From NCBI RefSeq assembly GCF_009711165.2, contig NZ_WMID02000009.1, positions 62,001 through 126,000 on the forward strand: a stretch of DNA of 64,000 nucleotides, written 5' to 3'. Both the position numbers and the translations under genes were made by a program. Below, one piece after another: positions 1 to 64,000 of the stretch; the stretch's first letter is position 1; each line of letters begins with the position of its first letter. This DNA is from Flavobacterium sp. MC2016-06 (GTDB lineage: Bacteria; Bacteroidota; Bacteroidia; Flavobacteriales; Flavobacteriaceae). Below the pieces are notes generated by a model that worked only from the letters and a program-made list of their open reading frames with translations, was not told the DNA's origin and did not search any database.

Positions 1-351
1 AAAAATATCAGATAATGCATTAATATCAGAAATTAAATCAGCTTGTTTGTTTAAAACAGTTTCAGAAGCGGCAAAAGTGTAGTCAGTTAGTTCAGAGCGA
101 ACTGTAATCTCACCAATGTTTTTAATTACCTTATTGATTTTATGGTTTAATTTAAAATCTAATTCTTCTGTAAGTCGCTTTAAGGACATAACAACAGCGC
201 CTTGTTTTACTTCTTTGCCAAATTCACTTTCTAATTCGTTCATAATATTTCGCGAAAGCGAAGTAAGATTAATAATTCCGAGTGATAATGCATTTAATAG
301 AAAAGGCTTTGTTTTGATGTAGTTTTCTACAATCGAAGAAACGGTTTTCAT
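1..351 (-). CDS. Conserved flavobacterial protein, N-terminal part (runs off left edge)
   Basis: An open frame of 117 codons begins with ATG at 349-351 and reads leftwards to the window edge without a stop, so only the N-terminal part is present. The protein starts MKTVSSIVENYIKTKPF and is soluble, with no signal peptide and helical-looking sequence (a LNALSLGIINLTSLSRNI stretch near residues 20-37). The leader is A-rich, as is usual in Bacteroidota. I recall similar proteins in Flavobacterium annotated as aspartate-kinase-like or ACT-domain proteins, but the diagnostic C-terminal part is missing here. The function is therefore left open. It lies upstream of, and on the same strand as, nothing else visible in the window. 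Confidence 0.7.
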   Translation of the reverse strand, partial: MKTVSSIVENYIKTKPFLLNALSLGIINLTSLSRNIMNELESEFGKEVKQGAVVMSLKRLTEELDFKLNHKINKVIKNIGEITVRSELTDYTFAASETVLNKQADLISDINALSDIF

Positions 352-460
352 AATTCTTTTTTTTTTGTAACGTAATTGGTTTGTTAGTTGCGATGTTATA
401 AATCTCTGCAAATATAAATAAAAAAACAATTTGTTACAAATATAACAATAAAAAATTATG

Positions 461-820
461 TTAAAAGTGATAAAAAGCATCCGTAAGATGTTCAATAGCA
501 AATGTTTCACCGTTTTTATGGATAGAAATGATGTCAAAACGTACATTAAAATCTATTTCCCTATAGTTTATGTAGGCATTTACTGCTTTTACCAAAAGCT
601 GAATTTTTTTGGGCTTCACAAAATCTTGTGGGAGACCAAAATCTAAACTTGAGCGCGTTTTAACTTCAACTATGGCTAAAACAGACTCTTTTAATGCGAT
701 AATATCTATTTCGGCCTTCTGAAAGGTCCAATTTCTATCTAAAATTTCATAACCATCCTGCTGAAGAAATTCCACGGCAAGTTCTTCTCCTTTTTTTCCG
801 AGCTCGTTATGTTCTGCCAT
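461..820 (-). CDS. yraN: YraN family protein (UPF0102, nuclease-like fold)
   Basis: This 119-residue protein has the family pattern: G-x-x-GE-x-x-A near residues 8-15, then AEIDII around 36-41 and VEVKTR at 51-56. Those acidic and lysine residues (Glu37, Asp39, Glu52, Lys54) match the arrangement of the restriction-endonuclease-like (PD-(D/E)xK) fold. Its length is normal for YraN, which is usually 115-130 residues. The role of the family is poorly defined; DNA processing is suspected from the fold only. It has no signal peptide and is probably cytosolic. The upstream spacer to the S66 peptidase gene carries a 20-bp inverted repeat. Confidence 0.88.
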   Translation of the reverse strand: MAEHNELGKKGEELAVEFLQQDGYEILDRNWTFQKAEIDIIALKESVLAIVEVKTRSSLDFGLPQDFVKPKKIQLLVKAVNAYINYREIDFNVRFDIISIHKNGETFAIEHLTDAFYHF

Positions 821-866
821 TTTAAGGTTTTTATGTTGTTATATTCTTTAATTTTGATTTTCATGC

Positions 867-919
867 AAAGACGCAAAGTCGCAAAGAATTACAATAAAAC
901 TTTGCGACTTTGCGTCTTT
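867..919. repeat. Perfect 20-bp inverted repeat, interspersed-element type
   Basis: The arms AAAGACGCAAAGTCGCAAAG (867-886) and its exact reverse complement (900-919) are separated by 13 bases. The arm itself is built from a repeated word, GCAAAG. No T-tract makes it an obvious terminator, although it lies just after the stop of the S66 peptidase gene, reading leftwards. It is similar in design to the element at 61411-61494. Confidence 0.8.
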
Positions 920-952
920 TCGAGATATAATTTGTGGTATTCTTATAAGGGC

Positions 953-1957
953 TTACTTCTGAAAAACAACAGTACTTCCAGATGCGTTAACATCTATAGA
1001 AATAGTGTTTCCCATAATCAAAGCTCTATTGTCTTGAATATGTCCGGCGGGAAAATTAAAAATGACAGGAATGTTATATTTTTTGGTCACATCATCAACA
1101 ATTTCCTGAGCATTTTTACCCCACGGAACTTCGTTGTCTTTCATTTTTGACATACCACCAACAATGATTCCTTTAAGATTCTCAATACAGCCATTACGTC
1201 TTAAATTCATCATCATACGATCTATATGGTACAAGTATTCGTCTAAATCTTCAATAAATAAAATTTTATCCTTGCAATCTATGGCAGATGGTGAACCTAA
1301 AAGACTATATAAAATAGATAAATTTCCGCCCACTAATTCGCCAGTTGCTTTCCCAAAACGATTCATTTTATCTGGACCGACAGAATAGGAAAGTGGTTCG
1401 CCAAATAAACTAGATTTCATCGAACTAATTGCTGCAGGCGTTGCACGAGGAATTGTAACCGGCATTACACCATGAATAGATTTATAACCCATTGTGTTTA
1501 AATGATTGTGTAAAACAGTAACGTCACTAAAACCTACAACCCATTTTGGGTGTTGTTTAAATTTGGTAAAATCAAGTAAATCAACCATTCTAACCGTTCC
1601 GTATCCGCCGCGTACACACCAGATTGCTTTTATATTCGGATTGTCTAATTGATGCTGAAAATCAGCAGCACGCTGTTCGTCAGTTCCAGCAAGCTGATTA
1701 AAATCTAATCCAATAGAAGTTCCAACAACAGCTTCTAAACCCCAGCTGTGTAGTAAATCTATTGTTGGTTTTAGGTTATCGTCGATATTTTTTCTGGCAG
1801 TTGCTACAATGGCTACAGTATCTCCTTTTTGTAAATAAGGCGGTGTTATCATGATTTGTTGTGATTGACAGGTGAATGAATGTAAAGCAAAAATAAGAAA
1901 TAGGAATTTACAAAAAGCAAAACGTCTTTTTAAGTATAGGTAGCTGTTTCTATTCAT
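953..1957 (-). CDS. S66 family LD-carboxypeptidase-like protein (LdcA/MccF)
   Basis: The 334-residue protein carries the S66 serine peptidase triad: Ser144 in GFSDVT (the nucleophile elbow), Glu236 in LFIEDLDE and His306 in FPAGH. Family members cleave amide bonds next to a D- or C-terminal residue, as in LdcA trimming murein tetrapeptides or MccF inactivating microcin C. The first 33 residues form a hydrophobic export-type segment, so this member is probably exported, whereas the E. coli enzyme is cytosolic. An internal ATG at residue 36 (MITPPYLQKGD) would give a cytosolic form of classic length; I kept the upstream ATG because the intervening sequence is a plausible signal peptide. Murein recycling is the most likely role. 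Confidence 0.85.
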   Translation of the reverse strand: MNRNSYLYLKRRFAFCKFLFLIFALHSFTCQSQQIMITPPYLQKGDTVAIVATARKNIDDNLKPTIDLLHSWGLEAVVGTSIGLDFNQLAGTDEQRAADFQHQLDNPNIKAIWCVRGGYGTVRMVDLLDFTKFKQHPKWVVGFSDVTVLHNHLNTMGYKSIHGVMPVTIPRATPAAISSMKSSLFGEPLSYSVGPDKMNRFGKATGELVGGNLSILYSLLGSPSAIDCKDKILFIEDLDEYLYHIDRMMMNLRRNGCIENLKGIIVGGMSKMKDNEVPWGKNAQEIVDDVTKKYNIPVIFNFPAGHIQDNRALIMGNTISIDVNASGSTVVFQK

Positions 1958-1994
1958 AGTTTTGTATGCTAAAATTATTTAAAATGTAAGGTAT

Positions 1995-3068
1995 TTATCC
2001 ACCGTATTGTTGTTGCAATTTCCCCAAAAGCAGCATTAATCCTTTATCTGCTTCTTCAGATTGTACGTTGGCAAATAGTATAAATGCTTTATTAATTGAT
2101 GTACAAAGATACACTTTGGTTAAAAAGGTACCTGGGGTTCCGTTATGAAAAGAATATCGTAATTGATTATTTTCTTTAATTTCCCATTCCCATCCAAAAG
2201 CGAAATCTGGCAGACCATAATGCATATTATTAAACTCGGCAGCAGTTAATAGTTTTGATTTTCCTAATAATCCTTGAAGCTGCATTTGTGTAAATTTACA
2301 ATAATCAGGCAGACTAACATTAATATTTCCTGCCGAAGAAAGCCAATTTAGTTTATAATTTAAAGAAGGTTTTTCAGGTTCTAAATTTTCATCATGACCC
2401 CAAGGCTGTTTTTTATCTTTTAAATTAGGTGAACCAAAGTCAAAATCAATATCTAGAGATTTTCCTAATTCGTGTACTAAAGTTTCATAGGTTTTTCCGG
2501 TTGCTTTTTCGAGCATTAATCCTGCCGCAACATAACTCGGATTAGACCAATAAACGGGTTGTTTTTCTAAAACAGGATTTTGCTGTAAAAACCAAGCAAT
2601 AAATTGATATCGTTGCTGTTGATTATTTCCTTTGATCTCGTTTTGAGTTGGAGTTTCATTTCCATAAGACCAAATACCAAGATTAGCTCTAAAGGTTAAA
2701 AAATTCTGTAGTGTAAAGTTATAAGTTGCTGGATTACTTTTCGCTTTTAATTCGGGATATAAATCAAAAAATTTAGTGTTCCATTTTATCTTTCCTTGAT
2801 TTACCAAAAGTGTTGCAATATAACTTGTAATGGTTTTGGTTAAAGATCCTAAACGAAATTTATCATCAATTTTGGCCTTATAAGAACTATTGTAACGCTG
2901 CAATCCTAAAGATTGGATTTCAAATATTGAGTCTGATGAAACAACGGCGTATGCTAGTTCTGGAATTTTGTATTGTATTCTAATACTGTCTGCTAATGAG
3001 CTGTTCTTTTGCCCATAAAAAGTGGTTATAAAGCTTAAGAAAAAGGCAAAAACGAGGATTTTTTTCAT
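1995..3068 (-). CDS. Serine hydrolase, class C beta-lactamase/DD-peptidase family, exported
   Basis: Starting from ATG at 3066-3068 gives a signal peptide (MKKILVFAFFLSFITTFYGQ) and a 357-residue protein. The frame is open five codons further upstream to a TTG, but that start would spoil the signal peptide. The nucleophile motif is Ser75-Leu-Thr-Lys78 (GSLTKT); the second motif is the WSNPSY segment in the Y-x-N position, and HNGTPG fits the third H/K-x-G motif. The family (beta-lactamase PF00144) includes class C beta-lactamases, DD-peptidases and esterases, and the sequence does not decide between them. A promoter with TTG-N17-TATCTTTG lies just upstream. Confidence 0.85.
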   Translation of the reverse strand: MKKILVFAFFLSFITTFYGQKNSSLADSIRIQYKIPELAYAVVSSDSIFEIQSLGLQRYNSSYKAKIDDKFRLGSLTKTITSYIATLLVNQGKIKWNTKFFDLYPELKAKSNPATYNFTLQNFLTFRANLGIWSYGNETPTQNEIKGNNQQQRYQFIAWFLQQNPVLEKQPVYWSNPSYVAAGLMLEKATGKTYETLVHELGKSLDIDFDFGSPNLKDKKQPWGHDENLEPEKPSLNYKLNWLSSAGNINVSLPDYCKFTQMQLQGLLGKSKLLTAAEFNNMHYGLPDFAFGWEWEIKENNQLRYSFHNGTPGTFLTKVYLCTSINKAFILFANVQSEEADKGLMLLLGKLQQQYGG

Positions 3069-3119
3069 TTTATAGATTATCAAATTTTCTAAGCAAGTTA
3101 CAAGACATTCCTATAGTTA

Positions 3120-3147
3120 CAAAGATATAAATTGAAAAATAAAACAA
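3120..3147 (-). promoter_or_regulatory. Promoter of the serine hydrolase gene
   Basis: On the minus strand a -7 element TATCTTTG (3120-3127) follows a -33 TTG (3145-3147) with 17 bases between. This fits the Bacteroidota sigma-A pattern (TTG-N17-23-TAnnTTTG) and puts transcription start about 45 bases before the ATG. Confidence 0.55.
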
Positions 3148-3206
3148 CATAAATTTCTTACAAATATTTAATTTACTAAATTGAGCCCTTTAAATATTTA
3201 AAGCGT

Positions 3207-4307
3207 ATGAAGATTGCTAGATTTTGTTTGTTTTTTCTTTTTTGTATTTCAATTTTAAAGGCACAGCCAAAAAGATATGCAATACATACTGTTGCTTTTT
3301 ACAATTTTGAAAATCTTTTTGATACCAAAGACGATGCATTTACTAATGATGACGAATGGACGCCAAACGGAGCCCAAAATTGGACGGAAGAAAAATACCA
3401 TCAAAAATTAAAAAACCTAGCTAGAGTTTTATCCGAAATTGGAACGCCGGAAAATCCTAATGCGCCAACGCTTATTGGAGGTTCTGAAATAGAAAATCGT
3501 GATGTTCTTGAAGATTTATTAAAAGAACCAAAATTACTTCCTTATGATTACGGAATCATTCATTTTGATTCGCCAGACAAACGCGGTATTGATGTCGCTT
3601 TACTCTATCAGAAAAAATATTTTAAACCTACTTCTTTTTCAAACATACCTTTATATATCTATAAAAATAAAGCTCCCATTAAGATAGAAAAAAAGGAAGA
3701 AACAGAAGAGGATGAAGTAGAAACTGTTACTCAAAATAACCGCATTTTTACCAGAGATCAGCTTCTGATAACAGGATTTTTAGAAGGCGAAGAAATAAGT
3801 ATTATTGTCAATCACTGGCCTTCGCGATCAGGAGGCGAAAAAGCCAGCAGTCCGTTTAGAGAAGCTGCCGGCAGATTAAACAGAAAAATTATCGATTCTT
3901 TGCTGCAAATAAACCCCAATGCCAAAGTCTTAACAATGGGAGATTTGAATGATGGCCCGTTTAACAAAAGCATTAAATTAGCTTTAGAGGCAAAAGCTAA
4001 AAAAGCTGAAGTTCCAGAATTTGGCATGTATAATCCGTTTGAAGAAATGGCAAATAAAGGAATGGGAACAATTGCTTTTAGGGATTCTTGGAATATTTTT
4101 GATCAAATTATAATGACTGAATCACTTATAAAATCTGATTTTTCATCTTTTAGATTTTGGAAAGCTGGTATCTTCAATAAACCTTATCTTATTCAGAATT
4201 CAGGACAATATAAAGGATATCCGATTCGGCATACTTTAACCGAAGTTGGTTTCAGTGATCACTTTCCTGTTTATGTTTATTTGATTAAAGAAATAAATTC
4301 GTTGTAG
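3207..4307 (+). CDS. Secreted endonuclease/exonuclease/phosphatase family protein
   Basis: The 366-residue protein begins with a signal peptide ending near KAQ (residue 19). The body carries the conserved EEP-fold signatures: FYNFENLFDT near the N-terminus, an acidic residue in GGSEIENRD, NHWPSRSGG, the metal-binding GDLND and the C-terminal SDHFPV. These residues are the usual catalytic Asp, Asn, His and Glu positions of Mg-dependent DNase I/phosphodiesterase-like enzymes. Secreted members in flavobacteria are thought to act as extracellular nucleases or phosphatases; the substrate cannot be read from the sequence. It stands alone on the plus strand and is convergent with nothing nearby. Confidence 0.85.
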   Translation: MKIARFCLFFLFCISILKAQPKRYAIHTVAFYNFENLFDTKDDAFTNDDEWTPNGAQNWTEEKYHQKLKNLARVLSEIGTPENPNAPTLIGGSEIENRDVLEDLLKEPKLLPYDYGIIHFDSPDKRGIDVALLYQKKYFKPTSFSNIPLYIYKNKAPIKIEKKEETEEDEVETVTQNNRIFTRDQLLITGFLEGEEISIIVNHWPSRSGGEKASSPFREAAGRLNRKIIDSLLQINPNAKVLTMGDLNDGPFNKSIKLALEAKAKKAEVPEFGMYNPFEEMANKGMGTIAFRDSWNIFDQIIMTESLIKSDFSSFRFWKAGIFNKPYLIQNSGQYKGYPIRHTLTEVGFSDHFPVYVYLIKEINSL

Positions 4308-4448
4308 CGATGGACTACAGTTTATTTTTTTTCTACACATCTTTCCAGTCAAAATCTGTAAAACATAACAAAGATGGGCAATAGAGCATCTTTACAAAAC
4401 AAAACTTTTCATTAACTTAGCGTTTGTAAAATCAGCACCTCAAATACA

Positions 4449-4988
4449 ATGTCTATAGCAAAACCTTTCAACCTTACTAATTGGATCGAAGAAAACCGTC
4501 ACTTACTAAAACCACCAGTTGGAAATAAAAATCTTTATGTAGATTCTGGCGATTATATCGTAATGATAGTTGCGGGTCCAAATGCCAGAAAAGATTACCA
4601 TTATAATGAAACCGAAGAGCTTTTTTATCAGCTTGAAGGAAGTATAAAAGTAGTAATTCAGGAAGATGGAGAGCGCAAAGAAATGGTTTTAAATGCGGGT
4701 GATATGTATCTTCATCCAGCTAAAATACCGCATTCACCAGTTCGTTCAGAAGGATCTATAGGTTTGGTAATTGAGCGCAAACGTGCTGGAAAAGGCTATA
4801 CAGATGGCTTACTTTGGCATTGCGATAATTGTAATCATAAACTATACGAAGTTCTTTTTGAATTGCATAATATAGAGAAAGATTTCTTACCTCATTTTGA
4901 ACATTTCTACAATTCATTAGAACTTAGAACTTGTGATAAATGCGGTACTGTAATGGAATCTGATCCAAGATTTGTTGCTAAGAAATAG
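4449..4988 (+). CDS. nbaC: 3-hydroxyanthranilate 3,4-dioxygenase
   Basis: This 179-residue cupin converts 3-hydroxyanthranilate to 2-amino-3-carboxymuconate semialdehyde in tryptophan (kynurenine pathway) breakdown. The Fe(II) ligands His51, Glu57 and His95 occur at the positions known from the Cupriavidus metallidurans enzyme, as do the substrate-binding Arg47 and Arg99. The C-terminal rubredoxin-like site is intact, with Cys125, Cys128, Cys162 and Cys165 in two CxxC pairs. Length is exactly that of the bacterial family. No other kynurenine-pathway gene lies next to it, so it appears as a single gene closed by a strong terminator. The symbol nbaC is a family name; other annotations use haao. 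Confidence 0.95.
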   Translation: MSIAKPFNLTNWIEENRHLLKPPVGNKNLYVDSGDYIVMIVAGPNARKDYHYNETEELFYQLEGSIKVVIQEDGERKEMVLNAGDMYLHPAKIPHSPVRSEGSIGLVIERKRAGKGYTDGLLWHCDNCNHKLYEVLFELHNIEKDFLPHFEHFYNSLELRTCDKCGTVMESDPRFVAKK

Positions 4989-5003
4989 TTTTATCAATTT
5001 CGA

Positions 5004-5046
5004 AAAATAACCCCGACAAGTTTTAAAAACCTGTCGGGGTTATTTT
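5004..5046 (+). terminator. Strong hairpin terminator after the dioxygenase gene
   Basis: A long GC-rich stem based on ACCCCGACA paired with TGTCGGGGT, with flanking A and T runs that extend it, follows the stop by about 20 bases. The flanking A and T runs make it usable in both directions. I recall the same CCCGACAGG/CCTGTCGGG hairpin at many flavobacterial gene ends. Confidence 0.85.
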
Positions 5047-5096
5047 TTGGAATGCATTTTATATTGTTAAGATGATGTTTGTAATCATTTTTGATG

Positions 5097-5104
5097 TATT
5101 TTTG
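5097..5104 (+). promoter_or_regulatory. -7 element of the antitoxin gene
   Basis: TATTTTTG fits TAnnTTTG and lies 30 bases before the ATG. A TTTG at 5078-5081 is the nearest -33 candidate, but the spacing of 15 is short. Confidence 0.4.
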
Positions 5105-5134
5105 TGTTATTAATGAGGTAAAAAATTATTAAAA

Positions 5135-5446
5135 ATGATACAAGAAGTAATAGCATATAAAAATATAGTTGATAGTATCGAAATTCTAATGGATAAATCT
5201 CCGTTTAAAAAAAATTATATTATTGAAAAAGTTGGTATTCCTAGTCCAACATTTTATAGAAAATTAAAGACTCGGACTTTTACTCCAGACGAAGTACTGT
5301 CTATCGCGAAAATACTTTCTCCAGAAGAAAATTTTAGATTAGAATTGAAAGCTGATATAGAACAGGCTAGACGAGAGTATGAAGAAGGTAATTTTATTAC
5401 TCACGAGGAAATGTTACTTGAGTTAAAAAGAAAAAAAATAATCTAA
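5135..5446 (+). CDS. Putative antitoxin with HTH-like N-terminus
   Basis: The 103-residue protein has a predicted helix-turn-helix (IIEKVGIPSPTFYRKLKTRT, about residues 31-50) followed by an acidic, helical C-terminus. The last 20 residues (EGNFITHEEMLLELKRKK) match the G-x-x-x-x-HEE-x-x-x-x-L tail common to antitoxins of RelE/ParE toxins. Its partner is the small protein encoded convergently at 5448-5741; the two stop codons are separated by a single base. HTH-containing antitoxins normally repress their own promoter and neutralise the toxin by wrapping it with the C-terminal tail. The assignment rests on the tail motif and on the adjacent ParE-like gene. Confidence 0.7.
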   Translation: MIQEVIAYKNIVDSIEILMDKSPFKKNYIIEKVGIPSPTFYRKLKTRTFTPDEVLSIAKILSPEENFRLELKADIEQARREYEEGNFITHEEMLLELKRKKII

Positions 5447-5447
5447 T

Positions 5448-5741
5448 TTAAAAAAGATTTAGAATTGTTAAAGGTTTTTGACGGTTATCATAAAACCTTA
5501 TTAAATGAATATAGTCAATATTTATTATATAGTATAATGATATATATTTCGAGATGGAAATCTCATTGCATTCTAAGTCGGTTCTGTATTTTCCTAAATG
5601 TGGATTTTTTGAAATTAAATCAATAATTCGTAATACTTCATTAATAAATTTTTGAGAGATTTCATTACTTCTATACTGTATTAGGTAATCTCGTGTTGTA
5701 TAAAATGTATAATTAGCTTTTACCGACCAAACAATTTTCAT
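5448..5741 (-). CDS. RelE/ParE family toxin
   Basis: The 97-residue protein begins MKIVWSVKANYTFYTTRDYL, a typical ParE/RelE opening (W-s-x-x-A-x-x-x-f-x-x-i-x-x-Y). It also has the family's central NPHLGKYRTDL segment and ends with a strand-rich region (YIHLIRFYDNRQKPLTIL). Family members are either gyrase poisons (ParE) or ribosome-dependent mRNases (RelE); the sequence does not tell which. It faces the putative antitoxin gene tail to tail, whereas typical toxin and antitoxin genes are co-directional in one operon. Toxin transcription would have to start from its own promoter in 5742-5800, where I see no clear TAnnTTTG element. Confidence 0.75.
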   Translation of the reverse strand: MKIVWSVKANYTFYTTRDYLIQYRSNEISQKFINEVLRIIDLISKNPHLGKYRTDLECNEISISKYISLYYIINIDYIHLIRFYDNRQKPLTILNLF

Positions 5742-5799
5742 TTGCTATTATTTATCTGGCTAAATTATAAAAAATAACTTATAAAAAAATAACTTCAGT

Positions 5800-6759
5800 T
5801 TACAATTCAAATCGTTTCCCTTGTTCAGGATAAATAATCTGAACCCCTAAATCATTTTGTTTTTGCAATTGCTCTTTAATTTTTTCAATATTTTTTGATG
5901 GCGGTTTCAAGTGTGTAATAATAATTTTAAAACCTTTCAAAGTATCTTTTCCAGTTAATTCTTCAAGTGAATGCAATTCTTTCATTAAATAATTAGGCGT
6001 TAAATGCCCAAATAAGAATTGATCTGGTTGTTCATTTGGGAAAGAAACTTCGATAAAAATTCCTTTCAATTGTTTGCTTTTAACCAATGGAGCAATCGCT
6101 GTCCATAACTCATGAAGGTCATTACTTTTTTCTACAGTATCTGCTCCTGTATCGCCTAAATATAAAGCATAACTATCAGCATTTTTAATCAAAAAAGCAG
6201 TACTCTCAAACGGATTTACATGACTTAACGGAAAAGCTTTAACCGTCATTGTTGTATTGGTAATTGGTGTTTCTTCGCTAATTTTTAAAGTCTGAAAATG
6301 ATATTTTTTTAATGGCTTTCCTGGGCCTTCATCACCAAAATTAGCCCAAGTTTGATCGTTAAAATAGTGGTTTTCCATCATTTCCATGCATTTATTCGTC
6401 GCGTAAACCGTTTTAGAAGAATCTGCAGGTGAAGTTATAACTAAGCCTGAAACGTGATCCAGATGCGCATGTGAGATTAAGTATCCTTTTATATATTTTC
6501 GTAAAACTTCGGTTGAAGAAACTTTGAAAACTTTATTGTCTACCGCTTTTTCAATTCCTGCATATACAGTTCCTGCATCAAGACAGATAAAATCGTTTGT
6601 TTTGACTGGCGCTAATAAATAAGCAGAAAGATTTTTCTCATCAATACCGCCTTTTACTCCCAAAGGAACTACTTGAAACGAAGGAGTTTGTTGTTTTTGA
6701 GAAAAAACACTCGTAGAAATTAAAATAAAGCAAATCAAAAGTTTATTGAAAACAGTCAT
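5800..6759 (-). CDS. cpdP: Class II 3',5'-cyclic-nucleotide phosphodiesterase, exported
   Basis: This 319-residue protein starts with a signal peptide (cleavage near VFSQ, residue 21). It has the metallo-beta-lactamase fold signature HAHLDH at residues 97-102, plus LSHVNPFESTAF, LGDTGAD and GHLTP further on and ITHLKPP near the end, which together mark the class II cyclic-nucleotide phosphodiesterases (yeast PDE1, Vibrio fischeri CpdP). Such enzymes hydrolyse cAMP or cGMP, and CpdP is periplasmic, matching the export signal here. Length is usual. The gene is alone on its strand. Confidence 0.85.
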   Translation of the reverse strand: MTVFNKLLICFILISTSVFSQKQQTPSFQVVPLGVKGGIDEKNLSAYLLAPVKTNDFICLDAGTVYAGIEKAVDNKVFKVSSTEVLRKYIKGYLISHAHLDHVSGLVITSPADSSKTVYATNKCMEMMENHYFNDQTWANFGDEGPGKPLKKYHFQTLKISEETPITNTTMTVKAFPLSHVNPFESTAFLIKNADSYALYLGDTGADTVEKSNDLHELWTAIAPLVKSKQLKGIFIEVSFPNEQPDQFLFGHLTPNYLMKELHSLEELTGKDTLKGFKIIITHLKPPSKNIEKIKEQLQKQNDLGVQIIYPEQGKRFEL

Positions 6760-6942
6760 AATCTAAATAATTTTGTGCTTACAAATTTCATGAATTAAAG
6801 GGAATAAATTGTCGCGTTTTTCGAATATTCATAAATAATAACCCTAAATTTACTTTGATTTTAACAATTCAATTGAATTGATATTCCATTCGAAATAATA
6901 TCTTTACATAAAAATATAACAATTTTAACTAAAAAAGTTACA

Positions 6943-8496
6943 ATGACAACAATAGCATCGCAATTTGGAATGAATGAGGCTCTGGAAAAATTGGGCATCA
7001 AAACGATAAATGAAGGAACATCAACAGGTTTACAGAATTTTTCATCGGGAGAAATCTTAGAAAGTTATTCGCCAGTTGATGGAAAATTAATTGCTTCGGT
7101 AAAAATGTCAACACCTCAGGATTACGAAAAAGTAATGCAGTCGGCTACAGAAGCTTTCAAAAAATTTCGATTAATTCCTGCGCCGCAACGAGGAGAAATT
7201 GTACGTCAGTTTGGAGAAAAATTGCGTCAGAATAAAGAAGCTCTAGGGAAATTGGTTTCTTATGAAATGGGAAAATCACTGCAGGAAGGTTACGGAGAAG
7301 TTCAGGAAATGATAGACATCTGTGATTTTGCAGTAGGATTATCACGTCAGCTTCACGGTTTAACTATGCATTCTGAAAGACCAGGACACCGTATGTATGA
7401 GCAATATCATTCATTAGGTGTTGTCGGTATTATTTCTGCATTCAATTTTCCAGTTGCAGTTTGGTCTTGGAATACAGCTTTGGCTTGGATTTCTGGTGAT
7501 GTCTGCGTTTGGAAACCTTCAGAAAAAACACCTCTTTGCGGTATTGCCTGCCAAAATATCATCGCGCAGGTTATTAAAGAAAATAATCTTCCAGAGGGAA
7601 TTTCATGTCTTATAAATGGAGATTATAAAATTGGAGAGTTAATGACTGCAGATACTCGTATTCCTTTAATTTCAGCTACAGGTTCTACTCGAATGGGAAA
7701 AATCGTAGCGCAGACAGTTGCAGGTCGTTTAGGAAAATCGTTATTAGAATTAGGCGGAAATAATGCTATAATTGTAACTCCAGATGCAGATATAAAAATG
7801 ACTGTTATTGGCGCTGTTTTTGGTGCAGTTGGTACAGCAGGACAACGTTGTACGTCTACAAGAAGATTGATTATTCACGAAAGTATTTACGACAAAGTAA
7901 AAGACGCAATAGTAGCAGCGTATAAACAATTACGTATCGGAAATCCGCTTGACGAAAACAATCACGTTGGACCGCTAATTGATACGCATGCTGTGGAAAT
8001 GTATGCGCAGGCTTTGAATAAAGTTGTTGCAGAAGGCGGAAAAATTCTTGTTGAAGGCGGTGTACTTTCAGGTGAAGGTTACGAAAGCGGCTGTTACGTA
8101 AAACCTGCAATTGCAGAAGCTCAAAACTCTTTTGAAATTGTACAGCACGAAACATTTGCACCTGTTTTATATCTTGTTAAATATTCTGGTGAAGTAGACA
8201 ATGCTATTGATTTTCAAAATGGAGTGGCTCAAGGATTATCATCGGCTATTATGACGAATAACCTGCGTGAAGCCGAAAGATTTTTATCTGTTGTAGGCTC
8301 AGACTGCGGTATTGCAAACGTAAATATCGGAACTTCGGGTGCTGAAATTGGTGGTGCTTTTGGTGGTGAAAAAGAAACAGGCGGAGGGCGTGAATCTGGC
8401 TCTGATGCTTGGAAAATTTACATGAGACGCCAAACCAATACAATCAATTATACAACGAGTTTACCATTGGCACAAGGAATAAAATTTGATTTGTAG
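6943..8496 (+). CDS. amaB: Aldehyde dehydrogenase, ALDH7/AmaB type
   Basis: The 517-residue enzyme contains the catalytic Cys303 in GQRCTS and the general base Glu269 in LLELGG, with the NAD-binding Rossmann region and GSTRMG at 247-252. The N-terminal stretch (FGMNEALEKLGI) and overall sequence are those of the ALDH7 family: alpha-aminoadipate semialdehyde or L-piperidine-6-carboxylate dehydrogenase of lysine catabolism, also called antiquitin. It is cytosolic. No other lysine-degradation gene is adjacent, and a strong hairpin terminator follows, so it is probably monocistronic. The family call is sure; the exact aldehyde substrate is inferred from the family. Confidence 0.88.
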   Translation: MTTIASQFGMNEALEKLGIKTINEGTSTGLQNFSSGEILESYSPVDGKLIASVKMSTPQDYEKVMQSATEAFKKFRLIPAPQRGEIVRQFGEKLRQNKEALGKLVSYEMGKSLQEGYGEVQEMIDICDFAVGLSRQLHGLTMHSERPGHRMYEQYHSLGVVGIISAFNFPVAVWSWNTALAWISGDVCVWKPSEKTPLCGIACQNIIAQVIKENNLPEGISCLINGDYKIGELMTADTRIPLISATGSTRMGKIVAQTVAGRLGKSLLELGGNNAIIVTPDADIKMTVIGAVFGAVGTAGQRCTSTRRLIIHESIYDKVKDAIVAAYKQLRIGNPLDENNHVGPLIDTHAVEMYAQALNKVVAEGGKILVEGGVLSGEGYESGCYVKPAIAEAQNSFEIVQHETFAPVLYLVKYSGEVDNAIDFQNGVAQGLSSAIMTNNLREAERFLSVVGSDCGIANVNIGTSGAEIGGAFGGEKETGGGRESGSDAWKIYMRRQTNTINYTTSLPLAQGIKFDL

Positions 8497-8513
8497 TCAT
8501 TTAGAATATATAG

Positions 8514-8543
8514 AAAAAGGCTTCCAATTTTGGAAGCCTTTTT
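8514..8543 (+). terminator. Hairpin terminator between the ALDH and pectate lyase genes
   Basis: A perfect 13-bp stem (AAAAAGGCTTCCA paired with TGGAAGCCTTTTT) with a 4-base loop starts 17 bases after the ALDH stop and 24 bases from the convergent lyase stop, so it can serve both genes. Confidence 0.9.
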
Positions 8544-8567
8544 GATTTTAGTAATTATACTATTTGT

Positions 8568-11420
8568 TTATTTCTTTAGAATAGTTTGATTAAATGCACC
8601 ATTGCTAGTATATATTTTCGCTAAATAAGTTCCAGGAATTAATTGGCTCATATCAATGCTTTCAACATCTTTTCCAGATGTACTAACTAGAATTCCTGAG
8701 ATATTATAGATTAAAACCTTTTCTACTTTTTGACTTGAGTTTGTCAAATATAAAGTAGACGAAACAGGGTTTGGATATAAAACTACTTTTGCAGCTGTTT
8801 CTTGATCTATAATGTCACTTTCTGCCACTTTTGCAACACGTAAAGTTCCACCGCTGTAAACGGTGCTAATGTAGAATAAATTAGCTACAGATCCTTTAGT
8901 AATAGTATTTGCGCCAGCAGGAATTGATGCCGTAACAATACCTGCAGACGCAGTATAAGATACATTATTGATTTTAACTGTTCCTGTGAAACTAGCATCA
9001 AATACTAAAGTTAAAGTCGAAGTACTTGTTGTTGTGTAAGTAATTGAAGTGCTTGTTTCAATTTTTAAACGTTCTGTCAATGTCAATCCATTGTAAGTTA
9101 CAGATCCAGGAGTAGAATTCATGTTTCCAGTTATACTGTAAAATGTACTTGTTTTTCCAGAAGTAGTAAAATTTTGGATTTCACTTCCAGAACCACCACT
9201 AGTGGTAACGGTAATAGTTCCAGATCCTGTTGCTGCAGTTCCAGTACCTGTTGTAGCAATAGAATAAGACAATGTAGCAGTTGGAGTTCCCGTAATTGTA
9301 ATCGTTTTTGCAGTTGTGTTTTTTACAAAACTAATTCCAGAAGCTGGTAATCCTGTTACAGTTGCATCTGTTGCACTTCCTCCCCAAGTAAAAACAATCG
9401 AAGCAATTGCAGTACCGCTTACAACAGTTTGGTTGTTATTGGTTGTAGAAGTCAGTGTTTGAGCACTTGTCGTTGTTACCGTAATAGTTCCAGATCCTGT
9501 TGCAGGAGTTCCAGAAGTTCCAGTTGTAGCAATAGAATAAGACAATGTAGCAGTTGGCGTTCCTGTAATTGTAATTGTTTTTGCAGTTGTGTTTTTTACA
9601 AAACTAATTCCAGAAGCAGGCAGTCCAGTTACAGTTGCATCTGTTGCATCTCCGCCCCAAGTAAAAACAATAGAGGCAATTGCAGTTCCCGTTGTTACAG
9701 TTTGATTGTTATTTGTTGTAGATGTTAAAGTCTGGTTTCCAGATGGCGGGTTGCCTTCTCCTTGTACTGAAACTAAAGCTCCAGTATAGTTTGTAAGAGC
9801 AGTTTTAAGTGCCGTAATTACAAGTGAAGAAGTGTCATCTGTGGCATTGTTAAAAGTCCATTTTAAATCGCCGCCAGAAACACGACCAGCGTATTGCATT
9901 GTTTTTGTTTTTGCTGTTGCAGGCTGATCAATTACTAAGTTTTTCACATAAAAAGCAGTATTTGTATCAAAGTTATTATAGGTGTTGCCACCTGATTTAG
10001 AAACAACACTGCTGCTTACAGTTTCGCCTCTTGTTGCTGCTGCATAAGCATCAAAATCTGTAGTGGAGCTAATTTTCCCAGAGATATTATACAATGGATT
10101 AGTGTCTCCATAAGCTACAAAACGCATATTGTTTGTTGCGATATCGGCATCAAATGTATTGTTGAATGATTTAATACTTCCTCCAGCTTCACCAGAAAAA
10201 GTTCCCATAGTTCCAGCATTATTAACTTGATTGGCTTCATCCCAAATATCTGTACCTTGTAGCGAAGTCATCATCGGGTGTTTGCTGTTACGGAAATAGT
10301 TTCCTTCTACAAACAGAGATGACCCCATTGTTGCACCAGAACCATATTTTGCAACACCATCAAAATAGTTGTTGTATACGTGTGCAGAATAATATCTAAC
10401 TCTAGGATGACGAGAATCTGAGTGGTCAAACCAGTTGTGGTGATACGTTACGTATAAACCAGTTGTAGTTCCTTCGCTTAAGCCTAAAAGACTTGCCTTT
10501 CCGTTGTCCCAAAAGTGGTTGTAAGACATAGTTATGTAAGTAGAAGATTTGTTATCTAGTGCACCGTCGCCTTTTATTTGGTCAGCGTCACTTCCTGCAT
10601 TTCCGTAGAATAAATCGCAATTGTGAACCCATACGTGATCATTATCTTGCTGCATTCCAACATTGTCGCCTGCCGTACTATTGCAATTCATAAATCCTAG
10701 ATTGCTTACTTCAATGTTAGAGGCAGTTTTAAGACGTACTCCCCAGCCATTTGCAACCGCATCTGTACCAACACCTTCGATAGTTACATAACTTGCAGCG
10801 TTGTTTGCGTTTTCGATTACAACATCACCGCCTTCCATTACAGTCATGTCTGTAATATTTCCGATTAAACGAATGATAAAAGGACGAGTGTCTTTCCCTT
10901 TTTTGATGGCGTATAATATATTCTGAAGACCGACGCAAGGATTTGCACTAGCTCCTGTTATATTCATAGAAATCGTATTTTTTGTGTTTTGAGTAATGTA
11001 CAAAATTACAGCATTGTCTTTTGGAGTTCCATCAATTTTGTAACCTCCAGGAACACGACCGCCGTCAAAAGCAAATCCATTTCGATCTTGAGCTACAACT
11101 GTTAAAGAACTTGTTGTTGTTCCAGAACCTTCTGTGCCAGAAATAACAGGTTTTACTTTTACAGTATAAGTTCCTGCTTTTAATCCAGGAATGTCTACAC
11201 GAAAATAAGAACCATAACTTCTAATAAGCTGGTCGTCTATTTTTTGGTCTACACTGCCATTTCCGGTATAATAAACATTGTAAGTCTGAGCGCCGCTTAC
11301 CGGCTGCCATTTTACGAAAACAGATTCGAGCCATCCTGAAGCTTCGTTAATTTGAACTTGCTGTGCCCATGTCTGCACAGCAATTAGAAAAACTGCCAAA
11401 AAAAGTAGGTTTTTTTTCAT
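8568..11420 (-). CDS. Secreted pectate lyase (PL1-like) with T9SS sorting domain
   Basis: Using the ATG at 11418-11420 gives a 950-residue protein with a clean signal peptide ([20 protein letters not shown]); the upstream extension begins at a TTG and is rejected. Domains in order: a fibronectin-III-like segment (about 22-110), a parallel beta-helix with pectate lyase signatures (about 115-545; [11 protein letters not shown], an Asp-rich calcium site in DADQIKGDG, and RHPRVR with the likely catalytic Arg at 337-342), two nearly identical repeats of about 90 residues (563-652 and 654-741), a beta-sandwich, and a C-terminal T9SS type A sorting domain beginning VVLYPNPV. The enzyme should cleave polygalacturonate by beta-elimination outside the cell. 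A palindromic operator at its promoter suggests sugar-responsive control. Confidence 0.9.
9198..9461 (-). repeat. Internal repeat copy 2 of the pectate lyase gene
   Basis: The coding segment for residues 654-741 repeats the preceding unit almost word for word ([38 protein letters not shown]). It is slightly shorter near TTGTGTAATG. Confidence 0.9.
9465..9734 (-). repeat. Internal repeat copy 1 of the pectate lyase gene
   Basis: The coding segment for residues 563-652 is the first of two tandem, nearly identical putative Ig-like units, linking the catalytic beta-helix to the C-terminal region. High similarity at the nucleotide level points to a recent duplication. Confidence 0.9.
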
Positions 11421-11487
11421 AATTGTTTGGTTTAAGTTAGTAAGTAAATAATATGTGGTTTTTTGTGTATCGAATGCAAAATGTAAT

Positions 11488-11509
11488 TGTAATCGATTAC
11501 ACAAAAATA
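11488..11509 (-). promoter_or_regulatory. Pectate lyase promoter -7 element with adjoining palindromic operator
   Basis: The perfect 14-bp palindrome TGTAATCGATTACA (11488-11501) abuts a -7 element TATTTTTG (11502-11509 read on the minus strand), so it lies at the predicted transcription start about 75 bases before the lyase ATG. Its form, two half-sites around a central CG, resembles LacI-family operators. A repressor bound here would block initiation. Confidence 0.5.
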
Positions 11510-11589
11510 TATATTATTTTAGAATAATGTAATTTTTTAGTCTTAAAAAAACACATAGTGAAAAAATAATATAATTGTAATGGTGATAA

Positions 11590-11622
11590 TGTAATAAATT
11601 GCATGAAATGCAATTTATTACA
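11590..11622. promoter_or_regulatory. 33-bp perfect palindrome upstream of the pectate lyase gene
   Basis: Arms TGTAATAAATTGCAT (11590-11604) and its exact complement (11608-11622) flank a 3-base centre. Its ends, TGTAAT and ATTACA, are the same as those of the operator-like palindrome 90 bases closer to the gene. The remaining stretch 11623-11990 up to the Bax-inhibitor terminator is AT-rich, and I see no gene or other site in it. Confidence 0.5.
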
Positions 11623-11993
11623 TAAGTTGTTTAACCTTCGTTAAACGTTATTTTTGCTGACTTTTTGATTTTAAAATAGAAATAAAATCTGACACGAAAT
11701 GATGAATTTGACCTGAAATTAAAATTAAATTTCAATCAATTATTTTGTAAGAAAAACGCCTTGTATTTTGATTTTCTGAAAACTTTTTTTGATGTAGAAC
11801 TGAAAATTGAATTGCTTAAAAAAGAAATTTTAGAAGGAAAAATCTAAAAACGGCTTAATATTTAGAAGATAAAATGTAAGAATTAAAAGTTGCTTTAGCT
11901 TGCGAAAACGAGTTTAATTTTGATTAAAAGAAGATTTCTTTTTTCTGTATTAAAAAGATCTTTACTCCTATTTGGTTGATTATAGGGCATAAA

Positions 11994-12025
11994 AAAAGCC
12001 TTTTTGAAAGTTCAAAAAGGCTTTT
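11994..12025 (-). terminator. Terminator of the Bax-inhibitor-like gene
   Basis: A perfect 15-bp stem (AAAAGCCTTTTTGAA and its complement) with a 2-base centre lies 20 bases beyond the stop and ends in a T-run on the minus strand. Confidence 0.88.
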
Positions 12026-12044
12026 AAAGTATTGTAGAAAACTA

Positions 12045-12821
12045 TTATTTTTTACTTGATAGTTTTGAAAGTAATCTTAAGAATTCAATGTACAACCAAA
12101 CCAATGTAATCATTAATCCCATTGCGCCGTACCATTCCATGTATTTTGGCATTCTTTGTTTAACTCCGTTTTCAATTTGATCAAAATCTAAAAATAGATT
12201 TAAAGCAGCAATGATAATTACAAAAACGCTGATTCCAATACTCATCATAGAATTTCCATAATGAACAGGAGTGAAGCTAGGCATAAACATTGAAACTACC
12301 CAAGAAATCAAATAATAAGTTCCAATTGCCAATGTAGAGGCAATAACAACAGATTTAAATTGTTCGGTAACTTTTACGATTTTAAATTTATATAAACCTA
12401 GACAAACTAGAAACGTTACTAAGGTTGCTCCAACAGCATTGATTACTATTCCAGGATATGAAGCTTCAAAAATAGCTGAAATTCCTCCAATAAATAATCC
12501 CTCAAATAAGGCGTAACCAGGAGCTAAATAGCCTGAAAGATGTGGTTTAAATGCAGCAATTAAAACCAAAACAAATCCCACAATAGCACCTCCCATTGCT
12601 GGAATCATTATGTTTATGTTGTTAAAAGCCATCCACCAAGTCGTCATGGCTGCTCCACATAAGATTAAAAATAAAATAGCTGTTTTATTGATAGTACCAG
12701 ACAAAGTCATTTCTTGATTGTAATCAATGATTTGTGCGTGGTGCACTTCTTCAGCTTTTGAAACAGCATTTGATGAAAAACGCTTGTCGCTTAAAAATGG
12801 ATTTTTTGAATTGAAGCTCAT
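12045..12821 (-). CDS. Bax inhibitor-1/YccA family membrane protein
   Basis: From the ATG at 12819-12821 the protein has 258 residues (MSFNSKNPFLSDKRFSS...); the extra upstream codons begin at TTG and are unlikely to be used. It has a polar N-terminus of about 45 residues followed by seven hydrophobic segments and the acidic DFDQIENG motif near the end, which is typical of the BI-1/TMBIM family in which paired aspartates control a calcium leak. Flavobacterial members carry the same N-terminal extension. The role in bacteria is unclear; pH- or calcium-dependent ion leakage is known for Bacillus BsYetJ. It is a single gene with its own promoter element and terminator. Confidence 0.88.
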   Translation of the reverse strand: MSFNSKNPFLSDKRFSSNAVSKAEEVHHAQIIDYNQEMTLSGTINKTAILFLILCGAAMTTWWMAFNNINIMIPAMGGAIVGFVLVLIAAFKPHLSGYLAPGYALFEGLFIGGISAIFEASYPGIVINAVGATLVTFLVCLGLYKFKIVKVTEQFKSVVIASTLAIGTYYLISWVVSMFMPSFTPVHYGNSMMSIGISVFVIIIAALNLFLDFDQIENGVKQRMPKYMEWYGAMGLMITLVWLYIEFLRLLSKLSSKK

Positions 12822-12845
12822 ATTTATAATGCATTTAATTGTATT

Positions 12846-12853
12846 CAAATATA
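12846..12853 (-). promoter_or_regulatory. -7 element of the Bax-inhibitor-like gene
   Basis: TATATTTG on the minus strand fits TAnnTTTG and lies about 25 bases before the ATG at 12821. No good -33 TTG is seen. Confidence 0.4.
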
Positions 12854-12934
12854 TGGAGTTTTTTTCAAGTCTAAATTGTTTCTATAAAATTTTTAACATG
12901 AATTTTTCCTTTGATAGAATAGTCTTAAAATAAA

Positions 12935-12964
12935 AAATCCATCAAGAATTTTTTTGATGGATTT
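12935..12964 (-). terminator. Terminator of the nuo operon
   Basis: A stem of 11 bp (AAATCCATCAA with TTGATGGATTT) followed by a T-run on the minus strand lies 23 bases past the nuoN stop and closes the operon. Confidence 0.88.
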
Positions 12965-12986
12965 GTGTTTATTTGAATTGAAATTT

Positions 12987-14378
12987 TTATTTCAATAAGT
13001 CTAAAACTAATGATGGAAATAAACCTAATGCAATGTTCAAAGCTATCGAAACGATTGCTACTGCATAGATAAGAAATGGTTTTCCTGTACGTTCTTCATT
13101 TGGTTCTTTAGAATACATTGCCAAAATTAATTTGAAATAATACCCAACGCTTATAATTGAATTTACAACCGCAACAATTACTAAAGCAATATAACCTGCT
13201 TGAATAGTTTGGTTGAACAAGAATAATTTTGCAAAGAATCCTGAGAAAATCGGAATACCGGCCATAGATAATAATGAACCTGTAAGTATTGCGGCCAACA
13301 AAGGATTTGTTTTTCCTAAACCATGAAAGTTAGTAATATCCTCGTTATCTTGATTCTTACATACATATAGAATTACGCTGAAAGATGCAATTCCTGCTAA
13401 AGCATAAGCAGCTGTATAATATAATAAAACACCTGCAGAAGTTGAAACCGTTAATAAAGTCATCAACATAAAACCTGCGTGTGATACTCCAGAGAAAGCA
13501 AGCATACGTTTTACGTTTACTTGACGAAGTGCCATAATGTTTCCAACAGTCATAGACAAGATCGAAACGATTACTACGATATTTTCAAAAGTGCTTAAAA
13601 GATCTTGATTGTCTAAAGATGAAATTAAATTCAACTCGGCAACCAATTTATAAAGTGTAGCAACAGCAATTACTTTTGCCAATGTACTCATTAAGGCAGT
13701 AGTCAATGCTGGAGAACCTTCGTAAACGTCTGGAGCCCAAAAATGAAATGGTACTGCAGCAATTTTAAATAACATACCAATTACCATTAAAACCATTCCG
13801 ATTGGAAACCAAATAGGTAATTCAGCAGATAATGCACTGTCATGAATTTCAGCAACGTCAAAACTTCCCATTGCTCCGTAAATCAAACAAATTCCGAATA
13901 AGATAATTCCCGATGCAAAAGAACCCATCAAAAAGTATTTCATACCCGCTTCGTTACTTTTTAAGTTCAAACGTTCGCTTGCAGCAAGTACATATAATGC
14001 AATTGATAAAATTTCAATTCCTAAGAAAAACATTGCCAAGTTTCCAAAAGAAACCATAGCAACACCACCAGCTAATAAAAATATTTTAATTGCAATAAAA
14101 TCGGAAAGTTTAGTTGGATGATTTTCGTAAAAATTATGACTTAAAGCCACAAGGAAAATGGTAATAATGATAAACAATGACGAAAATGCAGTAGAGAATT
14201 TGCTCACTGTAATCATGTTATTGTAATAACTTTCTGTCGTCCCGAATTCTGAAAAATTAAGTGCCAAAACAGCCAAAAGTCCAAGAATGGTAAATGGAAC
14301 AATGGCTTTTCTGAAATTAAGAATTTCAAATAATAGGCAGAAAATACCCAATCCTGTAATTGCTATTAATGTATTCAT
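12987..14378 (-). CDS. nuoN: NADH-quinone oxidoreductase subunit N
   Basis: The 463-residue, almost wholly hydrophobic protein is an antiporter-like proton-pumping subunit of the membrane arm of complex I. It has the NuoN-type segments FFLGIEILSIALYVLAA, KIAAVPFHFWAPDVYEGSP with its conserved Lys, and AGIPIFSGFFAKL. It is the last gene of the operon, 61 bases after nuoM, followed directly by a terminator. Length is usual (450-490). Confidence 0.95.
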   Translation of the reverse strand: MNTLIAITGLGIFCLLFEILNFRKAIVPFTILGLLAVLALNFSEFGTTESYYNNMITVSKFSTAFSSLFIIITIFLVALSHNFYENHPTKLSDFIAIKIFLLAGGVAMVSFGNLAMFFLGIEILSIALYVLAASERLNLKSNEAGMKYFLMGSFASGIILFGICLIYGAMGSFDVAEIHDSALSAELPIWFPIGMVLMVIGMLFKIAAVPFHFWAPDVYEGSPALTTALMSTLAKVIAVATLYKLVAELNLISSLDNQDLLSTFENIVVIVSILSMTVGNIMALRQVNVKRMLAFSGVSHAGFMLMTLLTVSTSAGVLLYYTAAYALAGIASFSVILYVCKNQDNEDITNFHGLGKTNPLLAAILTGSLLSMAGIPIFSGFFAKLFLFNQTIQAGYIALVIVAVVNSIISVGYYFKLILAMYSKEPNEERTGKPFLIYAVAIVSIALNIALGLFPSLVLDLLK

Positions 14379-14439
14379 TTTTGCTTTTTTGATTTAGGAA
14401 ATCAATATAATGATGGCCTAATTTATTTTATTTAAAATA

Positions 14440-15879
14440 TTAATTCTTGTTGATAACGTTTAGGATAGTTTCTAAACTTGGAGTAATCAAATCTGTAATT
14501 GGTTTTGGATAGAATCCGAAGAACAACAATACAGCAATAATTACAACTAATGAAATTCCTTCATTAACAGAAACATCAGCAAAAGGTTTAGAATTTGTTT
14601 CTCCCAACATTACATGTTGAAACATTCTTAGCATATAGTAAGCTCCTAAAATAATAGTAGTTCCACCTAAAAGAGCAAACCAGATATTAATTTGTGAAAG
14701 ACTGTACAATACGGTGAATTCTCCAACGAAGTTAAAAGTACTTGGCAATGCAACAGAAGCCAATAATAAGATTAAGAACATTGAAGTAAATTTTGGAGAT
14801 TGTGTACGAATACCACCCATCTCTGCAATTTCTCTAGTTTCGTATCTTCTGTAAATAATTTCAGCAGCGTAGAATAATCCAACTACAACAAAACCGTGAG
14901 CAATCATTTGTAAAACAGCGCCGCGTAAACCGTCAAGAGTTAAAGTATAAGAACCAGCTGCAATTAATCCAACGTGAGCAAGAGAAGAATAGGCTAATAA
15001 TTTCTTTAAATCTTTTTGTCTTAAAGCTACGATAGAGCCGTAGATAACACCAGCAATTCCAAGAGCAATAAAAATATTCATATATTCTTTTGCAGCAAGA
15101 GGTGCAATTGGCAATTGCCAGCGAATAACGCTGTATAATCCCATTTTTAGCATAATCCCAGACAAAAGCATTGTTCCAACAGTTGGTGCTTTTTGGTACA
15201 CATTTGCCTGCCATGTGTGGAAAGGAATAATTGGAATTTTAATAGCATAAGCTAAAAAGAATGCCAAGAATATCCATAACTGTTCCGTTGCAGATAAGTT
15301 TAATTTGTAGAAATCCTCAATCAAGAAACTTCCTGCTTTTTGGTATAAATAGATAAAAGCAACTAACATAAACAACGAACCTGCAAGTGTATAAATAAAG
15401 AATTTTACAACTGCTTTTCTGCGTTCTTCAGCATCGCCATTACCCCAGATAAGAGCAATAAAGTAAATAGGAATAAGAGATAACTCCCAAAAAATATAAT
15501 ATAAAAGACCATCTGCAGCCAAGAAAGTTCCTGTCATTGCAAAAGCCATAAATAAGATTAAAGCATAAAAACCTTTAGCATTTTTATAATCATTCCCGAA
15601 AGAAGAAAATATAATGATCGGTGTTAAACCTACAGTAAGCAAAAGCATTGCAAGAGCTAAACCATCGGCATTTAAAACAAATGAAATTTTTGGCTGATTG
15701 ATCCAAGCGTTGATTACGCTGATATTTTCGCCTGCACAAAAATGACTTAACAACACTAAAGAACATCCTAAAGCAGTTAAACTAAAGAACAAAGCTACTT
15801 TAGATGCTAATTTGTCACCAGAAAAATAAGTGGCAAAAGCACCAATTAAAAGAATAATTAATATAAGAGAAACGTTCAT
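14440..15879 (-). CDS. nuoM: NADH-quinone oxidoreductase subunit M
   Basis: The 479-residue subunit of the proton-pumping membrane arm carries the NuoM hallmarks: YIFWELSLIPIYFI with its conserved Glu, AYAIKIPIIPFHTW with the pumping Lys, SGIMLKMGLYSVIRW, and LLAYSSLAHVGLI. It begins 10 bases after the nuoL stop, suggesting coupled expression. Length and sequence are ordinary for the family. Confidence 0.96.
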   Translation of the reverse strand: MNVSLILIILLIGAFATYFSGDKLASKVALFFSLTALGCSLVLLSHFCAGENISVINAWINQPKISFVLNADGLALAMLLLTVGLTPIIIFSSFGNDYKNAKGFYALILFMAFAMTGTFLAADGLLYYIFWELSLIPIYFIALIWGNGDAEERRKAVVKFFIYTLAGSLFMLVAFIYLYQKAGSFLIEDFYKLNLSATEQLWIFLAFFLAYAIKIPIIPFHTWQANVYQKAPTVGTMLLSGIMLKMGLYSVIRWQLPIAPLAAKEYMNIFIALGIAGVIYGSIVALRQKDLKKLLAYSSLAHVGLIAAGSYTLTLDGLRGAVLQMIAHGFVVVGLFYAAEIIYRRYETREIAEMGGIRTQSPKFTSMFLILLLASVALPSTFNFVGEFTVLYSLSQINIWFALLGGTTIILGAYYMLRMFQHVMLGETNSKPFADVSVNEGISLVVIIAVLLFFGFYPKPITDLITPSLETILNVINKN

Positions 15880-15889
15880 AGTTATTAAA

Positions 15890-17779
15890 TTAATGAGCTA
15901 AAAATATATAGGAAACAATCGCACAAAGTCCCAAAACAAAAACAAAAAGATAAAGTCCAATACTTCCAGTTTGTAGTTTCTTTCCTTGAAAAGCTAATTC
16001 GTTAGCAGCTTTACCAAAGCCGAAAACTACAGCAGATAAAGCAGTTTCGATATAATCTCTAAAGAATTTTGATAATGCATTTATAGTACGAACGAAAATA
16101 GCATCGTAAGCTTCGTCTACATAATATTTGTTGTATAACACTTTAGTTACACCAGTAATATTTTCGTCAGCTTCAGGAACATTGTCTTGTTTGAAATATT
16201 TTACATAAGCAATTAAAATTCCAAGTAAACCACCTACCACAGCAACACCCATTAAAGTATATTCTGTTGTGCCTAATTGGTGTTCTTCACCAGCGACTTT
16301 TGTGAATAATGGTGCTAAATATTCATTTAACCAGCTGTTTCCAGGTAAACTAATTAATCCACCGAAAGTAGCCAAAATTGCTAATATGATTAAAGGAAAA
16401 GTAATTAAACCATCACTTTCATGTAAATGATGTTTTTGCTCTTCTGTTCCTCTAAACTCTTTGAAGAAAGTTAAGAACATTAATCTAAACATATAGAAAG
16501 CAGTCATAATAGAAGCGATAGATCCAATAACATAAAGAGGAATGTTATGGTGGAAAGCCGTTAATAAAATTTCGTCTTTAGAGAAGAAACCTGAGAAAAA
16601 CGGAACACCAGAAATTGCTAACGATGAAATTAACATTGTCCAAAACGTAATTGGCATTGCTTTACGCAATCCACCCATTTTACGCATATCCTGCTCACCG
16701 TGTAAACCGTGAATTACAGAACCTGAACCTAAGAATAAACAAGCTTTGAAGAAAGCGTGTGTGATTACGTGAAAAACCGCTACTTCATAAGCACCAAATC
16801 CTAAGGCTAAAAACATTAAACCTAATTGAGAAACGGTAGAGTAAGCCAATACTTTTTTAATATCTGTTTGCACCAAACCAATTGTTGCAGCAACTAACGA
16901 AGTTACAGCACCAATAACGGCAATTACAGTTTGAACGTCTGGAGCTAAATCAAAAACAAAATTTAATCTTGTTACCATAAAAATACCAGCTGTAACCATT
17001 GTCGCAGCGTGAATTAATGCAGAAACCGGAGTTGGCCCAGCCATCGCATCAGGTAACCAAGTGTATAATGGAATTTGTGCAGATTTACCACAAGCACCAA
17101 TAAATAAACATAATGCAGCTAATGAAAGCAACGGAATATTTAAGTTTGAAGCTCCAGCAATTGCAGTTTTTAAAGTTGCATAATCTAAAGTTGAGAACAT
17201 AGAACCCAAAATGAACATTCCGATTAAAAGACCTAAATCTCCAATTCTGTTCATGATGAAAGCTTTTTTCGCAGCATCATTGTAATCTTGGTTTTTATGC
17301 CAAAATCCAATTAATAAGTATGAGCAAAGTCCAACACCTTCCCAACCAATAAATAAAACTAATAAGTTACTTCCAATTACAAGCGTTATCATAAAGAATA
17401 CGAACAAATTCAAATACGCAAAAAACTTGTGCATATTCTCATCATCGTGCATGTAACTGATAGAGTATAAGTGAATCAATGATCCAATTCCAGTTACAAA
17501 AAGTAACCAAAGAACAGACAATTGATCTAATAAAAATCCAAGATTAATATGAAGATTGCTAATCTGAATCCAATCAAATAAAGTTACTTGAATGGCTTTT
17601 TGAGTTGAAGTAATTTGATTGAAAAAGTAAAGTGTAACTGCAAAGGAAACGGCAACAGTAAGTGTACCGATGATTCCAGAAACTGTTTTTCCTAAACTTT
17701 TCCCGAAAAACACATTGATTAAAAATCCTAAAAAAGGAGCTAAAACTAAAACTAAAGCTAAATTGGTATCCATTTCCAT
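15890..17779 (-). CDS. nuoL: NADH-quinone oxidoreductase subunit L
   Basis: The 629-residue protein is the distal antiporter-like subunit of complex I. Conserved pumping-channel segments are present: FIGWEGVGLCSYLLIGFW, PTPVSALIHAATMVTAG and KVLAYSTVSQLG. The C-terminal part holds the long lateral amphipathic helix region (around residues 520-600) and a final membrane anchor. The ATG directly follows the nuoK stop. A second ATG two codons in is an equally possible start. Confidence 0.96.
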   Translation of the reverse strand: MEMDTNLALVLVLAPFLGFLINVFFGKSLGKTVSGIIGTLTVAVSFAVTLYFFNQITSTQKAIQVTLFDWIQISNLHINLGFLLDQLSVLWLLFVTGIGSLIHLYSISYMHDDENMHKFFAYLNLFVFFMITLVIGSNLLVLFIGWEGVGLCSYLLIGFWHKNQDYNDAAKKAFIMNRIGDLGLLIGMFILGSMFSTLDYATLKTAIAGASNLNIPLLSLAALCLFIGACGKSAQIPLYTWLPDAMAGPTPVSALIHAATMVTAGIFMVTRLNFVFDLAPDVQTVIAVIGAVTSLVAATIGLVQTDIKKVLAYSTVSQLGLMFLALGFGAYEVAVFHVITHAFFKACLFLGSGSVIHGLHGEQDMRKMGGLRKAMPITFWTMLISSLAISGVPFFSGFFSKDEILLTAFHHNIPLYVIGSIASIMTAFYMFRLMFLTFFKEFRGTEEQKHHLHESDGLITFPLIILAILATFGGLISLPGNSWLNEYLAPLFTKVAGEEHQLGTTEYTLMGVAVVGGLLGILIAYVKYFKQDNVPEADENITGVTKVLYNKYYVDEAYDAIFVRTINALSKFFRDYIETALSAVVFGFGKAANELAFQGKKLQTGSIGLYLFVFVLGLCAIVSYIFLAH

Positions 17780-18100
17780 TTATCCTTTTAAATTTTTTAA
17801 ATTATCGATACTAATTGAGCCTAAGTTTCTAAAAATAGAAACCAAAATAGCCAATCCTACCGCAACTTCAGCTGCAGCAACCGCCATCGAAAAGAACACA
17901 AAAACCTGCCCTTGTGCATCTTGATGATATGTTGAAAAAGCAACAAATAAAAGATTTACAGCATTCAGCATAATTTCGATAGACATGAAAACGATAATTG
18001 CATTTCGTCTGTACAATACACCAAAAACACCAATACAAAAAAGTACAACACTTAAAAAGATGTAATTTTCAATACCTATTTGATTTAATATATTACTCAT
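17780..18100 (-). CDS. nuoK: NADH-quinone oxidoreductase subunit K
   Basis: This 106-residue protein has three transmembrane helices, with the conserved membrane glutamates in [18 protein letters not shown] and [14 protein letters not shown] that help carry protons in complex I. Its start shares one base with the nuoJ stop and its stop abuts nuoL. Confidence 0.96.
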
Positions 18101-18639
18101 TATTTATTTAATTTTTCTTTTTTAGACAATAATACAGTTCCAATCATCGCAACCAAAAGCAAGATTGATGCAAATTCAAACGGAACCATATATTCGTTCA
18201 ATAATATTTTACCCAAAACTTTGATTGATTGAAAATCTTCTCCGGTTGAGTCGTAACCACCCATAATTGGTTTTGAGTTGATGAAAATTGTAATCAATAC
18301 AATTACAATTAAACAAAACGAAACAATAGCTCCCAAACGTGTAATTCTAGGTCTGTGAACGTCTCGCTGTTCGTTCAAGTTCATTAACATGATCGTAAAC
18401 AGGAACAAAATCATAATCGCTCCAGAATAGACTATTAAGTGAACAATAGCTAAAAATTGAGCATTCAGTAATAAATAATGACCAGCAATAGAGAAGAAAC
18501 AAATCACTAAATAAATAGCGCTGTGAATAGGGTTTCTACTAAAAATAGTTAAAAAAGCAGTTATAACAGTTATAAACGCCAAGAAACAAAATATAATTTG
18601 TACAGTAGTTGCGTGTGTAAAATCAGGAATATGTATCAT
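18100..18639 (-). CDS. nuoJ: NADH-quinone oxidoreductase subunit J
   Basis: The 179-residue membrane subunit has five hydrophobic segments and the NuoJ/ND6 signature [26 protein letters not shown] helix (residues about 32-53) and [20 protein letters not shown] with the pi-bulge region that links quinone chemistry to pumping. It starts 2 bases after the nuoI stop. Confidence 0.95.
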
Positions 18640-18641
18640 TT

Positions 18642-19187
18642 TTAGTTAGCGTTTTTAAGTTGAGCGTTTTTCATAGCCATTTCTAAAGGCATCACTAATT
18701 TGTCTTTTCCAAAAATGAAATCTTCTCTTTCATAGCTCGCAGGAACCAAAACTTTTGAAGTTGTCAAGTAAATTGCATCTTTTGGACAAGCTTCTTCGCA
18801 CAAACCGCAAAAAATACAACGTAACATATTGATCTCATAGATAGAAGCATATTTTTCTTCTCTATACAAATGTTTTTCATCTGCTGTACGTTCTGCAGCT
18901 TTCATAGTGATCGCTTCAGCAGGACAAGATAATGCACATAATCCGCAGGCAGTACAGTTTTCACGACCTTGCTCATCGCGTTTCAACATATGTTGACCAC
19001 GGTAAACAGGACTCATTTCACGTACTTGTTCTGGGTAATGAATCGTTACTTTTTTTCTGAAAAGGTGTTTAAGTGTAATAAGCAACCCTTTCACAATTGC
19101 AACAAGATACAAACGCTCCAAAAAAGTCATCTCTTTATTTGAGACTAATTTTTTTCTACCCGATAATGATATAGTTTCTATCGACAT
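18642..19187 (-). CDS. nuoI: NADH-quinone oxidoreductase subunit I (two 4Fe-4S clusters)
   Basis: The 181-residue ferredoxin-like subunit binds clusters N6a and N6b. The ligands are visible as two CxxCxxCxxxCP motifs: Cys78, Cys81, Cys84, Cys88 and Cys124, Cys127, Cys130, Cys134. It passes electrons from the peripheral arm towards NuoB. A 162-base spacer carrying an interspersed repeat separates it from nuoH, unlike the tight junctions downstream. Confidence 0.96.
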   Translation of the reverse strand: MSIETISLSGRKKLVSNKEMTFLERLYLVAIVKGLLITLKHLFRKKVTIHYPEQVREMSPVYRGQHMLKRDEQGRENCTACGLCALSCPAEAITMKAAERTADEKHLYREEKYASIYEINMLRCIFCGLCEEACPKDAIYLTTSKVLVPASYEREDFIFGKDKLVMPLEMAMKNAQLKNAN

Positions 19188-19257
19188 TTTTTAACTTATG
19201 ATTTATGATTTTCAACTTGAGATGAATCAAATTTAAAATCCATTTTATTTTTATTTT

Positions 19258-19345
19258 AAGCTAATCCTGCTATCTGCTGTATCTTTTATTTTTTTTCTTT
19301 AAAAAAATAAAAGGATGCCGCTTCTATCAGGGCTAGGGCACTCCG
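19258..19345. repeat. Interspersed hairpin element in the nuoI-nuoH spacer (copy 1)
   Basis: Read on the plus strand, the element runs AAGCTAATCCTGCT ... GCTGTATCTTTT, then an AT-only hairpin, then AAAAGGATGCCGCT ... ATCAGGGCTA. The same blocks occur in the same order, on the other strand, at 63519-63594. It lies within the nuo operon and is reversed relative to nuo transcription. Confidence 0.75.
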
Positions 19346-19349
19346 GTTT

Positions 19350-20405
19350 TTAGAATCCTAAGAAAGCCATTAGGTCATGTCTTAAAATCACAATTCCGGT
19401 TACAATAATATTTGCAATAGAAAGCGGAATTAAAATCTTCCAACCTAAATGCATTAACTGGTCATATCTAAATCTTGGAATCGTCCAACGAACCCACATA
19501 TAGAAAAAGATCCAGAAACATATTTTAGCAAACAATACTGCAATTCCTAAAATGTTAGCAATATTTACACCTGCATTTTCTGCCATCCAAGCCATTCCTG
19601 GATAATTGTAACCACCAAAGAACAATACAGAAATAATTGTAGCCGAGATAAACATATTTGCATATTCAGCAAATAAATAGAATCCCATTTTCATTGATGA
19701 ATATTCAGTATGGTAACCACCAATCAACTCAGATTCACATTCTGCCAAGTCAAAAGGAGTTCTATTTGTTTCAGCAAAAGCACAAATCAAGAAAATCAAG
19801 AAAGACAAAGGCTGATAAAAAACATTCCAGTTCATTCCAGCTTGTTGCTCAGAAATTTCTTTTAAGCTTAAAGTTCCAGTCATCATCAACAAAGCAATCA
19901 TTGATAATCCCATAGCAACTTCATAAGAAACCATTTGAGAAGCCGCACGAACAGCTCCCATCAATGAGAATTTATTGTTAGATGCCCATCCACCAATCAT
20001 GATTCCGTAAACTCCAACAGAAACAACTCCGAAGAAATATAATAAACCAATATTGATATCAGTAGCTTGTAAAAGAACATCGCGTCCAAAAACATGTAAA
20101 TGATCTCCCCACGGAATTACAGCGCTCGTCATTAAAGCCGTACTCATTGCAATTGCAGGACCTACAACAAATAAAAATTTGTTTGGTGTGTTTGGTTCAA
20201 ATTCTTCTTTAGAGAACAATTTCATACCATCGGCAAGTGGTTGTAATAAACCTCCCCAACCTGCACGGTTAGGACCAACACGATCTTGTAAAAAAGCAGC
20301 CACTTTACGTTCTGCCCAAGTAGAATACATAGCCATAATCATTGTGATAGCAAAAACTACAACAATAACAACACTTTTTTCTATTATAAATGCACCATCC
20401 ACCAT
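19350..20405 (-). CDS. nuoH: NADH-quinone oxidoreductase subunit H
   Basis: The 351-residue subunit forms part of the quinone-binding site at the join of the two arms. It has the NuoH/ND1 signatures ERKVAAFLQDRVGPNRAG, the acidic loop ETNRTPFDLAECESE and WIFFYMWVRWTIPRFRYDQ. It begins one base before the nuoG stop region (2-base gap), so the two are tightly coupled. Confidence 0.96.
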   Translation of the reverse strand: MVDGAFIIEKSVVIVVVFAITMIMAMYSTWAERKVAAFLQDRVGPNRAGWGGLLQPLADGMKLFSKEEFEPNTPNKFLFVVGPAIAMSTALMTSAVIPWGDHLHVFGRDVLLQATDINIGLLYFFGVVSVGVYGIMIGGWASNNKFSLMGAVRAASQMVSYEVAMGLSMIALLMMTGTLSLKEISEQQAGMNWNVFYQPLSFLIFLICAFAETNRTPFDLAECESELIGGYHTEYSSMKMGFYLFAEYANMFISATIISVLFFGGYNYPGMAWMAENAGVNIANILGIAVLFAKICFWIFFYMWVRWTIPRFRYDQLMHLGWKILIPLSIANIIVTGIVILRHDLMAFLGF

Positions 20406-20406
20406 C

Positions 20407-21438
20407 TTAAGAAATTTTATTATTAGTGGTTAATGGAATTTCAGCCATACTAATTTTTTTACGGTCTTCATCTCTACCTAAAAGAATGTTCTTCTCCGTA
20501 TCGATTTCTACTTTCTCTAATTTTTGAGTGTAGTTATTTTGATTGATAACAGAATCTTTTTCAAATTCTCTTGGTCCTTCAATAACCCAGTCATTTACAT
20601 CTTTGTGGTCAAAACGACAGCTGTTGCAAATGAATTCTTCCACTTCATGATACTCATCTTTACGACCCGTTACACGTTGAATTTCTCCACCAAACATCCA
20701 AACAGTAGTTTTACCGCAACATCCTGGAGTAGTACATTCTCTGTGTGCATTGTAAGGTTTGTTAAACCAAACTCTTGATTTAAAACGGAAAGTTTTGTCG
20801 GTTAAAGCGCCAACAGGACAAACGTCGATCATGTTTCCAGAGAATTCATTATCGATAGCTTTAGAGATACCTGTAGAAATATTAGCGTGATCTCCACGAT
20901 CTAATACTCCGTGAACTCTGTTGTCTGTCAATTGATCTGCAACTTGTACACATCTTTGACATAAAATACAACGGTTCATATGTAGTTGAATATTTGGACC
21001 AATATTTTCTGGCTCAAATGTTCTTTTTTCTTCAATAAAACGTGATTTCGGATTTCCGTGCTCGAAACTTAAATTTTGTAGATCGCACTCACCTGCTTGG
21101 TCACAAACTGGACAGTCTAACGGGTGGTTGATTAATAAAAATTCCGTTACAGATTTACGTGCTTCCGTTACTCTGTCAGAAGATTTACTGTTTACTTCCA
21201 TTCCGTCCATACATCCTGTTACACAAGATGCCATTAATTTCGGCATTGGTCTTGGATCAGCTTCGCTTCCTTTTGCAACTTCAACTAAACAACAACGACA
21301 TTTACCGCCGCTGCCTTTTAATTTTGAGTAATAGCACATGGCTGGTGGCACTAAATCGCCTCCAATCATACGTGCAGCCTGCAGGATCGTTGTTCCTGGT
21401 TCTACGTCTATACTTTGACCGTCTATGGTTACTTTCAT
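20407..21438 (-). CDS. nuoG: NADH-quinone oxidoreductase subunit G, short form
   Basis: The 343-residue protein has the N-terminal 2Fe-2S ferredoxin domain (Cys ligands in MCYYSKLKGSGGKCRCCLVEV-like region, residues about 34-55, and MASC), the H-x-x-x-C cluster of the NuoG N5 type in NHPLDCPVCDQAGECDL, and the 4Fe-4S ligands RCILCQRCVQV and DVCPVGAL. After about residue 215 it has only an extra Cys-containing segment (TTPGCCGKT, CNSCRFDHKD) and stops. The large molybdopterin-oxidoreductase-like domain of E. coli NuoG (about 900 residues) is absent. The frame is intact and flanked normally, so this is the short flavobacterial form rather than a truncation. Confidence 0.93.
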   Translation of the reverse strand: MKVTIDGQSIDVEPGTTILQAARMIGGDLVPPAMCYYSKLKGSGGKCRCCLVEVAKGSEADPRPMPKLMASCVTGCMDGMEVNSKSSDRVTEARKSVTEFLLINHPLDCPVCDQAGECDLQNLSFEHGNPKSRFIEEKRTFEPENIGPNIQLHMNRCILCQRCVQVADQLTDNRVHGVLDRGDHANISTGISKAIDNEFSGNMIDVCPVGALTDKTFRFKSRVWFNKPYNAHRECTTPGCCGKTTVWMFGGEIQRVTGRKDEYHEVEEFICNSCRFDHKDVNDWVIEGPREFEKDSVINQNNYTQKLEKVEIDTEKNILLGRDEDRKKISMAEIPLTTNNKIS

Positions 21439-21532
21439 CTCTTATTGATTTGAATGTTGAAAGTCGGAATATTCAAAAGAGTTTGCTGTCCTTTTTAATA
21501 TTGTTAACTTTTTAACTTTCTGCTTTATATTT

Positions 21533-22903
21533 TTATACGACTAATTTACCGCCAACTAAATGTTTCACTTGCGAGAAAGGCTCAGCGACAAAATGGTCTC
21601 TATTTTTTATTTTTTCTGGGAAACGAACGTGATATTCAAATTCATCTCTAAAGTGACGGATCGCTGCGGCTACTGGCCAAGAAGCTGCGTCACCAAGTGG
21701 ACAAATTGTATTTCCTTCAATTTTACTTTGAATGCTCCACAATAATTCGATATCCTCTTCACGGCCTTGACCGTTTTCGATTCTCCATAAGATTTTTTCC
21801 AACCATCCAGTTCCTTCACGGCAAGGCGTACATTGTCCGCAAGATTCGTGGTGGTAAAAACGAGCAAAATTCCAAGTGTTTCTAACAACACAAGCAGTAT
21901 CATTATAAACGATAAATCCTCCAGAACCTAACATAGATCCAGTAGCAAAACCACCATCACTTAAAGATTCGTAAGTCATTAATCTGTCTTCACCATTTGC
22001 TGTTTTAAAAATTAATTCAGCTGGTAAAATTGGCACAGAAGAACCTCCGGGAACAAACGCTTTCAAAGGTCTGCTAGAAGACATTCCGCCTAAGTATTCA
22101 TCAGAATTCATGAATTCGTCAACACTTAAACCCAATTCAATTTCGTAAACTCCAGGATTTTTAATGTGTCCAGAAGCAGAAATTAATTTAGTTCCAGTAG
22201 AACGACCAATTCCAATTTTTGCATAATCATCTCCAGAATTGTTGATGATCCACGGCACAGTAGCAATAGTTTCAACGTTGTTTACTACAGTAGGATTTGC
22301 CCAAAGTCCAGAAACAGCTGGAAATGGTGGCTTAATACGAGGATTTCCTCTTTTACCTTCTAGTGACTCAATAAGTGCAGTTTCTTCTCCACAAATATAA
22401 GCTCCAGCACCACAGTGTACGTGTAATTCTAAATCGTAACCTGTACCTAATATATTTTTTCCTAACCAACCGGCAGCTTTAGCTTCGGCGATTGCTCTTT
22501 CTAATATTTTGAAAACCCACATATATTCTCCACGAATGTAGATGTATGAAAGGTTAGCGCCCAAGGCAAAACTTGAAGTAATCATTCCTTCGATCAATAA
22601 GTGAGGAATAAATTCCATCAAATAACGATCTTTAAAAGTTCCTGGTTCAGACTCATCGGCGTTACAAACTAAATGTCTTGGTTTTCCTGATTTTTTGTCA
22701 ATAAAACTCCATTTCATTCCCGCAGGGAAACCAGCTCCACCACGACCACGTAATCCAGATTTTTTTACTTCTTCAACAACTTCGTCCGGAGTTAACGTTT
22801 TTAATGCTTTTTCTACAGAAGCATAACCACCATTTTGGCGATATACTTCGTAGGTTTTAATTCCAGGAACATTGATTTTATCTAATAATATTTTCTGTGA
22901 CAT
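21533..22903 (-). CDS. nuoF: NADH-quinone oxidoreductase subunit F (FMN, NADH site)
   Basis: The 456-residue flavoprotein oxidises NADH. The FMN/NADH-binding glycine-rich sequence GLRGRGGAGFPAGMKW and the GAGAYICGEETALIESLEG segment are present. The 4Fe-4S (N3) ligands lie in ESCGQCTPCREG and NTICPLGDAA. It starts one base after the nuoE stop; a 94-base AT-rich spacer separates it from nuoG. Confidence 0.96.
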   Translation of the reverse strand: MSQKILLDKINVPGIKTYEVYRQNGGYASVEKALKTLTPDEVVEEVKKSGLRGRGGAGFPAGMKWSFIDKKSGKPRHLVCNADESEPGTFKDRYLMEFIPHLLIEGMITSSFALGANLSYIYIRGEYMWVFKILERAIAEAKAAGWLGKNILGTGYDLELHVHCGAGAYICGEETALIESLEGKRGNPRIKPPFPAVSGLWANPTVVNNVETIATVPWIINNSGDDYAKIGIGRSTGTKLISASGHIKNPGVYEIELGLSVDEFMNSDEYLGGMSSSRPLKAFVPGGSSVPILPAELIFKTANGEDRLMTYESLSDGGFATGSMLGSGGFIVYNDTACVVRNTWNFARFYHHESCGQCTPCREGTGWLEKILWRIENGQGREEDIELLWSIQSKIEGNTICPLGDAASWPVAAAIRHFRDEFEYHVRFPEKIKNRDHFVAEPFSQVKHLVGGKLVV

Positions 22904-22904
22904 C

Positions 22905-23435
22905 TTATTTATCGTGTAATATTATTTTATCATCTCTACAATCAGCGATTAACTGATCGATTTTTTCTTCTGTCAATTTTTCTTTGTAGAAATCACCTAA
23001 CTGCATCATCGGAGCGTATCCGCAAGCACCTAAACATTCTACGCCGGCAATTGTAAACATACCGTCTGGAGTTGTTTCTCCCATTTTGATTCCTAATTTC
23101 TCAGATGTATAATCCATTAAATTTTCGGCACCATTCAAACAACAACAAGAAGTCTGGCAGAATTCAAACATATATTTTCCAATTGGCTTTTGGTTGTACA
23201 TGGTATAAAAAGTAACCACTTCGTAAACCTCAATTGGTTTGATATGTAAAATTTCAGCAACTTTATCCTGCAACTCAGTGCTCAACCAGTTATCATGCGC
23301 ATCCTGCACTTCGTGCAAAACAGGCAATAAAGCTGATTTTCTTTTGTCTTCCGGATAATGACTAATCAATTCATTGATGCGGTTCATCAATGCTTCAGTC
23401 ATGTTTATTTCTTGTTTGTAATGTTTACGTTCCAT
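22905..23435 (-). CDS. nuoE: NADH-quinone oxidoreductase subunit E (2Fe-2S)
   Basis: The 176-residue thioredoxin-fold subunit carries the N1a 2Fe-2S ligands Cys93, Cys98, Cys134 and Cys138, in the usual C-x4-C and C-x3-C spacing (FCQTSCC and ECLGAC). It pairs with NuoF in the NADH dehydrogenase module. A repeat-filled spacer lies between it and nuoD. Confidence 0.95.
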   Translation of the reverse strand: MERKHYKQEINMTEALMNRINELISHYPEDKRKSALLPVLHEVQDAHDNWLSTELQDKVAEILHIKPIEVYEVVTFYTMYNQKPIGKYMFEFCQTSCCCLNGAENLMDYTSEKLGIKMGETTPDGMFTIAGVECLGACGYAPMMQLGDFYKEKLTEEKIDQLIADCRDDKIILHDK

Positions 23436-23441
23436 TTTTTA

Positions 23442-23627
23442 TTTTAGATTTTAGATTTTAGATTTTAGATTTTTCAAATCTTTGTCTATCTCTATATTCT
23501 GCAATCTCTATTTAAGTTTTAGATTCTTCAATCTTGAATTTTTCAATTCTATAAATAAGCTTAGATTTTCAATCTAAATTTTAAATTCTGCAATCTAAAA
23601 TCTAAAATCTTCAATCTAAAATTTTTT
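23442..23627. repeat. Inverted repeat spacer of AGATTTT words between nuoD and nuoE
   Basis: A run of TTTAGAT words (23442-23474) directly before the nuoE start is complemented by a run of ATCTAAAATC words (23591-23625) directly after the nuoD stop. The middle holds degenerate copies of the same words. The arrangement matches that in the nuoA-nuoB spacer. Confidence 0.75.
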
Positions 23628-24864
23628 ACGCGTCTAATTCTCCGGCAATAACATTTAAGCTTGATAGAATAACAATTGCATCAGATAATAAAGCGCCTTT
23701 AATCATGTCTGGATATGCTTGATAATAAATAAAGCAAGGTCTTCTGAAATGTAATCTGTATGGAGTTCTACTTCCGTCTGTAACTAAATAAAAACCTAGT
23801 TCTCCGTTTCCACCTTCAACTGGGTGATAAATTTCTGCAACTGGTACAGGAACTTCTCCCATTACAATCTTAAAGTGATAAATTAGAGATTCCATAGAAG
23901 TATAAACATCTTCTTTTGGAGGAAGGTAGTAATCTGGAACTTCAGCATGATACTCATTTCCTGCAGGCATTTTATCTAATGCTTGACGGATAATGCTCAA
24001 ACTTTCCCAAACTTCTGCATTACGTACACAGAAACGATCGTAAGTGTCACCTGATTTTCCAACAGGAACAATAAAATCGAAATCTTCGTAAGAAGAATAA
24101 GGTTGCGCAACACGAATGTCGTAATCAACTCCGGCAGCACGTAAATTTGGACCAGTAAATCCGTAAGCCATTGCTTGTTCAGCAGAAATTGCACCGACGT
24201 TTACAGTTCTATCAATGAAAATTCTATTTCTTTCGAATAAGTTTTCGAATTCTTTCCAGGCAACTGGAAATTCTTCTAAAAACACATCCAATTTGCGGAA
24301 AGCTTCTGGAGACCAATCTCTTTCGAAACCACCAATTCTTCCCATATTTGTTGTTAAACGAGCACCACAAATTTCTTCGTAGATTTCGTAAACTTTCTCT
24401 CTAAATTGAAAAACGTATAAGAAACCAGTATAAGCACCAGTATCAACACCAAGAATCGAGTTACAGATTAAGTGATCTGTAATACGAGCTAACTCCATGA
24501 TGATAACTCTTAAATATTGTGCTCTTTTAGGAACTTCAATATTTAATAGTTTTTCTAAAGTCATCCACCATCCCATATTATTAATAGGAGAGGAGCAATA
24601 GTTCATACGGTCTGTAAGAGGCGTAATTTGGTAAAAAGGACGATTTTCGGCAATTTTTTCGAATGCTCTGTGGATATAACCAATAGTTGGTTCAGCCTCA
24701 AGAATTCTTTCACCATCCATCAATAAGATATTTTGAAAAATACCGTGTGTAGCTGGGTGAGTTGGACCTAAATTTAGAACCGAAAGCTCGCTTCCGTCTT
24801 CGTTTAGTTTCTCCTTAATTATTTTAGCATATCGATGCTCTGGTGGTAATAATAGTTCTGACAT
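23626..24864 (-). CDS. nuoD: NADH-quinone oxidoreductase subunit D
   Basis: The 412-residue subunit forms the quinone-reduction chamber with NuoB. It shows LGPTHPATHG with the quinone-binding His, the TNMGRIGGFERDW segment and the C-terminal SLNVIAGELDA. It is encoded separately from nuoC, 25 bases downstream of it, not fused as in E. coli. Confidence 0.96.
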   Translation of the reverse strand: MSELLLPPEHRYAKIIKEKLNEDGSELSVLNLGPTHPATHGIFQNILLMDGERILEAEPTIGYIHRAFEKIAENRPFYQITPLTDRMNYCSSPINNMGWWMTLEKLLNIEVPKRAQYLRVIIMELARITDHLICNSILGVDTGAYTGFLYVFQFREKVYEIYEEICGARLTTNMGRIGGFERDWSPEAFRKLDVFLEEFPVAWKEFENLFERNRIFIDRTVNVGAISAEQAMAYGFTGPNLRAAGVDYDIRVAQPYSSYEDFDFIVPVGKSGDTYDRFCVRNAEVWESLSIIRQALDKMPAGNEYHAEVPDYYLPPKEDVYTSMESLIYHFKIVMGEVPVPVAEIYHPVEGGNGELGFYLVTDGSRTPYRLHFRRPCFIYYQAYPDMIKGALLSDAIVILSSLNVIAGELDA

Positions 24865-24889
24865 TTTATAATGTTGAATTATTTATTTT

Positions 24890-25411
24890 TTAGCAATTTG
24901 TTGTTGTTCTTCCAAAGAATCTGTCGTCTTTATCAGTTCTTCCGCTGTCTTCCATTGGGAATTCTTTTCGCATCGGAAATGAGATCATTTCATCCATATT
25001 TAAAATACGTTTCAATTGCGGGTGACCAATAAAGTTAACACCGTAGAAATCGTATGTTTCTCTTTCCATCCAGTTTGAACTTAAGAAAATGTTTGAAATC
25101 GTTTTAATCTCTGGCTTTTCGCCATTGATGTAAACTTTGATTCTGATACGCTTGTTTTCGTACCAATTGTGTAAATGATATACGATTGCAAACTGACTAT
25201 TAACTTCGTTATCTGGATAATGAACACCACATAAATCTGTTAAAAAGTGAAAACGTAAATCTGAATCGTTTTTAAGGAATAGAATCAATGCTGTAATTTT
25301 ATCAGCTGTAGTTTCTAAAGTAAAAATATCTCTTTCTTCTCGGAAGTTAAAAACACTTGAGTCAAATGTTTCGGTAAGTTTATCTTGGATCAGGGTATTT
25401 TCTAAAGCCAT
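24890..25411 (-). CDS. nuoC: NADH-quinone oxidoreductase subunit C
   Basis: The 173-residue peripheral-arm subunit has the 30-kDa subunit signature ERETYDFYGVNFIGHP followed by LKRILN. It helps hold NuoB and NuoD together. It starts one base after the nuoB stop. Confidence 0.95.
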   Translation of the reverse strand: MALENTLIQDKLTETFDSSVFNFREERDIFTLETTADKITALILFLKNDSDLRFHFLTDLCGVHYPDNEVNSQFAIVYHLHNWYENKRIRIKVYINGEKPEIKTISNIFLSSNWMERETYDFYGVNFIGHPQLKRILNMDEMISFPMRKEFPMEDSGRTDKDDRFFGRTTTNC

Positions 25412-25412
25412 C

Positions 25413-25961
25413 TTATGAAATGTTATATGAAGCTAATAATTCTTGGTATTCTGGAGAACTTCTGCGTCTAACAGATTCTGATCTTACCAAATCTTGAAGT
25501 CTCATTACTCCATCTACAATTTGCTCTGGTCTTGGAGGACATCCTGGAACGTAAACGTCAACTGGAATTATTTTGTCAATTCCTTGTAAAACTGAATAAG
25601 TATCGAAGATTCCACCAGATGAAGCACAAGCTCCAACAGCAATTACCCAGCGAGGCTCAGCCATTTGTTCGTAAACCTGTCTTAAAATAGGTCCCATTTT
25701 TTTAGAAATAGTTCCCATTACTAATAACATATCTGCTTGACGAGGAGAGAAACTCACACGCTCAGAACCAAATCGTGCTAAATCGTAATGTGAAGCCATT
25801 GTAGCCATAAATTCGATACCACAGCATGAAGTCGCAAAAGGAAGAGGCCATAAAGAATTGGCTCTTGCTAAACCTACAACATCATTTAGTTTTGTAGCGA
25901 AGAAACCTTCTCCTACAACTCCTTCTGGCGGCGCAACCATATTTACATTTGAATCGCTCAT
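25413..25961 (-). CDS. nuoB: NADH-quinone oxidoreductase subunit B (cluster N2)
   Basis: The 182-residue subunit binds the terminal 4Fe-4S cluster N2 through Cys46, Cys47, Cys112 and Cys141, seen in TSCCGIE, GACASSGG and GCPPRPEQ. The start is preceded almost at once by a repeat-word element. Confidence 0.96.
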   Translation of the reverse strand: MSDSNVNMVAPPEGVVGEGFFATKLNDVVGLARANSLWPLPFATSCCGIEFMATMASHYDLARFGSERVSFSPRQADMLLVMGTISKKMGPILRQVYEQMAEPRWVIAVGACASSGGIFDTYSVLQGIDKIIPVDVYVPGCPPRPEQIVDGVMRLQDLVRSESVRRRSSPEYQELLASYNIS

Positions 25962-25966
25962 TTTAT

Positions 25967-26117
25967 TTTAGATTTTAGATCTTAGATTTCAGATTTGGGT
26001 AAATCGTAAAAAACAAAAATCAATTTTTTTAAATCAATATCTTAAATTTCAAGAGTTCAGTTTTTAAATTATGTTTTCAGTTTTAAATCTAAAATCAACA
26101 ATCTAAAATCTAAATTT
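25967..26117. repeat. Inverted repeat spacer of AGATTTT words between nuoA and nuoB
   Basis: TTTAGAT words at 25967-25996 sit 6 bases before the nuoB start, and their complement, ATCTAAAATC words at 26085-26117, follows the nuoA stop. This is the same element type and layout as at 23442-23627. Confidence 0.75.
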
Positions 26118-26121
26118 CTTT

Positions 26122-26487
26122 TTATTCCCACTCTAGTGCTTTCTTTTTGATAATGTAGAAAAAACCAACTAAAAGCAAAGCCATGAAAATGACCATTTTT
26201 AGCATTCCTTCTATTCCTAGATCTTTAAAGTTTACTGCCCAAGGATAAAGGAAAATTACCTCTACGTCAAACAAAACAAATAAAATGGCAACTAAGAAGT
26301 ATTTTACCGAGAAAGGAATACGAGCATTACCAACAGATTCGATACCGCACTCAAAGTTTTTATCTTTAATTTCAGAGGTTCTCTTTGGTCCTAATTTTCC
26401 AGAAATAATGATTGTTCCTACCACAAAACCAACTGCTAGAATTAACTGCATTAAAATAGGAATGTAACTGTATTGATCAGATTGCAT
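26122..26487 (-). CDS. nuoA: NADH-quinone oxidoreductase subunit A
   Basis: Starting at ATG 26485-26487 gives a 121-residue protein with three hydrophobic helices and the conserved loop FECGIESVGNARIPFSVKYF, with FDVEVIFLYPWA in the second helix; these are typical of NuoA/ND3. The frame is open 16 codons upstream to a TTG, but that extension would pass through the promoter, so the ATG is chosen. It is the first gene of the operon. Confidence 0.95.
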   Translation of the reverse strand: MQSDQYSYIPILMQLILAVGFVVGTIIISGKLGPKRTSEIKDKNFECGIESVGNARIPFSVKYFLVAILFVLFDVEVIFLYPWAVNFKDLGIEGMLKMVIFMALLLVGFFYIIKKKALEWE

Positions 26488-26519
26488 AAACTTAGGTTTT
26501 TTACTTAAAAAATAAGTCA

Positions 26520-26550
26520 CAAAGATAACTTGCAACTCTGTAAATCACAA
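26520..26550 (-). promoter_or_regulatory. Promoter of the nuo operon
   Basis: On the minus strand, TTG (26548-26550), a 20-base spacer and TATCTTTG (26520-26527) match the Bacteroidota vegetative consensus closely. Transcription would start near 26513, about 27 bases before the nuoA ATG. Confidence 0.7.
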
Positions 26551-26656
26551 GCCAAAAAAGGATTTAAGTAGGGTCAAGAACAGCGTTTGAGTCTAATTTT
26601 TATTCATTATAAATAACTTTCTCCTTTTTTAATATTTTTTTAAGATTTGAGCAAAA

Positions 26657-26688
26657 AAAAACGTCTCGAAATAAATCGAAACGTTTTT
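26657..26688 (-). terminator. Terminator of the cold-shock gene
   Basis: AAAAACGTCTCGA pairs with TCGAAACGTTTTT with one mismatch and a 6-base loop, followed by T's on the minus strand, about 45 bases past the stop. Confidence 0.8.
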
Positions 26689-26730
26689 AAAACCATTCAG
26701 AGGCAAAAAAAATAAATTGCTATATTTTTC

Positions 26731-26925
26731 TTAGATTACTGCTACTTTAGCAGCAACTTTCCCTTTTCTTCCTTCTTCTTCTTCATAGCTTACACGGTCT
26801 CCTTCGCGTAATTCTTCCGCGTTAATTCCTGAAGCGTGAACGAAGATATCCTTTCCTGTTTCTTCGTCTGTAATGAATCCATAACCTTTAGATTCATTGA
26901 AAAATTTTACTGTACCTGTACGCAT
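26731..26925 (-). CDS. Cold-shock domain protein (CspA family)
   Basis: This 64-residue protein is a single cold-shock domain. RNP1 is seen in KGYGFI and RNP2 in DIFVH, with the N-terminal GTVKFFNESKGYGFI typical of RNA-chaperone Csps. The C-terminus is charged (EEEEGRKGKVAAKV). It would bind single-stranded RNA or DNA and melt structure in the cytosol. It has its own promoter and terminator. Confidence 0.95.
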   Translation of the reverse strand: MRTGTVKFFNESKGYGFITDEETGKDIFVHASGINAEELREGDRVSYEEEEGRKGKVAAKVAVI

Positions 26926-26954
26926 TGTAATTGTAATAATAATTTATAATGAAA

Positions 26955-26987
26955 CAAATGTAATATATAAATTCATACAAAAGACAA
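26955..26987 (-). promoter_or_regulatory. Promoter of the cold-shock gene
   Basis: TACATTTG (26955-26962, minus strand) is a good -7 element, with TTG at 26985-26987 giving a 22-base spacer. The mRNA leader would be about 20-25 bases, short for a cold-shock gene. The rest of the spacer to aspS (26988-27202) is AT-rich and holds an imperfect inverted repeat at 27061-27094 without a T-run. Confidence 0.5.
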
Positions 26988-27202
26988 GAACGTGTTAATT
27001 TTTTGTAAAAATTATTGATTTACAGTGTTTTTACTATTTATTTTGCGTCTACTTTGATATCATATACCTTAAAATCAAAAACATTAAGGATATGTTAAAA
27101 AGTAGGAACTTTTTGACTTTATTGCAAAAATATATCTCTAAATGAATGCTCTAAGCAGGGTATTCTTTTTAATTTTATTTAATACTTTTTTTTCTTCAAA
27201 AA

Positions 27203-28954
27203 TTAAACTAAATCTACCTTAATATGCAGCTCTTTTAATTGAGCATCATCAATTGCAGCAGGAGCATCAATCATCACATCACGCCCAGAATTGTTTTTAG
27301 GGAATGCAATAAAATCTCTAATTGTTTCCTGCCCTCCTAAAATGGCAACTAAACGGTCTAAACCAAAAGCTAATCCTCCGTGTGGCGGCGCTCCAAATTG
27401 GAATGCATCCATTAAGAAACCAAATTGAGCTTTTGCTTCATCTTCGGTAAAGCCTAAATATTTGAACATTAATTGCTGCGTTGCTTTATCGTGAATACGA
27501 ATAGAACCTCCGCCAATTTCATTTCCGTTCAAAACCATATCGTAAGCATTTGCGCGAACTTTTCCTGGATCCGTCTCCAACAAAGCCATATCTTCTGGTT
27601 TTGGAGATGTAAACGGATGGTGCATCGCATGGTAACGACCGCTTTCTTCGTCAAGTTCCAATAATGGGAAATCTACAACCCAAAGTGGCGCAAATTCTTC
27701 GGGTTTACGCAATCCTAAACGAGTGGCTAATTCCATACGAAGTGCAGAAAGCTGCGCACGAGTTTTATTTGCCGGTCCAGAAAGTACAAAAATCATATCG
27801 CCAGGTTTTGCGCCTGTAATTTTTGCCCATTGTCCTAAATCGTCTTGATCGTAAAATTTATCTACAGACGATTTATAAGTTCCGTCGTCATTGTATTTTG
27901 CATAAACCATTCCTGATGCTCCAACTTGCGGACGTTTTACCCAGTCAATTAATGCATCAATTTCTTTACGCGTATAGTTTCCTGCGCCTGGAACTGCAAT
28001 ACCAACAACTAATTCTGCAGCATTAAAAACTGGAAAATCTTTGTGTTGCGCAAATTCGTTCAATTCGCCAAATTCCATTCCAAAACGAATGTCTGGTTTG
28101 TCATTTCCGTATGTCTTCATAGCGTAGTCGTAGGTAATTCTTGGGAATTTATCTACTTCAATACCTTTAATTTCCTTTAGTAAATGTCTTGTCAATCCTT
28201 CAAAAACATTCAAAATGTCTTCTTGTTCAACAAAAGCCATTTCGCAGTCAATTTGAGTAAACTCAGGCTGACGGTCTGCACGTAAATCTTCGTCACGGAA
28301 ACATTTCACGATTTGGAAATATTTGTCCATTCCACCCACCATCAATAATTGTTTGAAAGTTTGTGGAGATTGTGGTAAAGCATAAAATTGTCCTTCGTTC
28401 ATACGGCTTGGTACAACGAAATCTCTTGCTCCTTCTGGAGTCGATTTTATTAAGTATGGAGTTTCAACTTCGCAGAAATCTAAATCAGATAGATATTTAC
28501 GAACTTCCATCGCTACTTTGTGACGGAATAATAAACTGTTTTTTACAGGATTTCTTCTAATGTCTAAATAACGGTATTTCATTCTGATGTCTTCTCCACC
28601 ATCAGTTTTATCTTCAATTGTAAATGGAGGAGTTAGCGCAGCATTTAAAATAGTTAGTTCAGTAACTAAAATTTCAATTTCACCAGTTGGAATATTTTTG
28701 TTTTTGGCTTCACGCTCAATAACAGTTCCTTTTACCTGAATTACGAATTCACGACCAAGAGTTTTAGCAAGTTCAAATATCTTTTCATCAGAACGTCCTT
28801 TATCAAATAACAATTGAGTAATTCCATAACGATCTCGTAAGTTTACCCAATTTATGAATCCTTTATCATTAGAGTTTTGAACCCAGCCTGCAAGTGTAAC
28901 TTCGGCATTAATATCTGTGGATCTTAATTCTCCACAATTATGACTTCTATACAT
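27203..28954 (-). CDS. aspS: Aspartyl-tRNA synthetase
   Basis: From ATG 28952-28954 the enzyme has 583 residues ([10 protein letters not shown]...). The upstream TTG-started extension overlaps the promoter and is rejected. It has the N-terminal OB anticodon-binding fold, the class II motif 2 ([16 protein letters not shown]), the bacterial-type insertion domain in the middle, and motif 3 ([15 protein letters not shown]). It charges tRNA-Asp with aspartate in the cytosol. Size and insert fit bacterial-type AspRS. Confidence 0.97.
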
Positions 28955-28972
28955 GATCAAAATTTTAGACTG

Positions 28973-28980
28973 CAAAAGTA
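28973..28980 (-). promoter_or_regulatory. -7 element of aspS
   Basis: TACTTTTG on the minus strand matches TAnnTTTG about 20 bases upstream of the aspS ATG. Confidence 0.4.
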
Positions 28981-29076
28981 AACACAAAATTCAAATTAAT
29001 ATAGTAAAGTGATAACTTGATGCTCATTAATTTAAAATATTTTGTTAATTGATAAATTTTGCAATTGTAATTTCTC

Positions 29077-29084
29077 TAGATTTG
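29077..29084 (+). promoter_or_regulatory. -7 element of the TlpA-like gene
   Basis: TAGATTTG fits TAnnTTTG and lies 29 bases before the ATG at 29113. Confidence 0.45.
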
Positions 29085-29112
29085 GTGTACTAAAAAACAA
29101 ATTTAAATACCT

Positions 29113-30111
29113 ATGAAAAACCTTTTTATTGCTGGTCTGTTCATTTTTAGCGCTTTAAATGCTATTGGACAATCTAAGAAATATGTCACTTTTGAAGCTA
29201 ATATCGCCAATAGAAATACTGATATTATTAAAATTATTAATGAAGGAAAAGTAATTAAAACCATAAGACTTAATGATAAAGGTATTTTTAAAGATACTTT
29301 AGTCGTTGATGGAGGCAGAAGCCGCTTGTACGATGGTGTTGAATCTACCGAGTTGTTTTTGAAAAACGGTTATGATTTAAAACTTAAAATGGATGCGAAA
29401 AAGTTTGATGAATCAATTGTTTATACTGGTAATGGAAGTTTAGAAAACAATATTCTGGCACAGCGTATTCTGGCTGATGAAAAATTATATGATGAAAGTG
29501 CAGTTAAATTAGATGATGCTGCTTTTAATACATTAATTGAAGGAAAAAAAGCGGCAGATTTAGCTCGATTGAGTAATAAAAAATTAGATCCCGATTTTGT
29601 AAAGATTGAAAGTGAAAATGGAGCTCAAGCTATTCTAGCAATTTCTGAACATCGTAAGGAAGGGCAGCTAACAGCTAAAATGAATAATGCACCTTCTCCA
29701 GATTTTGATTATGAAAATCATAAAGGAGGTAAAACAAAACTTTCTGATTTAAAAGGAAAGTATGTTTATATTGATCTTTGGGCAACTTGGTGTGCACCTT
29801 GTAGAGCAGAGATTCCGTTCCTGCAAAAAGTGGAAGAAAAATATCATGGAAAAAATATTGAGTTTGTAAGCATTTCGGTTGATGTGCAAAAAGATCATGA
29901 GAAATGGCAAAAATTAGTTACAGATAAACAATTGGGCGGTATTCAATTATTTTCTGACAATGAATGGAAATCTGCTTTTGTAACAAGTTATAATGTAACG
30001 GGTATTCCGAGGTTTATTTTGATTGATCCTAAAGGTAATGTTGTAGACGCAGATGCTGCTCGACCATCATCTCCAGAGCTTCAAACGCAGTTAGACTCAT
30101 TATTGAACTAA
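29113..30111 (+). CDS. TlpA-family thioredoxin-like protein, exported
   Basis: The 332-residue protein has a signal peptide (about 20 residues, ending AIGQ), an unassigned N-terminal domain of about 170 residues, and a C-terminal thioredoxin fold (about 193-332). The redox site is Trp-Cys227-Ala-Pro-Cys230 in WATWCAPCRAEIPFL, and the cis-proline is Pro299 in TGIPRF. Proteins of this layout are periplasmic thiol-disulfide reductases of the TlpA/ResA type, often serving cytochrome maturation or envelope stress in Bacteroidota. It is a single gene with a terminator downstream; the partner is unknown. Confidence 0.88.
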   Translation: MKNLFIAGLFIFSALNAIGQSKKYVTFEANIANRNTDIIKIINEGKVIKTIRLNDKGIFKDTLVVDGGRSRLYDGVESTELFLKNGYDLKLKMDAKKFDESIVYTGNGSLENNILAQRILADEKLYDESAVKLDDAAFNTLIEGKKAADLARLSNKKLDPDFVKIESENGAQAILAISEHRKEGQLTAKMNNAPSPDFDYENHKGGKTKLSDLKGKYVYIDLWATWCAPCRAEIPFLQKVEEKYHGKNIEFVSISVDVQKDHEKWQKLVTDKQLGGIQLFSDNEWKSAFVTSYNVTGIPRFILIDPKGNVVDADAARPSSPELQTQLDSLLN

Positions 30112-30168
30112 TTTATTTACGAAATTTATAACGTTATCGTAGTTTTAGTATTTTGCTAAAACACCAGT

Positions 30169-30194
30169 AAAACCAATGCTTGAGTATTGGTTTT
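30169..30194 (+). terminator. Terminator of the TlpA-like gene
   Basis: AAAACCAAT and ATTGGTTTT form a 9-bp stem with an 8-base loop and a T-run, about 60 bases past the stop. Confidence 0.8.
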
Positions 30195-30281
30195 TTTGTT
30201 TTTATACTTTTTCCAATGTTAAGTTTTTATTCAATGTTACCAAATTGTTAAGTAAAAGTTTTTTTAATGTAAACAATTAAC

Positions 30282-30289
30282 TATATTTG
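30282..30289 (+). promoter_or_regulatory. -7 element of the MORN-repeat gene
   Basis: TATATTTG fits TAnnTTTG 34 bases upstream of the ATG at 30323. Confidence 0.45.
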
Positions 30290-30322
30290 ATAAAGATTTG
30301 ATAACATTAATACCTAAAAGAT

Positions 30323-30670
30323 ATGAAAAAGTGTGTAATTTTAGTTGCAATATTGTTCTCTGGAATTTTAGTTGCACAAGAGACTAAACCAGAATTAGAA
30401 GCTGTTGGAAACAAAGTAAAAGCTACTTATTATTATGAAAATGGTAAAGTACAACAAGAAGGCTTCTTTAAGGATGGCAAATTAGACGGTGTTTGGGTAT
30501 CTTATGATGAAAAAGGAAATAAAATTGCTGTAGGAGAATATTCAGAGGGATTGAAAACTGGAAAATGGGTATTCTTTAATGAAAAAGGCCTTTCTGAAGT
30601 TGCTTATCAAGACAGCAGAGTAAGTTCAGTTAAAAATTTACAAAAAGATGCTTTGGCAAATAGAAATTAA
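30323..30670 (+). CDS. Small exported MORN-repeat protein
   Basis: This 115-residue protein has a signal peptide (MKKCVILVAILFSGILVAQ) and three MORN_2-type units (YYENGKVQQEGFFKDGKLDG, then W-x-S-YDEKGNKIAVGEY, then G-KWVFFNEKGLSEV). The pattern is like that of YwqK-type proteins. MORN_2 repeats form beta-strand stacks of unknown ligand. It is probably periplasmic or surface-exposed. It has its own promoter element and a terminator; no function is proposed. Confidence 0.82.
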   Translation: MKKCVILVAILFSGILVAQETKPELEAVGNKVKATYYYENGKVQQEGFFKDGKLDGVWVSYDEKGNKIAVGEYSEGLKTGKWVFFNEKGLSEVAYQDSRVSSVKNLQKDALANRN

Positions 30671-30690
30671 GATGATTTCGAATAATTTAT

Positions 30691-30712
30691 AAAACCGCTC
30701 TAAAGCGGTTTT
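30691..30712 (+). terminator. Shared hairpin terminator between the MORN and PepSY genes
   Basis: AAAACCGCT pairs perfectly with AGCGGTTTT around a 4-base loop, with a T-run. It lies between two convergent stops and can serve both. Confidence 0.88.
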
Positions 30713-30722
30713 TTTATGCCTT

Positions 30723-31832
30723 TTATTTTTTGACTTTAGATTTTTTTCTTCTTCCATACCAAATTACAAAACCTGTTACAGGAAGAGCAGCGGCAATTAA
30801 GCTTACTATAAAGGCAATAATTTTACCTGGCAAATCTAGAATTTGTCCGGTATGAATGCCGTAATTCATTTCTACTACCTGTAAGCCTAAACTTTTTTTG
30901 TCATAAGGATCACTTTGAATTAATTTTCCATCATTTGGATGAAAATAATAATTGCTCTGATGATCAAATCGCAAAGTATGCGGATATGCACCTGTACTAA
31001 CAATATCACCTTTTTTCTGTGGCATCATCACAAAAAACATTTCAGCTTTTGGTTGATGTTTCATCGTTTCAATAAAAGCTTTGTCTACGGCTAGAAGATT
31101 GTTTTTATCAAATTTGGTGGTGTCAATTGCTGGAGTTTTTGTTTCTACTGCTTTATTTCCTCCAAAATTAAACGTTTTGTAAATTCCGTCCCCAACCCAT
31201 TCGTAGGTAAAAGTTAGACCGGTAATGGCAATGACAACTGCTAGAATTGAAATATAAAACCCGGAAGTATTATGCCAGTCGTAGTTTACACGACGCCATT
31301 TTGCAGACCATTTTACAGTAAAACTTCTTTTGATGTCGCTTTTTCGTTTTGGCCACCATTGTATTAATCCAGAAATGACTAATAGAATAAAAATAATAGT
31401 TGCAACGCCTATAATATGTTTTCCAATATAATCTGGAAGCAGCAAGTATAAGTGAATGTATTCTACAATAATAAAAAAGTCGGCTGCAGGATTTTCTGTT
31501 TTTAGATATTGACCTGTGTACGGATTAAAATAAAGATACTGATTCTCTTTTTCTGAATAAGTATAAACAATTGCCGATCTGTTTTTTCCATAATAAGAAA
31601 CCATCGTTATTTTGTTTTTCGGAGCAATTTGTTTTGCTTTTTCCTGTAAAACAGAAGGCAGTAAAAAGGGTTTGTTTTGAGGTTCTACAATACGCCATTC
31701 TTTGCGGGTAATGTCTTTTATTTCGTCATGAAAACAAAATATACAGCCTGTGATACTGACAATAAAAACAATAAGCCCGGAAATTAATCCGAGCCATTTA
31801 TGTAGAAAACGTATTTGTTTTGTAAATCCCAT
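30723..31832 (-). CDS. PepSY-associated transmembrane protein (siderophore uptake locus)
   Basis: The 369-residue membrane protein begins with an amphipathic segment and a first helix (HKWLGLISGLIVFIVSITG) with the His and Gly pattern of the PepSY_TM family. Further helices lie near residues 125-150, 190-215 and 335-360, with an extracytoplasmic PepSY region between the third and fourth. Members found with TonB-dependent siderophore receptors are thought to be inner-membrane ferric-siderophore reductases. A perfect promoter overlapped by a palindrome directly precedes it, separating it from the upstream receptor operon, which is on the same strand. Confidence 0.82.
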   Translation of the reverse strand: MGFTKQIRFLHKWLGLISGLIVFIVSITGCIFCFHDEIKDITRKEWRIVEPQNKPFLLPSVLQEKAKQIAPKNKITMVSYYGKNRSAIVYTYSEKENQYLYFNPYTGQYLKTENPAADFFIIVEYIHLYLLLPDYIGKHIIGVATIIFILLVISGLIQWWPKRKSDIKRSFTVKWSAKWRRVNYDWHNTSGFYISILAVVIAITGLTFTYEWVGDGIYKTFNFGGNKAVETKTPAIDTTKFDKNNLLAVDKAFIETMKHQPKAEMFFVMMPQKKGDIVSTGAYPHTLRFDHQSNYYFHPNDGKLIQSDPYDKKSLGLQVVEMNYGIHTGQILDLPGKIIAFIVSLIAAALPVTGFVIWYGRRKKSKVKK

Positions 31833-31863
31833 TTTGCGAATTGAGAAAGATCTTATTTCTTTC

Positions 31864-31916
31864 TTTTAGAATTAGTCTAAAAAAACAAAAGTAACTCTAA
31901 ATGTACAATTCACAAA
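31864..31916 (-). promoter_or_regulatory. Promoter and palindromic operator of the PepSY gene (Fur-box-like)
   Basis: On the minus strand, TTTG (31913-31916), a 19-base spacer and TACTTTTG (31886-31893) form a near-ideal Bacteroidota promoter. The 19-bp inverted repeat TTTTAGA-N5-TCTAAAA (31864-31882) starts 3 bases after the -7 element and covers the predicted start of transcription. A related AATTCTAAA half-site occupies the same position at the receptor promoter. A Fur-type iron repressor is the natural candidate given the genes. Confidence 0.6.
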
Positions 31917-31964
31917 TTATATCAATTTATTTTGGTGTTTTTTCGCGAAAGCGGTTTGATGCAA

Positions 31965-33512
31965 TTATTCGCTTTTTACTTTTTTAAGTTTAAAAGAAAC
32001 ATAAAGAGAGATAGAAGCTAAGATAATCCAGAAAACATCAATAAAGAAAATTTGAACCTGATTGGTTGCAAAAGTTTTCCAAAACCAGTTTCCTGTGCAG
32101 ATACCATTTGCAATAGGAATTAAAAATCCTAAAATACTTCCGGATATTAAACACCATTTATTGGTAAAATTAATATCTCTTTTGATAAGGAAAAATATAA
32201 TTAAGGCGAGCCAGGTCATAAAATAAACATTGTAAATATTGGTTTGGCTTAATGGATAAAATATTTTGTTTGCAATAAATGCAATTGCAGTAACGGGATA
32301 CATACTTAAGCAAATGGCTAAATAGATTCTAACTACAGCATTGTTGAAACGACGTTTCTTCTCTGGCATATTTTTTTTGTCTCTGGCAACCAACCAAATC
32401 ATAACGCCAGATATAATAACATAACAGGTAATAATACCAAGTACAAAACTGATTATTCTTAAGGCATAACCGCCATAATCGGCAAAGTGAATTTTGTATA
32501 AAATATTCTTAACTGCGTCTAGGTATTTGTTTCCTGTAATTGGATCTTTTTTGTAAACAACCTTGCCATCGGCAACTTTGTAAATGATTTTTCCAATTGC
32601 AGTAAACTTTTTGTCAGCTGGTATTTCTCCTTCTACTATAACATGCATATTTGCATCGCCATAATTTTGGATTTGAATGCCGCTTATTTTAAAATCTTTC
32701 CAATTATTTTTTGTTTTCTCGACCAATTCATTTATGCTGAACGGATTGGCTAATTTTTTATTTTCAAATTTATATATAGGATTGTTGTATTCTAAATCAT
32801 TGTATAATTTGTTTTGATCTCCTTTGTATAATGCGAGAACGCTAGGTGCTACAATAAGCAGTTTTATCATAAAAAACGCTCCCGTAACAGCATATACAAA
32901 TTGAAAAGGAAGACCAATCATTCCTAATGCAGTATGCGAATCTGTCCATAATGTTTTAAGTTTTTCTTTTGGACGGAAAATGTAAAAGTTAGATACAATT
33001 TTGTTCCAATGCAATAATACTCCTGTAATAATCGCAAACAGGAAAAATAGTGCCACAAAGCCCGAAAGGTAATAACCTACAGGATAAGGAATCTGAGCTA
33101 AAAAGTGAAGTCTGTATAAGAATTCGCCTAAAGAGTACGATTCTTCATAGGTTTGAGCTTTGAAGTTTTTGGTGTTTAAATAAAAAAACTGACTTTCTTT
33201 TTGTTTGGCTGGTGCCAAAGAATCTTTACTGCCTTCTAAGTAGATATTTAAGCGTTTTTCACCTTCTGATTCATAAACAGTAAAGTTTCTTCCGTTTAAA
33301 ATATGTCTTTTATTTAAGGTGTCTAAAACAAGATTGTAGTTAAGCGGTATTTCTTTTTTAAGGGAAACAGATTCACCTCGTTCCCAATTGATAATTTCAG
33401 TTCTAAAAAAAGAAAACGATCCTGCAAAGAAAATAACAAACAATACAAAGCTTATTACAATACCGCTTACAGTATGTGTATGAAAATAGATATTATAGTT
33501 TCTGTTATTCAT
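31965..33512 (-). CDS. PepSY-associated transmembrane protein, larger paralogue
   Basis: The 515-residue protein has the PepSY_TM layout: a first helix near residues 12-36 (HTHTVSGIVISFVLFVIFFAG), a periplasmic segment, helices around 140-165 and 190-220, a PepSY-like region (NPFSINELVEKTKNNWKDF), a further helix near 360-380 and four extra C-terminal helices. It is the last gene of the receptor operon, 3 bases downstream of the small membrane protein gene. It probably takes part in reduction or passage of iron from the imported siderophore; this comes from family context, not from a visible active site. Confidence 0.8.
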   Translation of the reverse strand: MNNRNYNIYFHTHTVSGIVISFVLFVIFFAGSFSFFRTEIINWERGESVSLKKEIPLNYNLVLDTLNKRHILNGRNFTVYESEGEKRLNIYLEGSKDSLAPAKQKESQFFYLNTKNFKAQTYEESYSLGEFLYRLHFLAQIPYPVGYYLSGFVALFFLFAIITGVLLHWNKIVSNFYIFRPKEKLKTLWTDSHTALGMIGLPFQFVYAVTGAFFMIKLLIVAPSVLALYKGDQNKLYNDLEYNNPIYKFENKKLANPFSINELVEKTKNNWKDFKISGIQIQNYGDANMHVIVEGEIPADKKFTAIGKIIYKVADGKVVYKKDPITGNKYLDAVKNILYKIHFADYGGYALRIISFVLGIITCYVIISGVMIWLVARDKKNMPEKKRRFNNAVVRIYLAICLSMYPVTAIAFIANKIFYPLSQTNIYNVYFMTWLALIIFFLIKRDINFTNKWCLISGSILGFLIPIANGICTGNWFWKTFATNQVQIFFIDVFWIILASISLYVSFKLKKVKSE

Positions 33513-33515
33513 GAA

Positions 33516-33818
33516 TTATTTGGTAATAGGGTTATAGGTTTGTCCGAGATACATAATGCCGCAAAAAAGTAATGTCAGCAATAGATAAATTCCCCAGATT
33601 TTCCAGCCACTTTTGGCCAAAAAAGCAATAATCATTAAAGCAACCCAAAGGATAAAGCCGCTAAAAGCCATTGTTATAACAACATTCGTTTTGTTAAACC
33701 AAGAAGCTAAAGCCAAATGAAAACTCACAGAAACGAAATAGCCACCAAGAATAGCAGCTGTTATTTTTAGAAAACGCTGCCATTTGGACTGCGTTAGATA
33801 TTTAGGATTTGCAGGCAT
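33516..33818 (-). CDS. Small membrane protein of the siderophore operon (about 3 TM)
   Basis: The 100-residue protein has hydrophobic segments near residues 16-34, 45-65 and 70-92, and ends with a short polar tail. I recognise no domain with certainty. It lies between another small membrane protein (2-base gap) and the large PepSY gene (3-base gap), so it is surely co-translated with them. It could be a helper subunit for the PepSY reductase; that is inference from position. Confidence 0.75.
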   Translation of the reverse strand: MPANPKYLTQSKWQRFLKITAAILGGYFVSVSFHLALASWFNKTNVVITMAFSGFILWVALMIIAFLAKSGWKIWGIYLLLTLLFCGIMYLGQTYNPITK

Positions 33819-33820
33819 AT

Positions 33821-34153
33821 TTAATAGTAATAGAATTCTAATAGTCCAACTAAAATAAATAGTACAGTAATTACTTTTGGGTTTATGACTTTTAATGGTT
33901 TTAATAGAATAATCAGACTTCCAATTGTCATTAACTGAATAAAAAAGAGTAAAGTTCCGGATCCTGTAGCTTTGCTAAACAGCCATAAAGAATAAGCCAA
34001 AAGAAGAAAAATCAATGCTGTGATTTTTGTTTGTTTTGGATTATTATTCATCCATTTCTCAAAGCTGTAATCATAAGATAATACGGCTCTTTTGGAAGTG
34101 TAATAAAACATATAAAAAGAGATAAAAACGAAAAGGCTGGCTATTGTTATCAT
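33821..34153 (-). CDS. Small membrane protein of the siderophore operon (3-4 TM)
   Basis: The 110-residue protein has hydrophobic segments near residues 1-16, 40-60, 64-84 and 90-108, with a short cytoplasm-like polar part (SYDYSFEKWMNNNPKQ) between the first two. No domain is recognised. It follows the TonB-dependent receptor gene by 68 bases and precedes the next small membrane gene by 2 bases. Confidence 0.72.
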   Translation of the reverse strand: MITIASLFVFISFYMFYYTSKRAVLSYDYSFEKWMNNNPKQTKITALIFLLLAYSLWLFSKATGSGTLLFFIQLMTIGSLIILLKPLKVINPKVITVLFILVGLLEFYYY

Positions 34154-34221
34154 GATTTTATAATTTAAAAAAAAAGCACCTCTCTAAGTTGAATTAGAAA
34201 GATGCTTTTGTATTGTTTTTA

Positions 34222-36690
34222 TTAGAATTTATAAGAGAAACTAGCTGCTATAGTTCTAGGATCTTTAGGATGGATTGTTGACCAGCCATCATAAATTTCT
34301 TCATTTGTAATATTGTTAAGCTTTACGGTAACCATAAATTTATTTATTCCGTAGAATACTGATGAGTTTATAACAGCGTATTCAGGAATAGTAAATGTTC
34401 CAGCCAAAGTTCTGTTCATGATTCTGTTGTCACCAACATAATTTCCTCCAAAACCTACGCCAAAACCTCTCAATGTACCTTGAGTAAATTTATAGCTCGC
34501 CCAAAGGTTTGCTAAGTTTGAAGGTCCTGCGCTTTCTGGTCTATGATTTACGAAATCTGCATCACCAGCTGTTAAAAGAGCATCAACATAACTGTATCCT
34601 AAAACGATATTTAAACCATTTATTGGATTTGCTACGATTTCTGCTTCAAAACCTTTGTTTCTTTGTCCTCCATCTTGATAATACGTTGTATTGGTTGCAG
34701 ACGATCTAATACTGTAAACTTGATCGCTTACTTGAATATCATAATAGCTGAAAGTAGCATATAGTTTATCTTTAAAAAGATTTAATTTAGTACCTATTTC
34801 AAATTGATTAGCATGCTCTGGATTGAAAGTTTTAATTGTTCTTTCTAAACCATTGATGTCTTCAGCTGGCGCCACGTTTACAAATCCATTCATATAATTT
34901 GCAAAAAGCGAAACTTTGTCTAATATTGGCTGGTAGATGAACCCAAATTTTGGTGAAAACGCTGTTTGGTTATAATTGTCTACATCTGTAGAAACATCTC
35001 CTGCGTTAATAAAACGGTCTGCACGTAAGCTTAACATGGCAGATATTGCAGGAGTAAAGTTAATTACATCAGAAACATAAGTGCTGTAAACATCTTGTCT
35101 GGTTTTGCTGTTGTTCCAGTCTACACCATCTAATAAAGCTGTTTCGCCACTTTTAGTTAAGTTTCCTGAATCAGTAATATAAGCATTTGGATCTGTGATA
35201 CCAAAGACCTGCTCGTTTACTGTTTTTAAGTCACTACCAATATAAACGGCTCCATTTGCAACATACGAAGATCCTTTATCAGTAACGGTTCTGTCAAAAT
35301 AATCAAAACCAACAACAATTCTATTTCTTAAGCTTCCAATTTTAAAGTCGCCAATAAAATTTTGTTGAATATCTGTCGTGATACTTTTTGAATTTTGATA
35401 ATTGAAATAACGACCTAATAAAATACCTTCTGTTATTGCAGGATAGTATTGTGTTCCTTCGTAGATATAAGAATAGTTACCTTGAGATTTTGATGAACTT
35501 GTTGAAAAAACAGTTTGAGAAGTCCATTGGTCAGAAAGTTTGTAATTCATTTGACCTTGAATGTTGTAAGAAGGTGTTTTTATAGTAAGATCATTACTAG
35601 TGTAAGAACGATTATTGTCATACCCTAATTCTTTTATATTATGCACTCTTAAAGGCGCGTCTCTGTCTAAAAAGATCATGGTTGGGTTTGTAGATTCATT
35701 ACTCATGAATTCTGTGTTAACCAAGAATGATAATCTGTCGTTAACTTTATAAGATAATGTTGGAGCGATGAAATAAGATTCTCTAAAACCAGCATCTTGA
35801 AAACTGTTTTGCTTATTGTAAGCAGAATTAATTCTGAAATTTAAAGTCTTTTTTTCATTTAATGGAGTGTTAAGATCTACAGTAACACGGTTTAAACCAT
35901 AACTTCCAACGGTATAGTTTACTTCTCCGCCAAAATAATTATAAGGTCTTTTTGTAGTAGCGTTTATTAAACCACCGTAAGAAATCAAACTGCTTCCAAA
36001 AAGAGTTCCAGATGGTCCTTTGATTACTTCAATTTTATCAATATTTGCAGGATCTAAACTTCCGTTTGTTAATCCTGGTAATCCGTTTACCATAGTTGGC
36101 TGTACCGCAAAACCTCTTAAGGAATAATATCCAGCACCATCACCGCCACGACCAGTAGAAGTCCAAAGTTGTGTAATACCAGGAGCATTTTTTAAAGCAT
36201 CATCCATAGTTGTTACAACCTGTTCTTTTAATAACTCGCTTGTTATAGTAGAATATACTTGAGGATTTTCAAGATTTTTTAATGGCAATCTTGATACTTG
36301 TTGTGATTCTTTACGAGCAAAAGTATTTTTCTTGCGTCCATCGATTACTACTTCAGTAAGTTCTTCAGAATTTACTTCAAGCGTGAAGTTTTCAATTAAC
36401 ACAGCTCCTGTGTTTAAGGCAACATTTTTTTCTTTTGTAAGATAGCCAACTGCAGAAACCTTAATAGTATAGTTTCCGGGTTTAACTTTTTTAAATTCAT
36501 AATAACCTTTGTCGTCTGTGACTGTGGATATTTGAGTTCCTTTTAAGACTACAGAAATATTATCTGCAGACTCATTTCCTTTTATATTAACTTGACCTTT
36601 GATGGTTGCTTTTTCTTGTGCCCAGATGGTTGTACCTGTAACTAAGAAAAAACAAAAGCTCAAAATAGAAACTGTGAATTTTATTTTCAT
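34222..36690 (-). CDS. TonB-dependent siderophore receptor
   Basis: The 822-residue outer membrane protein has a signal peptide (ending TTIWAQ, residue 25), a carboxypeptidase-regulatory-like domain (about 28-115) found in many Bacteroidota receptors, a plug domain (about 140-250, with VTTMDDALKNAPGI, YYSLRGF and IDKIEVIKGPSGTLFG) and a C-terminal beta-barrel ending in the aromatic-terminated strand AASFSYKF. The plug sequence is of the TonB-siderophore type (FhuA/FpvA-like). It would import a ferric siderophore using TonB energy. It heads an operon with two small membrane proteins and a PepSY protein. Confidence 0.93.
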   Translation of the reverse strand: MKIKFTVSILSFCFFLVTGTTIWAQEKATIKGQVNIKGNESADNISVVLKGTQISTVTDDKGYYEFKKVKPGNYTIKVSAVGYLTKEKNVALNTGAVLIENFTLEVNSEELTEVVIDGRKKNTFARKESQQVSRLPLKNLENPQVYSTITSELLKEQVVTTMDDALKNAPGITQLWTSTGRGGDGAGYYSLRGFAVQPTMVNGLPGLTNGSLDPANIDKIEVIKGPSGTLFGSSLISYGGLINATTKRPYNYFGGEVNYTVGSYGLNRVTVDLNTPLNEKKTLNFRINSAYNKQNSFQDAGFRESYFIAPTLSYKVNDRLSFLVNTEFMSNESTNPTMIFLDRDAPLRVHNIKELGYDNNRSYTSNDLTIKTPSYNIQGQMNYKLSDQWTSQTVFSTSSSKSQGNYSYIYEGTQYYPAITEGILLGRYFNYQNSKSITTDIQQNFIGDFKIGSLRNRIVVGFDYFDRTVTDKGSSYVANGAVYIGSDLKTVNEQVFGITDPNAYITDSGNLTKSGETALLDGVDWNNSKTRQDVYSTYVSDVINFTPAISAMLSLRADRFINAGDVSTDVDNYNQTAFSPKFGFIYQPILDKVSLFANYMNGFVNVAPAEDINGLERTIKTFNPEHANQFEIGTKLNLFKDKLYATFSYYDIQVSDQVYSIRSSATNTTYYQDGGQRNKGFEAEIVANPINGLNIVLGYSYVDALLTAGDADFVNHRPESAGPSNLANLWASYKFTQGTLRGFGVGFGGNYVGDNRIMNRTLAGTFTIPEYAVINSSVFYGINKFMVTVKLNNITNEEIYDGWSTIHPKDPRTIAASFSYKF

Positions 36691-36691
36691 G

Positions 36692-36747
36692 TTATTTAGA
36701 ATTGATTTTAATAATGCAAATCTAAGTCATGAACATAAACAAAGCAA
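36692..36747 (-). promoter_or_regulatory. Promoter and operator-like dyad of the siderophore receptor operon
   Basis: On the minus strand, TTG (36745-36747), a 20-base spacer and TAGATTTG (36717-36724) form a good promoter. An imperfect dyad at 36692-36714 containing AATTCTAAA follows it at nearly the same distance as the palindrome in the PepSY promoter (13 versus 12 bases to AATTCTAAA). Confidence 0.5.
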
Positions 36748-36861
36748 GTTATTCTTATTTATTCTAAATTAATTAAATATTAATCTAATTTTAAGGGAAA
36801 AATTTTGCTTCTTTCAAAAAAAAGGCAAATTTATGGCGGTTATTTATTGTGTTTCAATAAA

Positions 36862-36891
36862 AAAACCTGCTCAAACAAATGAACAGGTTTT
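36862..36891 (-). terminator. Terminator of the odhAB operon
   Basis: AAAACCTGCTC pairs with GAACAGGTTTT (one wobble position) around an 8-base loop and is followed by a T-run on the minus strand, 27 bases past the odhB stop. Confidence 0.85.
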
Positions 36892-36917
36892 ATATCTTAT
36901 GGTAAAAATTACTACAA

Positions 36918-38147
36918 CTACAATTCTAAAGCACGTTTAGCATCGCCGTTCATTAATAATTCTACTGGATTTTCTAAAGCTTCTTTTACCGCAACTAAGA
37001 AACCAACAGACTCACGACCGTCGATAATTCTGTGATCATAAGAAAGTGCAACGTACATCATTGGGTGAATTTCTACTTTACCGTTTACAGCAATTGGACG
37101 CTCAATAATATTGTGCATTCCTAAAATTCCTGATTGAGGAGGGTTGATAATTGGAGTACTCAACATACTTCCAAAAACACCACCATTGGTAATTGTAAAA
37201 GTACCACCAGTCATATCGTCAACAGTAATTTGTCCGTCACGAGCTCTAAGTGCTAATCTTTTAATTTCAGCTTCAATTCCGCGGAAAGTCAATAATTCAG
37301 CATTACGAACAACAGGAACCATTAAACCTTTTGGTCCAGAAACTGCAATAGAGATGTCAGCAAAATCGTAAGCAATTTTGTAGTCACCATCCATCATAGA
37401 GTTAACATCTGGATACAATTGTAAAGCTCTTGTAACTGCTTTTGTAAAGAATGACATAAAACCTAATCCTAAACCACCATGTTTTGCTTTAAAAGCATCT
37501 TTGTATTCGTTACGAATTTGGTTAATTGGTGTCATGTTAACTTCATTAAAAGTCGTTAACATTGCTGTTTCGTTTTTAGCAGCAACTAATCTCTCTGCTA
37601 CTTTACGACGCAACATAGATAATTTTGTACGCTCAGATCCACGGCTTCCTCCAGTTGGTGTTCCCATAGATGGTACAGCATTTACAGCATCATCTTTAGT
37701 AATTCTTCCACCTTTTCCAGTTCCTGAAACTGTTGCTGGTGCTATGTTTTTTTCGTCTAATATTTTTCTTGCTGCTGGAGATGGAGTCCCTGAAGCATAA
37801 GATGCTGGCGCTGCTGCTGGAGCTGGTGCCGCTTTTGGAGCTTCTGCTTTTACTTCTGCCTTTGGAGCCTCTGCCACTGGTGCAGCTGGTGCATCACCTG
37901 CAGGTTTTACCCCGTCAGTATCAATTAAACAAACTACAGCTCCTACTGCAACTGCATCACCTTCTTCAGCTTTAAGTGTAATAATTCCACTCATTTCAGC
38001 AGGTAACTCAAGAGTAGCTTTATCTGAATCTACTTCTGCAATTGCTTGATCTTTTTCTACATAATCACCGTCTTTTACTAACCAAGTTGCAATTTCAACT
38101 TCTTTTATTGATTCCCCTGGTGATGGGACTTTCATTTCTAAAATCAT
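36918..38147 (-). CDS. odhB: Dihydrolipoyl succinyltransferase (2-oxoglutarate dehydrogenase E2)
   Basis: The 409-residue protein has a lipoyl domain (1-78) with the lipoylated Lys43 in DSDKATLE, an Ala/Pro-rich linker (about 82-117), a peripheral-subunit-binding domain (about 118-155, [13 protein letters not shown]) and the catalytic acyltransferase domain with His372 and Asp376 in YDHRIIDGR. It transfers the succinyl group to CoA in the TCA cycle. It follows odhA by 86 bases; a hairpin made of AAACTTGAAAC words fills that gap. The alternative symbol is sucB. Confidence 0.96.
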
Positions 38148-38173
38148 CTTTGTTTTTGTTTAAAGTTTAATTT

Positions 38174-38215
38174 GTTTAAAGCTTCAAGTTTCTTAATAAA
38201 CTTGAAACTTTAAAC
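38174..38215. repeat. Inverted repeat in the odhA-odhB spacer
   Basis: GTTTAAAGCTTCAAGTTT (38174-38191) and its near-perfect complement (38198-38215) flank a 6-base loop; one base differs. It lies inside the operon and lacks a T-run on the minus strand, so it is more likely an intergenic repeat or an mRNA-stabilising hairpin than a full terminator. Confidence 0.7.
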
Positions 38216-38233
38216 TTGAAACAATTTTTTTAA

Positions 38234-41008
38234 TTATCTAAATAAGTTTTTATCAAATACCATTCTAATCGCATCTGCATGACGACGTTTTGCACGAGTA
38301 TAACTTCCTGATGCTGGCGCTGCGTAAGCTTTTAGCGAAGCTAATCTCCATTTTACAAGATCGAAATTCATTAACATAAAGCTGTAAGCTCCCATGTTTT
38401 TAGGCTCTTCTTGTGCCCAAACATAATCGTCTGCGTTTGGATATTTTGCGATGATTTCTTTAATCTGATCAGCTGGGAAAGGGAATAATTGCTCTAAACG
38501 AACTACTGCAACATCATTTCTTCCGTTGTTTTCTCTTTCTGCAACAATATCATAATAGAATTTACCAGTACAGAAAACTAAAGTTTTCACCTCTTTTTTG
38601 TTTACTGTATTATCATCAATTGTTTCTTGGAAGCTTCCTGTTGCTAATTCTTCTACTGTAGACACACATCTTGGATCACGCAATAAACTTTTTGGAGAGA
38701 AAACTACCAAAGGTTTACGGAAATTCGTTTTCATTTGTCTTCTCAACAAGTGGAAGAAGTTTGCTGGAGTTGTACAATCTGCAACGTACATATTTTGTCT
38801 AGCACAAAGCTGTAAGTAACGCTCCATTCTTGCAGAAGAGTGTTCTGCACCTTGTCCTTCGTATCCGTGTGGTAATAATAAAACAATACCATTTTGGTTG
38901 TTCCATTTGTCTTCACCACAAGAAATATATTGATCCAGCATAATTTGAGCTCCATTAGAGAAATCTCCAAATTGTGCTTCCCATATAGTCAATGCTTTTG
39001 GATTTGCTAATGCATATCCATAATCAAAACCAAGAACTCCGTATTCAGATAAAAGAGAGTTGAATACTCCAAATTTTCCTTTTTTGTTTTCGATAGCGTC
39101 TAGTAAAATTACTTCTTCTTCAGAATCTTCTACTTTAACTACGGCATGACGGTGTGAGAATGTACCACGCTCTACGTCTTGACCAGAAATACGAATATCA
39201 AATCCTTCTGTTAAAAGAGAACCGTAAGCTAATGCTTCTGCAGTTCCCCAGTCAATAGTATTATTATCGTATCCCGTTTTTCTATCAGTAACAATTTTAG
39301 TTATTTTACTGATGAATTTTTTGTCAGATGGTAATGTTGAGATTGTATTGATGATAGAATCTAATCCTTTTTTAGCAAAAGAAGTATCTACTTTTTTCAA
39401 CATTGTTACATCAGTAACTTGTTCAAATCCTTCCCATTCGTTTTTCATGAATGGAGTAATGATAGTCAAATCTTTTTTACGAGAAGCTTCTAAATTCTCC
39501 TCCATTGTAGATTTGTATTCTTTTTCTAAACCATTTACATAAGTTGCATCAATTACGCCGTCAGACAATAATTTCTCTGCATAAATATCTCTTGGATTCT
39601 TATGTTTTGCAATGATTTTGTATAAAACCGGTTGTGTAAAACGAGGTTCATCACCTTCGTTATGACCGTATTTTCTGTATCCTAATAAATCGATAAATAC
39701 GTCACGGCCAAATTCCATTCTGTAATCTAATGCAAAAGAAACGGCATGAACTACAGCTTCAGCATCATCAGCATTTACGTGTAATACTGGCGAAAGAGTA
39801 ACTTTAGCAACGTCTGTACAATAAGTAGAGGAACGAGCATCTAAATAGTTTGTAGTAAAACCAACTTGGTTGTTGATTACAATATGGATAGTTCCACCAG
39901 TTTTGTAACCGTCAAGCTGTGCCATTTGAATGATTTCATACAAGATACCTTGTCCTGCAATTGCAGCATCACCGTGAACGGCAATAGGTAATACTTTAGA
40001 GAAATCGTCTGCGTAATATTTATCTTGTTTAGCTCTGGTAATACCTTCAATTACAGCTCCAACAGTCTCAAGGTGAGAAGGATTTGGTGCTAAATTGATG
40101 TTGATGCTTTTTCCAGATCTTGTTTTCTTGTCAGCAGTAAGACCTAAGTGGTATTTTACGTCACCGTCAAAATATTCTTGATCGTAATCTTTACCGTCAA
40201 ATTCACCAAAAATGTCTTGAGTAGATTTACCAAAGATGTTTGCTAAAACGTTCAAACGTCCACGGTGAGCCATGCCCATTACAAATTGCTCAACACCTTT
40301 TTCAGCAGCTTTTTCGATTAAAGCATCTAGAGCTGGTATAATTGTTTCTCCACCTTCTAATGAGAATCTTTTTTGACCTACATATTTAGTATGTAAAAAG
40401 TTTTCGAAAGAAACGGCTTCGTTTAATTTTTCTAATATAATTTTCTTTTCATCACCAGAAAAACTTGGCTGATTTACATTTACAGCTAATTTATCCTGAA
40501 TCCATTTTACAACGCCAGGATTTCTAATATACATGTATTCAATACCGATATGCTGGCAGTAAATAGCTTTAAGGCGATTTACAATATCTTGTAAAGAAGA
40601 AGGAACCATTCCGATTGTTTGAGCAGCATCAAAAATAGTTGAAAGATCTGCTGCTGATAATCCGAAATTTTCGATATCTAATGTTGGAGATGAAACTCTA
40701 CGATCACGAACAGGATTTGTTTTTGTAAACAAATGCCCGCGTGTACGGTATCCATCGATTAATTTTAGAACGTTAAATTCTTTTTTTAGTTTTTCAGAAA
40801 CTTGACTGTAATCTGCACTTGGGCTCGTTACGTACTCAACAATCTGTTGCACAGGGTTTTCGTCATTATAAGTAGTCATTCCAAAGTCAAAACCTTGAAA
40901 GAAACTTCTCCAGCTAGGCTCTACGCTGTCTGGGTTTACTAAATATTGATCGTATAATTGTGCGAAAAACTCTGTATGCGCTGCATTTAAAAATGAAAAC
41001 CTATCCAT
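38234..41008 (-). CDS. odhA: 2-oxoglutarate dehydrogenase E1 component
   Basis: From ATG 41006-41008 the enzyme has 924 residues (MDRFSFLNAAHTEFF...); the TTG-started extension upstream is rejected. It shows the E1o N-terminal tail (QLYDQYLVNPDSVEPSW), the thiamin-diphosphate/Mg region HGDAAIAGQGILYE, HRGRLNVLANI, and the transketolase-like C-terminal half (SHRHAVVKVEDSEEEVILLD, HGYEGQGAEHSSAR). It decarboxylates 2-oxoglutarate and hands the succinyl group to the OdhB lipoyl arm. Size and motifs are normal. The alternative symbol is sucA. Confidence 0.96.
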   Translation of the reverse strand: MDRFSFLNAAHTEFFAQLYDQYLVNPDSVEPSWRSFFQGFDFGMTTYNDENPVQQIVEYVTSPSADYSQVSEKLKKEFNVLKLIDGYRTRGHLFTKTNPVRDRRVSSPTLDIENFGLSAADLSTIFDAAQTIGMVPSSLQDIVNRLKAIYCQHIGIEYMYIRNPGVVKWIQDKLAVNVNQPSFSGDEKKIILEKLNEAVSFENFLHTKYVGQKRFSLEGGETIIPALDALIEKAAEKGVEQFVMGMAHRGRLNVLANIFGKSTQDIFGEFDGKDYDQEYFDGDVKYHLGLTADKKTRSGKSININLAPNPSHLETVGAVIEGITRAKQDKYYADDFSKVLPIAVHGDAAIAGQGILYEIIQMAQLDGYKTGGTIHIVINNQVGFTTNYLDARSSTYCTDVAKVTLSPVLHVNADDAEAVVHAVSFALDYRMEFGRDVFIDLLGYRKYGHNEGDEPRFTQPVLYKIIAKHKNPRDIYAEKLLSDGVIDATYVNGLEKEYKSTMEENLEASRKKDLTIITPFMKNEWEGFEQVTDVTMLKKVDTSFAKKGLDSIINTISTLPSDKKFISKITKIVTDRKTGYDNNTIDWGTAEALAYGSLLTEGFDIRISGQDVERGTFSHRHAVVKVEDSEEEVILLDAIENKKGKFGVFNSLLSEYGVLGFDYGYALANPKALTIWEAQFGDFSNGAQIMLDQYISCGEDKWNNQNGIVLLLPHGYEGQGAEHSSARMERYLQLCARQNMYVADCTTPANFFHLLRRQMKTNFRKPLVVFSPKSLLRDPRCVSTVEELATGSFQETIDDNTVNKKEVKTLVFCTGKFYYDIVAERENNGRNDVAVVRLEQLFPFPADQIKEIIAKYPNADDYVWAQEEPKNMGAYSFMLMNFDLVKWRLASLKAYAAPASGSYTRAKRRHADAIRMVFDKNLFR

Positions 41009-41043
41009 AATATTAGTGAATATACTTTTTGTTAAATAGAAAG

Positions 41044-41051
41044 GCAAAAGT
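41044..41051 (-). promoter_or_regulatory. -7 element of odhA
   Basis: TACTTTTG on the minus strand fits TAnnTTTG about 36 bases upstream of the odhA ATG. Confidence 0.45.
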
Positions 41052-41076
41052 ACAACAATCGCATTTATTTAAATCT

Positions 41077-41102
41077 TTTTTTTACGTACTTTTACGTAAA
41101 AA
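41077..41102. promoter_or_regulatory. Inverted repeat in the divergent odhA/beta-barrel spacer
   Basis: TTTTTTACGTA and its complement TACGTAAAAAA flank a CTTT centre, giving a perfect 11-bp dyad. It lies just upstream of the odhA promoter element and 23 bases before the plus-strand gene, so it could be an operator for either. Confidence 0.35.
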
Positions 41103-41124
41103 TTTGTTAAAATAAACGTTAACT

Positions 41125-41676
41125 ATGAGTAAAATTCAAAATTCAATCGTTTTCAATTTCTTTTTTGTGATTTTGGTAAGTTTATTTTTCACGAATGCTC
41201 AGGCACAGCAAAATTATGTTATTGACAACAGCAGTCACTTTTGGGAAAAAGTTCAATTTGGCGGCGGTCTTGGTTTAGGAATTGGCTCAGGTTATACCGA
41301 TATTTCTGTTATGCCAAGTGCAATTTACAATGTAAATCAGATTGTTGCTGTTGGAGTAGGATTGCAGTTTGGTTATTTGTCTTCCAAAAATTATTATGAT
41401 TCTTATGTATACGGAGGAAGTTTGGTAACGCTTGTTAACCCCATTCCAGAAATTCAATTGTCTGTAGAATTAGAGCAGGTGAGAGTAAATACAAGTTACG
41501 ACGCAATCAATAATAGACCTTCTTATTCTGATAATTATTGGAATACTGCACTATATCTTGGAGCAGGTTACAGAACCGGAAATGTTACAATTGGTGGTCG
41601 TTATGATGTTTTGTATAATGCTCAAACTAGTCTGTACGGATCTGGATTTATGCCGTTTGTGAGGGTTTATTTTTAA
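41125..41676 (+). CDS. Small outer-membrane beta-barrel-like protein
   Basis: The 183-residue protein has a signal peptide that ends near AQAQQN (residues about 26-30). The mature part consists of alternating hydrophobic and polar strands (KVQFGGGLGLGIGSGYTDI; IVAVGVGLQFGYLSS; ALYLGAGYRTGNVTIGGRYD) and ends in a C-terminal aromatic strand (FMPFVRVYF), as expected of an eight-stranded outer-membrane barrel. No specific family is recognised. It is convergent with the hypothetical gene that ends one base later. Confidence 0.78.
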   Translation: MSKIQNSIVFNFFFVILVSLFFTNAQAQQNYVIDNSSHFWEKVQFGGGLGLGIGSGYTDISVMPSAIYNVNQIVAVGVGLQFGYLSSKNYYDSYVYGGSLVTLVNPIPEIQLSVELEQVRVNTSYDAINNRPSYSDNYWNTALYLGAGYRTGNVTIGGRYDVLYNAQTSLYGSGFMPFVRVYF

Positions 41677-42033
41677 CTACTTATAATAATTTCTAAACCA
41701 AACCTTCTGCCATTCTCTTTTTAGAATTAAGAAAGCAACTTGTTCGGCAAGAACTACTAAATCGGAGCCATCTAGTTGTTTGATTTCATTTTCAGAAACA
41801 TCAATAATGTAAAGAAGGTTTAAATATTCGGCAAATTTATACTGAATCATCCGGTATATTTTTTCGTGAAGCTGAATTTTTAATTCTTCAGGAGAAATGC
41901 TCAACGGAAAATCAATTCCTTCATTGGCTAAATTAAAGTCTTTGTTAATTTGTTCAATAAGATTTAGGTACAAGTCTCCAGCTTTGGCTTCTTGAAGTAA
42001 TAATTCTGTTGATTTTGGAGCGATGAAATTCAT
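41677..42033 (-). CDS. Hypothetical cytosolic protein of the prenyl synthase operon
   Basis: The 118-residue protein has no signal or membrane segment and looks mostly helical and acidic (KSTELLLQEAKAGDLYLNLIEQINKDF at 7-33 and DLVVLAEQVAFLILKREWQKVWF near the end). I do not recognise a domain. Its ATG overlaps the stop of the upstream membrane protein gene by four bases, so the two are translationally coupled. Confidence 0.7.
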   Translation of the reverse strand: MNFIAPKSTELLLQEAKAGDLYLNLIEQINKDFNLANEGIDFPLSISPEELKIQLHEKIYRMIQYKFAEYLNLLYIIDVSENEIKQLDGSDLVVLAEQVAFLILKREWQKVWFRNYYK

Positions 42034-42758
42034 TCTATTTTCTTTTTATTTTCCCAGACACCTACAATTTTAGCTAACAGAACATCTCCGCCCGCATAGA
42101 AAAAAACGGCTCCCATTGGAGGATTTGATGTTGGGATATATCCAAATACATTAGGAACCCACGCCCAGCACTTAAAATAAGTACCTGCAAGTTCTATAAA
42201 TATAACACAAAACGCAACAAAACAATATAGATTCTGCCAGCTTTTTCTCTTTAAAAGTCCAAAGAAAAGTATGCCAAAAAACAACGAAAAATAATCTTTT
42301 AAAAAGATTCCAACACCTAAAAAAAGAAGAACAAAAAAAACAAGAAAATATTTTCGAAGATGGAGTTCTTTATTAATAGACCACTCGGTGTAAGCATAAA
42401 CATAACCAGAAGCATAAACAATAGCATGTCCAAAAGGTACATATAATGGAATTGCAGGAGTTCTGTACTCATACATTCCGAGTAGTTTACAGAAAATCAA
42501 TTCTCCAATATAAGAAAGCCAGACCATAACGAGCATTAATTTTCTTAAATGAGATTTTGATGCATAAAAGAAACCTGCAAAATAAAGAACGCCTAACAAA
42601 TTTGTAATTTGTCTGCCGTTAAAATAATGTTCTGTAAAAAAAACAGAATCGATTCCTAATGCCAAAACCGTAAAAAACGGAAAACAAATTGCAAAAATGA
42701 ATTGCAGTTTTGCGTTATTTGTTTCAGAATTAAAAAAAACCGCTTCTATTTTATCCAT
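42030..42758 (-). CDS. Hypothetical polytopic membrane protein (about 7 TM)
   Basis: The 242-residue protein is largely hydrophobic, with segments near residues 19-40, 50-68, 73-90, 108-124, 135-155, 157-172 and 178-198, plus a re-entrant-looking stretch near the C-terminus (PTSNPPMGAVFFYAGGDVLLA). No family is recognised with confidence. It follows the polyprenyl synthase gene by 28 bases and is coupled to the next gene by an ATGA overlap. A role in handling a prenyl lipid is suggested only by position. Confidence 0.7.
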   Translation of the reverse strand: MDKIEAVFFNSETNNAKLQFIFAICFPFFTVLALGIDSVFFTEHYFNGRQITNLLGVLYFAGFFYASKSHLRKLMLVMVWLSYIGELIFCKLLGMYEYRTPAIPLYVPFGHAIVYASGYVYAYTEWSINKELHLRKYFLVFFVLLFLGVGIFLKDYFSLFFGILFFGLLKRKSWQNLYCFVAFCVIFIELAGTYFKCWAWVPNVFGYIPTSNPPMGAVFFYAGGDVLLAKIVGVWENKKKIE

Positions 42759-42786
42759 CTGATATTTATATTGAAAAGTGTAAAAA

Positions 42787-43761
42787 TTAAACTTTTCTTC
42801 CCATTAAGTTCTCGCCAAAAGTTCTTAGAATATTTTTCTTTTCGGCGTTAATTTCCATTTTTTCTAAGGTTTCAAAAGCCTTAAAAGTAAATGCTTCTAT
42901 CGCTTCTTGTGTGGCGCTTGAAGCACCAGATTCGTTAAAAATTGCTTTAGCCGTTTCTATTTTATCTTGATTATCATCTAATTCCTTTGTGAATAATTCT
43001 TGTAAAACTGCGGCTTTTTCTGCTGAAGAAAATGCTATTGCTTTTAGATATAAATAGGTCTTTTTGTTTTCGATAATATCACCGCCAACTTGTTTTCCAA
43101 AAGTTTCAGGATCACCAAAAGCATCTAAATAATCGTCTTGAAGTTGAAATGCCAACCCTAAATTAAGTCCAAAATCATAAATTAAAGCAGCTTCTTTTTC
43201 AGAAGTTCCAGCTACAATTGCACCCATTTTCATGGCAGCGGCAACCAAAACAGCAGTTTTATATTCGATCATTTTTAGATATTCCGGAATCGTAACGTCA
43301 TTTCTTCTTTCAAAATCAACATCCAATTGCTGGCCTTCACAAACTTCAAGAGCAGTTTTGCTGAATAATTTTGCTAAATCTCTAAAAACGGCAGGTTCGT
43401 ATTGTTCAAAATATTGGTAAGCCAAAATAAGCATGGCGTCTCCAGAAAGAATACCAGTGTTAAGATCCCATTTTTCATGTACCGTTTCCTGTCCTCTTCT
43501 TAAAGGAGCATCATCCATAATATCATCATGAACCAGTGAGAAATTATGAAAGACTTCAACTGCCATTGCAGCCGGAAGAGCGGCTTCATAATTTGCATCA
43601 AAAACCTCTGCAGCCATTAAAGTTAGTACAGGTCGCATACGCTTACCGCCAAGTCCTAAAATATATTCAATAGGCTCATAAAGATTTTTTGGCTCTTTCT
43701 GTATGCTTTGTTTTTTTAAATAATTAATGAAGAAATCTTGGTACTGACTAATCTTGTGCAT
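42787..43761 (-). CDS. Polyprenyl diphosphate synthase
   Basis: From ATG 43759-43761 the enzyme has 324 residues; the longer TTG-started form is rejected. It is an all-helical trans-prenyltransferase with the first Asp-rich motif at 79-83 (DDIMD, within SLVHDDIMDDAPLRRG) and the second at 209-213 (DDYLD, within FQLQDDYLDAFGD), and the LGGKRMRP substrate-binding segment at 37-44. It condenses isopentenyl diphosphate with an allylic diphosphate. Phe74, five residues before the first motif, hints at a short to medium chain product, but chain length cannot be fixed from sequence. It heads an operon with two proteins of unknown function and is divergent from a YceI gene. Confidence 0.92.
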   Translation of the reverse strand: MHKISQYQDFFINYLKKQSIQKEPKNLYEPIEYILGLGGKRMRPVLTLMAAEVFDANYEAALPAAMAVEVFHNFSLVHDDIMDDAPLRRGQETVHEKWDLNTGILSGDAMLILAYQYFEQYEPAVFRDLAKLFSKTALEVCEGQQLDVDFERRNDVTIPEYLKMIEYKTAVLVAAAMKMGAIVAGTSEKEAALIYDFGLNLGLAFQLQDDYLDAFGDPETFGKQVGGDIIENKKTYLYLKAIAFSSAEKAAVLQELFTKELDDNQDKIETAKAIFNESGASSATQEAIEAFTFKAFETLEKMEINAEKKNILRTFGENLMGRKV

Positions 43762-43788
43762 AAAAATGAAAATCTGATTTACGAGGCC

Positions 43789-43796
43789 CAAAGATA
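43789..43796 (-). promoter_or_regulatory. -7 element of the polyprenyl synthase operon
   Basis: TATCTTTG on the minus strand fits TAnnTTTG about 28 bases before the ATG at 43761. No clear -33 TTG is seen. Confidence 0.4.
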
Positions 43797-43903
43797 CAAT
43801 TCAAATGTGAATTATTCCTTCTAATAAGTTAAAAGGAAATTTAGTTTTTACATGATTGTTAGAATAATCTCTTTTGAGCAAAATAAAAAAAAGTAAAAAA
43901 CTT

Positions 43904-43931
43904 GGAAACTTTTTTGGTATTTAGAGTTTCC
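43904..43931 (+). promoter_or_regulatory. Operator copy 1 overlapping the yceI promoter
   Basis: GGAAACT-N14-AGTTTCC spans 28 bp. It covers the -33 TTTG (43913-43916) and most of the spacer of the yceI promoter, ending 4 bases before the -7 TATATTTG (43936-43943). Confidence 0.65.
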
Positions 43932-43943
43932 TGTTTATATTTG
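43913..43943 (+). promoter_or_regulatory. Promoter of the yceI gene
   Basis: TTTG (43913-43916), a 19-base spacer and TATATTTG (43936-43943) match the Bacteroidota consensus. It is overlapped by operator copy 1. Confidence 0.65.
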
Positions 43944-43955
43944 CATCGTTATTTT

Positions 43956-43983
43956 GGAAACTTGAAACACTATAAAAGTTTCC
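43956..43983 (+). promoter_or_regulatory. Operator copy 2 in the yceI leader
   Basis: GGAAACT-N14-AGTTTCC again spans exactly 28 bp. It lies just downstream of the predicted yceI transcription start, where a bound repressor would block initiation or clearance. Confidence 0.65.
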
Positions 43984-44028
43984 TAGTACGGTTTGAGTGA
44001 TTTATTAACTCAATTAAATCAAATAATT

Positions 44029-44550
44029 ATGAGAACAACATGGACTTTAGATTCTAGCCAATCAGATGTTTTAATTAAAATGAGACATTCTATAATTGCT
44101 TATATAGGGGGAACTACAAATAAATTTGACGGTTTTGTAGATATTGAAGACAATGAAATTGAAGATGCTTCGGTTGAGTTTTCATTAGACATTAACAATA
44201 GAAATGATAGTTTTCAGCAAATTGATACCAATTTACAGCTTCAAGATTTTTTTGATGTAGACGAACATCCAATTATTAGTTTTAAATCGACTTCATTTCA
44301 AAAAATAAACAATAACATCAATTTTTTTAAAGGTGACTTGACAATAAAAGATGTAACCAAAGTAGTAGAACTTGATGCAGAGTTTATTGGTGTGAATAAC
44401 TATAACGGGGAAAGAAAAGTTGCTTTTGAAATTAAAGGAGATATCAAACGTCAGGATTTTGGCTTAGACTATAATTCTTTTAATCATAACGGCGGATTAG
44501 CTCTTGGAAAAGATATTAAACTTATTGCGAATTTAGAATTTAGCATATAA
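44029..44550 (+). CDS. YceI family protein
   Basis: Starting at ATG 44029-44031 the protein has 173 residues (MRTTWTLDSSQSDVLIKMRH...); the TTG-started form upstream is less likely because it would use part of the leader. The sequence has the YceI beta-barrel lipocalin-like pattern: W-x-D-x-x-x-S-x-x-x-F-like start, VSF/ISFKSTSF in the centre, and a KGDLTIKDVTK segment followed by a D-F-G-L-x-Y-N-x-x-x-x-G-G-x-A-LGKDI ending. Members bind polyisoprenoid or similar lipids in a hydrophobic tunnel. No signal peptide is present. It faces a polyprenyl synthase gene across a shared regulatory region. Confidence 0.88.
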   Translation: MRTTWTLDSSQSDVLIKMRHSIIAYIGGTTNKFDGFVDIEDNEIEDASVEFSLDINNRNDSFQQIDTNLQLQDFFDVDEHPIISFKSTSFQKINNNINFFKGDLTIKDVTKVVELDAEFIGVNNYNGERKVAFEIKGDIKRQDFGLDYNSFNHNGGLALGKDIKLIANLEFSI

Positions 44551-44597
44551 ATCTTACTCTTAAAATAAGTTAATGTAAAATTATTACAAATAAAACG

Positions 44598-44625
44598 GAA
44601 ACTGTTTTTAGAATTTGAGTTCCCG
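44598..44625 (+). promoter_or_regulatory. Operator copy 3 upstream of the tetR gene
   Basis: GGAAACT-N14-AGTTCCC spans 28 bp and ends 4 bases before the -7 TATATTTG (44630-44637), the same geometry as copy 1 at yceI. It suggests autoregulation by the TetR protein. Confidence 0.65.
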
Positions 44626-44629
44626 TTTT

Positions 44630-44637
44630 ATATTTGT
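44630..44637 (+). promoter_or_regulatory. -7 element of the tetR-efflux operon
   Basis: TATATTTG fits TAnnTTTG and lies 22 bases before the tetR ATG. No good -33 TTG is visible; the operator occupies that region. Confidence 0.5.
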
Positions 44638-44658
44638 TATACAATTCGGAAAAATAAA

Positions 44659-45258
44659 ATGAAAGAGAAAATCATATCAAAAGCAAGCGAGTTGTTTTTA
44701 AAGCTTGGTTTTAAAAGTGTTACGATGGATGATATTGCAGGGGAAATGTGTATTTCTAAAAAAACGATTTACAAATATTTCTGTAATAAAGAGGTTTTGA
44801 TTGAAGAAAGCACTTCGATGGTTCATAAACAAGTACATGAAGTAATAGATACCATTGTTGCAAAAGGATATAATGCGATTCATGAAAATTTTGAGATAAA
44901 AGAAATGTTTTCTGAAATGTTTAAAAATAACATCGATTCCTCTCCGATCTATCAGTTAAAAAAACATTATCCAGAAATCTATCATAATGTAATGAGTTAT
45001 GAAATAGAACAATGCAGTCAGTGGTTTAGAGATAATATTGAAAAAGGCATTCGTGAAAAACTATACAGAGAAGATCTAAATATAGATGTTTACGTGAAAT
45101 TCTATTACACTTTGGTTTTTCATATTAACGAAAATACAGTCTCAGAGAAAGAAGCTCAAAAAATGGAATTAGAGGCTTTGGAGTATCATACCAGAGCAAT
45201 GTCAACGCCCTTAGGAATACTAGAATTAGAAAAACAACTTAAAAAAATTACTACTTAA
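44659..45258 (+). CDS. TetR/AcrR family transcriptional regulator
   Basis: The 199-residue protein has a classic N-terminal TetR helix-turn-helix (KASELFLKLGFKSVTMDDIA, residues about 8-27, then CISKKTIYKYFCNKEVLI) and a helical C-terminal ligand domain with two aromatic-rich helices. It begins the operon with TolC, adaptor and RND genes, 10 bases before tolC, so it most likely represses them until a pump substrate is bound. The 28-bp inverted repeat in front of it is the likely binding site, and two more copies lie at yceI. Confidence 0.92.
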   Translation: MKEKIISKASELFLKLGFKSVTMDDIAGEMCISKKTIYKYFCNKEVLIEESTSMVHKQVHEVIDTIVAKGYNAIHENFEIKEMFSEMFKNNIDSSPIYQLKKHYPEIYHNVMSYEIEQCSQWFRDNIEKGIREKLYREDLNIDVYVKFYYTLVFHINENTVSEKEAQKMELEALEYHTRAMSTPLGILELEKQLKKITT

Positions 45259-45268
45259 TCATCCATCT

Positions 45269-46603
45269 ATGAAAAGAATAATTCTTATATTTTTGTGTAC
45301 AGTTGGTTTATCGGCCAATGCACAAGTTACAATTTTAACCTTGAAAGATGCGCTTAATTACGCGCTTCTAAATAAAGCCGACGCTAAAAAGGCAAAATTA
45401 GAGGTTGAAAACAGCGAATACAAAATTCAGGAAGTACGATCAAGAGCATTGCCTCAAATTAGTGCAAACGGAAATTTAACGTATAATCCAGTTATTCAAA
45501 CAACAGTTATTGATGGTGCAGGATTTGGTGCGCCGGGAACTACTATTCAGGCAGCATTTGGTCAAAAATGGACTTCTACTGCTGGACTTTCTTTAACTCA
45601 AGCTTTATTTGATCAATCTGTTTTTACAGGATTAAGAGCTGCAAAAACGACTCGCGAGTTTTATCAAATAAACGACCAATTAACAGAAGAACAGGTTATT
45701 GAGAGAGTTGCAAATAACTATTATTCTGTTTATGTACAGAAAGAAAGATTGTCTTTATTAGATAGTAATTATGTAAATACAACTAAAGTACGTGATATTG
45801 TAAAAGGACAGTTTGATAACGGATTGGCTAAAAAAATAGATTTAGATCGTATCGTTGTTAAAATGTCAAATATTGACACAGAACGCCAGCAGATTAAAAA
45901 TCAAATTACTTTACAGGAAAATGCTTTGAAGTTTTATATGGGAATGCCTATTGAAACTAAAATTGATATGCCAAAAGAAGAATTTGAAGTAGTTCCTGCA
46001 GCTTTAACTGAAGTACCAAATGTTGAAAACAGAACAGAATATCTGCTTTTGAAAAAGAATGAAGAACTTTTGGTATACAATAAGAAATCTGTTGAAGCAG
46101 GATATTACCCTACACTTTCATTGACTGCTGGTTACAATTATATTGGGCAGGGACCAGAATTTCCATGGTTTGCAAAACCTTCTTCTGGAGTTTATTGGTC
46201 AGATTACTCTGCAATTGGATTAAACTTACACGTGCCAATTTTTACAGGTTTAGGAACTCGTGCTAAGGTAAGACAAGCAGATGTTCAAATTAGATCGCTG
46301 CAAGAAGATATCAAAGACACTAAGCTTTCACTTGATTTAGAGTATAGAAATGCAATGGCTCAAATTGAGGATAATCTTGTAACTATTCAGAATCAAAAAG
46401 AGAACATGCGTTTAGCAACTGACATTTTAAGTAATACAAAAAACAATTACCTTCAAGGATTAGCATCACTAACAGATTTATTAGATGCTGAAAATGCATC
46501 ACTTGAAGCACAAAACAATTATACGAGAGCGGTTTTAAATTATAAAATTGCCGAAATATCTCTAATCAAATCAAAAGGCGAACTAAAAACTCTTATTAAA
46601 TAA
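45269..46603 (+). CDS. TolC family outer membrane efflux protein
   Basis: The 444-residue protein has a signal peptide (about 19 residues, ending SANAQ) and two repeated outer-membrane-efflux (OEP) halves with long coiled-coil helices (for example around residues 140-225 and 335-425). It forms the trimeric outer-membrane exit duct. The start lies 10 bases after tetR and its stop is 11 bases before the adaptor gene, so the operon is tight. Confidence 0.93.
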   Translation: MKRIILIFLCTVGLSANAQVTILTLKDALNYALLNKADAKKAKLEVENSEYKIQEVRSRALPQISANGNLTYNPVIQTTVIDGAGFGAPGTTIQAAFGQKWTSTAGLSLTQALFDQSVFTGLRAAKTTREFYQINDQLTEEQVIERVANNYYSVYVQKERLSLLDSNYVNTTKVRDIVKGQFDNGLAKKIDLDRIVVKMSNIDTERQQIKNQITLQENALKFYMGMPIETKIDMPKEEFEVVPAALTEVPNVENRTEYLLLKKNEELLVYNKKSVEAGYYPTLSLTAGYNYIGQGPEFPWFAKPSSGVYWSDYSAIGLNLHVPIFTGLGTRAKVRQADVQIRSLQEDIKDTKLSLDLEYRNAMAQIEDNLVTIQNQKENMRLATDILSNTKNNYLQGLASLTDLLDAENASLEAQNNYTRAVLNYKIAEISLIKSKGELKTLIK

Positions 46604-46614
46604 CTAAAATTACA

Positions 46615-47682
46615 ATGAAGAAAACTATTATAACAATCGTAATCATAATCGCGGCACTAGGTGCGATTGGATATGTCTTAAATAATAATAAGAAAGAAAA
46701 TAAAGCAAAAACGGATATTGTTGCGGAAAAAAATGCAGCAGTTTCTGTAAAAGTATCTCCAGTAAAAACAGAACAAGTTTCATTAGATTTCGTAGCTAAC
46801 GGAAACTTTCAGCCAATTCAAGAATTAACTTTTTCTGCAGAGAAATCTGGAAAAGTAATTAGTGTTTTAGTTAAAGAAGGAGATTACGTAAGAGTAGGTC
46901 AGGCTTTATTGACTGTAAGAGGAGATGTAATTAATGTAAATGCGCAGCAAGCACAGGCTGCTTATCAAAATGCACAATCTGATTACAGCAGATACGAAAA
47001 TGCTTTTAAAACAGGCGGTGTTACAAAACAACAATTAGATCAAGCAAAACTAGCTTTAACAAATGCACAGTCTAATTATACACAAGCTAAAATTAATGTT
47101 GGAGATACTAGAGTAAAAGCTCCAATAAACGGATTCATCAATAAAAAATACATTGAACCGGGATCTATCTTAACAGGTATGCCAGCAACTGCATTGTTTG
47201 ATATCGTAAATGTTTCTAAATTAAAATTAGTAGTTACAGTAAACGAAAATCAAGTAGCAAGTTTAAAATTAGGAAACCATATTAATGTAACCGCTAGTGT
47301 TTATCCTGATAAAACTTTCCCTGGGAAAATTACTTTTATTGCTGCAAAAGCAGATGAGTCTTTAAACTTTCCTGTTGAAATTGAAATCACAAACAATGCT
47401 AACAACGACCTAAAAGCGGGTATGTACGGAACTGCAAATTTTGCATCAAACCAACAAAAACAAAACTTGATGGTTGTACCTAGAAATGCATTTGTAGGAA
47501 GTGTGAGCAGCAACCAGATTTTTGTAGTTCAAAATGGTATTGCAAAATTAAGAAAAGTAACTGCTGGAAGAATTTTGGGTGATCAAGTAGAAATCATCAA
47601 CGGATTATCTGACGGAGAAACTGTAATTGTTACAGGTCAAATTAACTTACAAGACGGAAATACAGTAGAAATTATTAAATAA
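46615..47682 (+). CDS. RND efflux periplasmic adaptor (membrane fusion protein)
   Basis: The 355-residue protein has an N-terminal membrane anchor (TIITIVIIIAALGAIGYVL), a lipoyl-like domain split by an alpha-hairpin (AEKSGKVISVLVKEGDYVRVGQ... and VKAPINGFINKKYIEPGS), a beta-barrel and a membrane-proximal domain ending near the C-terminus (INGLSDGETVIVTGQINLQDG). It bridges the TolC duct and the RND pump. It lies 30 bases before the pump gene. Confidence 0.93.
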   Translation: MKKTIITIVIIIAALGAIGYVLNNNKKENKAKTDIVAEKNAAVSVKVSPVKTEQVSLDFVANGNFQPIQELTFSAEKSGKVISVLVKEGDYVRVGQALLTVRGDVINVNAQQAQAAYQNAQSDYSRYENAFKTGGVTKQQLDQAKLALTNAQSNYTQAKINVGDTRVKAPINGFINKKYIEPGSILTGMPATALFDIVNVSKLKLVVTVNENQVASLKLGNHINVTASVYPDKTFPGKITFIAAKADESLNFPVEIEITNNANNDLKAGMYGTANFASNQQKQNLMVVPRNAFVGSVSSNQIFVVQNGIAKLRKVTAGRILGDQVEIINGLSDGETVIVTGQINLQDGNTVEIIK

Positions 47683-47712
47683 TTGATTTTTAATAATCAA
47701 CAATAAAGATAT

Positions 47713-50700
47713 ATGAAATTAGCCGAAATATCGATAAAACGTCCGTCGTTAGTAATTGTATTGTTTACAATTCTGACTCTTGGTGGATTGTTCAGCTACA
47801 GCCAGTTAGGGTATGAGCTGATCCCGAAATTTGAACAAAACGTTATTACCATTTCTACTATTTATCCTGGAGCTTCTCCAAGTGAGGTAGAAAATACAGT
47901 AACCAAGAAAATTGAAGATGCGATTGCGTCCTTAGAAAATATCAAGAAAATTGACTCTAAATCGTACGAGAGTTTGTCTATCGTATCGATTACGTTGACT
48001 TCTAATGCGAAGGTCGATTTTTCTATGAATGATGCACAGCGTAAAATAAACGCAATCATTAGTGATTTACCAGATGATGCTAAAACACCAGCATTAACCA
48101 AATTCTCGCTGAGTGATTTACCAATTATGACGCTTGGTGCTAATGGAAAAATGGACGAAGCTGCGTTTTACGACTTAATTGATAAAAAAATTGCTCCGGT
48201 TTTATCTCGTGTTACGGGTGTGGCGCAGGTAAATATTATTGGTGGACAAGAACGTGAGATTCAAGTAAATCTTGATGCCTTAAAAATGCAGGGTTACGGA
48301 CTTTCTATTCCGCAGGTACAGCAGACTATTTTAACGTCTAACTTAGATTTCCCTACAGGAAATATTCAAACACGTGATCAAAAAATATTAATTCGTTTAG
48401 CGGGTAAATATAAAAGTGTTGCAGAATTAAGAAATTTAGTGGTTTCTTCTCAAAACGGAATTCAAATTCGTTTAAGTGATATTGCAGACGTTCAGGATAC
48501 TCAGAAAATTGCTGAAAAAATATCTCGTGTCGATCAAAAAAGTGCGATTGTTTTACAAATTATCAAACAATCTGATGCAAATGCGGTTGCAGTAAGTGAG
48601 CAATTATTGAAAACAATTAAGACTCTTGAAACTGATTATAAAACAAATCAATTAAAACTTGAAGTAGCAAAAGACAGTACAATCTTTACTTTAGAAGCGG
48701 CAGATTCTGTTGTACACGATTTATTGATTGCCGTTGTTTTGGTGGCACTTGTAATGTTGTTCTTCTTGCACAGTATTAGAAACTCATTGATTGTAATGGT
48801 CTCTATTCCTGCCTCTTTGATCGCTACCTTTATTGGTATTTATTTAATGGGATATACATTAAACTTAATGAGTTTACTTGGATTATCTCTTGTTGTAGGT
48901 ATTCTGGTCGATGATGCGATTGTGGTCCTCGAGAATATTTACAGGCACATGGAAATGGGTAAAAGTAAAATTCGTGCTTCGTATGATGGAACTGCTGAAA
49001 TTGGCGGAACTGTAACGTCTATTACATTAGTAATTGTTGTGGTATTCCTGCCTATTGCAATGAGTTCTGGTTTAGTTTCTAATATTATTACACAATTTTG
49101 TGTTACCGTAATTATTTCGACTTTACTATCACTTTTAGCTTCATTTACAATTATCCCTTGGTTATCATCTCGTTATGGTAAATTAGAGCATATTGAAGGA
49201 AAGAATTTATTTGGAAGAATCATTCTTGGTTTCGAAAGTTATTTAACTCGTTTTACGGACTGGGTTTCAGAATTACTGACTTGGTGTTTAGATCATTATG
49301 TTAAAACGATTCTTGTAGTTCTAGTATTGTTTTTTGGTTCTACAATGGGATTAGTTGGTGGAGGTTTCATCGGTGGAGAGTTCTTTGCAGCATCTGATAG
49401 TGGTGAGTTTTTAGTTCAGATCGAAATGCCGAAAGACGCTTCGTTAGAGCAAACTAACTTTATGACACAAAAAGCAGAAGCCTTTTTGAAAACGCAAGAA
49501 TATGTTCACAGTCAAATTACAACTGTAGGACAAACTTCTGAAGGACTTGGAGCATCACAGGCAACAGCTTACAAAGCGGAAATTGATGTTAAAATGATCG
49601 AACAAAAAGATCGTACTGACGGAGCTTCTGTATATGCAGCTAAAATTAAACGTAAATTAGAAAAAGTATTAGTTGGAGCCAAAGTAAAAACGGTTCCAGT
49701 TGGTATCTTAGGAACTGCTGATAATGCAACTTTAGGATTAATCGTAACGGGACCTTCTACAGAAAGTGCTATGGCTTTTGCAAAATTAGCTGAAGCTGAA
49801 TTAAGAACGATTCCTGGTACAACTGAGATTAAATTAACGGTTGAGGATGGAAATCCTGAGATTAACGTAAAAGTAGATCGTGATAAAATGGCTGCTTTAG
49901 GATTAACGCTTCAAACAGTTGGTTTAACCATGCAGACTGCTTACAGTGGTAATACAGATGGTAAATTTAGAGCTGGAGAATACGAATACGATATCAACAT
50001 TAGATACAATTCTTTTGATAGAAAAAGTATTACCGATGTTAGTAATTTGATTTTTATTAATGCAGCTGGACAACAAATTAAATTGTCACAATTTGCAACG
50101 ATTACAGAAGGTTCGGGACCTAGCCAGTTAGAGCGTAGAGATAAAACGGCTTCGGTAACGGTACAAGGACAAAACGTTGGGGTTGCTTCTGGAACAATTG
50201 TTACACAATGGCAGGCAAAATTAGATAAACTTAAAAAACCAGTAGGTGTAAGTTATATCTGGGGTGGTGATCAAGAAAACCAAAGTGAAGGTTTTGGTAC
50301 TTTAGGAATCGCTTTATTGGCTGCTATTATCTTGGTTTACCTTGTAATGGTAGGACTTTATGATAGTTTCGTTCACCCGTTTGTTGTATTGTTTGCAATT
50401 CCGTTATCATTTATTGGAGCGATGTTAGCATTAGCATTAACAAATAATACATTAAACATCTTTACGATCTTAGGTATCATCATGCTGATTGGTCTGGTGT
50501 GTAAGAATGCGATCATGCTTGTCGATTATACCAACCAGCGAAGAGCTGCAGGAGAATCGATTAGAACAGCATTGATTCAAGCAAATCACGCACGTTTACG
50601 TCCGATCTTGATGACAACAATTGCGATGGTATTTGGTATGTTCCCAATTGCATTAGCATCTGGAGCTGGAGCTGAGTGGAAAAACGGTCTTGCTTGGGTA

Positions 50701-50889
50701 ATTATCGGAGGATTAATTTCTTCTTTATTCTTAACCTTGATTGTAGTTCCTGTAATCTATAACATCATGGAGAAAATCATTCATAAATTCTCTAACGGAG
50801 AAAAAATCGATTACGAAGCTGAAATGGTTGCTGATTATGAGCATACAGAATTAAGCGAAGACGGTTTTAATCCGAAACATACACATTAA
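47713..50889 (+). CDS. RND family efflux transporter permease (HAE1 type)
   Basis: The 1058-residue inner-membrane pump has the AcrB-like layout of 12 transmembrane helices and two large periplasmic loops (about 30-330 and 560-860). Characteristic segments are [13 protein letters not shown] after the first helix, [18 protein letters not shown] with the proton-relay aspartates in helix 4, and [16 protein letters not shown] in helix 10. It would export small hydrophobic compounds by proton antiport with the adaptor and TolC proteins of the same operon. The natural substrate is unknown. Confidence 0.95.
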
Positions 50890-50926
50890 AAAAATTAAAT
50901 TTCAATTTTTTTAAATTCCAAATTCC

Positions 50927-50965
50927 AAAAATCCCGAATTCCTTAAATTGGAATTTGGGATTTTT
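50927..50965 (+). terminator. Terminator of the tetR-RND operon
   Basis: AAAAATCCCGAATTCC pairs with GGAATTTGGGATTTTT with one mismatch and a short loop, followed by a long T-run, 38 bases after the pump stop. The MFS gene start lies 35 bases beyond the hairpin, so read-through into it is possible. Confidence 0.8.
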
Positions 50966-50999
50966 TTTTTGTTTATTTGTATCTCATCTAAAAACTACT

Positions 51000-52238
51000 A
51001 TGCTACAAAAAAATAAGTCTGCCGCGATTGGTTTTATTTTTATAACCATGTTAATTGACATTACCGGATGGGGAATTATCATACCCGTAATTCCAAAATT
51101 GATAGAAGAGTTAATTCACGGCGATATTAGCGAAGCCGCTAAAATTGGCGGCTGGTTAACTTTCGCGTATGCGATAACTCAGTTTGTTTTTGCACCTGTT
51201 ATTGGAAATTTAAGTGATAAATATGGTAGAAGACCTATTATATTAATTTCGCTTTTTGGATTTTCATTAGATTATTTGCTGCTTGCTTTTTCTCCAACAA
51301 TTGCCTGGCTGTTTATAGGCCGAATTATTGCAGGAATCACTGGAGCAAGTATCACAACTGCTTCGGCTTATATTGCAGATGTGAGTACTGCCGAAAATAG
51401 AGCTAAGAACTTCGGTTTAATTGGTGCTGCTTTTGGTTTAGGATTTATTATTGGTCCTGTTATTGGCGGTTTATTAGGTCAATACGGTTCAAGAGTTCCG
51501 TTTTATGCTGCAGCCGTTTTGTGTATGGTTAACTTTCTGTATGGATTTTTTATTTTACCGGAATCACTTAAAAAAGAACATCGCAGAGAATTTGACTGGA
51601 AACGTGCAAACCCTATTGGTGCTATTTTAGGGTTAAGAAAACACCCAACTTTAATTGGATTAATTTCAGCTATATTTTTATTATATGTCGGCTCACATGC
51701 TGTACAAAGTAATTGGAGTTTCTTTACCATTTATCAATTCAATTGGGACGAACGAATGATCGGAATTTCTCTTGGAATAATTGGTTTATTAGTTGGGGTT
51801 GTACAAGGAGGATTAGTGCGCTGGATTAATCCGAAATTAGGAAACGAAAGAAGTATTTATATTGGTTTAGCCTTATACACCATCGGAATGTTGTTATTTG
51901 CTTTTGCTACAGAAAGCTGGATGATGTTTGTCTTTTTAATTCCGTATTGTCTTGGTGGCATTGCTGGCCCAGCATTGCAATCTGTCGTGGCTAGTAAAGT
52001 ATCACCAAGCGAACAAGGTGAAATTCAAGGAACATTAACGAGTTTAATGAGTGCGTCTGCAATTATTGGTCCGCCCATGATGGCGAACACATTTTACTTT
52101 TTTACGCATAGCGATGCACCTTTCAAATTTGCAGGAGCACCTTTTATATTAGGAGGAATTTTGATGTTATTGAGTACAATTGTTGCTTATTTTTCATTAA
52201 AGAAACATGTTGCTCCAAAAACAGAAAACAATCAATAA
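51000..52238 (+). CDS. MFS transporter, TetA/TCR-like
   Basis: From ATG 51000-51002 the protein has 412 residues; the upstream non-ATG extension would begin inside the terminator and is rejected. It has 12 hydrophobic segments with the DHA1 motif [12 protein letters not shown] after helix 2 and motif C-like [16 protein letters not shown] in helix 5. Annotated relatives are TetA-type tetracycline:proton antiporters, but such flavobacterial proteins have no proven tetracycline role. It follows the RND operon on the same strand and may be part of the same drug-defence set. Confidence 0.9.
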
Positions 52239-52258
52239 CAGCCTATATTTTGATAAAG

Positions 52259-52292
52259 AAAAAGCCTTCATTTTGGTAAATGAAGGCTTTTT
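52259..52292 (+). terminator. Shared terminator between the MFS and SprB-repeat genes
   Basis: A perfect 15-bp stem (AAAAAGCCTTCATTT with its complement) around a TGGT loop lies between the convergent stops at 52238 and 52312. Confidence 0.9.
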
Positions 52293-52311
52293 TTATTGAA
52301 AGTTAGAACGC

Positions 52312-55300
52312 TTATTCTTTAATAATTTTCATTGATTTTTCTTTTCCGTCAGATTTTACATTTAAGAGGTAAACACCTGTTGAAAGATGTGATAAGTCAA
52401 TCTCAGAATGAGTACTATTTATCTTTTTAAATAAAACAGATTCCCCTGAAACAGTAAAGATTTGAACCTCATCAATTACAGAAGTATGATTAACTGTTAA
52501 TATGTTTTTTACTGGATTAGGATAAAATTTGAAACCAGATAAAGCAAAATCAGGTGTAGAAAGTGATCCATTTAATTTGGCTGTCACAGCAAGACGATTT
52601 TTACTTTCAATTCCGTTGATAGTTTGAGAAGCATAATAGGTTGTACCATTGACTAAAATAGTTGATAGAGGTAGAGCAGTTTCTAAAGTTTTATTTGTTG
52701 GAGTATTTTGAGAACTATACCATTTTATGTTTTCTCCTTCAACCGTAATAGCAGCTAAAGTTTGTCCAAGTTTAAATTCGTAAACAATCGCATTTTCACT
52801 TTCGCCTTCTACAATTGGTGCTGGCGGATCTATTGAAATATAGAACATTACAATACATCCATTTTCATCGCGCGCCATTATTTGATAAACACCAGGTACT
52901 AAATCTGAAAAGGTATTGTTATTTGAAAATTCATATAAACCAGGAGAAATTGCAAACATGATTGTTCCTGTTCCTCCTTGAGCATTTATAGTTGCAGTTT
53001 GATTCTGAACATTAATAACTGCGGTTAGTGGAGATACTGGTTGAGATATTGTATTTGTTACTATTGACATACATCCATTAGCATCCTTTACAGTTGTATT
53101 ATATGTGCCAGCATTTAAATTACTAAAAGTATCATTAGACTGAAATGGACTGCCATTAATTGAATAAAGATAAGGTGCCTGTCCTCCCATTGCCATAACT
53201 CTAATTACACCAGAGCTATCTCCATAACAGCGTATAGTATTTATTATTTGAGCTGTAATTACAGGAGCACTCACTTGATTAATAACTGCCTGCATAGATG
53301 TTGTAATATTTTGAGCATCTCGAACCATTATCATGTAATTACCTGGATACAAATTAGTAAATACATTTGTACTTCTATATGTAGCCCCATTGTCTAATGA
53401 ATATTGATATGGAGTTGTACCTCCCGTTGCATTTATCGTTATCGTTGCTCCAGCATTGCAAGTAGCTGATGTTGCAGTATAAGTTGCAGAAAGTGCAGGT
53501 TGTTTTACAATAGTTATAGCGCCTGGTGAAAATTCACAATTACTAGAATCGATAATTTTTACAATGTAAACACCAGAAGACAGATTGTTAAATACATTTG
53601 ATGTTTGATAACCAATGATTGGTACTCCATTGCTATTTCCAAGTGAATAGATATACGGAGCAGTTCCTCCATTTGCATTTACAGTAATAGTATTATTGGT
53701 AACCACAGCCGTTGATGTTAATTGATTAGGCTGACTTATTCTAACTGATACTATTGACTTACAAGCATAAGAATCCTTTACTGTAATAGTATAATCTCCA
53801 GCTTTCAGATTATTAAATACGTTTCCTTCCTGATAGATCAAATCATCCAGCGAATAGGTAAATGGTGCTTTTCCTCCAGAAGTATTTACTATAACTGAAC
53901 CATTGTTATTGCCAAAACAAGTTACATTCGAAATATACTGCGCAGTAATCGATGGTGGAATTGCAGCTCCAATAGTTAAGGACGCAAATGCTATAGTTCC
54001 TTTCGCATCTTTTACACGTGCAACATAAGGACCTGGATTTAATACAGCTGTGTTTGAAGTTGTATAAGTTGCTCCATTATCAAATGAATATTGATAAGGG
54101 GGGTTACCTCCAACTGCGTATGCAGTTACTGTTCCTGTAGGAGTGTAACATGTTGCAGGAGTTTCTGATGTTGCCAGGTTAAGTGGTGTTGTCTCGGGAA
54201 TAATTATGTTCTGTTGTAATGACGTACAGTTTCTTGAATCATTAATTATTATATTGTAAACACCCCCAGGGAGATCATTAAAGACATTAGATGTTTGAGG
54301 CGATCCTATTGACGTGCCATAATAATCTTGAAGTGTATAGGTATAAGGAGCAGTTCCACCTGTTGCATTCACAGTAATTGTTTCGTATTCAACCGCAGCT
54401 GTAGATGCGAGTACAGCAGGTTGTGATATTGTGTAAGTCATGTTGGAAATACATTCGTTACTGTCTTTTACTCTTATCATGAAAGTACCTGGAAAAAGAT
54501 TTGTAAAAGTAGCACTAGATTGAAAAGGACCCAAATTAAATGAATAAAGATATGGTGCTTTTCCTCCTACAGGAATTACTTGTATTACAGCATCATTACT
54601 GCCATAACATTTTACAGGAGAAACAAGAGCAGTGGTAACTGTTATAGGATCTAAAGGAGCCAAAACGGTTGAAAGACTAAAAATACGTCCCTGTGCATCT
54701 CTAACCTTCATTGCGTAATTTCCAGGAATTATACCTGTGACAACATTTGAAGAAGAATAATTAGCTCCATTATTAAAAGAATAAGAGTATGGTTTACTGC
54801 CTCCAACAGCATTTATAGTAATTGATGGCGCTACGCTAGTACAGGTAATAGGTATTGTGACAGCAGTAGCAAAAAGGGCTGTTGAAGAAACTGTTATTCC
54901 AGTTTTAGTTGCTGTGCATCCTCTTGAGTCGGTGATAATTGCGCTGTAAGTTCCCATTGGTAAACCTGCAAAAACATTAGAATTTTTTGGAGGACTTAGT
55001 AATACGTCATTTTGATCTTTAATAGCAAAAAGATAAGGAAGAACCCCGCCAGAAGGAGTAATTGTTATTTTACCGTCAGTGATGAACGGTGTTGTACTAT
55101 TTACAACAGTTGTATTCAATACTAATACAGCAGGCTGTGTTACTGAAAGTTTTATTGAACTTATGCACCCTGCCGCATCTTTTACGCTTGCAGTATATTG
55201 TCCAATTGATAAATTTGTAAAAATATTAGTTGTGCTATATCCATTTCCTAGAGAATAAGTATAAGGTGCAGTTCCTCCGCTATTCACAGATATTTCTATC

Positions 55301-58242
55301 ATTCCATTTTGAGCGCCATTACAGCTTATATGGGTAGTAACTGTTTTCATGCTTACGTTCGTATATGGTTTTAGATCATAACTAATCCAGCCTATGTTAC
55401 CAAGAGCGTCTTTTACATAAAAATTAGTATTTCCAGCGGCTAAATTGACAGTATTATTGGTAGAATAAGTTTTCCCTGAATCATACGAATATTGATACGG
55501 AGCAGTTCCTCCAGAAGCATTAATAGTCATCGTGGCAGTACTATTTGTACAGCTTAAAGGTGTACTATTAACTGCATTTATTAAAATAGGAGTAGGTAAT
55601 ACAATTGCCACGTCTACATTTTCAGATTTACACCCATTAGCATCTTTAACAGTTATAGAATAATTACCTGTGGGCAATCCATTATAGATTATTGCGGTGA
55701 GATCTTCAAACATTATCTCACCTGTAGCGCTTTTTTTTAAGGTATAATAATAAGGAGCAGTTCCTCCAGCTGGATTTACTTTTACGACTCCTCCAATTTG
55801 ACCATTATTAGTATCGTATGAGACATTTGCCGTCATAGTTACAGGAATATATGGTTTTACAATAATATGAGCTTGAGCTTCATTACCAATAGCATCCTCC
55901 ATAAGTATAGAGTAAGTTCCTGCTGTTAAATTAGACAAACCAGGATTACTGCTTGTAAAAGTCGAGCCATTGTCATAGGAATAAAGATAAGGAGGTACAC
56001 CACCAGAAGGATTTATAGTTAAGGAAGCAGTATTGTTTTGACAAGTTATAGGAGTTTTAACAGTATTCAAAATAATTGGGTTTGCCAGTGACAAGATTAG
56101 GTTATTGTTTTCTGCCTTACATCCATTAGCATCTGTAACACTCATAGTGTAAGAACCGGCAAGCATGCCTTTAAAAACCTTAACACTAGAGTTATCAGCT
56201 ATTATACTGCCTGTATCATTATTTCTTAAAGAATATTTATAAGGCGCAGTACCTCCAGAAGCACCTGCGAATATTGTTCCGCCTATTTGCCCGTCATTGT
56301 TTATTGTCTTAATGTCCAGACTCATTACTAATGGAGCATCAGGCTGAGAAACTGCTGCCACAAAAGATCTGTCACAATTTGCGGCATCTTTAATAGTGAT
56401 TATATAATTTCCAGCTTCTAAAGAAGCGAAAACATTATTTGTTGAAAATGAAGAACCATTTAGCGAATAAAGGTATGGAGCTGTACCGCCAGAAACAGCT
56501 GCAGTAATTTTTCCTGAAGCAGAACCATAACAGGTTGCGTTGTTCGTATTTATTGTAGCTATTAAAGGCTCTGGTGGAGCAATTTTTTGAGACATACTTA
56601 TCATACATCCCTGATTATCTGTTACGGTTATTTGATAATCTCCCGCAAATAAACCGCTAAAGACATTACTTGTTTGATAGCCGTTTCCAATTGAATAGAT
56701 ATAAGGTGGATTTCCTCCTATTGCTGTAACAGCAGCAATAGCACCATTACCATTGCATTCTAGAGGTTTAGTTATAGCTGTTGTCATTACTAATGGAGTG
56801 GCTGGCTCTACAATCAATTGTGTTGTGTAGATACAGTTGCCTGCATCTCTAATCCTTATAGTATATGATCCTGCATATATGTTAGTAAATAGATTTGAAG
56901 ATTGGTAAGTTATCCCGTTATTTAATGAATATTGATAAGGAGCTATACCGCCTGCAGCATTTACTGTAATTGTTGAGACAGGAGTACTAGAACATTGGCT
57001 AATTTTAGTATGAGTTACCGTTGCAGTTAAATTAATTAATGGAGCAACAACTATAGAATTTGTTACATCACAATTACCAGCATCTCTTGTGTTAATAATG
57101 TAGACTCCTGCTGTCAAATTAGAAAAAACATTAGCGGCCTGATAGGGGCTGCCATTTATTGAATATACATAAGGAGCTATTCCTCCCGATGACATAACAC
57201 GTAATGTAGCATTACTTACACAATCTAATGGTTTTGTAATTACTGCTGATGTAACTAAAGCAGACGGAGTATTTATAGCAATTTGAGTTGGCGCCTCAAA
57301 ATTCTGAGCATCCTTAACTTTTATTGCATAAGTTCCAGCAGGAAGATAATTAAAAACATTTGAAGACGTATAATTAACTCCGTTATTGATTGAATAACTG
57401 TATGGAGGTGTTCCTCCTGTTGCAGTAACTGTTATAGTTGACGTAGCCCCAAAACAATTTATAGCACTAGCTGTGGCAATTACAGCAAGAGGGGCTGGTG
57501 CCGAAATAACTATGTCGTTTTGTGTTGCGAAACATTCGTTAGTATCTTTAACATAAACTGTATAACTTCCTGGAGCTAAATTTGAAAAAATATAGCTAGC
57601 CTGATAATTAATTCCATCCAAAGAGTATTGGTAAGGATAAGTCCCTCCATTCGCAATAATAGTTATGTTTTTATCTTCGATAAGAGGAATTATTGATATC
57701 GGTGTTGGCTGACTAAGAAAAGTATCAACCATTGCCGTACATCCAAGAGCATCAGTAACGCTGACATTGTAATATCCTGCAACTAAATTATTGTAGGAGT
57801 TAGTACCGGGTAGTGACTGTCCATTTAAGCTATAAACAAAAGGAGCTTTTCCTCCAGATGCGGTTGCATTTATAGATCCTGTTTCATCTTTACAAGTAAT
57901 TGTCTTAGTTTCTATTGAAACTGCTAAAGGTGCATATAGAACCAAATTAAAATAATTTGTTGTAATAGTTCCGTTATTGTCTATTCTGGCATAAATAGTT
58001 TTAGAACCAGTAGAACTAGCATATTGATTTGGCGCAGCAATTGCATTAGCATTATTATTTGCATCATCAAGACTTAAATGATAGCTGATAGTGGTTTCTG
58101 CAGGATTTAAATTCCCTAGTAAAAGAGGCTTATTAAGGTTTAAATTAAAATTAGTGTCACCTGCACAATGCTCAATATCATTAACTTGGGCATAAAATAA
58201 ATTTGAAAGAAGAAAAAGAAAACAAAGTAGAGTTTTTTTCAT
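52312..58242 (-). CDS. Giant secreted protein with 22 SprB-like repeats and T9SS sorting domain
   Basis: The 1976-residue protein has a signal peptide (MKKTLLCFLFLLSNLFYAQ), an N-terminal beta-rich domain (20-110), 22 consecutive SprB-type repeats of 70-84 residues (113-1810), an Ig-like domain (about 1811-1903) and a T9SS type A sorting domain (1904-1976, beginning FKFYPNPV). Each repeat has the core GG-x-x-PY-x-YS, then an S-x-x-F-x-x-L-x-x-G-x-Y step and V-x-D-x-x-x-C. SprB of Flavobacterium johnsoniae is the mobile surface adhesin of gliding; this protein is shorter but of the same make. It should be exported by T9SS and anchored or released at the surface. It has its own -7 element and lies downstream of the protease genes on the same strand. 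Confidence 0.9.
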   Translation of the reverse strand: MKKTLLCFLFLLSNLFYAQVNDIEHCAGDTNFNLNLNKPLLLGNLNPAETTISYHLSLDDANNNANAIAAPNQYASSTGSKTIYARIDNNGTITTNYFNLVLYAPLAVSIETKTITCKDETGSINATASGGKAPFVYSLNGQSLPGTNSYNNLVAGYYNVSVTDALGCTAMVDTFLSQPTPISIIPLIEDKNITIIANGGTYPYQYSLDGINYQASYIFSNLAPGSYTVYVKDTNECFATQNDIVISAPAPLAVIATASAINCFGATSTITVTATGGTPPYSYSINNGVNYTSSNVFNYLPAGTYAIKVKDAQNFEAPTQIAINTPSALVTSAVITKPLDCVSNATLRVMSSGGIAPYVYSINGSPYQAANVFSNLTAGVYIINTRDAGNCDVTNSIVVAPLINLTATVTHTKISQCSSTPVSTITVNAAGGIAPYQYSLNNGITYQSSNLFTNIYAGSYTIRIRDAGNCIYTTQLIVEPATPLVMTTAITKPLECNGNGAIAAVTAIGGNPPYIYSIGNGYQTSNVFSGLFAGDYQITVTDNQGCMISMSQKIAPPEPLIATINTNNATCYGSASGKITAAVSGGTAPYLYSLNGSSFSTNNVFASLEAGNYIITIKDAANCDRSFVAAVSQPDAPLVMSLDIKTINNDGQIGGTIFAGASGGTAPYKYSLRNNDTGSIIADNSSVKVFKGMLAGSYTMSVTDANGCKAENNNLILSLANPIILNTVKTPITCQNNTASLTINPSGGVPPYLYSYDNGSTFTSSNPGLSNLTAGTYSILMEDAIGNEAQAHIIVKPYIPVTMTANVSYDTNNGQIGGVVKVNPAGGTAPYYYTLKKSATGEIMFEDLTAIIYNGLPTGNYSITVKDANGCKSENVDVAIVLPTPILINAVNSTPLSCTNSTATMTINASGGTAPYQYSYDSGKTYSTNNTVNLAAGNTNFYVKDALGNIGWISYDLKPYTNVSMKTVTTHISCNGAQNGMIEISVNSGGTAPYTYSLGNGYSTTNIFTNLSIGQYTASVKDAAGCISSIKLSVTQPAVLVLNTTVVNSTTPFITDGKITITPSGGVLPYLFAIKDQNDVLLSPPKNSNVFAGLPMGTYSAIITDSRGCTATKTGITVSSTALFATAVTIPITCTSVAPSITINAVGGSKPYSYSFNNGANYSSSNVVTGIIPGNYAMKVRDAQGRIFSLSTVLAPLDPITVTTALVSPVKCYGSNDAVIQVIPVGGKAPYLYSFNLGPFQSSATFTNLFPGTFMIRVKDSNECISNMTYTISQPAVLASTAAVEYETITVNATGGTAPYTYTLQDYYGTSIGSPQTSNVFNDLPGGVYNIIINDSRNCTSLQQNIIIPETTPLNLATSETPATCYTPTGTVTAYAVGGNPPYQYSFDNGATYTTSNTAVLNPGPYVARVKDAKGTIAFASLTIGAAIPPSITAQYISNVTCFGNNNGSVIVNTSGGKAPFTYSLDDLIYQEGNVFNNLKAGDYTITVKDSYACKSIVSVRISQPNQLTSTAVVTNNTITVNANGGTAPYIYSLGNSNGVPIIGYQTSNVFNNLSSGVYIVKIIDSSNCEFSPGAITIVKQPALSATYTATSATCNAGATITINATGGTTPYQYSLDNGATYRSTNVFTNLYPGNYMIMVRDAQNITTSMQAVINQVSAPVITAQIINTIRCYGDSSGVIRVMAMGGQAPYLYSINGSPFQSNDTFSNLNAGTYNTTVKDANGCMSIVTNTISQPVSPLTAVINVQNQTATINAQGGTGTIMFAISPGLYEFSNNNTFSDLVPGVYQIMARDENGCIVMFYISIDPPAPIVEGESENAIVYEFKLGQTLAAITVEGENIKWYSSQNTPTNKTLETALPLSTILVNGTTYYASQTINGIESKNRLAVTAKLNGSLSTPDFALSGFKFYPNPVKNILTVNHTSVIDEVQIFTVSGESVLFKKINSTHSEIDLSHLSTGVYLLNVKSDGKEKSMKIIKE
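52813..57906 (-). repeat. Array of 22 SprB-like protein repeats
   Basis: Coding repeats of 210-252 bases fill this span. The repeats are diverged at the DNA level. From residue 886 onwards they alternate in a three-module order (A-B-C, four times). A modules have NNG-x-x-Y or DNG-x-x-Y after the core and usually V-K/R-DA. B modules have an early Cys and end in SQP or TQP. C modules lack the early Cys. Confidence 0.9.
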
Positions 58243-58268
58243 AAAAATATATTTGTTAAATAGCCTAA

Positions 58269-58276
58269 CAAATATA
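58269..58276 (-). promoter_or_regulatory. -7 element of the SprB-repeat gene
   Basis: TATATTTG on the minus strand fits TAnnTTTG about 27 bases upstream of the ATG at 58242, so the adhesin gene can be transcribed on its own. Confidence 0.45.
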
Positions 58277-58348
58277 ACAGAATAAATATTGTTAAAATTA
58301 AGGTTTCCCGTAAAAGCGTAAAAAAATTGAAAGCCAAAGTGAAAACTT

Positions 58349-58786
58349 CTACTTCAAGTACAAATAATGATTATAATAATCAATAATCGCCTTTCCTTCC
58401 AGCAAAACATCCGCGCCAATAATGCCATGAACAGGCTTAGTTTTGTACGATGCCAGAGCTTCATTAACATGCGAAAGATCAAAAATAACAATACTAAAAT
58501 CTTTGTTTTTCCAGCTGCCAACCTGTAATTTGTTATGAGAAGAAATTTGAGTTTCCATTCCCGTTGCGCCAGCGCCAGAAGCCTTGGTTTTAGATTGCTT
58601 TGCCTGCAATTCAAAATGTTCAATACTTTCAAACCCGATGCAGGAATTAGAAGCACCGGTATCTAAAATGAAACTTCCAGAAATACCATTGATTTTTGCC
58701 TTAATCGCTAAATGCTGTGTTTTGGTAATTTTGAATTTTATTTTTTGGTATTTTTCTTTTTTGAGAAGTTTTTGAAGATTTTCCAT
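58349..58786 (-). CDS. Retropepsin-like aspartyl protease family protein
   Basis: The 145-residue protein is one retropepsin-like (clan AA) domain. The catalytic Asp42 lies in LDTGAS, followed by a flap-like Gly-rich segment (SGAGATGM, about 70-77), and the hydrophobic-hydrophobic-Gly motif GIIGADVL near residues 120-127. A single domain of this size must act as a homodimer, as retroviral proteases do. No signal peptide is seen, so it is likely cytosolic. The start lies 49 bases inside the 3' end of the upstream CHAT gene in another frame, pointing to translational coupling. Confidence 0.85.
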   Translation of the reverse strand: MENLQKLLKKEKYQKIKFKITKTQHLAIKAKINGISGSFILDTGASNSCIGFESIEHFELQAKQSKTKASGAGATGMETQISSHNKLQVGSWKNKDFSIVIFDLSHVNEALASYKTKPVHGIIGADVLLEGKAIIDYYNHYLYLK

Positions 58787-61389
58787 TTTTTATAGGGATT
58801 GAAAACCAAAAATAAACCAATTAGCGTCAATAAACTAATGATGTAGACGATATAATTTGAAGAATTTTCAGACTCAGAAATAGTTCCATAATACACAAAA
58901 GCACTCCAATAATAAGGTGATTTTTTAGCATTTGGAATATTCGGATCGTTTAGGAAATCTCTTTTAGCGTTAGCATTTGCTTCAAAATAAGGCTGTTTGT
59001 TTTTGATGTTTTTGTAGAAATCATCCATAAAAACAGAAGTCGTATAATCATTTACTTTCCATAAAGAAAAAAGTAAATTCTGTGCGCCGGCAAACTGAAA
59101 ACCTCTTGCAACGCTCATTGCACCTTCTGCTTTATACATTTTTCCAATTCCAGTTTCGCAGGCACTTAAAACCACTAAATCGGGATTTATATTAAGATTG
59201 TACAACTCCGAATATAATATTTCCTGATCGTAGAATTTAATACTTGCAGGAGTTTCTAAATCGCCAGAAGAAGCGTGCGTGCTCAAATGTAGAATAGAAT
59301 AATGAGAAGCATTCTTTTTGAAAGCAGCAAAACCAGCATCTGAATTTTCTAAATATTTTCCTTTAAAATTATTTCGAATGGATTCTAATTCTTTCTTCGA
59401 ATAACTTAATTCAAAAGCGGTTTTCTCGAAAACTGGGAAAATCCCTAAAACAGTCTTTTCTGATTTTGAGATTGGTTTTGAATTTAGATAAATGTTTGCA
59501 GAAGTATTATATGCGATTTTGAAATCATTCAATAAATAATGCATTTTTGCAAAATTGGTTGTGTTTGATTTGTTAGTAATTAAAGCTTCAAACGGCAGGA
59601 AATTTAAAATTCCGTCAGGAACAATAACGAGATTTTGATAAAGATAATTGGTTGGTAAATTTAATAAATCATAAGCTGCTTTTCCAGCACTGTTGTAACC
59701 CGAAATGTCATTTGTAATCGAATTTGCATCGTTGAAGTAATCTATGAATCGCACAATTGTATACATTTTCCCATCACCTATAGGAACTCGATTTAGAAAA
59801 ATTCGATTATTTTCTAAAATGAAATAATACAATTTTTCAGCACCCATAAAATAATAAACCATAATCGCTTTATCATTTTTTAATTTTGAAAACAATGCTT
59901 TCAAATCGCAGTCTTCGGGAATATAATCTGCCTTTTTAGATTGTGTTTCTTTCAGCGAAAGCATCAATTCACTTTGTTTCTTTATGAGTTGATTTATTTC
60001 TGAAATATTAGCTAAATCGCCCTTTTGCTGTTCTTTTAAAATGGAGTTATTTAAATTTTGGAGTTGAAATAATAACTGTTTTTCTTCTATTGAAGCATTT
60101 TTGATATTAGAACGATAACTTTTTAAAATTCCAGATTTTGTTCTTTCAGACAATTGAAAGGCTTTTTTTAAATAGTCAGCTTTGTTTTCCTTCTGGTATA
60201 AATCATTATAAATAGAAATACACTTTTCTGTTCGATTTCTTGCTCGCAGTTGTGCAATGATTTTTGAGTTTTCGTAAATCAAAGAATTCATTACTAAATC
60301 TTCAATATAAAAAGAAAGTTCAAATGCTTGTAATGCTTTTTTGGGTTGCTTAAATTGCAAGATTTCTGCCTGCAAATCGAGCGCATCAATTAAAACCGTT
60401 TCAGCATATAGCTGGTTCTGATTTGGGAGCGTATTTTTTGTATTATAATTAGGAATTAGAGTTCTAAAAACAATAGAAATTTGCTTTGTACTTTCATCGT
60501 ATTTACTTTCATCAAAAAGCAATAACGCTTTCTCGTAATACAATTTTGCAAGTTTTCTAGGCTGTTGATTTTTTGTTTCTAAAAACAGTTTTTCAGCTTT
60601 GTCTAAATAAAAATGCGCTATTTCGAAGTTTCTTCTTTGGCGGTTAAAAGAGGCGAGACTTCTATAAGAATTGGATAAAGTCTCCGATTGTTCTTTTTCA
60701 TTTTTCAAATATTTTATGGAAGATTCAAATGCATTTTCAGCTTTTCTGCTTATTTCGGGAATTAATAGATTTCCACCTGAACTTAGTAAATAATTATTTC
60801 CTAGATTATTCAACAAAACGCCTTTTTGAGAATTTGATAATTTCTCTGTTTTCAAAGTATTTTCTAATAATTCAATTGCTAGAGAAGTTTTTCCAGAACT
60901 CTGATAAACATTAGACAAATTCAGAATTGCGGCCACTTTCTGCGATTCATTTTTCTGTAGATTGGCAATAAAGTAATATTGTTTTATGGTGTTTTCAGCA
61001 TTATCACAATCGCCCAAAATAGTATATAAATTCCCCAAAGGTTTCAGACAATATTCAATTATATCGTAATTCTTAAGTTTGTTTATCTGATAAAGCTGCC
61101 AAGCCTTCTCGTAGCTTTTTATAGCATTTCCAGATTGCCCAAATTGATTTTCGTAATAGGCTTTATTGCAGTTTAAAACCACAATTGCCAGAAGTTCAGC
61201 TGTAGATTTTGATTTAGAACTTTTCCAGAAATCAGCTTCAGTATTCGTTAAATTTTGTAACGCTTCCGCGGAAGGAGCAGCGACGAAACTATCAACAGCA
61301 TTATATATTTTATCCTCTTGAGAAACAGATTGCTGTCCGAATAAAATCAGAGTTGAAAAGAACAATATAAAGCAGTACAATTTTGTCAT
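58738..61389 (-). CDS. TPR-CHAT protease, exported and membrane-anchored
   Basis: The 883-residue protein has a signal peptide (MTKLYCFILFFSTLILFGQQ), tetratricopeptide repeats over about residues 70-420, a coiled-coil stretch (about 430-490) and a caspase-like CHAT domain (about 570-840). The catalytic dyad is visible as His705 in LHLSTHASSG and Cys744 in LSACETGIG. A hydrophobic helix (about 846-864) followed by a Lys-rich tail (KKWKIFKNFSKKKN) ends the protein, which puts the CHAT domain outside the cytoplasm. TPR-CHAT proteins elsewhere are proteases switched on by partner binding (Craspase, bacterial gasdermin systems), but those are cytosolic. The gene overlaps the retropepsin gene downstream and follows the PKD/barrel gene by 160 bases. 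Confidence 0.88.
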   Translation of the reverse strand: MTKLYCFILFFSTLILFGQQSVSQEDKIYNAVDSFVAAPSAEALQNLTNTEADFWKSSKSKSTAELLAIVVLNCNKAYYENQFGQSGNAIKSYEKAWQLYQINKLKNYDIIEYCLKPLGNLYTILGDCDNAENTIKQYYFIANLQKNESQKVAAILNLSNVYQSSGKTSLAIELLENTLKTEKLSNSQKGVLLNNLGNNYLLSSGGNLLIPEISRKAENAFESSIKYLKNEKEQSETLSNSYRSLASFNRQRRNFEIAHFYLDKAEKLFLETKNQQPRKLAKLYYEKALLLFDESKYDESTKQISIVFRTLIPNYNTKNTLPNQNQLYAETVLIDALDLQAEILQFKQPKKALQAFELSFYIEDLVMNSLIYENSKIIAQLRARNRTEKCISIYNDLYQKENKADYLKKAFQLSERTKSGILKSYRSNIKNASIEEKQLLFQLQNLNNSILKEQQKGDLANISEINQLIKKQSELMLSLKETQSKKADYIPEDCDLKALFSKLKNDKAIMVYYFMGAEKLYYFILENNRIFLNRVPIGDGKMYTIVRFIDYFNDANSITNDISGYNSAGKAAYDLLNLPTNYLYQNLVIVPDGILNFLPFEALITNKSNTTNFAKMHYLLNDFKIAYNTSANIYLNSKPISKSEKTVLGIFPVFEKTAFELSYSKKELESIRNNFKGKYLENSDAGFAAFKKNASHYSILHLSTHASSGDLETPASIKFYDQEILYSELYNLNINPDLVVLSACETGIGKMYKAEGAMSVARGFQFAGAQNLLFSLWKVNDYTTSVFMDDFYKNIKNKQPYFEANANAKRDFLNDPNIPNAKKSPYYWSAFVYYGTISESENSSNYIVYIISLLTLIGLFLVFNPYKKWKIFKNFSKKKNTKK

Positions 61390-61410
61390 TTAAAAGAGGT
61401 GATTTTTTTT

Positions 61411-61494
61411 GCCACGAATTTCACGAATTTCCACAAATTTTTTGAGCCACTATTTTAAACTTTTTAATTCGTGAAAATTCGTGAAATTCGTGGC
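61411..61494. repeat. Perfect 20-bp inverted repeat between the PKD/barrel and CHAT genes
   Basis: GCCACGAATTTCACGAATTT (61411-61430) recurs as its exact complement at 61475-61494, with a 44-base centre. The arm is made of a doubled CACGAATT word. A further word-like tail (TCTCTGCGAAAACTTTGTGC and neighbours) runs to about 61540. The style matches the element at 867-919. Confidence 0.8.
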
Positions 61495-61549
61495 AAACTT
61501 TCTTCGTGTATCTCTGCGAAAACTTTGTGCATCTCTGTGTAATATACTA

Positions 61550-63502
61550 TTAAAACTTCCAGATTCCATAAAACTGAAAATAATTAAAATTCTGCTCAAA
61601 GTTAATGACGTACCTCGCGCCCAAACTCGGGCCAATTCTTACCGCTCCAATAGTCAAGTCTAATAACAATCCAGTTTTTAAATTAGTAAACGAATTTTTT
61701 ACAGCATTTGAATTGTTTACCGTTTCCAACACAATTTTATCCGAATCGCCTTCAAAAGTTTCAATTTTGATACTTTGATTTTCTTCTTGCGAAACATTGA
61801 AATTAGCCTGCAAACCCGCGCCAACGCCAATATAATTATTAATGTTGTAGCGAATAAGAACAGGAATTTCCCAATTCACGCTTTTATTTTCAGTGCTTGT
61901 AGTCGTTCGCTGTCTTTGTTTTACACCATTTGCATTAGTAATAACGGCATCAACTACACTTTCGGCACTGTCGTATTTATTGATGCTGTTGAGCCATTCT
62001 GCCTGCCAATAAAAACGATAGGATTTAAAAGGAGAAATTGTCGCTCCAACAAAATAACTCGTCGAATTGTCTAAATCAGGATATAAATTGTAACCTGCTT
62101 TTGCACCAATCGATATTCCTGGAGAAAATCGGGTAGTGGCATAGTTGGTAATGATAGGTTCGTTTTTATCAAAAATAATGGCTGTTCTGCTTTTGGTTTT
62201 TACTTTATGAAAGTCTTTGTTAAACTTCATCGAATATTTTACAAAACCCTTTGTACTGTCTTTTTCCTGTACATTTTTCTGCTCACTTCCAGGCAGATAA
62301 ATATTTTTGAAAGTAAAAAAGATTTGTTTTTGTTTAATAATCGTATCGAGGCAGCTTGTGGTTGGTTCTTCGCCTTTTGGACAAATTGGACATTCTGGAT
62401 ACATGCTTTCGATCTGAAATGTTTTCTTGTCAAACATGTCTGGAATATCCGTTTCCAGTCGAATCATTCTTGCTGGACCTTCGCCGTTGTTTTGAAAGCG
62501 GGTTTTAAAATTCACTCTTTTAAAACGCACCAATCTATAACTCATAAAACTCCCATTAGAACCCATTTTATTTGGATCGTGAGACGTTACAATTTCCATT
62601 TCGAGGTTTTTTACTTTGTGGTTTTTAAAACTTCTATTTGGCACAAAAATCCCGCGCATGGTAACCGTAGCGCTGGTATCTTTAATCATTTCTGGAGTAG
62701 TTTTAAACGTATAAAAAATATTCCGAGTTTCACTTGGGTTTGCATCATCAAATTCTAAAACAGAAACATTATGATACGTTTTATGCGCATCGGCCAATGA
62801 AGCGTCGAGATCTTCTTCCGTCGTTGTGTTTCTGTATTTTTTGATTTTAAAAGTGTTTTCGGCAGAAGCCAAATACGACTTTGTATCATCAAGATCCTCA
62901 ACCGAAGCGATAGTATTTTCTTTTACCTCGCGTTCGTTAGCATAAGTTCTAAAATCGACTAATTCAAAATTATTGCTTTTAAACTGTTTCTCATTATAAA
63001 ATAAATACAGTTTGCCGCTGGCAACATAATTTTCTAAATTTTGATAACTCACAACAACTACCATTTCTTGTTCTGGAATTGGGTCACAGTTTTTTAAAAT
63101 CGCAAAACCGTTTTGATCTGCTATTGATGCGATGTCTTTGTAATTAGTATCGGTAATATCATTTACTGCAACTTTTTTAGGACGCGTTGCCGGAGGTTTT
63201 CCGTTGTCGTAATTGTTAGTTACGGCAAGTCTTGCGGTATAAGTTCCTTTGTTTTTATACACATGTTTTGGCTGTGCTTCTTTGCTGTAATGTCCGTCGC
63301 CAAGTTCCCATAAATAAGAATAACTTGGTTTTGGCGCACCAGCAATCGGAATTAAAGGCGGTGTTTCGGGTTTAAAAGTAACCTGATTTCCGTTTTGATT
63401 GTAAATGATATTGGCTCTTCGGGTGATGGTGTCTTTTGCTTTGGTCTGCGAAAACGCCATTGTCGATAAAAGAAAAATTAAATAATAAAAATGTCTTTTC
63501 AT
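61550..63502 (-). CDS. PKD-domain protein with C-terminal outer-membrane beta-barrel
   Basis: The 650-residue protein has a signal peptide (ending AFSQ, residue 19), a PKD domain (about 28-113, with YLWELGDGHYS and HVYKNKGTYTARLAV), a long mixed region of beta-sandwich type (about 115-455, with Cys in YPECPICPKGEE) and a C-terminal part (about 458-650) of alternating strands like a small outer-membrane barrel, ending in FQFYGIWKF with a terminal Phe. It probably sits in the outer membrane with the PKD region on one face. It is the first gene of the four-gene same-strand set with the CHAT, retropepsin and SprB-repeat genes. An interspersed hairpin element ends 17 bases before its ATG. Confidence 0.82.
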   Translation of the reverse strand: MKRHFYYLIFLLSTMAFSQTKAKDTITRRANIIYNQNGNQVTFKPETPPLIPIAGAPKPSYSYLWELGDGHYSKEAQPKHVYKNKGTYTARLAVTNNYDNGKPPATRPKKVAVNDITDTNYKDIASIADQNGFAILKNCDPIPEQEMVVVVSYQNLENYVASGKLYLFYNEKQFKSNNFELVDFRTYANEREVKENTIASVEDLDDTKSYLASAENTFKIKKYRNTTTEEDLDASLADAHKTYHNVSVLEFDDANPSETRNIFYTFKTTPEMIKDTSATVTMRGIFVPNRSFKNHKVKNLEMEIVTSHDPNKMGSNGSFMSYRLVRFKRVNFKTRFQNNGEGPARMIRLETDIPDMFDKKTFQIESMYPECPICPKGEEPTTSCLDTIIKQKQIFFTFKNIYLPGSEQKNVQEKDSTKGFVKYSMKFNKDFHKVKTKSRTAIIFDKNEPIITNYATTRFSPGISIGAKAGYNLYPDLDNSTSYFVGATISPFKSYRFYWQAEWLNSINKYDSAESVVDAVITNANGVKQRQRTTTSTENKSVNWEIPVLIRYNINNYIGVGAGLQANFNVSQEENQSIKIETFEGDSDKIVLETVNNSNAVKNSFTNLKTGLLLDLTIGAVRIGPSLGARYVINFEQNFNYFQFYGIWKF

Positions 63503-63518
63503 ATCGAGGAGGTTTTTT

Positions 63519-63594
63519 TAGCCCTGATGGGAGCGGCATCCTTTTTCTGGCTTCTTTAGACAGAAAAAGATACAGCGGACAGCAGGATTAGCTT
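63519..63594. repeat. Interspersed hairpin element upstream of the PKD/barrel gene (copy 2)
   Basis: Read on the minus strand it runs AAGCTAATCCTGCT ... GCTGTATCTTTT, a hairpin (CTTTTTCTG with CAGAAAAAG), then AAAGGATGCCGCT and ATCAGGGCTA. The outer blocks match copy 1 at 19258-19345, while the inner hairpin differs in sequence but still pairs. Confidence 0.75.
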
Positions 63595-63637
63595 CTGAAA
63601 ATTATCAGAACTGATTGTAAAACAGATTAAATGTAAA

Positions 63638-63666
63638 AAAAAGTGATGAGCAAATCACCACTTTTT
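63638..63666 (-). terminator. Terminator of the right-edge gene
   Basis: AAAAAGTGATGA pairs with TCACCACTTTTT with one mismatch around a 5-base loop and ends in a T-run on the minus strand, 20 bases past the stop at 63687. Confidence 0.8.
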
Positions 63667-63686
63667 CTTAAAAAGTATTTTGTAAG

Positions 63687-64000
63687 TTACTGAATAGCAT
63701 TGATTGCTGCTACCAGTTGTGCTTCTGTACCGACTGTTGTTTCGGCAAGAGTGAAAGTGTAAACATCGCCCGCAGCTACTGTCACGCCTTTGATTGCGTA
63801 ACGCCATTGACCATTATCTTCGGTTGCAAAAATCACGTGACAAGCTAAACCAATCGGAATTTGTCCGTAGTGTTCGCTAAACAATCCTGCAGCAGTATAA
63901 GTGTCTAATTTTGCCAATGCATTTGTTCCTTCGCCATCGTAAGACAAATAAATTGCACTGTTCGTATTATCATAACCATCAGGAGCATCTGCCAGAATAG
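63687..64000 (-). CDS. Unrecognised protein, C-terminal part (runs off right edge)
   Basis: A frame of 104 codons is open from the right edge of the window to the stop at 63687-63689, so the start lies outside. The visible part is beta-rich and acidic (for example YDGEGTNALAKLDTYTAAG, GQWRYAIKGVTVAAGDVYTF) and ends EAQLVAAINAIQ. An internal TTG at 63945-63947 is open as a start but the frame runs through it with similar sequence, so the gene is taken as truncated by the window. I recognise no family; it looks like a small secreted or structural beta protein. A terminator follows. Confidence 0.6.
   Translation of the reverse strand, partial: ILADAPDGYDNTNSAIYLSYDGEGTNALAKLDTYTAAGLFSEHYGQIPIGLACHVIFATEDNGQWRYAIKGVTVAAGDVYTFTLAETTVGTEAQLVAAINAIQ

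Follow-up and report, generated by a model that had tools for sequence, protein, structure and literature searches.

The question raised by this locus of Flavobacterium sp. MC2016-06 is what its exported TPR-CHAT protease acts on, and which of the neighbouring genes belong with it. The initial annotation of the window (the whole 64,000-nucleotide stretch that was analysed) had grouped four genes, for a PKD/beta-barrel protein, the CHAT protease, a retropepsin and an SprB-repeat adhesin, into one envelope locus. All four open reading frames are present on the minus strand in that order, as coordinates and Pfam matches confirm (Table 1), but they do not form one unit, as in related genomes the retropepsin gene occurs with or without the cassette, and the cassette often without the SprB gene. 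Half of the conserved cassette falls outside the window edge, and in full it opens with the genes for an ECF sigma factor and a putative anti-sigma, both divergent from the rest, and continues with those for a lipoprotein, the PKD/DUF7849 protein and TPR-CHAT. The lipoprotein and the sigma/putative anti-sigma pair are firmer members of this unit than the retropepsin or the adhesin. We argue here that the cassette core is probably an envelope-to-transcription signalling unit, with CHAT acting as the site-1 protease of the anti-sigma.

Table 1. Features of the cassette and its neighbours (window positions, or window-equivalent positions past the edge; L072, coordinates within locus L072)
Feature	Position	Strand	Size, basis and remarks
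Surface protein with SprB repeats and T9SS type A sorting; lies outside the conserved unit as an optional neighbour	52312..58242	-	1976 aa
Retropepsin-like aspartic protease	58349..58786	-	145 aa; 49-bp overlap with CHAT gene
TPR-CHAT protease, signal-like N-terminus, C-terminal TM, His705/Cys744	58738..61389	-	883 aa; Pfam, alignment
PKD-DUF7619-DUF7849 exported protein, proposed outer-membrane sensor	61550..63502	-	650 aa; Pfam, linkage
Terminator-like hairpin and T-run, ending the lipoprotein unit	63634..63670	-	intrinsic-terminator test
Lipoprotein gene, 3' end	63687..64000, continuing to about 64670	-	327 aa; partial ORF at window edge; L072:1688-2671
ECF sigma factor gene	about 65243-65824, past edge	+	L072:3244-3825
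Putative anti-sigma gene	about 65831-66559, past edge	+	L072:3832-4560

Pfam recognizes the CHAT domain of the protease at 1.2e-43, with TPR models under their cut-offs, and the structure model (pLDDT 81.4) presents the arrangement of the TPR-CHAT class, a TPR solenoid and then a CHAT domain with a His/Cys dyad. The dyad named at the outset, His705 and Cys744, is invariant together with His701 in 18 of 18 aligned orthologues, and those from outside the genus share 34-38% identity with the window protein. A periplasmic orientation had also been proposed, and the predicted topology supports it. A C-terminal TM segment (residues 845-863 in the window protein) followed by a cationic tail is found in 36 of 37 CHAT proteins drawn from two clades, and a hydrophobic N-terminal start in 35 of them, from which it follows that the protein should be exported, anchored in the inner membrane and facing the periplasm. 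The structure model is closest to Csx29, with DdvA as the second-best Foldseek match. When the whole CHAT alignment was used as a profile against the PDB, the proteins listed, the best 60 of 62, matched in the TPR part, and a CHAT-only profile was therefore needed. Searched for a known defence system, the CHAT protein returned a generic TPR model only from PADLOC.

The retropepsin is likewise as first described, with a gene that overlaps the CHAT gene and a DTGAS motif that all 17 aligned sequences share without change. Its single-lobe domain (Asp_protease_2, 6.2e-13) and D-T-G-A/S motif place it among clan AA retropepsins; a TM segment was looked for and none was found, and PADLOC gave the weak candidate model PDC-M08B (1.1e-8). 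As an obligate partner of CHAT it was rejected, because the gene is near-universal, being present in 144 of 149 genomes whether or not they carry the cassette, and because it occupies the same sucB/tatD site in genomes without it. At one locus, L089 (G094), ORF calling missed a retropepsin that this tally places there.

For the PKD protein, the proposed link to CHAT is borne out. DUF7849 occurs in 20 of 149 Flavobacteriaceae genomes, always beside this CHAT clade, and in a set drawn mostly from Flavobacterium the PKD/DUF7849 gene is kept in 73 of 73 loci that have 6 kb or more of upstream sequence, which supports an obligate pair. Co-occurrence in related genomes, the check suggested in the initial annotation, thus retains the PKD-CHAT core and not the four-gene set. 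The PKD part of the original description agrees with the Pfam matches to PKD_4, DUF7619 and DUF7849 (9.5e-69), whereas the beta-barrel part finds a weak NCBIfam match only, at 4.6e-4 and far under the cut-off.

The lipoprotein gene is found in 68 of 73 loci, and its lipobox Cys21 is conserved in all 17 proteins of the alignment. Pfam and PDB searches with the lipoprotein gave no match; it has 1,988 homologues and, among the 120 listed, the named ones mostly carry "hypothetical protein", and the names "Fimbrillin family protein" and "Lipoprotein" occur a few times. A terminator-like hairpin sets the gene apart from PKD-CHAT, and the test for such a structure detected one downstream of 70 of 72 lipoprotein genes, against 1 of 75 PKD genes and 22 of 800 random windows. 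A promoter motif of the ECF type, GGGTAACA-N13-15-TTGATAT, is present in 16 of 18 genomes that carry the cassette and in 0 of 18 that lack it. It mostly points at the lipoprotein gene, where it forms tandem promoters, and none was found upstream of the PKD or CHAT genes. The cassette sigma factor probably reads this motif. A looser scan of the strain's own genome gave four sites, two of them at the cassette, against five in a backwards control, and was discarded.

The sigma factor contains region 2 (Sigma70_r2, 1.9e-5; 24.8 bits for a cut-off of 24), with Sigma70_r4 at 0.012 and 15.6 bits, under its cut-off of 24.1, and its profile matches ECF SigL in the PDB at 3.7e-4. Encoded with it is the putative anti-sigma, predicted to be composed of an N-terminal domain, one TM segment and a C-terminal TPR domain on the far side. 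The N-terminal domain consists of four predicted helices (residues 3-74), and the fold-search list of the protein is filled by TPRs. For 5 of 17 clade-1 proteins, and likewise for the one encoded in the window genome, the TM segment scores under the cut-off; AlphaFold shows a separate helix at 88-105. The set of 89 clade-1 sequences probably holds one genome twice, as L033 and L097, whose contigs are the same length.

Across the 149 genomes of the Flavobacteriaceae set, 55 of the 58 genes of the anti-sigma family have a CHAT homologue no more than 7.5 kb away, where about 0.45 would be expected on the assumption of 3.8-Mb genomes; this count takes in all 58 anti-sigma-family rows and 103 of 105 CHAT rows, the two omitted being the weakest, TPR-only matches. 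The G149 proximity test was made on 21 places (22 rows, two of which were merged), chosen by eye from a long list and mostly for a roughly full-length open frame; G149 supplies 14 of the 21, and most of the rows outside G149, being short TPR-only matches, were omitted. A second CHAT clade retains the sigma and anti-sigma genes without a lipoprotein or PKD match, and the sigma pair is consequently the shared partner of CHAT.

We consider it probable that the membrane anti-sigma, with its cytosolic N-terminal helical domain, single TM segment and periplasmic TPR domain, would hold the ECF sigma factor, and that the CHAT cysteine protease, anchored in the inner membrane, would face this TPR domain. 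A signal at the cell surface, probably relayed via the PKD/DUF7849 protein, could activate CHAT, which would then cut the anti-sigma on its periplasmic side in a site-1 cleavage. After further trimming, the sigma factor would be released and could transcribe the surface lipoprotein gene, starting from its tandem promoters of the GGGTAACA/TTGATAT type, and in certain genomes also genes for other exported proteins. We hold more tentatively, as a serious possibility, that a widespread envelope sigma pathway of Bacteroidota has the caspase-like CHAT as its site-1 protease, in a split and CRISPR-free counterpart of DdvA (one chain) and Craspase (RNA control); that CHAT-controlled sigma release is an old general principle borrowed by type III-E; and that a conserved juxtamembrane Arg/Met-Gly is the likely scissile bond. 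The arginine was not accepted as proof of a cut site, since [RM][GSA] is also carried by family members not near CHAT and Craspase sites are not conserved.

The target first suggested for CHAT was the adhesin, which a periplasmic CHAT with a PKD/barrel sensor would mature or release. The protein itself is a T9SS surface protein of the SprB type, with SprB repeats in 20 stretches (3.3e-116) and a sorting domain (3.9e-13) that NCBIfam assigns to type A, and its gene comes next in 19 of 75 loci and lies no farther than 6 kb away in 22. However, it is not next in the other 56, only one of the 17 loci from the 149-genome family set has it, a locus of the same genus, and a loose form of the cassette motif stands upstream of it in 0 of 19 cases; nine further contigs of this genome also carry SprB-repeat matches, one of which is under the cut-off. 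Maturation of the adhesin was rejected on these linkage and promoter counts, and its chance appears to be very slight. The client that CHAT cuts might otherwise be a different one in the periplasm or outer membrane, perhaps the lipoprotein or the PKD protein; CHAT would then belong to sigma output or feedback, and the anti-sigma would be cut by another protease, such as the PDZ-S41 peptidase encoded next to it in some Flavobacterium. In favour of this, the co-inherited lipoprotein gene is the one that chiefly follows the motif; the window genome has a PDZ-S41 gene adjoining the anti-sigma gene, and so do 30 of 80 loci. Against this, the second CHAT clade keeps the sigma pair with no match to either of the named clients, the PDZ-S41 gene was found in just one of the 17 family-set loci, a locus of the same genus, the hairpin separates the lipoprotein gene from the PKD and CHAT genes, and the motif is absent before these two; we therefore regard such a client as unlikely. 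No DegS-type site-1 protease (trypsin fold, PDZ) was seen among the eight proteins scanned, whose peptidases are CHAT, the retropepsin and PDZ-S41, the last being the product of the gene beside the anti-sigma.

The long TPR solenoids of CHAT and the anti-sigma could bind one another, and catalysis by CHAT is predicted from sequence, so that CHAT could be envisaged as a pseudo-enzyme, a scaffold that passes the signal on by binding the anti-sigma and does not cut it; the invariance of His701, His705 and Cys744 despite the divergence outside the genus makes this improbable. CHAT proteases recur in gasdermin and Craspase-type systems, and the match of the CHAT fold to Csx29 could likewise suggest a phage-triggered abortive-infection or cell-death module with CHAT as effector. 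This is very improbable given the generic PADLOC result, the export signal and TM segment of CHAT, a fixed chromosomal site with decayed remnants, unlike the mobile pattern, and the absence of Cas or gasdermin families from the scanned cassette, retropepsin and SprB proteins.

If CHAT does control membrane anti-sigmas, the puzzling arm of Craspase, in which a CRISPR protease cuts a sigma inhibitor, would gain a natural CRISPR-free counterpart open to genetic dissection, one retrieved locus (L103) belonging to a Flavobacterium johnsoniae strain, and Bacteroidota would gain a class of site-1 protease for envelope sigma factors. The promoter motif and the candidate targets make the pathway directly testable.

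The analogy with Craspase drawn in the initial annotation is upheld by the structural match to Csx29 and by the alignment of CHAT motifs with DdvA. In type III-E CRISPR, as far as the consulted part of PMC10028731 describes it, the TPR-CHAT protein Csx29 cuts Csx30, and in CASP, which includes CASP-sigma, the protease cuts the inhibitor. CASP is, however, RNA-triggered through Cas7-11, whereas export and membrane anchoring are predicted for the cassette CHAT, whose hydrophobic start and C-terminal TM segment do not fit a Csx30-type cytosolic substrate, and its inhibitor would be a TPR-tailed TM protein. Scanning revealed no Cas family in the four window proteins, the lipoprotein, the sigma factor or the TM-TPR protein. 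In Myxococcus xanthus, DdvA is described in the consulted part of PMC4374960 as the anti-sigma of the ECF sigma factor DdvS. PDB entries 8rot and 8rw5 name the 991-aa DdvA chain a CHAT domain-containing protein, and its ATHGK and AACEGG align with STHAS and SACETG of the cassette CHAT, but DdvA holds anti-sigma and CHAT in one chain where the Flavobacterium cassette uses two; in the portions of the DdvS-DdvA literature searched, no statement on DdvA cutting any protein was found. EACC2-caspase systems similarly encode a caspase-fold protease with an ECF sigma factor and a TPR (DUF1822) protein, though with other domains and genes, and are placed among apoptosis and immunity systems in the sections consulted of PMC8195603. 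In the regulated proteolysis of E. coli DegS-RseA-RpoE, according to the consulted part of PMC10028731, envelope stress is sensed by a protease, the membrane anti-sigma is cut by it, and the ECF sigma factor is eventually released. The cassette would follow the same path from protease to membrane anti-sigma to sigma release, with a CHAT cysteine protease in place of DegS and a PKD/DUF7849 protein added to the proposed signal path.

The four open reading frames and their domains stand as initially annotated, on the evidence of an ORF check, Pfam, and NCBIfam; the accompanying interpretation, a four-gene adhesin locus in which the CHAT protease controls the SprB adhesin, is partly supported and is redirected here. 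At its end the window cuts through an ORF whose visible part is the 3' tail of a 327-aa lipoprotein gene; just past it, the opposite strand encodes two proteins, an ECF-type sigma factor of 193 aa and the putative anti-sigma factor, a TPR protein of 242 aa with a hydrophobic segment in its middle (TM-TPR). CHAT-triggered release of the ECF sigma factor is the likely mechanism, within which we infer the anti-sigma cut, the sensor, and the signal. Features are collected in the table.

Features of the window (G000:C9:62001-126000; genome G000 is 6.17 Mb and shares its genus with genome G127) and of fetched loci (L numbers)
Feature	Location	Strand	Remark
PKD/DUF7849	61550-63502	-
CHAT	58738-61389	-
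Retropepsin	58349-58786	-	weak match to PADLOC candidate defence model PDC-M08B (1.1e-8); weak profile matches in PDB to ApRick protease and retroviral-like aspartic protease 1
SprB	52312-58242	-
MFS transporter	50955-52238		342 bits against Tet(A)/(B)/(C)/(D) family model, under the cut-off of 475
AATTCGTGAAATTCGTGGC	61411-61494		present twice, as exact inverted copies, in the PKD-CHAT interval
Small ORF	L072, about 2810-3120	-	about 100 codons, flanked by two promoter-motif copies, upstream of lipoprotein; ORFs of like size in L100, L101, L112, L124
PDZ-S41 peptidase	L072:4770-6434		554 aa, beyond window edge, between anti-sigma gene and tatD
Reprolysin-like metallopeptidase	L034:11888-15850		genome G096; 1320 aa, after retropepsin, in SprB's place
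Lipoprotein relative	L090:5888-6889		no cassette
Lipoprotein relative	L091:5564-6580		no cassette
Second CHAT protein of G000	L051:5707-10992 (G000:C29)		1761 aa; DUF7379, LCAT-like, and TPR-S matches

A search of 149 Flavobacteriaceae genomes found a CHAT homologue in 68 and, by our own count, the cassette CHAT orthologue in 21 (18 full length or nearly so and 3 fragments). Sigma, TM-TPR, lipoprotein, PKD/DUF7849, and CHAT are all present in each of the 17 orthologous loci fetched from other genomes (L033-L049, the family set), where the retropepsin follows in 15 and a LuxR-type response regulator occurs in 11. DUF7849 itself was detected in 20 of the 149 genomes, always adjoining the cassette CHAT clade. 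A separate scan gave a named set of at least 80 loci, mostly from Flavobacterium; among the matches listed, PKD was found in all 73 loci with at least 6 kb upstream, sigma and TM-TPR in 71 each, and lipoprotein in 68, and the retropepsin in 71 of the 75 that extend 4 kb or more downstream. Among the matches listed for the same 75, SprB is the next gene in 19 (proteins of 497-2284 aa) and lies within 6 kb in 22; it occurs in one family-set locus, of the same genus.

Orthologues of sigma (>277 bits) and of TM-TPR (>268 bits) each occur in 19 genomes, every one with the cassette. For 55 of 58 TM-TPR family members (E<=1e-20, 149 genomes) a CHAT homologue is encoded no more than 7.5 kb away, against an expectation of about 0.45. 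The reverse direction is weaker, with a TM-TPR family gene within 7.5 kb of 56 of 103 CHAT rows, so many CHATs have a different role or a more diverged partner. A second, broader and more distant CHAT clade (L052-L071, about 909-1035 aa) sits beside sigma and TM-TPR genes, with no PKD/DUF7849 match nearby; it retains only the link to this pair, sigma being nearby in 19 of 20 loci. The CHAT-TM-TPR link also recurs in class-level genomes, for example at 8 of 14 places, chosen by eye, in one of them (G149). Two distant loci, L185 and L190, show a weak PKD-profile match near CHAT.

The interval between sigma and lipoprotein contains GGGTAACA-N13-15-TTGATAT, oriented toward the lipoprotein, with GGGTAACA often in two or three copies. 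A loose motif (GGTAAC-N13-18-T[TA]GA) precedes 59 of 72 lipoprotein genes and GGGTAACA precedes 68; the loose motif was found upstream of no sigma (0/72), CHAT (0/80), retropepsin (0/75), SprB (0/19), tatD (0/66), or PKD gene (0/75, with GGGTAACA alone in 1). A strict motif is present in 16 of 18 cassette genomes versus none of 18 others, and 20 of its 24 sites, spread over 14 genomes, are at the cassette. The other four each lie upstream of a gene whose product we take to be exported; these products are a curlin-like repeat protein of 379 aa, two lipoproteins (193 and 156 aa), and a 372-aa protein bearing a T9SS-like tail. From this co-distribution, the cassette sigma factor is predicted to read the GGGTAACA-TTGATAT motif. 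No GGTAAC-type site was found in the 400 bp upstream of the lipoprotein relatives in L090 and L091. Because a terminator-like hairpin follows 70 of 72 lipoprotein genes (versus 22 of 800 random windows) and is rare after PKD (1/75) and CHAT (1/80), there are probably three transcription units: sigma-anti-sigma, lipoprotein, and PKD-CHAT-retropepsin. Such a hairpin follows 33 of 72 anti-sigma genes. The AATTCGTGAAATTCGTGGC pair looks like a dispersed palindromic repeat, with no further copy in the rest of the window.

In genomes that carry it, the PDZ-S41 peptidase is a candidate for cleaving the anti-sigma factor in place of CHAT; a relative is found in 30 of the at least 80 named loci, among the matches listed, and in 1 of 17 family-set loci.

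The retropepsin family is present in 144 of the 149 genomes. Eighteen retropepsin sites lacking a neighbouring cassette were fetched (from 16 cassette-free genomes, plus G074 and G094, whose cassette is elsewhere): tatD was found in 17 and sucB in 15, a response regulator was frequent, and none gave a match to CHAT, PKD, sigma, or anti-sigma; the names tatD, sucB, and response regulator are our reading of the sequences. Where present, the cassette sits between retropepsin and tatD: among the matches listed, 65 of 69 named loci have tatD on the far side of the anti-sigma gene, and tatD was found in 14 of 17 family-set loci (absent from L038, L040, and L042). At this site the sigma gene of genome G003 is truncated and its anti-sigma gene full length, while G122 has an anti-sigma gene broken by five stops; neither genome has CHAT there. 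The cassette thus looks old at this position and appears to be decaying away. The overlap of the CHAT and retropepsin genes may be a by-product of position, or could provide translation coupling.

The second CHAT protein of the window genome is unlike the cassette CHAT.
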